Shown piece after piece: positions 1-34,437 of a stretch of DNA of 34,437 nucleotides; the first letter of the stretch is position 1; the number at the start of each line of letters is the position of its first letter. Origin of the DNA: Chloroflexota bacterium. GTDB lineage: Bacteria; Chloroflexota; UBA6077; SHYK01. The stretch covers positions 1-34,437 of the forward strand of contig WHTR01000029.1 of assembly GCA_009377635.1 (NCBI GenBank). Reading direction: 5' to 3'. The position numbers and the translations under genes are program-made. The notes beneath the pieces are model-generated. The model made no database searches, was not told the DNA's origin, and saw only the letters and a program-made list of their open reading frames with translations.

Positions 1-57
1 TCCTTCGTCGCTGCGCTCCTCAGGATGACGGGGCTTTGCGGCCGGGGTTCTAGAACG
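1..57. repeat. Dispersed repeat, right end of a palindromic REP/MITE-like element (copy 1)
   Basis: The first 53 bases match 30039-30091 exactly, and the match continues to base 57 with one mismatch (54). The left part, running up to the GGATGAC near base 23, is one arm of the imperfect palindrome that is complete at 29981-30067. The right part, about 24 bases from GGGGCTTTGC, is also shared, so the repeated unit is longer than the palindromic arm alone. The copy is cut by the window edge, so its left arm cannot be seen. It ends about 10 bases before the start codon of the amidohydrolase at 68. Similar GC-rich palindromes are common dispersed elements in bacterial genomes. No transposase is present. 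Confidence 0.8.
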
Positions 58-67
58 GGAGGGGGAG

Positions 68-1270
68 ATGGCACATCGGTATCGCGTGATCTCGGCGGAT
101 TCCCATCTGGAGATCTCGCCGGCACGCTGGACGAATCGGGTACCCGTCAAGTACCGAGATCGGGCGCCGCGGCTCGTGAAGCTGGACCACGGCGGCGACG
201 GCGTCATCGTGGAGAATCGGGCCCTCTACGTCCTCGGCCTTGCTATCACCGCTCGGCCTTACCAGGAACACCGGCTCTACGGCATGACCTACGAGGGTAA
301 CTTTGGGAGTGGCAGTCCCGAGCAGCGTGTACGCGAGCAGGACCAGGATGGCGTCGATGCAGAGGTGCTCTTCACCTCCGCGGGCAACGCCGGCTTTTGG
401 CGCGGGATCCGGGACGACGCGGCGTATCGGGCCGTCATTCATGCCTACAACGAGTTCCTTGCGGAGGAGTATTGCGCGTTCGACCGGGACCGACTGCTGG
501 CCATGGGTATCATCCCCCAGACGAACGTGGACGACGCCGTGAACGAGCTCGAGTACTGCGCCCGGGCGGGACTGAGAGGGGTGGCTCTCGGGAGTTTCCC
601 CAACAATCAGAGTCACCCGACGCCGGAGGACGATCGCTTCTGGGAGGCGGCCCTCAACCTCAGCATGCCCCTCACGGTGCATGTCGGGTTCATCGGCTCG
701 CGGCAGGGCCCGGTGTTTCGGTACCGCCGGCAGCCACCGCCGGACATTACCGGCTTTGGGAGCGACCCCGTCCAATTGCTCACGCGGTTCGGGGGAGGGA
801 TCGCTCAGAACGCGATCCAGATGGTCATCGCGGGAGTCTTCGACCGCTTCCCGAAGCTCCGGATCTACTGGGCCGAGACGATGGTCGGATGGATCCCGTA
901 CTTTTACGAGCAGGTCGACGATATCTACGAGCGCAGCCGCCACTGGGCAGAGCGGGAGTACGGGCTTGAGCCGATCAGGCGTCCGGTCAGTGAGTACATT
1001 CGTGACCACTGCGTCTGGGGATTCCTGAAGGATCCCATCGGTGTGCGGATGCGCCACGAGATGGGCGTCACGAACACCATGTGGGGAAGCGATTTCCCCC
1101 ATTCGGCCGGGAACTGGCCGCACTCCAGGGAGCTACTGGACGAGATGTTCGCAGGCGTCCCGGCCGGGGAGCGCTCCCAAATGACCTGCGGGAACGCTCT
1201 CGAGTTCTTCCGCCTGGATGACGGCCGGGCGGAGGTGGGCGCTGAGGAGCGGGCCGCGGTCGCGCGGTAG
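68..1270 (+). CDS. Amidohydrolase family 2 (ACMSD/resorcylate-decarboxylase-like) metal-dependent enzyme
   Basis: A 400-residue protein of the Amidohydro_2 TIM-barrel family, whose members hydrolyse or non-oxidatively decarboxylate small acids and phenolic acids using a bound metal. Expected metal and catalytic positions are visible: D11-S-H13 near the N-terminus (SADSHLE), H205 in PLTVHVGF, E270 in YWAETMVGW and D342 in WGSDFPHS. Length and motif order match the family, and there is no signal peptide, so the protein is cytoplasmic. The ATG at 68 lies directly behind a G-rich GGGAGGGGG stretch, with tight spacing. It is one of six intact or broken members of this family in the window. The next gene, 288 bases downstream, is a binding-protein gene that may share its substrate. 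The substrate cannot be told from sequence. Confidence 0.9.
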   Translation: MAHRYRVISADSHLEISPARWTNRVPVKYRDRAPRLVKLDHGGDGVIVENRALYVLGLAITARPYQEHRLYGMTYEGNFGSGSPEQRVREQDQDGVDAEVLFTSAGNAGFWRGIRDDAAYRAVIHAYNEFLAEEYCAFDRDRLLAMGIIPQTNVDDAVNELEYCARAGLRGVALGSFPNNQSHPTPEDDRFWEAALNLSMPLTVHVGFIGSRQGPVFRYRRQPPPDITGFGSDPVQLLTRFGGGIAQNAIQMVIAGVFDRFPKLRIYWAETMVGWIPYFYEQVDDIYERSRHWAEREYGLEPIRRPVSEYIRDHCVWGFLKDPIGVRMRHEMGVTNTMWGSDFPHSAGNWPHSRELLDEMFAGVPAGERSQMTCGNALEFFRLDDGRAEVGAEERAAVAR

Positions 1271-1557
1271 GCACGGCGCCTGCTGCCCGGGGGCTCGCAC
1301 GCGCCGCCGATGGCATAATCTGGGACATCATCAGCGATCTTCTCATTCCCGGCGATAGTTTTGGGTGGTATGCCCACGTTAGGCGACGGCGACCGCCAAT
1401 TCCAGCGGTGTACCCACGGGCTGGGACGGCCAGCACAATTGACCAGGAGGCCCACGCCAACTCGGTGATGCCGTGATGGTTCGGCGCATGATGCGACGGC
1501 CGTTCCCTGGAGGTTGACGTTGGCCGGGCAACGGCACCGTACTGGAGGAGGTATCAG

Positions 1558-3273
1558 ATGAATGCATGGAACCGGCTTGGTATCGTCTGGCTCGCCGTTG
1601 CCATGGCCATCGCGGCCTGTGCACCCGCGCAGAGCCCGGCAGCACCCGGTGTGCAGGTCTCGCAGCCCGATAGGCCGGGGGCCGTGAAGCGCATCACGGC
1701 CGCGATTCGGGGTAACCCACCGTCCGTCAGCATGGACGTCAATACAGCCGGCGGCAGCGGCCATATCCCGGGCGCCGACGAGCTCGAGGAGATCCTGAAC
1801 ACCCGCCTGAGCATGGTCGACAACAGCGGCATTCGGCATCCGCAATTGACCGAGACAGTGCCGACCGTGGACAACGGTCTGTGGAAAGTCCTTCCCGACG
1901 GGCGCATGGAGATGACGTGGAAGATCAAACCCCACGCCCACTGGCATGATGGAACGCCCTTTACCGCCGAGGATCTCGTCTTCTCCTATCAGGTGGAGGA
2001 AGACGACGAGATCGCGGCCTTCGGCGACTCCGACTACAAGTCGATCGAGCGCATGGAGGCGGCTGACCACGGCACTCTGGTCGTCTACTGGAAGCAGCCC
2101 TACATCTTCGCGGACGACATCTTCGACGTCTCGATCCTGCCCAAGCACATCCTGGGGACCGCATTTCTCAACGACAAGGCAAGCTTCACGCAGTTGCCGT
2201 TCTGGAAGCACTAGTACGTGGGCACCGGTCCCTTCGAGCTCCGCGAGTGGGTGGACGGCAGCTACGCCGTGCTTACGGCGTTCGACGACTATGTGATGGG
2301 CCGGCCGACGATCGATGAGATCACGGTCCGGTTCATTCCCGACCCCAACACCATGATCGCCAACATCCTGGCCGGGGAGATCGACCTGACCATGGGCCTC
2401 GGCATCTCTCTGGACCAGGCCATCGAGATGCGAGAGCAGTGGAAGGACGGGCGGGCCGACGTGGTCCTCTCCGGCTGGGTTGCCATTCATCCCCACCTGA
2501 TGTCGCCAGATCCGGCGGTCGTCGGAGACGCTCGATTTCGGCGCGCCCTGGTCCATGCCCTCGACCGCCAGGCGATGGCCGACACGCTCCAGTCCGGCAT
2601 GAGCACGATCGCCCACAGCTTCGTGGCCCCCAATCAGCCAGAATACAAGGATGTCGAGCCCTTCGTCGTCCGCTACGACTACGACCCACGGAAGGCCGGC
2701 CACATCATCCAGGACCTGGGGTACACCAAAGGGTCAGACGGGATCTTCCGCGACGGGACCGGCCAACGGCTCTCCGTCTCGGTTCGGACCATCGGCGGGT
2801 TCGACATCAACGAGAAGGCGGTCTTCCCTATCGCCGACAACTGGCAGCGGGTGGGGGTCGCCGCCGATCCATACATCGTCACGCGGGCCGAGGCGCGGGA
2901 TCGCGCGTTCCGCGCCAATTTCCCGGGCTTCGAGATGACGCGCGGCCCGAACTATATGGCCCGGCTGGCCATCTACCACAGCTCCCAGGCACGGGTGCCG
3001 GAGAACAACTATGTGGGCAGTAACTACATGAACTACATAAACGCCGAGTGGGACGCGCTCCTCGATCGCTTCTACTCGACCATCCCTGCGAGCGAGCGGA
3101 ACCAGGTGCTCGGCCAGGCGATGCAGCACATGACCGACCGGGTGATTGTGATGGGGACGGTCTACGACCTGGAGCTGTACCTCTTCGCGAACCGGCTGAA
3201 GAACGCCACGCCGCGGAACTCCAACGTGCGGTCGCCGCAGGCCTGGAACGCGCAGGAGTGGGACGTGCAGTGA
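1558..3273 (+). pseudogene. Peptide/solute ABC transporter substrate-binding lipoprotein (SBP family 5), interrupted by in-frame TAG
   Basis: The reading frame encodes a 571-residue family 5 extracytoplasmic binding protein, but codon 219 (2212-2214) is TAG. The two halves, 1558-2211 and 2215-3273, are in the same frame. The N-terminus is a lipoprotein signal, a hydrophobic run ending AIAAC with the lipidation Cys at residue 21. A strong GGAGGAGG lies 6 bases before the ATG. The intact paralogue at 30254 aligns throughout (YWGREFVGTGPF against FWKH-stop-YVGTGPF), and the stop sits where the paralogue has Glu (GAG), so one G-to-T change explains it. The second half could start at the GTG at 2218 but would lack a signal peptide. 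Either a young pseudogene, a base-call error or a readthrough site; I favour the first two. No permease or ATPase genes are visible nearby. Confidence 0.85.
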
Positions 3274-3289
3274 GGCGGGACATGAGGAA

Positions 3290-3415
3290 TTAGGGCTCGC
3301 TGTCGTCGATCGTTGTCCGGAACAGCGGGACGTCGAGGTTCAGCTCGTAGCGGCGATTCCCCTCCCGCAGATAGAGCTGGGCTCGACGCTCCGGATCGAG
3401 CTCAACGCGGATTCG
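3290..3415 (-). pseudogene. Short orphan coding remnant (C-terminal end of an unidentified protein)
   Basis: On the minus strand, 41 open codons followed by TAA read as a protein-like stretch rich in charged and aliphatic residues (contains ERRAQLYLREGNRRYELNLD). There is no plausible start codon, and a TGA lies directly upstream at 3416-3418. It sits just downstream of the Rieske gene, on the same strand. I do not recognise the family. Composition and codon pattern resemble real coding sequence more than the shadow frames around it, so I read it as a gene tail left after a deletion. A chance open frame is possible. Confidence 0.3.
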
Positions 3416-3476
3416 TCACACGAGGTTGACTTGACGCGAAAGGGGGCGCGCGACTGGTGGCTGGGTATGTCGCGCA

Positions 3477-4754
3477 TCAGGCGAGTACGAAGGTATCCGG
3501 AACCATATGGGTCTTCCAGTGATCGCGCCAATCAGCCGAGTTCGGGATGACTTCCTGAAGCGATACAAGGTGGGACATCCGCTTCTGCTCCGGGTTGCGG
3601 ATCACGTGGGGCGGGTCGTTTCCGGCCTGCACCTGGCGAATCGCGCGCAACAACACCTCCCGCGCCTTGATGATGGCCCGGTCGGTGTACGCGACGTGCT
3701 CCTGAGACCGGTTCTGCATGCTCCCCGGGCTCTCCGTGGCCCAGTTGTCGTGGTTCTGGAAGACGGGTCCAAGCCCGGCGATACTCCTGACCTTCATCTC
3801 ATCGCGGTTCTGCAGATATCGATTCGCGCGCGACCGCAGATGATGGTAGTCCGGCGTCATCGTCTGGAGCATGTCCCGCTTCATCCTCGGGAGATCGAGT
3901 GGGCTCGAACCACGGTAAATCTGGAACTTCCAGTGGTGGGTGTCGTCGATCGGCACGTGCCAGCCGCCCTGCGTCGGGATCCCAAACCCGTTTGGGTAGA
4001 TGAAGTTGGTGACGCGCAGATACGTCTCGGACGGACTCGCTGTCCGGACCGAAAAGATGCGAACCCCATAGTCGGTTTCCTCGACCTCGAGCCGGGGCGA
4101 CTGGTCACGCCCGAACAGGGTATTCGACGAGATACCGGCGCCCTCAGGAGCGGAAAAAGCAGACGGCGCGAGGCGTGTATCGTCTTCCTTCATGAAGTGA
4201 TGCAGGTACGATAGGTGGGATGGGTCGATGTTCCCTTCGTTACTCTGTAGGTAGTTGCAATCGTGGAAGTACTTATGGGCAAACGTACACTCTTCGGGAC
4301 CGCTGATGAAGTAATAGTCTGGCAATTGCGGAGGGTCGCCAGGACCAAGGTATGCGAACACGATCCCGGCTCGCTCCAGGCACGGATAGGCCGTCTGGTG
4401 AATCCGCTCGTGGAAGGTCGAGCCCGCCGGTTCGCCCGGCTGCTCGAGGCAGCGGCCATTCATGTCGTACAGCCAACCGTGATAGATGCAGCGGAGCCCG
4501 CCATCTTCAAGCCGGCCGTAGCTCAGGTCCGCCCCGCGATGGGCGCAGTGCAGGCCAATGAGCCCAGGCTGTCCTAGCTCGTCGCGAAAGAGCACAAGCT
4601 CCTCGCCCAGCAGCTTGATCGGGACCGGCGCTCCGCCGACCGGCAGCTCTTCTGCCAGCGCCGCGGGCTGCCAATACCGGCGCAGCAGGTCACCACCAGG
4701 CGTGCCGGGCCCGGTGCGGGTCAACACATCATATGGCGACTGAGCTTGTGTCAC
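3477..4754 (-). CDS. Rieske [2Fe-2S] aromatic ring oxygenase, phthalate 4,5-dioxygenase-like, catalytic subunit
   Basis: A 425-residue non-haem iron oxygenase that would insert oxygen into an aromatic or related ring using electrons from a separate reductase. The Rieske cluster ligands are C70-x-H72 (CAHRGADLSYG) and C89-x2-H92 (CIYHGW). The mononuclear iron motif is D177-x2-H180-x4-H185 in NEGNIDPSHLSYLHH. The open frame extends to a GTG at 4772, but GAGGAGG lies 6 bases before the GTG at 4754, giving an N-terminus MTQAQSP that matches the length of the paralogue at 25552. I therefore chose 4754. It lies downstream of the extradiol dioxygenase gene on the same strand, 60 bases away, so the two are probably co-transcribed. 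No ferredoxin or reductase gene is present. The substrate is unknown. Confidence 0.92.
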   Translation of the reverse strand: MTQAQSPYDVLTRTGPGTPGGDLLRRYWQPAALAEELPVGGAPVPIKLLGEELVLFRDELGQPGLIGLHCAHRGADLSYGRLEDGGLRCIYHGWLYDMNGRCLEQPGEPAGSTFHERIHQTAYPCLERAGIVFAYLGPGDPPQLPDYYFISGPEECTFAHKYFHDCNYLQSNEGNIDPSHLSYLHHFMKEDDTRLAPSAFSAPEGAGISSNTLFGRDQSPRLEVEETDYGVRIFSVRTASPSETYLRVTNFIYPNGFGIPTQGGWHVPIDDTHHWKFQIYRGSSPLDLPRMKRDMLQTMTPDYHHLRSRANRYLQNRDEMKVRSIAGLGPVFQNHDNWATESPGSMQNRSQEHVAYTDRAIIKAREVLLRAIRQVQAGNDPPHVIRNPEQKRMSHLVSLQEVIPNSADWRDHWKTHMVPDTFVLA

Positions 4755-4814
4755 GAATGCCTCCTCAATCACGCTGCCCGCAGAAAATCCCGAACCATCG
4801 CGGCACCTCCGATT

Positions 4815-5828
4815 TCACAGCCACTGGGCGAAGCCCATGGCATTGCCCGTCCCCGCCTCCGAGCGATAACAGGGAATATAGTCGAGGAGCCGGACGTGCA
4901 GGTCGGTGCCGGCCATTGCCCCAGCGGTCGCGATCCAGTTGCGGGCCTCGGACGTGCCACCGTTGTAGAATTCGGCCGGTAGATTGCAGATCCGCTCGGC
5001 GTCCTCTGCCTGCAGCGCGTCCAGGAACTGCTGGTCCACGTCTTCTTCCACGACGAAGTGGCTCAACCCGCCTGAGGCGATCACGGCGACGGTCTTGCTC
5101 TCAGGCCAGGACTCGATCGCCCGGCGCAACGCCTGGCCGAACGCATAGCAGCGCTTCAGGCTCGGCTGATTGGGCGGGTAGAAGGTGTTGATGAACACCG
5201 GGACGTGGGGGATGACCTCGTCGTTCATGATCCGGCGGTAGATGAAGCCAAACGCGTGGGAGATGCCGTAGTTCTCCCAGCGCCCGGCCGGCAGGCGGCA
5301 AGAGTGTGCGACGTCGAACTCATCCTGCATCAACGACCCGATGATGTGGCGGCCGAGCCCTGGCTCGCCAGGGTGGGTCATCGGCACCGGTGGCCTTTGA
5401 CCCCAGTCGGCAATGGACTCACCCGGCGCCCGCCGCGCGCTCTGCTCCGCGGTGAGCGGCACGTTCTGAACGCTGTCGCCCCAGTACACCGCGAACGCCG
5501 GCATGTTGTCGTCTAGAAACGACTCGTGCTGATCGTCGCCAATGACCACCGCGACGTCCGGCGCGACTCGCTTCACGGTCGCGCTCAGCTCGGCAAGGCT
5601 CGTCTGACACGCCTCGTGACGCTGGGCCATCAACTCAGGCTCGAGCTGGTGCTCCACGTGCTCGTCGGCGCGGAGCTTCACGAGGTCGTCGAAACTGTGC
5701 AGCCCGCCCTTGAAGAACAGCTCAAAATGACCGTTTCGGTCCGCGAGTCCGCGCTGCCACCACTGGTCGGGCGGCGTGCTCAGTAGGGGGCCATGCGACG
5801 TTGCCATTCCCAGGACGATCCGTGCCAT
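4815..5828 (-). CDS. Class III extradiol ring-cleavage dioxygenase, LigB-type catalytic subunit
   Basis: A 337-residue LigB-superfamily protein, the catalytic (beta) type of protocatechuate 4,5-dioxygenase and relatives, which open catechol-like rings with Fe(II). H12 in MATSHGPLL matches the first iron ligand of LigB. A second His lies at 57/60 (DEHVEH), GDDQHE is at 98-102, and H191 in YGISHAFGF matches the position of the catalytic base. SGGLSHF follows near 252-258. Three starts are possible: TTG 5840, ATG 5834 and ATG 5828. I chose 5828 because it puts H12 in register and has GGAA 6 bases upstream. No separate LigA small subunit is seen. A hydrolase remnant lies upstream on the same strand and a Rieske oxygenase downstream, giving a hydroxylation, ring-opening and hydrolysis order. 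Confidence 0.9.
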   Translation of the reverse strand: MARIVLGMATSHGPLLSTPPDQWWQRGLADRNGHFELFFKGGLHSFDDLVKLRADEHVEHQLEPELMAQRHEACQTSLAELSATVKRVAPDVAVVIGDDQHESFLDDNMPAFAVYWGDSVQNVPLTAEQSARRAPGESIADWGQRPPVPMTHPGEPGLGRHIIGSLMQDEFDVAHSCRLPAGRWENYGISHAFGFIYRRIMNDEVIPHVPVFINTFYPPNQPSLKRCYAFGQALRRAIESWPESKTVAVIASGGLSHFVVEEDVDQQFLDALQAEDAERICNLPAEFYNGGTSEARNWIATAGAMAGTDLHVRLLDYIPCYRSEAGTGNAMGFAQWL

Positions 5829-5908
5829 TGCCATTTCCAATCTGGGGCGGGAGCCGCCCGATCATTCGTTCCTCGGTCAATCCGATAGAAGGGAGCTTCG
5901 ATCCGTCG

Positions 5909-6094
5909 CTACGCACCTCCGTTCTGGCTGAGAAACTCCAAAGCAAGCGTGTTGAACATAGCAGCTTTCTCGATCTGCGGCCAATGACCGCACCGTGCCA
6001 GCAGGAAGTAGCTCGCATTCGGGATCGTAAAAGCGGTCTTCACCGCCGCCTCAATCAGAATAGGGGCCGTCTCCGGCAAGAAGAAGTGCCGCTT
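5909..6094 (-). pseudogene. C-terminal remnant of an alpha/beta hydrolase (meta-cleavage-product hydrolase type)
   Basis: On the minus strand, 61 codons open after a TAG at 6095-6097 and end at TAG 5909-5911. The part from IPNASYFLLARCGHWPQIEK to the stop is the characteristic end of MhpC/BphD-type hydrolases: the catalytic-His loop CGHWPQIE followed by a final helix containing FNTLALEFL. The nucleophile elbow and the acid region are absent, and the upstream sequence (6098-6446) shows no recognisable hydrolase. It lies just upstream of the LigB-type dioxygenase, on the same strand, where an intact hydrolase would process the ring-opened product. No start codon fits, so it is a truncated relic. 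Confidence 0.7.
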
Positions 6095-6097
6095 CTA

Positions 6098-6446
6098 CCC
6101 ACGCTGTCCTGACGCCATGGCAATCTGTGCGACGACGGCGCCGGCGCAACAGAGCAGGCGTCCGGCCACATCGTCGCGTGCCATCGCTATGCCGGAGACC
6201 CCGTGCTCCACCCGCAGCGAACCGCGACGCCGTCGATTCAACCGGCGGACCGACACAGCTTGCCGCAAATCGCGGCGGGCACGCACTCTCGTGCGTGGAT
6301 CTCCTGAATTGTTCCGGAATGCTGCCTAGCGGCCGGTGTTGCGAGTACACTAGATCATCGCTTCGCGCTGCTTGCGGGGACCGGCCCGTTCAGTTTCGTG
6401 ATACGCTGGTCGCCTGGAAGACAATTCGCCATTTGGAGCAGAGCCC
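6098..6446. other. Intergenic stretch with no recognisable gene
   Basis: Short open frames occur on both strands, but they are Arg/Pro-rich and look like GC shadows. None resembles the missing N-terminal part of the hydrolase relic next to it. The only supported signal is GGAG at 6435-6438, which is the ribosome-binding site of the cupin gene at 6447. A TACACT at 6346-6351 could be a -10 box but has no convincing -35 partner. Confidence 0.5.
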
Positions 6447-7016
6447 ATGAGCACCGTCGCGGTCTACACGCTCGATGAGTTCGTCACGGACTTGCAGCAG
6501 GCTTTTTCATCCCACCCCGATCTGGTCGGCCGGGCCAACGCCGTCGCGGAGGTGCTGCAGCACCTCGTATCCGTTGGGGGATGGGTCCAGGAGCTGATCG
6601 ACAAGGGAGGATACGACGCGCTCCCGGGCAGCACGTACGCCGATCCCACTCATGGCCACCCGGCGGCGGGATTCCACATCACGTGCGGCGCGCAAAAGCC
6701 GGGGCAGGCGAACAGTCCGCACGACCACGGCGCCGGGTGGGTAGCCTACGGCACCTATGAGGGCGCCATCGAGCAGACCCGCTGGGGCTGGGACTACCGT
6801 GACGGCCTACTCCGGCCCCGCCTCGTGGCGAAGGAATCGTTCGTGCAGAACCCCGGAGAAGTGGCCTACTTCCTGCCCGGGGAGATCCACGACACCAAGA
6901 ACGTCGCCGAGCGGACCGTGGTCGTCCGGGTCGAGAGCCAGAAGGTGGCGACCCTCTGGCGCCATCGCTACATCAAGGACGGCAACACCGCACGGGCCTT
7001 CCTGGGTGAGGGGTAG
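6447..7016 (+). CDS. Cysteine-dioxygenase-like cupin (CDO type I fold)
   Basis: A 189-residue cupin. The metal motif is SPHDHGAGWVAYGTYEG, giving H92-x-H94 with a third His at H148 in PGEIHDT, the three-His iron centre of thiol dioxygenases. The YGTYEGAIEQTRW segment is also typical of that family. Such enzymes oxidise cysteine or related thiols, and some relatives act on other small acids. The ATG follows GGAG at a spacing of 8. It converges with the truncated decarboxylase-like gene, with 6 bases between their stop codons. The substrate cannot be assigned. The link to the surrounding aromatic genes is positional only. Confidence 0.85.
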   Translation: MSTVAVYTLDEFVTDLQQAFSSHPDLVGRANAVAEVLQHLVSVGGWVQELIDKGGYDALPGSTYADPTHGHPAAGFHITCGAQKPGQANSPHDHGAGWVAYGTYEGAIEQTRWGWDYRDGLLRPRLVAKESFVQNPGEVAYFLPGEIHDTKNVAERTVVVRVESQKVATLWRHRYIKDGNTARAFLGEG

Positions 7017-7022
7017 GCAAAC

Positions 7023-7832
7023 CTAGGAGCTAAGACAAACTCGCGACGGTCGCTGCCTCTCGCATCTGCCGGAGCATCGCTGCCGTCGCGTGCGCGCGCG
7101 CTCGAAGAGCTCGAACAGCGCTCGGGGCAGCTCCGGGTACCGTTCCACCGTCTCGCGCTTGAACGCGAGGACGTGCATGATCGGGAAGTAGCCCTCATCG
7201 CGGAAGTAGCGCTCTTCCTCGGCGCGTACGTCCGCGAACAGTCGGCCGATGGTCGGGTTGCCGTCGAGGTACGGCTTCGGGGGATGCGGGCCAAAGTAGG
7301 CATGGATGCCACCGCTCGCGAGTTCCTCGTCGATCTGCTCCGGGCTCGCCAGCTCGAGTGTGATGTCCGACGGCAGATCTACCTCCAGGCTCTCGTTGCG
7401 GGACGTGACCCAGGTGATTGTCTTCCAGGGCACCCCGTAGACGTGGGCCAGGTCACCTTTGGCAAGGACGGAAAGCGTCGTCTGGTAGGTGCTGAGCCCA
7501 ACGCGCTTTCCAGCGAGATCCGATGGACCGCCGATGCCGCTGCCGCGGTGCTTGTACATCTGCGATTGGCTGAACAGGCGCCGCGGAAAGACCGGGATCG
7601 CCTGGATGGGTAATCCCTGGTCGCGCGCCACGAGATACGACGAGAGCGACAGCTCGCAGGCGTCCCACTCGCGGGTCGAGAGGAAGCGCTCGTGGCGACC
7701 GCTGCCATGGCGGCCTTGCTGGGACTGGGCCACCTCGAGCACCTTGAAGTCGAACCTCGGGTGCTCCGCCAATCCTTCGAGAAGCGGGCCGTGGCGATCG
7801 TACGAGTTGACCGCCAGGGTGATGCGCGGCAT
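7023..7832 (-). pseudogene. 4,5-dihydroxyphthalate decarboxylase (Pht5)-like protein, C-terminally truncated and probably frameshifted
   Basis: The 269-residue product matches the Pht5 family, which has a periplasmic-binding-protein fold but acts in the cytoplasm. Recognisable blocks are AVNSYDRHGPLLEG (7-20), WDACELSLSSYLVARDQG (56-73), IPVFPRRLF (79-87) and DLAGKRVGLSTYQTT (105-119). There is no signal peptide. The ATG at 7832 follows GGAGG; the open frame also reaches a TTG at 7847. Near 7092-7101 lies an alternating GC run, after which the frame reads as Arg-rich nonsense. Another frame continues sensibly as HATAAMLRQMREAATVASLS before stopping, which suggests a 2-base slip. From memory the family is about 50-60 residues longer. 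The gene stops against the convergent cupin gene. It could be decayed or a shortened variant. Confidence 0.65.
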
Positions 7833-7968
7833 GATCCTTCCTCCCAACCTGGCTGCCGATATTATTGTAGAAAATGGTTCCGGTTTGGGTCGTTATGATA
7901 GCATTCGGTGGACTCGGGAGAGCCAGTCGCCCTCGCGTAGCAGCTCAAATCCGCATTTCGGAGCGTCC

Positions 7969-8175
7969 ATGGGCCGATTCCTGCTTCTGGGACTCGTTGT
8001 GGGCACCGGCGTGATGCTCGCGCGGGCCACTGCATGGCGTGCGGGGCGCGAGCTAGCGCGTGACCTCTCCGACCAGCTTGTGCTGCGCGTATTGCGCATG
8101 ACCTCGGGATTCGCGAACGACGTGTCTAAGCCAACTCAAGAGGAAGAGCGCGACCGGCGACTCCGATGGCGGTAA
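7969..8175 (+). CDS. Small predicted membrane protein, translationally coupled to the SQR-like gene
   Basis: This 68-residue protein begins with one hydrophobic segment (FLLLGLVVGTGVMLA, residues 4-18), followed by a basic amphipathic stretch and a charged tail, so it looks like a single-pass or peripheral membrane protein. The ATG follows GGAG at 7960-7963 with 5 bases between. Its stop overlaps the start of the flavoprotein gene by 10 bases in a different frame, the usual sign of coupled translation. A TATGAT at 7894-7899 could be its -10 box. I do not recognise the family. A role as anchor or partner of the flavoprotein is inferred from position only. Confidence 0.55.
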   Translation: MGRFLLLGLVVGTGVMLARATAWRAGRELARDLSDQLVLRVLRMTSGFANDVSKPTQEEERDRRLRWR

Positions 8176-9158
8176 ACGGGCGCCAGCGGATCGTGGTGCT
8201 CGGCGGCGGGAGCGGTGGACTCGTCGCCGCGACTCGGCTGGGACGACGTCTGGGAGCCGACCACGAGGTCGTGCTGATCGATCGGAGCCCCGAACACGTC
8301 TACATGCCCTCGCTGCTGTGGGTGATGGTGGGACAACGCCAGCCGGGCGACATCACGCGCAAGCTAGCCCGGCTCGAGCACCGCAGCGTGCATGTCGTGC
8401 AGGCCCAGATCGAGGGCATCGAGCCGCATCGCCAGGAGGTGGTGACGTCCGGCGGACCCGTAGGATACGACCATCTCATCATCTCGCTTGGCCTGCAACC
8501 GGCTCCAGAGCAGATCCCGGGATTCGTGGCGGGGGCGGACCACGCGTGGGAGATGGGCGCGGCGCTGCAGCTCCGGGAGAAGCTCCGGCGTTTCGAACGA
8601 GGCCGCGTGGTGATCGCCGTCCCGCCCGGGCCCTACCGGTGTCCGCCCGCGCCCTACGAGACGCAGTACCTGCTCGACAGCTATTTCCGGGAGCGCGGCA
8701 TCCGCGAACGTGTGGAGATGACGTTCTACACGCGGGACCCCGCGCCGCGCGGGCCCTCCACGGACCCCTCGGTCTGGATGGACACGCAGGCGCGGGCGCG
8801 CGGGATCGGCCAGCATTACTCGTACTTCGTCGAGTCGATTGATCCCGAGCAGAAGGTCATGCACGGGCGCTACGGGCTAGACGTTCCCTACGACCTGCTG
8901 TTCATGATCCCGCCGCATCGGCCGGCGCAGCCCTTGATCGACAGCCACATCGCGGACAGCCTGATGGGTGTGCGTGTGGACTACGACACGCTCGAGACGC
9001 GGTGGGACAACGTTTACGCTATCGGCGACTGTGCCGATATGCCCGCGTCGAAGGCGGGGGTGGTCGCGCACCAAGAGGCGGACGTCGTGGCGCACAACAT
9101 CGAGGTGACGGTCACGAGGCGGGGACATCCGGAGACGCTGCGTCTCCACACCATGTGA
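8166..9158 (+). CDS. Sulfide:quinone oxidoreductase-like FAD protein (truncated by in-frame TGA)
   Basis: The 330-residue product is a two-dinucleotide-binding flavoprotein of the SQR/flavocytochrome c sulfide dehydrogenase type. The N-terminal FAD loop is VVLGGGSGGLVAATRL (10-25). A redox-Cys segment reads GPYRCPPAPYE. The C-terminal FAD motif is VYAIGDCADMPASKAG. Family members oxidise sulfide or related sulfur and pass electrons to quinone at the membrane; others in the superfamily have unknown donors. The frame ends at TGA 9156-9158, but the same frame continues with the family's C-terminal membrane-binding tail to 9320, listed separately. The start overlaps the small upstream gene. Without the tail the product may not dock to the membrane. 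Confidence 0.8.
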   Translation: MAVNGRQRIVVLGGGSGGLVAATRLGRRLGADHEVVLIDRSPEHVYMPSLLWVMVGQRQPGDITRKLARLEHRSVHVVQAQIEGIEPHRQEVVTSGGPVGYDHLIISLGLQPAPEQIPGFVAGADHAWEMGAALQLREKLRRFERGRVVIAVPPGPYRCPPAPYETQYLLDSYFRERGIRERVEMTFYTRDPAPRGPSTDPSVWMDTQARARGIGQHYSYFVESIDPEQKVMHGRYGLDVPYDLLFMIPPHRPAQPLIDSHIADSLMGVRVDYDTLETRWDNVYAIGDCADMPASKAGVVAHQEADVVAHNIEVTVTRRGHPETLRLHTM

Positions 9159-9320
9159 CTCCTCTCCTTTGGCGCCGGGCGCGCCGCCGCGAACCGCACG
9201 ACGTATCCGAACGGCTGGCCCCCGTTTGGCTCCGGGTCGTCCCGAAGCTGGGGGCCATCTCCCCTGATCTACTGGGCGAAGCTGGCCTTTGAGAAATGGT
9301 GGCTGTGGCGGTACTTCTGA
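9159..9320 (+). pseudogene. In-frame C-terminal tail of the SQR-like gene, cut off by the TGA at 9156
   Basis: After the TGA, 53 codons stay open in the same frame as the flavoprotein and end at TGA 9318-9320. They read LLSFGAGRAAA, then a Pro/Gly-rich link, then SPLIYWAKLAFEKWWLWRYF. That ending, an aromatic amphipathic helix with K and FEK, is the typical SQR C-terminus that sits in the membrane. The expected residue at the stop would be Cys or Trp, one base from TGA. Together with 8166-9158 this gives 384 sense codons, a normal length. This points to a single nonsense change or a sequence error. Confidence 0.7.
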
Positions 9321-9415
9321 GATTGTGGGCCTTCGGTGCGCCCGCGTGATGGGGGCGGACCCTCTCCCCCGCGCACACCACGGTTGCGAGGGAGGTTCTC
9401 AAGACGGAGGGGGCG

Positions 9416-10306
9416 ATGGCTGAGCTGAGCGGAATCATCTGCGCGTGCTTGACGCCGTTCAACGAGCGCGACTGCGTTGACTACGGCGCCCTCGAGCGCG
9501 AGATCCAGTATATCGTCGAAGAGTGCGGCGTCGACGCGATCTCGATCGCGGCCGTCGAGGCGGCGGAGTACACCCGCCTCACCATTGAAGAGCGCAAGGA
9601 TCTTCTCCGTAGGGCCGTGGAGATGGTGGATCGACGATTGCCGACGATCGCCGGGTGCTCGCACCAGAGCTTCCGGGTGGTAGGCGAACTATGTGAGTTC
9701 GCGGCCGGCATCGGAGCGGACTACGCGCAGGTGCTGATGCCCACGCTCCCATGGGGCGGCAATCCCGAGGGCGGAGAGCTGGTGGAGTACTTCACCGAGG
9801 TCGCAACGCGGAGCCCCCTGCCGATTGTGGCCTACCACAATCCGGGCCCCGGCGCCGACCCGGACTTCGCCACCTTCGTCAAGCTGAGCACGAACGCGCG
9901 GGTCCACTATTTCAAAGAGAGCTCGCGCGACACGCTCAAGATCGCGCGCATGATCGAGGAGATCCAGCGGGCGGGGAACGCGGGCTACTTCACGACGATG
10001 CAGCCACTGCTCATGACGCTGATGATGGGCGGCGCGGGCGCCACTATGCCGCCGCCGGGCGCCAAGATCGGCGCGCGAGTGGTCAAGGCGCATCGCGAGG
10101 GGGACTTCGACGAGGCTCACCGCTGGCAGCGGCTCTACGCGGCGTTCCCGAGCAAGTGGCCACAGTACGGACTTCCACCCGTGATGAAGGCGGCGCTCCA
10201 GGAGATCGGGGTGGACATCGGCCGTCCGGCGCGCCCTTACCTACCGGTCACCCCCGCCGACCGACTGCAGATCCGCGAGCTCCTCCGCGAAGCCGGCCTC
10301 CTGTAG
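9416..10306 (+). CDS. DHDPS/N-acetylneuraminate lyase family aldolase or hydratase, active-site residues intact
   Basis: A 296-residue class I aldolase-type TIM barrel. The catalytic Tyr is Y140 in PIVAYHNPGPG, and the Schiff-base Lys is K167 in HYFKESSRD. Members condense or cleave pyruvate with aldehydes, or act as hydratase-aldolases on ring-cleavage products. The usual GTTGE substrate loop is replaced here by VEAAEY (47-52), so dihydrodipicolinate synthesis is unlikely. The ATG follows a GGAGGGGG site. It converges on a paralogue at 10400-11380 with 93 bases between. In this context a role in breaking down an aromatic or sugar-acid product is plausible but unproven. Confidence 0.88.
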   Translation: MAELSGIICACLTPFNERDCVDYGALEREIQYIVEECGVDAISIAAVEAAEYTRLTIEERKDLLRRAVEMVDRRLPTIAGCSHQSFRVVGELCEFAAGIGADYAQVLMPTLPWGGNPEGGELVEYFTEVATRSPLPIVAYHNPGPGADPDFATFVKLSTNARVHYFKESSRDTLKIARMIEEIQRAGNAGYFTTMQPLLMTLMMGGAGATMPPPGAKIGARVVKAHREGDFDEAHRWQRLYAAFPSKWPQYGLPPVMKAALQEIGVDIGRPARPYLPVTPADRLQIRELLREAGLL

Positions 10307-10399
10307 CCAAAGGCTCACTCTGCACCGCCCTCGCCTCCCAGACGCTCCACTGACGATCTTCGAAGCGAGCTATGTTTGGCCCCGGGGGGATGCGACCGG

Positions 10400-11380
10400 C
10401 TAAGGCTTCCGGAGCAGCTCGGACCGCAACCCGATCGGGCCCAGCACGTTTTGGGGCGTCGGCGTGTCCTCCCCGGGCTCTTTGAGACCCACCTCCTCCA
10501 GGAACTGGCCGATCGCGGCCTCGTCCCACCGCGAGACCCGACCGTACGGTCGCGCCGGCTCGCCCAAATCGATCCCGAGGTGGCGCATGGCCACCTTCAT
10601 CACCGGCGGATTACCGTACCGGTACCACCGCCCAGGAAAAAGTCCGAGGATGCGCTGCCACTCGATCGCGCGCTCCCGGTCGCCCGCCCGAAATGCGCGG
10701 ACCACCTGTGCTCCCACGTACGCCGCGGGCGGTGGCATCGCTGCCCCCGATCCCCCCAGCGTGAGGTTGATGTGCAGGGAGGGGGCCGTGGTGAAGTAAC
10801 CGGCGCTCCCCCGCCGGTCGATCTCCTCGGCGAGGCGGCTGATCCGCGTGATGTCGCCCGAGGTCTCGATCACATAGGGCAGGTTAAAGATGTCGGCGAT
10901 GCGCAGGTAGAGGGGGATCGCGGGGTCAGCGCCGGGACCGCGGTTGTGCGACACGCACAGCGCGAGCGGACTGCGGCGAGCGACCTCGGCCACGTAGTCA
11001 TAGGTCTCGTCGGGATCCGGGTCGCCGCCCCACAGGCGAATCGGCATGACCGCCTCGACGACATCCGCGCCCGCCTCGGCGGCGTGGTGCGCCAGCTCCA
11101 CCGTTCGTTCAAGCGAGGGATGCGAGATCCCAGCGATCACGGGGATACGGCCGGCGACCATCTGCACCCCCTGACGGATCAGGGCGCCGCGCTGCTCCCA
11201 TGTGAGCACGCTGTACTCGGCATCCTCGGTCGCGCCGATGGCGATCGCGTCAGCATGGCAGACCTCAATGATGTAATCGATCTCGAGCTCGAGCGCGCAG
11301 AGATCGACCTCGCCGTCGTCGGCGAAGGGCGTCAGGCAGGTCGCGATAACACCACGGATCGCGGGGGTCGAGTCACCCAT
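10400..11380 (-). CDS. DHDPS-family paralogue lacking both the catalytic Tyr and the Schiff-base Lys
   Basis: A 326-residue homologue of the gene at 9416, alignable along its whole length (SLERTVELAHHAAEAGADVV, LWGGDPDPDETYDYV, MPPPAAYVGAQVVRA). Where the neighbour has AYHNPGPG this protein has VSHNRGPG (Tyr to Ser at 144), and where it has YFKESS this one has YVIETS (Lys to Ile at 171). Classic Schiff-base chemistry is therefore not possible. The rest of the barrel is undamaged and the frame is clean, so it looks like a maintained gene. The open frame runs to 11611, but GGGAG lies 5 bases before the ATG at 11380, which I chose. A GATAAT (minus strand, 11442-11447) could be its -10 box. It has about 24 extra C-terminal residues. 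It could be a regulatory partner or a repurposed enzyme. Confidence 0.85.
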   Translation of the reverse strand: MGDSTPAIRGVIATCLTPFADDGEVDLCALELEIDYIIEVCHADAIAIGATEDAEYSVLTWEQRGALIRQGVQMVAGRIPVIAGISHPSLERTVELAHHAAEAGADVVEAVMPIRLWGGDPDPDETYDYVAEVARRSPLALCVSHNRGPGADPAIPLYLRIADIFNLPYVIETSGDITRISRLAEEIDRRGSAGYFTTAPSLHINLTLGGSGAAMPPPAAYVGAQVVRAFRAGDRERAIEWQRILGLFPGRWYRYGNPPVMKVAMRHLGIDLGEPARPYGRVSRWDEAAIGQFLEEVGLKEPGEDTPTPQNVLGPIGLRSELLRKP

Positions 11381-11499
11381 CGCAACTCCCAAGAACCGAG
11401 CAGTGGATTTGGTTCGCCGTCTACAAGTCTGCGTTGCTACTATTATCATGGTGGAGAGCGCGATGCCAGGGCAAGCGGCAGTTCCCCGCCTCCGTGGGT

Positions 11500-11790
11500 T
11501 CCGGTGCAGTGAGGGTGTCCCCGCGGCGCTCCTCAACAACAACGAGTATCGCTCGACGTTCCCTTTCGCAGGACTTACCGGGCATCCCATGGACCTGCAG
11601 TGGGAGTGCACGCACTATTCCTGCCAGCGCGCTTCTCGTCCCGAGACCCGCTGAAGTGGCAACCGGAATGGCTACGGCAACCCGTGGAACATCCATTTGT
11701 GGGACCAGCGGTAGAGGAGACCCGCAGCCGCCGTCGACCCGGCGGAGCTGTACATCGAGTCCGCGGTCGTCGGCCAACGCGGAGCGCAAG
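11500..11790 (+). pseudogene. Decayed C-terminal fragment of a family 5 substrate-binding protein
   Basis: In one frame, NEYRSTFPFAGLTGHPMDLQ, then a variant of the HSSQ-type block, then (after a TGA at 11652-11654) SGNRNGYGNP follow the order of the binding proteins at 1558 and 30254 (EYRAIFPGFALQGHP, then NNSRYMNPDLD). The TGA sits where the family usually has Trp (ENRWSG-type), a single-base change. Upstream residues (PRR, about 11505) and downstream residues (VDPAEL, about 11740) suggest further homology in shifted frames. There is no signal peptide, start codon or clean end. The limits are approximate. This is a relic. Confidence 0.55.
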
Positions 11791-11895
11791 GTCAGCGGAC
11801 TAGTCCCAGCTCCTTCTGCGACGGATCGAACTCCTGGAGGCGCCGAGCGATGCGGCACGGGCAAGACGAAGTACAGCAATGAGCGGAGGACGACG

Positions 11896-12051
11896 ATGAC
11901 GGTTCGAGTCGGAGTATTCACTTCTGGCTGTCAGCGCTCCTCAGTTAGCCAACCGAACTTGCCTTGGCTCTTGACAGGGTTCCTCGCCGACAACAGTATT
12001 CCCTTGGCTGATAGCCACAGTAGTGCGCCGCCAGGTGACGACGTCCACTGA
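11896..12051 (+). CDS. Possible 51-residue ORF with strong ribosome-binding site; perhaps a truncated gene
   Basis: An ATG at 11896 follows GGAGG (11885-11889) at a spacing of 6. The product opens MTVRVGVFTSG, which resembles the first strand of an ABC-type or NMT1-like binding protein lacking a signal peptide. It then becomes low in recognisable features and ends after 51 codons. The following sequence in other frames contains fragments such as VTTSTDEAIRR that would suit such a protein, so this may be the start of a frameshifted and deleted gene. It lies 30 bases before the first VOC gene. Evidence is thin. Confidence 0.25.
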   Translation: MTVRVGVFTSGCQRSSVSQPNLPWLLTGFLADNSIPLADSHSSAPPGDDVH

Positions 12052-12081
12052 CGAGGCCATCCGCAGGAAGGGAGGAACAGC

Positions 12082-12948
12082 GTGCCCAGACTCAACCACC
12101 TCGCCATCATGTGTCAGGATCCGGATCGTCTGAAGCAGTTCTACGGGCGATGGTTTGGCTTCGAGGAGCTGAACCGCACCGCGGGAGGCACCGTCTACAT
12201 CACCGACGGCTACTTCAACGTCGCGCTCATGAAGCAGGGGGCGCCGGACCTCGCCGAGCGCGACCCACGCCTCGGGCTACACCACCTCGGCTTTCAGATT
12301 GAAAGCATCGACGATGTCCGAAAGCGGCTCGAAGCGTTCGACCGATCGATGCAGATCACCGAGCGGCCCAAGGGCGGCTACGCCGAGTACCGCGTGGTTG
12401 ATCCGGAGGGGATCAGTATCGACCTCTCCGAAGAGGGCTGGGGCACGAAGGCCGAGATGCGCATCCCCGGGATCCGCCACATCGCGACCGCGAACAAGGA
12501 CTCGCAGCGAAAGTTCGCCTTCTACTGCCAGGTGTTCGGCATGCGCGACGCGGGACGATCGGAGGACGAGGTTGACCAGCACATCGCGATGAGCCTTGGC
12601 GGGGAGCCCGGTCCGGATCTGCGACAGCAGGCGCGTGTCGGCTCCGCCCACAGTGGGACGCAGGGAACCGGTGTCCGCTTCGCCGGCGACGGCTTCGTGA
12701 ATTATGCACTGCTCGGGCCGCGGCCGACCGAGCCACGTCCGGGCGTCAACCACTTCGGGTTGCTGGCGCGGGAGCCGTACGAGCTGATGCACCGCATCGC
12801 GGAAGAGGATTTCATCCGCCTCGACCAGAGACCGCCGGACCGGTTCGCCGAGTACCGAATCTGGGACCCGGAGGGCAACGCGCTCGATCTCTCCATGCAC
12901 AAGGGGTACAAGGTCGACGTGGATCAGACGGACCGGATTGCGGAGTGA
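12082..12948 (+). CDS. VOC (vicinal oxygen chelate) superfamily protein, two-domain, extradiol dioxygenase/glyoxalase type
   Basis: A 288-residue protein made of two beta-alpha-beta-beta-beta modules, about 1-125 and 128-280. Metal-site candidates in the first are H6 (LNHLAIM), H67/H68 (GLHHLGF) and the D-P-E-G/D-L strand (VVDPEGISIDLS). The second repeats the pattern with IRHIATA (H133), VNHFGLLA and WDPEGNALDLS. The family includes type I extradiol dioxygenases, glyoxalases and isomerases. The start is GTG 12082, with GGGAGG upstream. A paralogue follows 47 bases downstream, probably in the same transcript. The substrate is unknown. Ring cleavage is possible but only one of several options. 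Confidence 0.85.
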   Translation: MPRLNHLAIMCQDPDRLKQFYGRWFGFEELNRTAGGTVYITDGYFNVALMKQGAPDLAERDPRLGLHHLGFQIESIDDVRKRLEAFDRSMQITERPKGGYAEYRVVDPEGISIDLSEEGWGTKAEMRIPGIRHIATANKDSQRKFAFYCQVFGMRDAGRSEDEVDQHIAMSLGGEPGPDLRQQARVGSAHSGTQGTGVRFAGDGFVNYALLGPRPTEPRPGVNHFGLLAREPYELMHRIAEEDFIRLDQRPPDRFAEYRIWDPEGNALDLSMHKGYKVDVDQTDRIAE

Positions 12949-12995
12949 ACGGAGCGGGGGCACCGCCAACCTCGCCAAGCGGAGGAGGAGTCGCC

Positions 12996-13766
12996 ATGCC
13001 GCGAGTCAAACAGATGGCAATCGTCTGCCGGAGCCCGGAAGTGATGCGGGAGTACTACCGCCGCTGGTTCGGTTTGGAGGACGTATGTCGAAGCAGCGAC
13101 GGGAGCATGTTTCTTACGGACGGGTATCTCAACATCGGCCTGATCAAGCAAGGATCACCGATTGCCGGTGCGGCCGCCGAGCCGGGGATGCACCATATCG
13201 GCTTTCACGTCGACAGCCTCGCCGAGATCGAGCAGCGCATCGAGGAGTTCGATCCTTCGATCCGGATGGAAAGGCGGCCGCCCGAGGACCCGTACTCCCA
13301 GTTTCGCATCACGGTGAGTGGCGGCCTGGCCGTCGATATCTCGGAGCAAGGCTACGGCGTCGATGGTCAGAAACGGGTGCCCGGGATCCGGCACATCGCC
13401 CACGGGGATCCGAACGTCGATCGCAAGCTCAGCTTCTACGCCAAGGTCTTCGCAATGGACGAGGTCGAGGTGAACGTCGGTGGGACCGACGAGGGCGGCC
13501 GCACCCGCGGGTGCGTCGCCGATGGCTTCGTAAACATCTGCCTGGTTCGGCCGCGAGAGGGCGCGAACCATTTTGGCGTCCTGATCGCCGAACCCGTCGG
13601 CGTGACGGCAAGGATGAAGGAGGTGTACCCGACGCGCCCCGAGCTCTGGGAGGTGACGCGGCCGGGCGTCGAGGCCCACATTCTGGACGTGGAGCGCAAC
13701 AACCTATCGCTGTCGGCGACTCGAGGATGGGAAGTCGCGCCGGGCGTCTGGGACAAGCTGGCGTAA
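12996..13766 (+). CDS. VOC superfamily protein, tandem paralogue with an altered first metal position
   Basis: A 256-residue two-module VOC protein similar to the preceding gene (LTDGYLNIGLIKQGSP against ITDGYFNVALMKQGAP). The open frame begins at 12945, but GGAGGAGGAG lies 5 bases before the ATG at 12996, giving MPRVKQMAIV, which aligns with MPRLNHLAIM of the neighbour. At residue 6 the His of the neighbour is Gln here, so the first-module metal site may be lost. MHHIGFH and ANHFGVL retain His. The C-terminus ends normally. Probably co-transcribed with 12082, and it may form a mixed complex with it. Confidence 0.82.
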   Translation: MPRVKQMAIVCRSPEVMREYYRRWFGLEDVCRSSDGSMFLTDGYLNIGLIKQGSPIAGAAAEPGMHHIGFHVDSLAEIEQRIEEFDPSIRMERRPPEDPYSQFRITVSGGLAVDISEQGYGVDGQKRVPGIRHIAHGDPNVDRKLSFYAKVFAMDEVEVNVGGTDEGGRTRGCVADGFVNICLVRPREGANHFGVLIAEPVGVTARMKEVYPTRPELWEVTRPGVEAHILDVERNNLSLSATRGWEVAPGVWDKLA

Positions 13767-13825
13767 CACGGCGCCCACGGTACCAAGGGCTGCAGCGTCT
13801 TTCAGTAAATCCAGAGGCGCCGACC

Positions 13826-14010
13826 GAATGGGCGACCACGCCGGCTGGAGCGGCTCATAGAATGTTTCCGGTATGGCGAGCGACGTGGCGGAGCCTATTT
13901 CGCGCGGGAATCGGAAGCGACCCGCCTGATCCGGGTCTTCCCGGGCGAGGTCTATACCCCGGTCGGCGTGAAGAACGCACAGGGTCGTATTGTGGCCGAC
14001 AACGCTCGAT
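13826..14010 (+). pseudogene. Internal fragment of an M29-like (aminopeptidase T/NicX-type) gene
   Basis: From 13890, one frame reads GAYFARESEATRLIRVFPGE followed by VYTPVG and then KNAQGRIV. This matches DAYFAAEAEASRFIRVFPGE, VYTPVG and DAEGTIV in the intact gene at 15590. Upstream, in other frames, EWATTPAG and NVSGMASDVAE match RWRITSPAG and DISGRVGKGSDVAD of the same protein. The piece covers roughly residues 145-202 of the 340-residue paralogue, contains frame changes and a stop, and has no start or end. It lies 1.6 kb upstream of the intact copy, separated by the ornithine-cyclodeaminase gene. Edges are approximate. Confidence 0.7.
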
Positions 14011-14065
14011 CATGGCCGGCCTCGCGTGGTGTGTTCACGGCGGCGGTCGAGTCGACACACGTCGC

Positions 14066-15226
14066 TCAATCGCGGATGTCTTGCAGGAACCACTCGGTCG
14101 GCACCTCGCGCCCGAGGCCGGCGGCGCGGGCCTTTTCGTACACGAGGGATGCGACCGTCACGAACTGAAGCCCCTGCTTCCCGCCGCCGCGGGCCACGCC
14201 GCCAGAGGAGCTGATCCCCTCGTCACTCTTCCGTCCCTGCTTCGCGCCAGCGATGAGGTCTACGAGCGGGACCGCTCGACCGCGGAAGCCCGGCGTCATG
14301 CGCGACCGGGCCGCGGGATCCGCATCGTTGCGCGCGGCTTCCCGCGGCTGGCGCCGGCTGGGCCCCATGGCCTGATTGAGAGCATCGACATTCCCGGCGA
14401 GATAGGTCGTGAAGCCCTCGGAGTCGTCAACCGGGATTCCCTGCACAACCTGACTTGATGGGTCTCCACCGATGCCTACGTCGATGCGCGCGTAGACCTC
14501 CGGCGCAAACTCGCCGGCCACCTGCGTGAGGTGCATCCCGGGTTCCAGCATCGGCGCGAAGACCGTTGGCACCACGGAGTTCGTGCAGCTTGAGAGAATG
14601 TCCACGCCCTTGACTGCCTCCTCCGCGCTGGCGCATGGGATGGCCTCGAGGTCCAACAGCTCGGACATCTCCTTGGCGTAGGCCTCGCGGTTCGCCGGCG
14701 TGGGGCTGTAGACCTTCACCTGCTTGATCGGGCGCGCGGCGGCAAACGCCATCAAGTGGCTGCGGGCCATGCCCCCGGCGCCAAGCATGCCGACCGTCGT
14801 GGCGTCGGACTTCGCGAGGTACTTGGCGCCCAGGCCGGCGAGCGCGCCGACGCGGAGGTGTTGCAAATAGCCCTCGTTGATGATAGCGAGCGGCTCACCC
14901 GTGTTGGTGTCGAAGAGGAAGATCAATCCACAGAACAGACCGGGCTGGACACAGTACTTGTCTTCGACCCGCCCGCCGCCGTGATCCCGCCAGCTCACCA
15001 CGTCCGACTTCATGCGGATCGCGTGGCGCCGGAGGCCCTTGCTGGAGCCCTCCATCGTTCCCCAGCGATGGAAGGACCCCTCGTTGTCCGTCTCGGTGTA
15101 GATGTCAACGCGGGGGCGGGCCACCAGCTCCTGGCGTGCCAGCTCGCGATGGCCATCCTCCAGCACACGAAGGGTGTCGTCGATCTTCAGGATTCTTTTG
15201 ACGTCGTCGTTGTTGATGAAGAACAT
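14066..15226 (-). CDS. Ornithine cyclodeaminase/mu-crystallin family protein (NAD(P)-dependent)
   Basis: A 386-residue member of the family that includes ornithine cyclodeaminase, ketimine reductases and imino-acid dehydrogenases. K73 in IRMKSDVV matches the substrate-contacting Lys region. The Rossmann loop VGMLGAGGMARSH (145-157) binds the dinucleotide. The ending EVPTEWFLQDIRD is shared with the second copy at 21872. The start ATG at 15226 follows GAGGAGG. An Arg-rich stretch around 290-312 differs from the paralogue and may be a lineage-specific insert. It is divergent from the M29-like gene downstream. The substrate is unknown; longer members of this family often lie in degradation clusters. 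Confidence 0.88.
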   Translation of the reverse strand: MFFINNDDVKRILKIDDTLRVLEDGHRELARQELVARPRVDIYTETDNEGSFHRWGTMEGSSKGLRRHAIRMKSDVVSWRDHGGGRVEDKYCVQPGLFCGLIFLFDTNTGEPLAIINEGYLQHLRVGALAGLGAKYLAKSDATTVGMLGAGGMARSHLMAFAAARPIKQVKVYSPTPANREAYAKEMSELLDLEAIPCASAEEAVKGVDILSSCTNSVVPTVFAPMLEPGMHLTQVAGEFAPEVYARIDVGIGGDPSSQVVQGIPVDDSEGFTTYLAGNVDALNQAMGPSRRQPREAARNDADPAARSRMTPGFRGRAVPLVDLIAGAKQGRKSDEGISSSGGVARGGGKQGLQFVTVASLVYEKARAAGLGREVPTEWFLQDIRD

Positions 15227-15589
15227 CTCGCCTCCTCAGCGCACGTCCCAGATGGTACCGCATGGTCCACGGCGATGAGCCTCGACTGCTTCGGTTCCGT
15301 ATTTCGCTGGGGGCCGTCGTTGGCTTCTCCACAACCCTCTCGTAGTATGATGACGCCTTGATCCAAGCTTTCCCATGTCACTGCTCATCGCGCCAACCCA
15401 TCATTGGCCACCGCCTGCTCCCGATTGGGCCGGCAATCATCGGCAGTACGTCAAGATCATACTCTCGCGCTCTTTGAATGAACTGCAGCCTCTTGCCGAG
15501 CGCATGGACTTGCGGTATGTTGGGGGCGGAGCGGGTCTTCGTGCTGATCGACACGTAGGCGGCCCAGGACGCAAAGGAGGAGGTGGGGG
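15227..15589. other. Divergent intergenic region, no recognisable gene
   Basis: This separates the divergent ornithine-cyclodeaminase-like (minus) and M29-like (plus) genes. A TATGAT at 15346-15351 is a candidate -10 box, with TTGGCT at 15320-15325 as a poor -35 (20-base spacer). It would give a leader of about 230 bases before 15590. Short open frames here are not protein-like. GGAGGAGGT shortly before 15590 is the ribosome-binding site of the plus-strand gene. I see no terminator or operator with confidence. Confidence 0.4.
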
Positions 15590-16612
15590 ATGCAATCTGT
15601 TCGGGCGCGCGAGGGCGTGCAGAACCTGGTGAAGGAGTGCGCCGAGGTCAAGGAAGGGGAGCGGGTGCTCATCCTGAACGAGATCGGCAAGGTCGACCCG
15701 GAGATCGCGGATCTCGTCGCGGAGGCGGTGAAGGCCGCGGGGGCCGAGTACCACGTCCTCTGGGGCGAGAGTGTCGAGCGCGGCCGGAAAGAGATCCCGA
15801 GCGTTCTCCTCGGCGCCTTTCTCGCGGCGGACAAGGTCATCGCAAACTATGCCCTCAACCGCGCGGCCCTGGACGCCCACATCCGGGGAAAGGGGATCGT
15901 GCAGGTCAACAACGGCTGCCGCACCGCCCAACAGATGAGCACGCCCCACGCAACCTTCAACTGGGGAATGGTGAAGACCATCTACTCGCGCCTGGAAGAG
16001 ATCTTCAGCGAGGGCGAGCGCTGGCGCATCACGTCCCCGGCTGGCACCGACATCTCCGGCCGCGTCGGCAAGGGGAGCGACGTGGCCGACGCCTACTTCG
16101 CGGCGGAAGCTGAGGCCTCGCGGTTCATTCGCGTGTTCCCCGGCGAGGTGTACACGCCAGTGGGCTCGGTCGACGCCGAGGGGACTATCGTGACCGAGTA
16201 CATCAACATGCGGGACACCGCGCCCTGGGAGCAACCGGCCGTTCTCACGGTGCAGGGCAACAGGATCGTAAAGGTCGAGGGCGGCGATGAGGCGAAGCGG
16301 TTCGAAGCCGAGATGGAAGCAAACGTCACGCGCTTCGGCGAGAACGCGACCGTCATCGACTCCTGGCACGGCGGCATGAGCCCGAAGGCGCGGGTCCCGA
16401 CCGAGGAGAACCGAGCACTTGCAGGCGCGACCAGCGGGGCCGCGATGATGCACTTCCACGCGGGGCGCATCCTCGAGCCCGTCTCGGCTGGGATCCTGTT
16501 CCACACCATCGAGGTCGACGGACGAAAGCTCTACGAAGGCGGCAAGCTCTTGATCCTCGACGACCCGAAGATCCAGGAGGCGGCCCGCCGCTCTGGCATA
16601 GAGGATTTCTAA
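15590..16612 (+). CDS. M29-like metalloprotein (leucyl aminopeptidase/2,5-dihydroxypyridine dioxygenase NicX superfamily)
   Basis: A 340-residue protein of the fold shared by peptidase M29 aminopeptidases and the ring-cleaving dioxygenase NicX. The conserved Glu block is FPGEVYTPV (E186). Other likely ligands are H260 in DSWHGGMSP and H305 in ILFHTIEVD. In NicX and M29 enzymes the last His belongs to an H-x-D pair, and here the sequence is H-T-I, so the Asp ligand appears absent. The ATG follows a GGAGGAGGT site. It converges with the SDR at the end of the minus-strand operon. A broken copy lies at 13826. A ring-cleavage role would fit the locus, but peptidase or another hydrolase activity cannot be excluded. 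Confidence 0.75.
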   Translation: MQSVRAREGVQNLVKECAEVKEGERVLILNEIGKVDPEIADLVAEAVKAAGAEYHVLWGESVERGRKEIPSVLLGAFLAADKVIANYALNRAALDAHIRGKGIVQVNNGCRTAQQMSTPHATFNWGMVKTIYSRLEEIFSEGERWRITSPAGTDISGRVGKGSDVADAYFAAEAEASRFIRVFPGEVYTPVGSVDAEGTIVTEYINMRDTAPWEQPAVLTVQGNRIVKVEGGDEAKRFEAEMEANVTRFGENATVIDSWHGGMSPKARVPTEENRALAGATSGAAMMHFHAGRILEPVSAGILFHTIEVDGRKLYEGGKLLILDDPKIQEAARRSGIEDF

Positions 16613-16663
16613 GCAAACCTATATCCAAAAGGAAGCGCGCACAAGGATATCGCGCCCACGTCC

Positions 16664-17554
16664 TCACGTAAGCCCACCAGATACGTCTTCCCCTCGAGCC
16701 GGCCCCTCCGAGGAGCGTGGCCGATGAAGACCTTCGTCGGGGAACACATAGTCACGAATGTATGCGACGGCGCCGCCGTTGATGACGATGAGCTGACCCG
16801 TAATGTTCCAAGCTCCGGGCGAGGCGAGGAACACCGCCGCGGCGGCGATATCATCCGGTTCCGCGATGCGTCCAAGGGGAATTTGCGACAGCGCCGCCTC
16901 GCGCCGTTCCGGATAGCGGAAATGCTCCTCGGTCCGATACCCGGCGGTGAAGCCCGGAACGATCGCATTTACATTGACGTTGTAGGGCCCCAGCTCAATC
17001 GCCATTGCCAGGGTGGCGTGGTTGATGGCGGCCTTCGCGCCGTGGTAGTGAACGCCCTGCCATCGGCTGTAGGAGATTCCTGAGGTGGACGAGATGTTGA
17101 TGATCCACCCCCGCCGACGACCGACCATGTGGCGCGCCGCACCCTGCGCGCAGAATACCGCCCCCTTGAGGTCCACTCCGAGGACTCGATCCCAGCTCTC
17201 TTCGCGCATGTCGAGAAAGGGCTCGCGGGTCACCGAAACGCCAGCGTTATTCACGAGAACGTCGATGCCGCCGAAGGCGACCACCGTGCGCTCAACCAGC
17301 TCCTGCGCCTGTGCCACCTGGCTCACATCCGCCTGGAACACTGCCGAAGCCGCCGCGCCCAGGCTGCGGGCTTCATCCGCAACGGCCTCCGCCGCCGCGC
17401 GGTTCTCGACATAGTTGATCGCCACGCAGGCGCCTTCGCCAGCGAAGGCGAGCGCGATCGCGCGTCCGATTCCCCGACTGGACCCAGTGACTAACACGGC
17501 GCGAGGCCCCGGAGGAGCCGTCGGATCCGGACGTGCAGATGGCTCGCCGTCCAC
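16664..17554 (-). CDS. Short-chain dehydrogenase/reductase (SDR), last gene of the diiron-cupin-cupin-SDR operon
   Basis: A 296-residue classical SDR. The dinucleotide loop is TGSSRGIG (23-30), NNAG is at 102-105, Ser lies at 155/156 (ISSTSG), and the catalytic Y170-x3-K174 is in VHYHGAK. It would oxidise or reduce an alcohol/carbonyl with NAD(P). A C-terminal extension of about 35 residues after the usual NGG ending (VINGGAVAY onward) is unusual. The start is GTG 17554, three bases after the TGA of the upstream cupin, so translation is probably coupled. It is the terminal gene of the run and converges with the M29-like gene. The substrate is presumably the product of the upstream oxygenase-like proteins. 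Confidence 0.9.
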   Translation of the reverse strand: MDGEPSARPDPTAPPGPRAVLVTGSSRGIGRAIALAFAGEGACVAINYVENRAAAEAVADEARSLGAAASAVFQADVSQVAQAQELVERTVVAFGGIDVLVNNAGVSVTREPFLDMREESWDRVLGVDLKGAVFCAQGAARHMVGRRRGWIINISSTSGISYSRWQGVHYHGAKAAINHATLAMAIELGPYNVNVNAIVPGFTAGYRTEEHFRYPERREAALSQIPLGRIAEPDDIAAAAVFLASPGAWNITGQLIVINGGAVAYIRDYVFPDEGLHRPRSSEGPARGEDVSGGLT

Positions 17555-17557
17555 GGG

Positions 17558-18073
17558 TCAGTCCCCCAGTTGAGAGACGTATTCGGGAGCCGGCTCCAGC
17601 TCTTCGAACCCAGATCCCAAGTCCACGCCGAGCACGTCCACCAGATTCGCCTGTACCGAGATCAACCGTGCCGTTTGTGTCCGGCTCGTATTGACGTGCT
17701 GGAACACGACGCCCTCGCTCTTCAGCGGCAGCACCACGACGTCGCCTGACGACCAGCGCTGAATCTCTCCATCTATCTCGGTGTACCCCTCACCTTCGAG
17801 GATGTAGTGCACGACATCGCCCTGGTTCTGCTGTTTTCCGCTGCTGCTTCCGGGCGGGATCTCTTGCACGAAGTAGATGAGGGCTCTGGTGGCCAAACCG
17901 TCCATGGACGGATGCAGATACCAGCGCATGATTCCATGGGAATTGACCTCGACTGGCACGTCATCGCCATGAATGACTTTGACGGCGTCGCTCTGCTCTC
18001 GGCGCTGCCGGTCCCGGAGGGCGATCAAATTATCGAACAGGGTCGATCCTTCGCGTTCGGTCGGCCCGCTCAT
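17558..18073 (-). CDS. Cupin protein with degenerate metal motif (cupin B of the operon)
   Basis: A 171-residue single-cupin protein paralogous to the upstream gene (ILEGEGYTEIDGE against IIDGSGYTVVDGQ). Where cupin A has HTHSGKHVHQGG, this protein has GSSSGKQQNQGD, so the His ligands of the first motif are all gone. In the second motif GGVEHQHFN has become EGVVFQHVN, keeping one His. It probably does not bind iron in the usual way. Its ATG overlaps the stop of cupin A by four bases (ATGA), so the two are made in a coupled fashion and may form a mixed oligomer. A regulatory, structural or ligand-binding role is inferred. Confidence 0.82.
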   Translation of the reverse strand: MSGPTEREGSTLFDNLIALRDRQRREQSDAVKVIHGDDVPVEVNSHGIMRWYLHPSMDGLATRALIYFVQEIPPGSSSGKQQNQGDVVHYILEGEGYTEIDGEIQRWSSGDVVVLPLKSEGVVFQHVNTSRTQTARLISVQANLVDVLGVDLGSGFEELEPAPEYVSQLGD

Positions 18074-18567
18074 CGACCGCTCGCCCGCTGCTGGTCGGGT
18101 GTCACCATCTCACGCTGCTCGAGCTCCGACGCCACCGCCGTACGGTACGGCTCGTAGATCGCGGCCAGCCAGTGGACAGGCCGGTCAGGATCGCTGTTGA
18201 AGTGTTGGTGCTCCACGCCGCCTCGCTGGATGGGCAGCAGAAGCAGGTCGCCGCTTTTCCAATCGCAGCGCTGACCGTCCACCACCGTATAACCCGACCC
18301 ATCGATGATGAAGATGGCCAACCCGCCCTGGTGAACGTGCTTGCCGGAGTGCGTATGGATCTCCTGAGCAAACAGGCGCCAGTTCGTCGTCACTGTGTCC
18401 GTGAGCATCGGCATCAGGTAGTACTTGAGCTTGCCCTGGCGGGTGGTCTGCCACGGCCGATCGCCCGAGCGGACCACCATGCGCTTGCTCGTCACAGCTT
18501 GCCGAGAGCGACGGTCGCGCTCCATCGCCTCATCGTAGGTCGTCATCCGTTCCCGCTCGCGCTCCAC
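18070..18567 (-). CDS. Cupin protein with intact His-rich metal motif (cupin A of the operon)
   Basis: A 165-residue single-cupin protein. Metal candidates are H71, H73, H77 and H79 in HTHSGKHVHQGG, with H120 and H122 in GVEHQHFN. This is a normal or even surplus ligand set for an Fe or Mn cupin dioxygenase, isomerase or binding protein. The open frame extends much further upstream, but that part is antisense-like shadow over the diiron gene. I chose GTG 18567, which has GGAGGGG about 8 bases upstream; ATG 18546 is an alternative. It lies 34 bases after the diiron protein gene and overlaps cupin B by four bases. The reaction is unknown. Confidence 0.8.
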   Translation of the reverse strand: MERERERMTTYDEAMERDRRSRQAVTSKRMVVRSGDRPWQTTRQGKLKYYLMPMLTDTVTTNWRLFAQEIHTHSGKHVHQGGLAIFIIDGSGYTVVDGQRCDWKSGDLLLLPIQRGGVEHQHFNSDPDRPVHWLAAIYEPYRTAVASELEQREMVTPDQQRASGR

Positions 18568-18601
18568 GCCCTTCCCCTCCGGAATCGGATATGATCGCCA
18601 G

Positions 18602-20137
18602 TCACGCCCTCGGGCTGGGGGACCAAAACCGCGCAGGCGCGGGCTCGGCGGCCAGCACTCCGTCCAGCAACATCGCCAGCAGGTCCACTGGAATGAGCGC
18701 TGAGTACGCGAGGCCCCAGCCGGGCCGCTCAACGAGGGGCCCCGCCTCCAACGCTTTTCGCAGCGGATAGAGGTGGTGCGCCTCAGAATCCCGGCGGTCA
18801 TAGAGGCCAAAGTATCGGGTCTCCGTTTCCGACATGCCGTACCGGGTGCGAAGCGCTTCGCCCAGCATTGGCAGCCAGCGCTGGCCGAAAGGCGCCTGCC
18901 ACAAGCAGGTCGCATACAGCTCGGCGGTCGTGGCTTCGCGAAACATCCGCCACGCCCAGGCTACGAAGGCGGTGGCCTTCGGCGAGAGCTCCGCGGTCAG
19001 GAGCTCGTCCATGCTGAGCCCAAGGGCAGGAGCCAGGTGGCGAAGCGCCCGCGCCGGCCCACCAGGCTGCGGCTGGAGCAGCTCCCAGCCGATGCTGTCG
19101 AGGACTCGCTCCTCCACATCCGGGTGAAGCTTAATGAAGGCCACATCGCGCCCGTACATGGTCGCCGTGTCCGCCGTCCACTCGAGCTGACACCTGTGCC
19201 AATTGGTCAGGAAAAGCCGGAGCCGGTCGCGATCGAGCTGGCCTGCCACCAGGGCCTTGGTACATGGGTGCTCCAGAATGCGCTCGGTGAATCGCTGCTC
19301 GACCGCTTCGAGCAGCTCCTCGGCAGTCCAGCTCATCGACCGGGGGGTGAAGTCGTACTCGTCGATGGGGTGAGCAGAGGGACCGCCGAACCGGTTGTAG
19401 ACGCCATCGAGCAAGCCCCGAATCATCTCGACCGTCGTAAAGGCGCAGTGGGACAGACCCCACCCTGGCATCGCCACGGCTTCGCCGCGCTCCAGCAGGC
19501 GCCGAAGTCGATACCGGGCCGAATCTCCATGCCCCATCACCCCCTCGGCATGCTCCTGGCTGTCCGCCTCATGGTGAAGGCTGAAATACTCCACGTCGGC
19601 TCTCGAGATGCCGTAATGGATGGTAAGCGCATCACGCCAGGCCTGGGCAAACTGAGAAAAGCACTCCTCGACGGCGGTTCCAGCCGCGTCCTCCGCAGGG
19701 GTCGCGGCCAGGACACGGTAGATGACCCAGTCGGTCCAGGCGCGGGCCTCGGGAATCAGATGCGCGTGCACCATCTCATCGCGGGACACTCCGAGAGCGG
19801 TCCCCAGTCGTTCCACCGTCCGGATGTGCCCGCCCCGACCGGGGTGCGTGTACTCGTCTGCGATTTTGTCGACCGTGAGCGCCTCGACCTCGGAGTCGAG
19901 CTTGAGGATGTCAAGACGCTGTCGGTACTGGGCCCCCATCAGCGCGTTGACGTCGAGAGCGAACGTGTACCAGTTGCGGAGGTAGGCTTGGATGGCTTCC
20001 CGTGGCAAGGTTCCAGCCGTGAGGGCGCGAATCATCGGATGATCGAGGACCCGCTCCGCGTATCGCGTCGCTACGGCGCCAAAAAGCTGGTCGACCTGGG
20101 AAGCAGCGTCCGCCTCCGGTACTGTCGTCAGAACCAT
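18602..20137 (-). CDS. Tandem haem-oxygenase-like diiron oxidase (HDO/PqqC-TenA fold), two fused domains
   Basis: A 511-residue protein made of two homologous all-helical halves, about 15-250 and 275-500 (ALTAGTLPREAIQAYLRNW against ALVAGQLDRDRLRLFLTNW). The first half carries a full HDO iron set: E95-x2-H98 in DEYTHPG, E157, and H188-x3-D192-x3-H196 in LHHEADSQEH. The second half keeps E352, E406, D450 and H454, but has Q355 for the second His and Y446 for the fourth, so it probably binds no diiron centre. HDO enzymes (UndA, CADD, SznF types) do O2-dependent chemistry on amino acids, fatty acids or N-compounds. Fused live/degenerate halves suggest a built-in pseudo-dimer. First gene of a four-gene operon. 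ATG 20137 has a modest AGGGAA upstream. Confidence 0.82.
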   Translation of the reverse strand: MVLTTVPEADAASQVDQLFGAVATRYAERVLDHPMIRALTAGTLPREAIQAYLRNWYTFALDVNALMGAQYRQRLDILKLDSEVEALTVDKIADEYTHPGRGGHIRTVERLGTALGVSRDEMVHAHLIPEARAWTDWVIYRVLAATPAEDAAGTAVEECFSQFAQAWRDALTIHYGISRADVEYFSLHHEADSQEHAEGVMGHGDSARYRLRRLLERGEAVAMPGWGLSHCAFTTVEMIRGLLDGVYNRFGGPSAHPIDEYDFTPRSMSWTAEELLEAVEQRFTERILEHPCTKALVAGQLDRDRLRLFLTNWHRCQLEWTADTATMYGRDVAFIKLHPDVEERVLDSIGWELLQPQPGGPARALRHLAPALGLSMDELLTAELSPKATAFVAWAWRMFREATTAELYATCLWQAPFGQRWLPMLGEALRTRYGMSETETRYFGLYDRRDSEAHHLYPLRKALEAGPLVERPGWGLAYSALIPVDLLAMLLDGVLAAEPAPARFWSPSPRA

Positions 20138-20384
20138 TAGACCATTCCCTATCTGGCCAGCCGAGCCAACCCGACCTGTCCGAAAACCGTCCGGATTGTC
20201 TTGAGCCCGCCGTCACCTAGACCGTGGCAGCGCCGAAGTTTGAGGAGAGAAAGCTCTCCGGCCCCCCGCGCCGCGCTCATTCTATCACTGTCGCTGATGT
20301 GGGGGCCGACGAGCGTCGCGGTCGAGCGCGGGGTCGCATTGGGTATGATGTCACGACCGTCGCGTTCACCTCATGGAGGGCAGA

Positions 20385-21815
20385 ATGGGCTTTCATGACC
20401 TTCGGGCGTTCATAGCCGAGGCCGATCGGCAGGGCATGCTACGGCGTATCGAAGGCGCGCACTGGGACCTCGAGATCGGCGCCATCGCCAAGATGCTGCA
20501 CGATACGCCGGCCAATCCCGTCGTGCTCTTTGACAGGATCCCCGGCTATCCACCCGGCTTCCGGGTGCTGAGTAACCATCAGAACAACGTCAAGAAGCTC
20601 GCGCTGGTCGAGGGGTTCTCTCCGGACGACAGCCCGATGGAGATCATGCGCCAGCTCAAGGAGAAACGTCGCAAGGGTGTTCCGCTGATCCCGCCGAGGG
20701 AGGTTGCGGACGGACCCGTCCTCGAGAACCGCGAGGAGGGCGAGAACGTCGACGTCCTCACGTTTCCGGTACCCCGCTGGCGGACACTCGACGGTGGCCG
20801 CTACATCGGGACCGGGACCGTTGTGATCAACCGCGACCCGGACGGCGACTGGGTGAACGTCGGTACCTACCGACAGATGGTGCACGATGCGAAGACGCTG
20901 GGTTTCTTCGTCGAAGACCAGCACCATGGCAAGATCATCGCCAAGAAATACTGGGCGCGAGGACAGGCCTGCCCGGTGGTCGCGTGCTATGGCCAGGAGG
21001 TCGAGCTGTTCCGAGCATCCACCGGCAGCTCCCCGTGGGGACGCTCAGAGCTCGAGGTTGCCGGAGGTCTCAAGGGTGAGCCGATCGACGTGGTCAGCGG
21101 CCCGGTGACCGGACTCCCGATCCCGGCCCGGGCCGAGATCGCGATCGAGGGCGAGGTCCCCCCGCCCGATGTGGATGCCCGTCCCGAGGGACCGTTTCGC
21201 GAGTGGCCCGGCTACTACACGCAAGAGTCGGCGCCTCAACCGGTCATTCGGGTGAAAGCCGTGTATCACCGCAATGATCCAATACTCACCGGGCCGCTCG
21301 GGAACGACCGCAACGTCATCGTCGATGGGACCCACCATGCCTCCACTGCCGTCTGGGAGGCATTGGAGCGCACGGCCCTCCCCGGAATTCGCGGCGTCTG
21401 GGACCACTGCAACGGACTCTTCATCGTCATCTCGCTGGAGCAGCAGTTCGCCGGCCACGCCAAGATGGCCCTGCTGACCGCTACGTCGGCCCATGGCTCC
21501 GGCAGCGCTTACCGCTACTACGTCGCCGTCGACGACGACATCGATCCATCAAACCTCACCGATGTGCTGTGGGCCATGACGACCCGCTGCGTGCCGGAGA
21601 ACCAGATCGACATCGTGCGGAGCACGTTGAGCGCTCGTATTGACCCGATCGTCAGCCCGATGAAACGAGCGATCGGCGATCTGACCTGCGACCGCGTGCT
21701 CATCGACGCCTGCAAGCCGTGGGATTGGAGAGAGCAGTTCGGCAAGTCGATGACCTACACGCCCGAATATGAGCGGGAGATTCGTGAAAAATGGCGCCCG
21801 GCGCTGATGGGCTGA
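20385..21815 (+). CDS. UbiD-family decarboxylase (prenyl-FMN dependent)
   Basis: A 476-residue UbiD-type protein. These enzymes reversibly (de)carboxylate aromatic or alpha,beta-unsaturated acids with prenylated FMN and Mn/K. Visible signatures are GGRYIGTGTVVI (138-146), N158-x4-R163 in VNVGTYRQM, and the glutamates around E268 and E273 in PEGPFREWPGYY. Length is normal. An ATG at 20373 is in frame, but GGAGGG ends four bases before the ATG at 20385, which I chose. A TATGAT at 20344-20349 may be the -10 box. The ornithine-cyclodeaminase homologue follows 56 bases downstream. The flavin prenyltransferase UbiX is not in the window. A UbiD fragment lies at 25202. Confidence 0.92.
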   Translation: MGFHDLRAFIAEADRQGMLRRIEGAHWDLEIGAIAKMLHDTPANPVVLFDRIPGYPPGFRVLSNHQNNVKKLALVEGFSPDDSPMEIMRQLKEKRRKGVPLIPPREVADGPVLENREEGENVDVLTFPVPRWRTLDGGRYIGTGTVVINRDPDGDWVNVGTYRQMVHDAKTLGFFVEDQHHGKIIAKKYWARGQACPVVACYGQEVELFRASTGSSPWGRSELEVAGGLKGEPIDVVSGPVTGLPIPARAEIAIEGEVPPPDVDARPEGPFREWPGYYTQESAPQPVIRVKAVYHRNDPILTGPLGNDRNVIVDGTHHASTAVWEALERTALPGIRGVWDHCNGLFIVISLEQQFAGHAKMALLTATSAHGSGSAYRYYVAVDDDIDPSNLTDVLWAMTTRCVPENQIDIVRSTLSARIDPIVSPMKRAIGDLTCDRVLIDACKPWDWREQFGKSMTYTPEYEREIREKWRPALMG

Positions 21816-21871
21816 GAATTCCCTGCCGAGTGCTTTCTGATTCCAGGCTCCTGTGGCTATAGGGAGGACAC

Positions 21872-23011
21872 ATGCGATTCCTGAACAACGATGATGTAGC
21901 GAAAGTCCTCACGATGAAGCAGTGCATGGACGCGCTCGGCGAAGGGCTGCGCGAGTACTATGCTGGAGACGCGGCGTGTCGGCCGCGGATCGACGTGTGG
22001 GCGCCGTGCGATATCCCGGATGCCTATTTCCAATGGGGAAGCATGGAGGGGACGAGCAAGCGCTGGCGAGTATTTGCGACCCGGCTTAAGTCCGACATCG
22101 CGCATTTCGAAAAGGCAGATCAGGATGTATGGACGCATGAATACTATTGTCAGCAGCCGGGCACGTTCTGCGGGCTTATCTTGCTGTTCAGCCTCAAGAA
22201 CGGCGAGCCGCTCGCGGTGATCAACGATGGAGTCGTGCAACACATGCGCGTCGGTGCCCGGGCGGGATTACTGGCAGCAGACCTTGCACTGCCTGGCGCA
22301 CGGACGGTCGGGATGATCGGGTCCGGCGGCATGGCGCGCGTGCACGCTATGGCCTTCAACGAGATTCGGGACATCCGGCACATCCGCGTGTACAGCCCGA
22401 CACGAGCAAACCGCGAGGCGTTTGCGACCGAGATGGCGCAACTATTGGACATTGACGTTACTCCTGTCGATCGGCCGGAGGATGCGGTGCGCGGGGCGGA
22501 GATCGTTTCGTGCTGTACCGATAGTATCGTCCCCGTTGTGAAGGGCGAATGGATCGAAGACGGGGCATTCATTAGCACGGTTAAAGGGGCAATGGAGCTG
22601 GACGACGCGGCGGTAGCGCGGATCGCCGCGGCTGTTGGATCGCCCCCGTCCCCATCGTCAGCGCGCGCTGGCGTGGAGCTCACCGGACCGCAGAGCCACT
22701 CTGGTGGCTTCACGGCGTACATTGCTGGCCAGCCCGAAGAGCTAGTGAAGATCCCAACCGCGCACCGCGCCAAGCCACCAGCGCACGCGCTGCGCTGGAT
22801 TTCACCGAAAGAGCTTGCGGAGGGGACCGCGTCAGGCCGGGTCAACGACCGCGAGATCATCGCGATGGGAATCGGTGGCGGGGGCGAAGCGGCCGCGACC
22901 CAGGGGATCGCGTTCGCCTCCGTCGGCGGGCTCACCTACCACCTCGCTGAACGACAAGGGCTCGGTCGCGACGTCCCGACCGACTGGTTCCTACAGGACA
23001 TTCGGAACTAG
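21872..23011 (+). CDS. Ornithine cyclodeaminase/mu-crystallin family protein, second copy
   Basis: A 379-residue paralogue of the gene at 14066. It keeps K73 in TRLKSDIA, the Rossmann loop VGMIGSGGMARVH, YSPTRANREAFA and the shared ending RDVPTDWFLQDIRN. The two copies align over their whole length and are far from identical, so the duplication is old or they arrived separately. The start ATG follows GGGAGG. Lying just behind UbiD on the same strand, it may act on the same pathway, for instance as an imine/ketimine or carbonyl reductase. The substrate is not predictable. Confidence 0.88.
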   Translation: MRFLNNDDVAKVLTMKQCMDALGEGLREYYAGDAACRPRIDVWAPCDIPDAYFQWGSMEGTSKRWRVFATRLKSDIAHFEKADQDVWTHEYYCQQPGTFCGLILLFSLKNGEPLAVINDGVVQHMRVGARAGLLAADLALPGARTVGMIGSGGMARVHAMAFNEIRDIRHIRVYSPTRANREAFATEMAQLLDIDVTPVDRPEDAVRGAEIVSCCTDSIVPVVKGEWIEDGAFISTVKGAMELDDAAVARIAAAVGSPPSPSSARAGVELTGPQSHSGGFTAYIAGQPEELVKIPTAHRAKPPAHALRWISPKELAEGTASGRVNDREIIAMGIGGGGEAAATQGIAFASVGGLTYHLAERQGLGRDVPTDWFLQDIRN

Positions 23012-23080
23012 CGCTGCTATGATTGGCGCGATTCAGCCGCGTTTCCCACGACGAGGGTACAGCAAGGGAGGACAGCAGCC

Positions 23081-23406
23081 ATGGTGACCGTGACCGAGGT
23101 TTCGACAATCTCGTGCACATTGGGATGGAGGCGCAGCTCGCGCCCATTTGCGATCGGGTCGTACCCGCGCTCCGCAACCACTACGGCTTCAACGAACGGC
23201 CCATTCGCTTCTGTGTGACCCATCAGACCGCCGATCTCGAGCACGGCTCACGGACGTTGGCAGTCGTCGAACGGTACACCCCTGATGCGCTGCGGCCACG
23301 CGTCATCCGCGCCATTCGCGAGGGGACCGAGAAGCGCTGGCTCTATTTCGACGGAGTCTACGTCCGCCACGTCCTTGGTTACAATCTGGGTAACCAAGCG
23401 GACTAG
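23081..23406 (+). pseudogene. Small hypothetical gene (about 108 residues) with a frameshift near its start
   Basis: A strong AAGGGAGG (23064-23071) precedes ATG 23081, but that frame runs into nonsense. After about five codons (MVTVTE) the protein-like sequence continues in another frame as RGFDNLVHIGMEAQLAP and on to VLGYNLGNQAD, ending at 23406. A single-base loss around 23095-23105 would restore one 108-residue product. I do not recognise the family. It is rich in charged residues, contains a Cys-Val-Thr-His segment, and has no membrane segment. An extended -10 (TGCTATGAT, 23015-23023) lies upstream. It could alternatively start at ATG 23128, in frame but without a ribosome-binding site. 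Confidence 0.5.
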
Positions 23407-23446
23407 AAGAACGCGTGCCACCCTGGCCGCGGCGGAGGCAAACGGC

Positions 23447-23913
23447 ATGCTGACGAAAGAAGAAAATACGCTGCTTTGCTCCGTGGGCGCTGAAACACCG
23501 GCGGGCCAGCTCCTGCGTCGCTGCTGCCTCGCTGGGACATTGTTGGGCGCGAGGACTGGGTACGCCGCATTGAGCTGCACCCGCCGCTCGATTGCAATTG
23601 GCTCCAACCGATGGAAAATGCCGTCGATCCGGAGCACCTCTACTGGCTGCACGGCTGCACCGGGGGGGCGCCCAGCACGCAGGACGAATACAGCGACTTC
23701 GAGTTGTTCGAATACGGAATCTACAAGTACCACTACGGCGAGGGGCGGGTCGAGGTGCACCCCCTCGTGTTTCCGAACATCCTCCGCGGACCGGGCAACG
23801 TCGCGCACTTCCGCATTCCGGTAGATGACACCCACACCGGTATTCTGTATGTGATCTACAACCCCACGCCGGACGGCGGACCGGGCCATCAAACTGAGGT
23901 GCCATATGTGTAC
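23447..23913 (+). pseudogene. Rieske oxygenase gene with its [2Fe-2S] domain deleted
   Basis: ATG 23447, preceded by GGAGG, opens MLTKEENTLLCSVGAETPAG and QLLRR, the standard N-terminus of phthalate-dioxygenase-type subunits. At about 23515-23525 the sequence jumps, in another frame, to LPRWDIVGREDWVRRIELH and PPLDCNWLQPMENAVDPEHL, which begins the catalytic domain with its Asp-x2-His-x4-His iron site (DPEHLYWLH). The whole Rieske cluster domain, roughly 130-150 residues by comparison with the copies at 3477 and 25552, is missing. The catalytic part continues through IPVDDTHTGILYV to about 23913 and then merges with the next oxygenase gene. It cannot make a working oxygenase. Confidence 0.75.
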
Positions 23914-23944
23914 ATCGGCGCCATCACTCGGCGGTCAGGGGGAC

Positions 23945-25123
23945 GTGATCAACCCACTGTGGACCGTACACAACTCGGCGTACTCGGCCACTGCGTTCGC
24001 GCTCGAGCGCGAGCGTATCCTGCGCCGCGTGTGGACCTTTGTCTGCCATAGCAGCGAGCTGCCGGAGGTCGGCAGCTTCCTGACGCGCCAGGTTGCCGGC
24101 GATCCGATCGTGCTCGTCCGCACCGGCGCGGAGACCATCCGGGCATTCCACAACGTCTGCCGCCACCGCGGGAGCCTCGTAGTCTCCGAGCCATCGGGCA
24201 CCGGCAAGGGCTTTCGTTGCCCGTACCACCACTGGGCGTATTCAATGGAAGGCGAGCTGCTCGCCCTCCCAGGCGAAGACGCCTATGCGGGTTCTGGTTT
24301 TGTGAAGTCGCAGACTGGTCTGGTGCCGCTGCGGGTCGATCTCGCCTGCGGACTCGTGTTCGTCTGCCTCGATCCAGACGCTCCGCCGCTACACGACTAC
24401 CTGGGGTCCGACCTGCTCGCCGTACTGGAGGCGCCACTCGGAGAGGCAAGCTACGAGATATTCCACTATGACTCCTGGCTGCTGAAGGCGAACTGGAAGC
24501 TCTTCGCAGAGAACGGACGCGATGGCTACCACGTCCCCTTCGTTCACCACACGTTTCTCGGCAAGGCGAGCCCGCCGCAGCCGTACCGGCTTTTTCCGAC
24601 CGGTCACGCCGTCCAGCACGTCACCTGGGCACACGATGCAGTCGACGAGGAGACATGGCGACAGACGACCCGGTTCCCCCTGCCCGGATTTCAGCCCGGC
24701 GATGGTTGGATCGTCAACATCTTCCCGGACGTCGTGGTGATGGCCCGCACGAGCGTGGTGGAGATCCTCTCGCAGGTCCCGCTGACGCACGAAGAGACGC
24801 TCTACGAAGTGCGGGTGCTTGGACTGAAGGGCGACTCCGAGGAGGCGCGCGTGTGTCGCCGCCTGGCGTTCCAAACCTGGCTCCAGACCCAACAGCCCGA
24901 GGACAAGCAGGCAATGGAGAACCAGCAGTGGGGGCTCGTCTCACAGAGCGTGCGCACCAGTATCATCGCGCGCGGCGTGGACGCGACCACCGGCATCCGA
25001 GGCGACGACAACCGGCTGCGTCAGTTCTGGCAGGTCTGGCGCTCCATGCTGGGCACGGACCGCAACGCTGTGCCGGAGGGAGGCTCCCAATCCGCGACGT
25101 GGCCGGGCGAGTCGCGCTTGTAA
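23945..25123 (+). CDS. Rieske aromatic-ring-hydroxylating oxygenase, alpha subunit
   Basis: A 392-residue alpha subunit of a different Rieske subgroup from those at 3477 and 25552. The cluster ligands are C72-x-H74 (NVCRHRGSL) and C92-x2-H95 (CPYHHWAYS). The mononuclear iron site is D193-x2-H196-x4-H201 in DGYHVPFVHH. The N-terminal FALERERILRRVWTFVCHSS is typical. The frame extends to 23906, but that part overlaps the preceding relic. GTG 23945, with GGGGGAC just before it, is a better start. The last 10-15 codons overlap an SDR fragment in another frame and may be a novel tail produced by a rearrangement. No beta subunit or reductase is seen. Confidence 0.85.
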   Translation: MINPLWTVHNSAYSATAFALERERILRRVWTFVCHSSELPEVGSFLTRQVAGDPIVLVRTGAETIRAFHNVCRHRGSLVVSEPSGTGKGFRCPYHHWAYSMEGELLALPGEDAYAGSGFVKSQTGLVPLRVDLACGLVFVCLDPDAPPLHDYLGSDLLAVLEAPLGEASYEIFHYDSWLLKANWKLFAENGRDGYHVPFVHHTFLGKASPPQPYRLFPTGHAVQHVTWAHDAVDEETWRQTTRFPLPGFQPGDGWIVNIFPDVVVMARTSVVEILSQVPLTHEETLYEVRVLGLKGDSEEARVCRRLAFQTWLQTQQPEDKQAMENQQWGLVSQSVRTSIIARGVDATTGIRGDDNRLRQFWQVWRSMLGTDRNAVPEGGSQSATWPGESRL

Positions 25124-25200
25124 CGGGTGCGCCCGGGGGCATCGGCCAGGCCTTCTGCCGCCGACTGGCGGCCGATGGCGCGAATGTCGTGGTCCACCCG
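25099..25200 (+). pseudogene. N-terminal fragment of an SDR gene
   Basis: Starting at about GTG 25099, the frame reads VAGRVALVTGAPGGIGQAFC then RRLAADGANVVV, the first strand, glycine loop (TGxxxGIG) and first helix of a classical SDR. After about 32 residues the homology stops and the sequence passes into a UbiD fragment. The piece overlaps the end of the Rieske gene in a different frame. A matching SDR C-terminal piece lies at 28881-28955. Confidence 0.7.
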
Positions 25201-25201
25201 C

Positions 25202-25531
25202 CTACTATTTCTGATTTGGAATGAGCTGGAGCGTGCTGGCGTCCCGGACGTGCGTGGCGTCTGGTACCACGAAGCCGGCCAGCGGTTCTGGCTGGTGATT
25301 TCCATCAAGCAGCGCTACGACGGTCACGCCAAGCAGGCGCTGGGCATCGCTGCCTCCTGCACCAATAGCGCCTATATGGGCCGCTAGCGCAAGGGCCGCA
25401 ACTCCAAGGCGCTCGTAAACGCATGCCGGCCTTACAGCTGGCTCGACCGCTTCCCGCGCGTCGCGGAGGCCAGTCCAGATCTCCAGGCCGCCGTGCGCCG
25501 GAAGTTCGGCGATATCCTGGCAGACGAACGG
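25202..25531 (+). pseudogene. C-terminal remnant of a UbiD-family decarboxylase with an internal deletion
   Basis: The frame reads WNELERAGVPDVRGVWYHEA and ISIKQRYDGHAKQALGIAA, matching VWEALERTALPGIRGVWDH and ISLEQQFAGHAKMALLTA of the intact UbiD at 20385. After AYMGR comes TAG (25385-25387), and in the same frame the tail KALVNACRPYSWLDRFP matches LIDACKPWDWREQFG. About 75 residues between these blocks, including the VDDDIDPSNL region, are missing. The piece is joined at its left to an SDR fragment and at its right runs into the ribosome-binding site of the next Rieske gene. Confidence 0.75.
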
Positions 25532-25551
25532 GACAACAGAGAGGAGGAACA

Positions 25552-26898
25552 ATGGTCTCTACGCGCGAGAACGAGCTGCTGACGCAGACCGATCCGGGCA
25601 CACCCGGGGGTAAGCTGCTTCGCTGCTACTGGCAGCCGGTCGCACTGAGCGAGGAGCTCCCGGCAGAGGGCGCGCCCCTTCCCGTCCGTATCATGGGCGA
25701 GGATCTGGTCCTCTTTCGCAATGAGTCCGGTGACCCTGGACTACTCGGCCTCCATTGCGCCCACCGCGGCGCGGACCTCAGCTACGGCCGCCTCGAGAAT
25801 GGCGGACTCCGCTGCATTTATCACGGCTGGCTCTATGACGTACACGGCACCTGCCTGGAGCAGCCTGGCGAGCCCAGCAATAGCTGGGCCCATTCGGGTG
25901 GCCGTGACTCGATGCAATCCTCAACCCTGGAGGCCCAGACCGCGGAACGGAGCAGGCCCTTCCACGAGCGCATCCACCACACCTCCTACCCGTGTCAGGA
26001 GGTGGGCGGGCTCGTTCTCGCGTTTATGGGGACGGGCGACCCGCCGCTGCTGCCCGACTACGAGTTCCTCACTGCGCCGGACAGTCACCAATGGGTGACG
26101 AAGACCCACCAGGAGTGCAACTACCTGCAGGGGAACGAGGGCAACATCGACCCGGTGCACCTCTCGTTCTTGCACCGGATCTTCACTCCCGAGAGCGATG
26201 CCGCCTTCACCGCGAACGACACCTGTCCGACTCTCGAGACCGAGGAGACCGACTTTGGCGTGCGCATCTACGCCGTACGCAAGGTCGGCGTCGATCGCCA
26301 GTACGTTCGCGTCACGAACTTTATGATGCCGAACCTCGCAGCGGTTCCGGGCGGGCGCAATGGCTACAACGCCAACTGGCACGTCCCCATCGACGACACA
26401 CACCACTGGCGGTACGACGTCCGGCTGACGCTGGGGCGCCCGTTGAATCCCGAGGAGATCCTGCGGGGCCGAGCGGAGACCGATCCGCCCTACCACATGA
26501 TCCGAACCAAGGCGAATCGGTACCTGCAGGACCGTGAGGAGATGAAGACCAAGACCTTTCTGGGGATGGGACACGCCTTCCAAGCGCACGACAAGTGCGC
26601 GATCGAGGGCCCCGGCCCGATTCAAGACCGCACACAGGAACGCCTCGGCTACACCGACCGAGGGATCGTCGCGGCCCGAAAAATGCTTCTGCAGGCGCTG
26701 CGCGACGTGCAGGAGGGGCGCGATCCACCGCATGTCCTGCGCGAATCCCCTGCGGTACCTAGCCTGGTGGTCCGCGCACAGATCATCCCCGCCGGCACGG
26801 GCTGGCGACGCTTCTGGGAGCGTGAGGACGCGTCACTCGACCCCAGGTGCTCCAGCGATCGCTCGACGATGGGGCAAATCGCCTCCTGCACGGCATGA
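25552..26898 (+). CDS. Rieske [2Fe-2S] aromatic ring oxygenase, phthalate 4,5-dioxygenase-like, second intact copy
   Basis: A 448-residue paralogue of the minus-strand gene at 3477. The cluster ligands are C69-x-H71 (CAHRGADLS) and C88-x2-H91 (CIYHGW). The iron site is D200-x2-H203-x4-H208 in NIDPVHLSFLH. Relative to the other copy it carries an insert of about 25 residues after LEQPGEP (108-136). The last 15-20 residues (CSSDRSTMGQIASCTA) do not resemble the family and may be readthrough into foreign sequence after a lost stop. The open frame reaches 25423, but GAGGAGG precedes ATG 25552. The intact N-terminus MVSTRENELLTQTDPGTPGG supports that start. No reductase is linked. Confidence 0.92.
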   Translation: MVSTRENELLTQTDPGTPGGKLLRCYWQPVALSEELPAEGAPLPVRIMGEDLVLFRNESGDPGLLGLHCAHRGADLSYGRLENGGLRCIYHGWLYDVHGTCLEQPGEPSNSWAHSGGRDSMQSSTLEAQTAERSRPFHERIHHTSYPCQEVGGLVLAFMGTGDPPLLPDYEFLTAPDSHQWVTKTHQECNYLQGNEGNIDPVHLSFLHRIFTPESDAAFTANDTCPTLETEETDFGVRIYAVRKVGVDRQYVRVTNFMMPNLAAVPGGRNGYNANWHVPIDDTHHWRYDVRLTLGRPLNPEEILRGRAETDPPYHMIRTKANRYLQDREEMKTKTFLGMGHAFQAHDKCAIEGPGPIQDRTQERLGYTDRGIVAARKMLLQALRDVQEGRDPPHVLRESPAVPSLVVRAQIIPAGTGWRRFWEREDASLDPRCSSDRSTMGQIASCTA

Positions 26899-26937
26899 TT
26901 TTGCGTCGGGATGTGCGGGATGCCGCTGAAGTTCGGC

Positions 26938-27480
26938 CTAGACTGGTATCTGAGCTCCGGATGCGCTGGTAGCCGCTCCCAGGGCGCCTTCCGGCGCGCC
27001 ATCAAGGCCGTAGAGCCGTTGCGGGTTCGTCGATAGGATCTTCGCCCGTACCCGCAGCGACACGTCCTCGCGCTCCATGATGGTCCTCCCGATGTTGTCT
27101 TCGCGTGAGAAGTCGCTATGCGGGAAGTCGGACGCGACGACAAGTCCATCCTCCCCGATATCGTGCACGATGTGGTTGATGTTCTCGTCCGCCTCGCAGG
27201 CCACGTACACGCGGCCCTCGCGGAAGTAGTCCGCCGGATCCTTCCGCGCGGCGCCGCTGCGCCGGAGCTGGTGCATCACATACGGTACCCACTGTGAACC
27301 CACTTCAAGGAAGGCGAACTTGAGATTCGGGATGGCCTCGAGGACGCCGGACTTCATCACGCTGTGGAACGCGATCAGCACCGGCAGCGTGGCACTCGTG
27401 AAGCTGGCCGACTGATCCCAGGAATTGAAGACGTTGGTGATCCCCGGGCTACCCCAGCCAAAATGCGAGCACACCGGCAT
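26938..27480 (-). pseudogene. C-terminal half of an amidohydrolase-2 gene, inverted copy
   Basis: The 180-codon frame (MPVCSHFGWGSPGITNV onward) corresponds to residues 201-377 of the intact enzyme at 27699, at about three-quarters identity by eye, on the opposite strand. It keeps the His of PVCSHFGWG and the Asp of ASDFPHSDF. It lacks the first 200 residues, including the N-terminal D-x-H metal pair and half the barrel, so it should be inactive. Upstream of the ATG at 27478-27480 the homology ends abruptly and an in-frame TGA follows. It ends head to head with the intact copy. Confidence 0.8.
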
Positions 27481-27698
27481 TCAGAGCATCAAGTATAGTA
27501 TCCGCTTCTCGCGGTGATCGGTGGCGAGAAGGAGGGTGATCCAATAGCGAGTATGATCGCCGGTGGAGTATGCTGAAAGTCACGCTCGACGCGGTCGAGC
27601 GCAAGGGCCAGGCGCTCCAAATTGATGAAGCTCGTGAGCCTCGAGAGATGGAATGTGCACGAGTGGGAGCTGAGGTAGCCGGCGAAAGGAGCCGAGCC

Positions 27699-28832
27699 AT
27701 GCGAGTTATCGATGCGGATGGCCACGTCGAGGAGTCACACGCCACGTTCAGTTTTCTGGAGGAGGAGTATCATCCCAGACGCCCGATCGTCGTCGAGATC
27801 GAGAAGGACACAGTGTACGCGCCGTACACGGCATCGTGGCTGATCGACGGGAAGATCTATCCGAACATCATGGGCAAGGGCGGTGGCCGGCTCGGAACTC
27901 CCACGGCGATGGACCGCGCCAAGACCAAGCCATTCTCCATTCCAGCGCAGGAGATGACCGATCTCGGCGCTCGACTGAGGGACCTGGACAAGGCAAGTAT
28001 CGACCAACAGGTTGTGTATCCGACGTTGTTCCTCATGACGACGACGGACGACGTCCGCTTCGAAGCGGCGCTTCTGCGCAGCTACAACAGCTTCATGGCG
28101 GGTGCCTGCGCCACGTCCGGTGGGCGGGTGAAATTCGCAGCCCTCGTCCCCATCCGGGCTGTCCAGGCGTCGATCGACGAGCTGCGGCGTGTCCGTAGCC
28201 TGGGCGCGGTCGCCGTCATGTTGCACGGCGTGGCATGGGAGAAGACCCTCGGCGACACGTCACTATGGCCATTCTACGAGGAGGCCGCCAGCCTCGATAT
28301 CCCGGTCTGCACCCACTTCGGTTGGGGAAGTCCGGGGATCCGCGACGTCTTCGACTCCAGGGATCGTTCGGCAAGCTTCACCGCCGCGACGCTGCCCGTA
28401 TTGATCGCTTTCCATAGCATCATGGGATCCGGCGTGATGGAAGCGATCCCGAATCTTCGCGTCGCCTTCCTGGAGACCGGGGCCCAGTGGATGCCGTGGG
28501 TCATTCATCAGCTCCGCCGCAGCGGTGCCGCGCGGAAAGACCCGGCGGACTATTTCCGTGAGGGGCGGGCATACGTAGCCTGCGAGGCCGATGAGGACAT
28601 CAACCACCTGGTCGCCGAGATCGGTGAGGATGGCCTCGTGGTGGCCTCGGACTACCCCCACGGCGATTTCTCCCGCGAGGATAACATCCGGACCGCGATC
28701 ATGGCTCGTGAGGATGTGCCACTGCGCCTCCGTGAGAAGATTCTCTCCGCGAACCCCCAGCACCTGTATGGCCTCGGGGAGGAGTCAGCGCCAACCGGGG
28801 TTGGCGTGGTCGCGGCTGCTTCCAGCACGTAG
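27699..28832 (+). CDS. Amidohydrolase family 2 metal-dependent enzyme
   Basis: A 377-residue TIM-barrel hydrolase/decarboxylase. Metal and catalytic positions are D7-G-H9 (IDADGHVEES), H206 (PVCTHFGWG), E259 (FLETGAQW) and D318 (ASDYPHGDF). The open frame begins at 27570, but AAGGAG lies 7 bases before ATG 27699 and the family motif starts there (MRVIDADGH), so I chose it. A TATGAT at 27552-27557 may be a -10 box. The half copy at 26938 is its close relative. The substrate is unknown. Family members include gamma-resorcylate and aminocarboxymuconate semialdehyde decarboxylases, which would suit an aromatic degradation locus. Confidence 0.9.
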   Translation: MRVIDADGHVEESHATFSFLEEEYHPRRPIVVEIEKDTVYAPYTASWLIDGKIYPNIMGKGGGRLGTPTAMDRAKTKPFSIPAQEMTDLGARLRDLDKASIDQQVVYPTLFLMTTTDDVRFEAALLRSYNSFMAGACATSGGRVKFAALVPIRAVQASIDELRRVRSLGAVAVMLHGVAWEKTLGDTSLWPFYEEAASLDIPVCTHFGWGSPGIRDVFDSRDRSASFTAATLPVLIAFHSIMGSGVMEAIPNLRVAFLETGAQWMPWVIHQLRRSGAARKDPADYFREGRAYVACEADEDINHLVAEIGEDGLVVASDYPHGDFSREDNIRTAIMAREDVPLRLREKILSANPQHLYGLGEESAPTGVGVVAAASST

Positions 28833-28880
28833 GAGGCGACAAGGCACGCTGCCCAATGACGTGGAGAAGGCGCGGGAGTG

Positions 28881-28955
28881 TTGGCCAGGTTAGATGAGCG
28901 GGTCATCGTCACCGGCCAGACGCTCGCCGTCGACGGCGGCGGCGTCGTCAGCTAA
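28881..28955 (+). pseudogene. C-terminal fragment of an SDR gene
   Basis: Twenty-four codons ending at TAA read DERVIVTGQTLAVDGGGVVS, the standard last strand and loop of a classical SDR (ITGQ-x3-VDGG). Sequence before it is not recognisable as SDR in any frame. It lies 49 bases after the amidohydrolase gene. Together with the N-terminal piece at 25099 it could be the two ends of one SDR gene whose middle was lost or displaced, but they may also come from different genes. Confidence 0.65.
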
Positions 28956-29052
28956 CCCAATCGGCTTGCATCGCGGATCCTGGTTTGCGAACGACTATCC
29001 AGACGAGAGATTCACCTCCGAGCGTTTGCAGGGGATCTCCTCGTGAGGAGGG

Positions 29053-29538
29053 TTACGAGCGTTGCTCCAACGCATAGAGTCTTGCCGGATTCGCCCATAG
29101 AACCTTCTCTACCACGCTCGCGTCGAGCGCGCCCTCGTTCCGGAAAACCGTGATCGCGTCCACTTCAGTCGACGGATCGAAATGGCCGTAGTCAGTGCCG
29201 ATGACGATGTTCTCGTCGCCGGCGTACTTCGTGACGTACGGCAGATCGTCGTCGGTCTGGCGGGTCACGTAGATCCGGTACTCCTGGAAAACATGCTCCG
29301 GAAACTCCCGCCCCTGCGACTGATAGCGCCCGCGCGCCTCGTGCACGATCCAGGGAACCCACTGCGCGCTCGCCTCGATGAAGGCCCAGCGCAGCTTGGG
29401 GAACGCCTGCGGAATCTCGCTCATGATCAGCGAGTGGCAGGAGACCACGGTCGGCGCCCGAAAAAGCCCAAATGTTGATCCTGGGTCGTGCGGATTGCGG
29501 AGCACGTCGACAATGCCCGGGTTGCCGTTCGCGATGTG
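29053..29538 (-). pseudogene. C-terminal half of another amidohydrolase-2 gene, inverted
   Basis: On the minus strand, 161 codons read HIANGNPGIVDVL, TVVSCHSLIMSEIPQAFP, WAFIEASAQWVPWIV, IVIGTDYGHFD and VLWANPARLYAL, ending at 29053. This is the second half of an amidohydrolase-2 enzyme, from the barrel His through the catalytic Asp to the final helix. It is a different subtype from the copies at 26938 and 27699. The N-terminal half is absent on this strand. The homology begins exactly where a plus-strand binding-protein fragment begins (29537). A short ORF could start at a GTG at 29505, but the product would lack the N-terminal metal site. Confidence 0.8.
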
Positions 29539-29752
29539 GGCCCAGGAGTATGTCGGCCTGGGACCCTACAGGGTCGAGCGATGGGAGCCAGGCTCGGCGA
29601 TTGAAGCCGTCGCGTTTGAGCAGCATGCCGTTGGCCGATCGAAGATCGATCGGGTGCGGGTCGTGTTCATCGATGGCGCCAACGCCATACTGGCCAGCTT
29701 GCTCACGGGCCATGTCCGCTACTCTGCCGACTTCGCGATCTTCTACGAGGAG
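29537..29752 (+). pseudogene. Internal fragment of a family 5 substrate-binding protein
   Basis: The frame reads WAQEYVGLGPYRVERWEPGS and, further on, RSKIDRVRVVFIDGANAILA. It aligns with WGREFVGTGPFKVKELERGS and RPQIDQIEVRFIADETTLVA of the intact binding protein at 30254. The piece spans about 72 residues from the middle of the first lobe. Its left edge coincides with the edge of the inverted amidohydrolase half, and its right edge runs in frame into an amidohydrolase N-terminus. There is no signal peptide and no end of its own. Confidence 0.75.
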
Positions 29753-29950
29753 CGGATCATCGATGCCGACGGCCACATCCACGAGCGAGACGAAGACCTC
29801 TACGCGTACCTCGACCCGAAATATGGCGACGCGGTACGGAAGCACTACTTCTTCCCCAGCCTGGATGGCTGGCAGCGGGGCGCGCTCTCCCGAAACGCGC
29901 TCGGGGAGCCGGTCAGGCGCCAGGGTGACCGACCGTTGCAACCCGACGAT
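29753..29950 (+). pseudogene. N-terminal fragment of an amidohydrolase-2 gene
   Basis: In frame with the preceding binding-protein piece, the sequence continues RIIDADGHIHERDEDLYAYL, then KYGDAVRKHYFF. This is the first 50-60 residues of an amidohydrolase-2 enzyme including the D-x-H metal pair. The usual start codon is replaced by GAG, although a GAGGAG resembling the ribosome-binding site of intact copies lies just before. Homology fades before the palindromic repeat that begins at 29981. It could be the missing front half of the inverted fragment at 29053, but that is not proven. Confidence 0.7.
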
Positions 29951-29980
29951 GTACTAGCGGCACGGCCGAAAACGCCTTCT

Positions 29981-30095
29981 GTCATCCAGAGCGAAGCGAA
30001 GGATCTCCCCTTAAGCGTAAGTTGGCGGTCACGAGAGATCCTTCGTCGCTGCGCTCCTCAGGATGACGGGGCTTTGCGGCCGGGGTTCTAGGACG
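29981..30095. repeat. Palindromic REP/MITE-like dispersed element (copy 2, complete)
   Basis: The left arm GTCATCCAGAGCGAAGCGAA at 29981 continues into GGATCTC (to 30007). The right arm, 30035-30067, is its imperfect reverse complement (GAGATCCTTCG to AGGATGAC), with a central spacer of about 27 bases. The right part, from 30039 to 30095, repeats bases 1-57 of the window with one mismatch. The element could fold as a long hairpin in RNA and may act as a terminator or processing site. It sits between the amidohydrolase fragment and the intact binding-protein gene. Confidence 0.8.
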
Positions 30096-30253
30096 TGGTC
30101 GAGTTTCGTGGCCGACCGGCTCTCGTGCCAGGGTCGTATCCCCCGGGCGCGGACCGGAAACTCGACACGGCTATTCGGTCTGGCGGAGCGCGACGAGCGA
30201 GGTATATGATGCACCCGCGGACCCTCGTCAAAGGACGCGCGCGGAGGTGGGTG

Positions 30254-31957
30254 ATGCGCACGTGGACACGCATTGCAGGGATGTTCTTTGCGCTTGCGGT
30301 GCTGGTGGCCGGATGCGCACCGCCGCCGAGCCCTACGTCATCGCAGGCCCCGGGGGCCCCATCACCGCAGCGCTCGACCGCGCTGAATCGGGTCGTCGCG
30401 GGCATCCCCTCCGACCCGCCGTTCGTGTACAACAAGTTGAACGTTGGAGGCGTCGGCGGCCAGGGCTCGGCGCTGCAAGAGCTGACCCACGTCGGCCTAA
30501 CCAACTACGACCCACGGGGCACGCTGTACCCCCGCCTAGCCGAGGCGGTTCCCACCCTGGACAACGGCCTGTGGAAGCTGCTCCCCGACGGAGGCATGGA
30601 GACCACGTGGACCATCCGGCCGAACGCCACCTGGCACGACGGCACACCCTTCACCGCGGAGGACCTCGTCTTCACCGCCCGGGTTGTTCAGGATAGAGAG
30701 CTGGCCGTCTTCCGCCACACCGCGTATGAGTCCATTGAGAGCGTTGAGGCCCCGGATTCGCGCACGATCGTGGTCACGTGGAAGCGGCCGTTCATCGAGG
30801 CGGACGCCATGTTCGCTCAGGAGCTTGCCGCTCCGCTGCCGAGGCACCTGCTAGAGGAAGCCTACGCCGAGAGCAAGGCTACCTTCACGGAGCTGCCCTA
30901 CTGGGGGCGCGAGTTCGTGGGCACGGGACCCTTCAAAGTAAAGGAGCTGGAGCGGGGCAGCCATCTGCTCGTCGAGGCCTTCGACGGCTACATCCTCGGT
31001 CGGCCGCAGATCGACCAGATCGAGGTACGGTTCATCGCCGACGAGACGACCCTCGTCGCCAACATCCTCGCCGGGACTGTGGAGCTAACGCTGGCCCGCG
31101 CCCTGTCCGCCGAGCAAGGCGGACAAATCCGAGAGCAATGGAACGATGGAAAGATCGAGATCACCAGCGATGACTGGTACGTCCTCTACCCGCAGTTCAT
31201 CGGCGCGAACCCGGCCGTCATCACGGACGCCCGGTTCCGTCGGGCGCTCCTCCACGGCACCGATCGTCAGCAGATAGCGGATACCCTGGAGGGTCGGCTC
31301 TCCTCCATCACCCACGCCATCATCTCGCCAAGCAGACCGCAGTACAAGGAAATCGAGGACGCCATCGTCCGGTACGACTTCGACCCCCGACGGGCGATTC
31401 AGCTCATCGAAAACATCGGCCTGACGCGAGGGCCGGACGGCATCTTCCGCGACGCCGCCAACCAGCGGATCGAGATCGAGATCAACACGACTCGCCTCGA
31501 TGCCCACCAGAAGATGCTATTCACCCTCACCGACCAGTGGCCCCGAATCGGGGTCGCCGTGGACCCGGTCGTTATCCCGCCCCAGCGAGCGCAGGACGCC
31601 GAGTACCGCGCCATCTTCCCTGGCTTCGCTCTCCAGGGGCACCCGGCGGAGGTGATCCGCTTCCACAGCACGGAGGCGCGCCTTCCCGAGAAGAACTTCC
31701 GCGGCGGAAACAACTCGCGGTACATGAACCCGGACCTGGACACGCTCATCGATCGCTACTTCGCGACGATCCCTAAGCAGGAGCGGAACCAGGCGCTGGC
31801 GCAGGTCGTCCGGCACATGACGGAGAATACAGTACCGCTCCCGATCATCTGGAGGGTGGACCCCACGGCAATCGGAAATCGCCTGCAGAACGTGATGTCG
31901 AAGGGCCCCGACGCCACGCAGGCATGGAACTCCCACGAATGGGATCTGCGAGGCTAA
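30254..31957 (+). CDS. Peptide/solute ABC transporter substrate-binding lipoprotein (SBP family 5), intact
   Basis: A 567-residue extracytoplasmic solute receptor that would deliver a peptide or other organic solute to an ABC permease. The signal segment ends LVAGC, with lipidation at C21, followed by a Pro/Ser-rich linker. Family 5 features include LWKLLPDG, TWHDGTPFTAEDLVFT and GTGPFKV. The open frame reaches 30095, but GGAGG lies 6 bases before ATG 30254, where the signal peptide begins. A TATGAT at 30205-30210 may be the -10 box. Three decayed relatives lie at 1558, 11500 and 29537. No permease or ATPase genes are in view. The substrate is unknown; an amidohydrolase follows 94 bases downstream. 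Confidence 0.92.
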   Translation: MRTWTRIAGMFFALAVLVAGCAPPPSPTSSQAPGAPSPQRSTALNRVVAGIPSDPPFVYNKLNVGGVGGQGSALQELTHVGLTNYDPRGTLYPRLAEAVPTLDNGLWKLLPDGGMETTWTIRPNATWHDGTPFTAEDLVFTARVVQDRELAVFRHTAYESIESVEAPDSRTIVVTWKRPFIEADAMFAQELAAPLPRHLLEEAYAESKATFTELPYWGREFVGTGPFKVKELERGSHLLVEAFDGYILGRPQIDQIEVRFIADETTLVANILAGTVELTLARALSAEQGGQIREQWNDGKIEITSDDWYVLYPQFIGANPAVITDARFRRALLHGTDRQQIADTLEGRLSSITHAIISPSRPQYKEIEDAIVRYDFDPRRAIQLIENIGLTRGPDGIFRDAANQRIEIEINTTRLDAHQKMLFTLTDQWPRIGVAVDPVVIPPQRAQDAEYRAIFPGFALQGHPAEVIRFHSTEARLPEKNFRGGNNSRYMNPDLDTLIDRYFATIPKQERNQALAQVVRHMTENTVPLPIIWRVDPTAIGNRLQNVMSKGPDATQAWNSHEWDLRG

Positions 31958-31979
31958 ATCACATAGGTGTATTGTTTTT

Positions 31980-32008
31980 TTGATTGATCCTCAAACGCTC
32001 CCTATAAT
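31980..32008 (+). promoter_or_regulatory. Sigma-70-type promoter for the amidohydrolase at 32052
   Basis: TTGATT at 31980-31985 and a perfect TATAAT at 32003-32008 are separated by exactly 17 bases, close to the housekeeping consensus. This would place the transcript start near 32015 and give a leader of about 37 bases. A T-run (31973-31981) directly before it may belong to the end of the preceding transcript, but I see no strong GC hairpin there. Confidence 0.65.
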
Positions 32009-32051
32009 CGGCCCAACGGTTCAGATCGCCGGCCAGGACGAGGAGGCTCGC

Positions 32052-33122
32052 GTGCGCGTGATCGATGGTGATGGGCATGTCTTTGAAGATTCGAAGGGAA
32101 TGCAGAGTTTCTTGCCAGAGCCTTTCAACCAGGGCGAAGGGCTCACGCGTTGGTTCCCTCCTTTGGACCACTTCCATGGGGCCATGACTGGCGTCCACCC
32201 GCCGGGATCATTTCAGCGGGTGGGCCCCGCGGGCTGGATTGACTTCATGGATGCCGTGGGGATCGAGCAAGCCGTGCTCTACTCGACCGGTGGCCTCGCT
32301 TTCGGAAAGATTTTCCATTACGACTGGGCCATCGCAGTGGCTCGCGCCTACAACAACTGGCTCCACGAGACCTACTTGAAAACCAGCCCGCGGTTCACCG
32401 GGATGGCAATCATCCCGATGCAGGAGCCAGAGGCGGCCATCGCCGAGCTGCGTCGCGCAGTGGAGGAGATGGGCTTCAGCGGCGCCATGATCCCGAGCAC
32501 CGGCCTTCCGAACCATCTCGGCGCGAAGGAATACTGGCCCGTCTGGGCGGAAGCGGATCGGCTCGGCTGCGCGATCGGGATCCACGGCGGGGCGCACAGT
32601 GGCATGGGGTTCGACCACCTGAACGTGTACACGCCGGCTGGTGGGATGGGACACCCAGTGGGGCTTATGATCAACTTCGCGGGTATCGTATTCAACGGCA
32701 TTTTGGATCGCTACCCCAATGTTCGGTTCGGCTTTATGGAAGGCGGGGTCGGGTGGTCGCTCCTGGCTCTCGAGCGCTTCGATCGGGAGCACGACACCCA
32801 CATGCAATGGAACCCGCGCGGAGAGCTCGCTCCCAGCGCGGACGAAAAGTTCAGTGACTATCTTCGGAAGCACATCGAAGCGGGAAGGGTCTACGTCGGC
32901 TGTGAGGGGAACGAGCCGGCACTCGCCGAGGCCGTGCGCGAGCTGGGAGAGGAGTGCTTTGTGTACTCCTCCGATTTCCCACACGAAGTAAACAACGAGC
33001 TGGTGAGAGCGGAGCTCGATGAGCTGTGGGAGAACGAGGAAATGACGACCTCGGCAAAGGAAGCCATTCTCCATGGCAACGCCGAGCGTTTCTATGGGGT
33101 CAAGGGGCTGGCGGCCGTGTAA
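32052..33122 (+). CDS. Amidohydrolase family 2 metal-dependent enzyme
   Basis: A 356-residue protein of the same superfamily as those at 68 and 27699, but a separate subtype. D7-G-H9 (IDGDGHVFED), H178 (GIHGGAH), E230 (GFMEGGVGW) and D308 (YSSDFPHE) give the metal and catalytic set. The open frame reaches a TTG at 31980, inside the promoter. AGGAGG at 32041-32046 lies 5 bases before GTG 32052, where the family motif starts, so I chose that. It has its own canonical promoter and follows the binding-protein gene. Likely a cytoplasmic hydrolase or decarboxylase of a small organic acid; the substrate is not known. Confidence 0.9.
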   Translation: MRVIDGDGHVFEDSKGMQSFLPEPFNQGEGLTRWFPPLDHFHGAMTGVHPPGSFQRVGPAGWIDFMDAVGIEQAVLYSTGGLAFGKIFHYDWAIAVARAYNNWLHETYLKTSPRFTGMAIIPMQEPEAAIAELRRAVEEMGFSGAMIPSTGLPNHLGAKEYWPVWAEADRLGCAIGIHGGAHSGMGFDHLNVYTPAGGMGHPVGLMINFAGIVFNGILDRYPNVRFGFMEGGVGWSLLALERFDREHDTHMQWNPRGELAPSADEKFSDYLRKHIEAGRVYVGCEGNEPALAEAVRELGEECFVYSSDFPHEVNNELVRAELDELWENEEMTTSAKEAILHGNAERFYGVKGLAAV

Positions 33123-33377
33123 GACCCCCATCCCGTGGTCTATGTAGCTGACCGAATTCGTCGATGGCCCGGAGCGCGGCCGCGTCATATAGTCGCGTCA
33201 CCCGGCTAGCACTGCCGAGCAGTCTATCAAGGCAGACACCTGGCGTCGACTGGGCTTCGATGTACCGGAAGTGCACTGGGCGCCCTCGCTAGCAAGCGAC
33301 ATTGGCCGCGGGCCACATTCCCAGGTTTGTCAACCACGAGCACTCGGCGGGACCCTGCCGTTCGGAGGAAACGTACC

Positions 33378-34437
33378 ATGAGGATGCCAACACCGGAGAT
33401 CGAAGACCGTCTCCGGGAGCCTGAGTACCGCGTCGAGGGCCCCCTCAAAGTGACCGGGCGCGCCCGTTATTCCGCTGACCTTCGGCTCCCCGGCATGCTC
33501 TGGGCAAAGTTCGTGCTCAGTCCCTATCCGCACGCGCGAATTGTCCACGTGGATATCTCAGCCGCGCTGAAGGTACCGGGCGTTCACGCGGTCATCACCG
33601 GTCAGGACATTGGTGACCGGCGCTTCGGCCGCTATCTCTACGACTGGCCAGTGCTGGCCTACCAGAAGGTCCTGTACATTGGGGAGCGGGTTGCCGCCGT
33701 CGCGGCCGAGACGCGGGACGCGGCCGAGGAAGCGGTAAGCCTCATCGAGGTCGAGTACGAAGAGCTTCCTGCGGTGCTCGATATGGAGGAGGCGCTAATA
33801 GAGAGCGCTCCCATCCTGCACCCCAACGCCGAAGGCTACTACTACCTCACCGGCAACCGACCGCCCCGACCCCACCCGAATCTCCAGGGCTACCTGCACG
33901 CGCACAAGGGCGAGGCTGACGTCGAGCGCGTGTTTGAGAGAGCGTACCGGGTCTTTGAGGACGTCTACGTTGGGCCCCGCCAGCACCAGGGTTACATCGA
34001 GCCCCACGCATGCGTCGTGTGGATCGAACGGGACGGCACCATCCAGGTGCGCTCGACGAACAAGGCACCCTTTTCGCTCCGACATCAGCTATCAGTGGCG
34101 ACCGGGATAGTCCCCGAAGAGCGGATCGTCGTCGACTCCGCGTTTATTGGGGGCGACTTTGGCGGCAAAGGGCACTCCATCGACGAGTTCCCGCTGTACT
34201 ACCTTGCCCAGGCGACCGGCCGACCAGTCAGGTCGGTGATGACCTATACGGATGAGCTCACCACGACGAGCCCACGCCACCCAGCTCGCATCTATATCCG
34301 CAGCGCAGTCGACCGGGAGGGCCATTTCCTGGCATATCAGCAACGTGCCTACTACAACGGCGGGGCTTATGGCGGTGCAAAGCCCATGCCGGGGATAAAC
34401 ATCGCCAGTGCCTTTGCTCCGTTCGACACCTACAACG
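33378..34437 (+). CDS. Xanthine dehydrogenase/CO dehydrogenase-type molybdenum-binding large subunit, partial
   Basis: The frame is open from ATG 33378 to the end of the window (353 codons) and continues beyond. GGAGGAA lies just upstream of the ATG. The N-terminal a/b hammerhead domain is recognisable in VTGRARYSADLRLPGMLWAK and SPYPHARI, followed by IGERVAAVAAETRDAAEEAV. The molybdopterin-binding segment includes GPRQHQGYIEPHA and GGDFGGKGH (the conserved GGxFGGK). The family hydroxylates purines, aldehydes, aromatic N-heterocycles or CO using Mo, FeS and FAD. Small FAD and FeS subunits would be expected just outside the window. A hydroxylase of a heteroaromatic or aldehyde would suit the locus. 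Confidence 0.9.
   Translation, partial: MRMPTPEIEDRLREPEYRVEGPLKVTGRARYSADLRLPGMLWAKFVLSPYPHARIVHVDISAALKVPGVHAVITGQDIGDRRFGRYLYDWPVLAYQKVLYIGERVAAVAAETRDAAEEAVSLIEVEYEELPAVLDMEEALIESAPILHPNAEGYYYLTGNRPPRPHPNLQGYLHAHKGEADVERVFERAYRVFEDVYVGPRQHQGYIEPHACVVWIERDGTIQVRSTNKAPFSLRHQLSVATGIVPEERIVVDSAFIGGDFGGKGHSIDEFPLYYLAQATGRPVRSVMTYTDELTTTSPRHPARIYIRSAVDREGHFLAYQQRAYYNGGAYGGAKPMPGINIASAFAPFDTYN

Follow-up and report, generated by a model that had tools for sequence, protein, structure and literature searches.

A lysine-less DHDPS-family paralogue facing a lysine-bearing copy in Chloroflexota: a possible pseudo-aldolase

Introduction

The Schiff-base lysine is the defining feature of the DHDPS/NAL superfamily. 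A 34,437-nucleotide contig from an uncultured Chloroflexota bacterium (WHTR01000029.1, here called the window), part of an 84%-complete metagenome-assembled genome of 3.5 Mb, carries two facing genes of this superfamily, and one of them encodes a protein without that lysine. A lysine-less paralogue kept under selection beside a lysine-bearing copy is a natural pair, and it raises the question of what replaces covalent catalysis; regulation, ligand binding and new chemistry are the candidates. The automatic name 'dihydrodipicolinate synthase family protein' would mislead for the lysine-less member.

The convergent pair

The plus copy occupies positions 9416-10306 on the plus strand and encodes 296 amino acids, whereas the minus copy runs on the minus strand from its ATG at 11380 to its stop at 10400 and encodes 326 amino acids. 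The two genes converge, with 93 bp between the facing stops. Both proteins match Pfam DHDPS (PF00701) above the cut-off of 22.1 bits, the plus copy with 92.7 bits (E=2.3e-26) and the minus copy with 83.2 bits (E=1.7e-23) over residues 9-292, and they align with each other end to end at 46-48% identity. Tyr140 and Lys167 of the plus copy align with Ser144 (TCG) and Ile171 (ATC) of the minus copy. At the end of barrel strand 5, codons 144-147 (10940-10951, minus strand) thus read Ser-His-Asn-Arg in place of Tyr-His-Asn-Pro, and at the end of strand 6, codons 171-174 (10859-10870, minus strand) read Ile-Glu-Thr-Ser in place of the Lys-Glu-Ser-Ser motif. A sequence-only reading of the window had described such a convergent pair with these four residues and a clean, fully alignable minus frame; coordinates and aligned residues agree with it, and the minus frame is open in a second genome as well. 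A single-base or assembly error at the two sites was considered and set aside, because the Ser and Ile codons are each more than one substitution away from Tyr and Lys codons, and the loss recurs in that second genome.

Structure prediction places both proteins in the same fold. The AlphaFold2 model of the plus copy is a barrel with a pLDDT of 92, and that of the minus copy is a (beta/alpha)8 barrel (pLDDT 86.3, pTM 0.87) in which positions 144 and 171 lie at the ends of strands 5 and 6. The top Foldseek matches of the minus model are DHDPS/NAL structures: 3na8 (E 4e-22), YagE 2v8z and B. anthracis DapA-2 1xky.

Family membership

By descent and predicted fold, with a full-length PF00701 match, the minus copy belongs to the DHDPS/NAL superfamily. 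It falls outside the class I (Schiff-base) pyruvate aldolases, with neither the lysine at the end of strand 6 nor the tyrosine at the end of strand 5. With its catalytic residues lost, its predicted fold retained and its sequence under purifying selection, it has the marks of a pseudoenzyme. The plus copy is presumed from its sequence to be an active aldolase or lyase, with no substrate assigned.

Neither copy is DapA (EC 4.3.3.7), judging from sequence comparison. The NCBIfam dapA model gives 62.8 bits for the minus and 77.5 bits for the plus copy, both below the cut-off of 206, and an ordinary DapA is encoded elsewhere in the genome (contig C332; 295 bits to PF00701; GTTGE motif). Aligned to that DapA, both copies lack equivalents of Thr44/Thr45 (the Thr-Thr-Gly motif), Tyr107 and Arg138, residues named in the E. 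coli DHDPS active-site list of PMC3369909. The earlier label of a DHDPS-family pair holds for PF00701 membership, but even the plus copy is no normal DHDPS.

The plus copy represents a subfamily (9416-10306 in the window; loci L011-L039) that keeps the lysine and the tyrosine and has a conserved AVEAAEY motif. Since this motif takes the place of the absent Thr-Thr, Tyr107 and Arg138, the substrate of the subfamily probably differs from that of DapA.

Distribution and descent

A second GTDB scan together with genome searches gave 34 distinct members of the plus-type subfamily besides the two minus genes, spread over at least four phyla (Acidobacteriota, Binatota/'Deltaproteobacteria', Chloroflexota and Actinomycetota). 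Tyrosine and lysine are both present in all 34, so their loss in the minus type is derived.

Among the genomes searched, the minus type is known from two. The second is G011, a genome from the same Chloroflexota family but another genus, whose minus orthologue shares 66-67% protein identity with that of the window and has Ala144 (GCC) and Leu171 (CTC). The loss is thus no accident of one genome. The sequence-only reading had asked whether Ser and Ile are conserved among homologues, and had held that homologues with Tyr and Lys would point to a recent inactivating mutation. The exact residues vary (Ser/Ala and Ile/Leu), while the loss itself and the class of residue are kept, and the orthologue lacks both catalytic residues. 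In G011 the minus gene likewise faces a plus orthologue (77% identity to the window's plus copy) in convergent orientation, with the same FAD gene upstream of the plus gene as in the window. The gap between the G011 pair (L007 15238-16302) is 1065 bp and holds one additional reading frame, which encodes a plus-strand protein of about 270 amino acids with no Pfam match. Another genome of the family, G013, has the plus type without the minus type, and G012 and G014 have a DapA-like gene only.

Beyond these two genomes, no further minus type was found in the whole class (29 genomes), in a 400-genome sample of the phylum, in 27 genomes with plus-type genes, or in three more samples of 375-393 genomes; the larger phyla were covered in part. 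A search of IMG/VR for the minus type gave no match, the first GTDB scan gave none and the second gave plus types only; no plasmid relative exceeded 38% identity. In the tree the two minus sequences form a clade with full support (100/100), set off by a long stem of 1.1-1.2 changes per site. A one-clade constraint on the four sequences, which bears on a duplication of the plus gene within the lineage, was neither rejected nor favoured (p-AU 0.139).

Selection on the minus gene

Comparison of the two minus genes showed identities of 0.76, 0.80 and 0.51 at the first, second and third codon positions. NG86 dN/dS is 0.29 in the minus pair, compared with 0.17 in the plus pair and 0.21 in the FAD pair; these values are rough because dS is saturated. 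At the protein level, the minus copies of the two genomes are 66% identical, close to the 70% of DapA, with 77% for the plus copies and 69% for the FAD gene. On these comparisons the minus gene clearly behaves as one under purifying selection and not as one in decay, and the dN/dS near 1 that the earlier reading had named as a warning sign did not appear. A recent pseudogene was rejected on the shared loss in the G011 orthologue and this constraint. Since the loss recurs in a relative of another genus and selection persists, the gene appears to be not dead but functional, its product having taken on a different role.

Remodelling of the pocket

The changes in the minus type are concentrated where catalysis would take place. 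A column counted as conserved when 17 or all 18 of the plus-type rows had the same residue, which gave 111 columns, and the pocket was defined as 39 barrel-mouth columns (strand ends plus the five residues after them, from the model secondary structure). Both minus proteins deviate at 20 of the 111 columns, 15 of 39 at the barrel mouth versus 5 of 72 elsewhere (Fisher p = 1.3e-4). The same test of the plus pair against the remaining rows showed no such bias (1/40 in the pocket, 5/81 elsewhere). The earlier remark that nothing else looked decayed overlooks 13 more conserved residues that have changed at the barrel mouth.

At seven of these 15 pocket positions both minus proteins have the same new residue (Thr14, Leu116, Arg147, Thr173, Gly175, Ser201 and Ala214), and at most of the others they have similar ones. 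Between the minus orthologues the pocket is 73% conserved and the rest 67% (p=0.43), whereas in the plus pair the pocket is 91% conserved and the rest 75% (p=0.007). This loss of pocket constraint would fit a loss of catalysis better than a new catalytic centre, and it offers mild evidence, from two sequences, for the former over a new active site.

Gene neighbourhood

The conserved neighbour of the plus copy is an SQR/FCSD-like FAD oxidoreductase (8166-9158, plus strand), with Pyr_redox_2 and FCSD_central domains and sulfide:quinone oxidoreductase relatives in the PDB. An SQR/FCSD-like FAD gene adjoins a plus-type DHDPS-like gene at 25 loci in several phyla (8166-10306 in the window), and in many of these loci the upstream genes include one for a PF04199 cyclase and one for a diiron protein of CADD/haem-oxygenase-like type. 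We found no description of this conserved cluster.

The window also holds a catabolic gene island (68-33122) with three Rieske oxygenases (3477-4772, 23906-25123 and 25423-26898), a LigB-type dioxygenase (4815-5840), UbiD (20373-21815), three Amidohydro_2 proteins, two glyoxalase-fold proteins and two ornithine cyclodeaminase-like proteins. The coding sequence of a family 5 solute-binding protein is broken into two adjoining plus-strand frames (1558-2214 and 2218-3273), likely through a frameshift or assembly error. A 340-amino-acid protein (15590-16612) has no match in Pfam, NCBIfam or the PDB, and its relatives lie near a plus-type gene in G013 and L023.

Possible roles of the minus protein

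Our tentative preference, at a little under even odds, is that the minus protein is a lineage-specific pseudo-aldolase that serves in binding, regulation or structure, perhaps assembled with the plus copy into mixed oligomers. It would be a paralogue of a DHDPS-family aldolase with a predicted intact (beta/alpha)8 barrel but without the ability to form the Schiff base, and as a pseudoenzyme it would most likely join or regulate the plus oligomer or sense the ligand of the plus copy. The double loss and convergent pairing in two genera, the selection, the pocket-centred replacement and the predicted barrel all support it. Against it, the seven identical pocket changes could mark a site newly evolved for catalysis or binding. 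The two genes converge and are not co-transcribed, so that assembly in fixed proportions is not an obvious outcome, and the two orthologues known come from metagenome assemblies and have saturated dS. The main rival is an enzyme in the same barrel with new chemistry that does without a Schiff base, drawing on the acids Glu52, Glu55, Glu172 and Asp176 and the new Arg147. The four acids are invariant in 20/20 aligned rows, and Arg147, Gly175, Thr173, Ser201, Asn205 and Ala214 occur in both orthologues and depart from the residues of the subfamily. However, conservation between the minus orthologues is not significantly higher in the pocket than outside it, unlike in the plus pair, and no obvious new metal site or alternative catalytic set is seen; we regard such an enzyme as a serious but rather unlikely candidate. 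Its more specific form, in which Arg147 and the retained acids make up a new catalytic centre that carries out another reaction amid aromatic-degradation genes, is unlikely.

A ligand-binding or sensor protein that acts independently of the plus copy and makes use of the emptied aldolase pocket would agree with the kept predicted fold, the remodelled pocket and the many transport and catabolic genes around it, but the pairing with the plus copy in both genomes hints at a pathway that the two share, which makes this role improbable. We give very little credence to a gene that was inactivated recently and is now decaying. In its favour, the ancestor of the subfamily is presumed to have carried Tyr and Lys, as the 34 other members do, and the stem of the minus clade is long, yet the loss common to two genera, the open frames, the pattern of codon-position identities, the rough dN/dS and the DapA-like identity all speak against it. 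The minus protein might also retain residual class I activity, non-covalently or through another amine. Point mutants of E. coli DHDPS at K161 are described as 'largely impaired', not dead (PMC3369909, citing Soares da Costa 2010), so the earlier claim that class I chemistry is ruled out, which has the loss of both residues on its side, is slightly too strong. Still, most conserved residues near the lost tyrosine are gone too, and a weak remnant would not account for long maintenance; residual activity is highly improbable.

Comparison with known systems

With the DHDPS/NAL superfamily (PF00701; DapA, NAL, KdgD, YagE and HOGA), the minus protein shares the fold and end-to-end homology, but it lacks the Schiff-base lysine, the tyrosine and equivalents of Thr44/Thr45, Tyr107 and Arg138. 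Its nearest kin, the plus-type subfamily, is about 50% identical and has the GPGADP, GGSGA-MPPP and E-x-x-E-Y motifs in common with it, yet the tyrosine and lysine found in every one of those members occur in neither minus protein. In searchable papers, with subscription papers mostly uncovered, we found no natural lysine-less or pseudoenzyme member of the superfamily, which is weak evidence for the novelty of this loss.

L-2-keto-3-deoxyarabonate dehydratase (KdaD) has the conserved superfamily tyrosine replaced by Glu and is grouped with the Schiff-base lysine enzymes (PMC13398020). It resembles the minus protein in that the tyrosine can be replaced within the superfamily, and differs in that the minus protein has also lost the lysine. 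For the preferred pseudo-aldolase, the closest parallel would be plant PDX1.2, a non-catalytic paralogue that acts on PDX1.3. In PDX1.2 key active-site residues are not conserved, the protein positively regulates vitamin B6 biosynthesis, and its complex with the active partner PDX1.3 has been solved (PMC6829848). That pair belongs to the PLP synthase family of plants and has a proven interaction, whereas the Chloroflexota pair is read from its genes.
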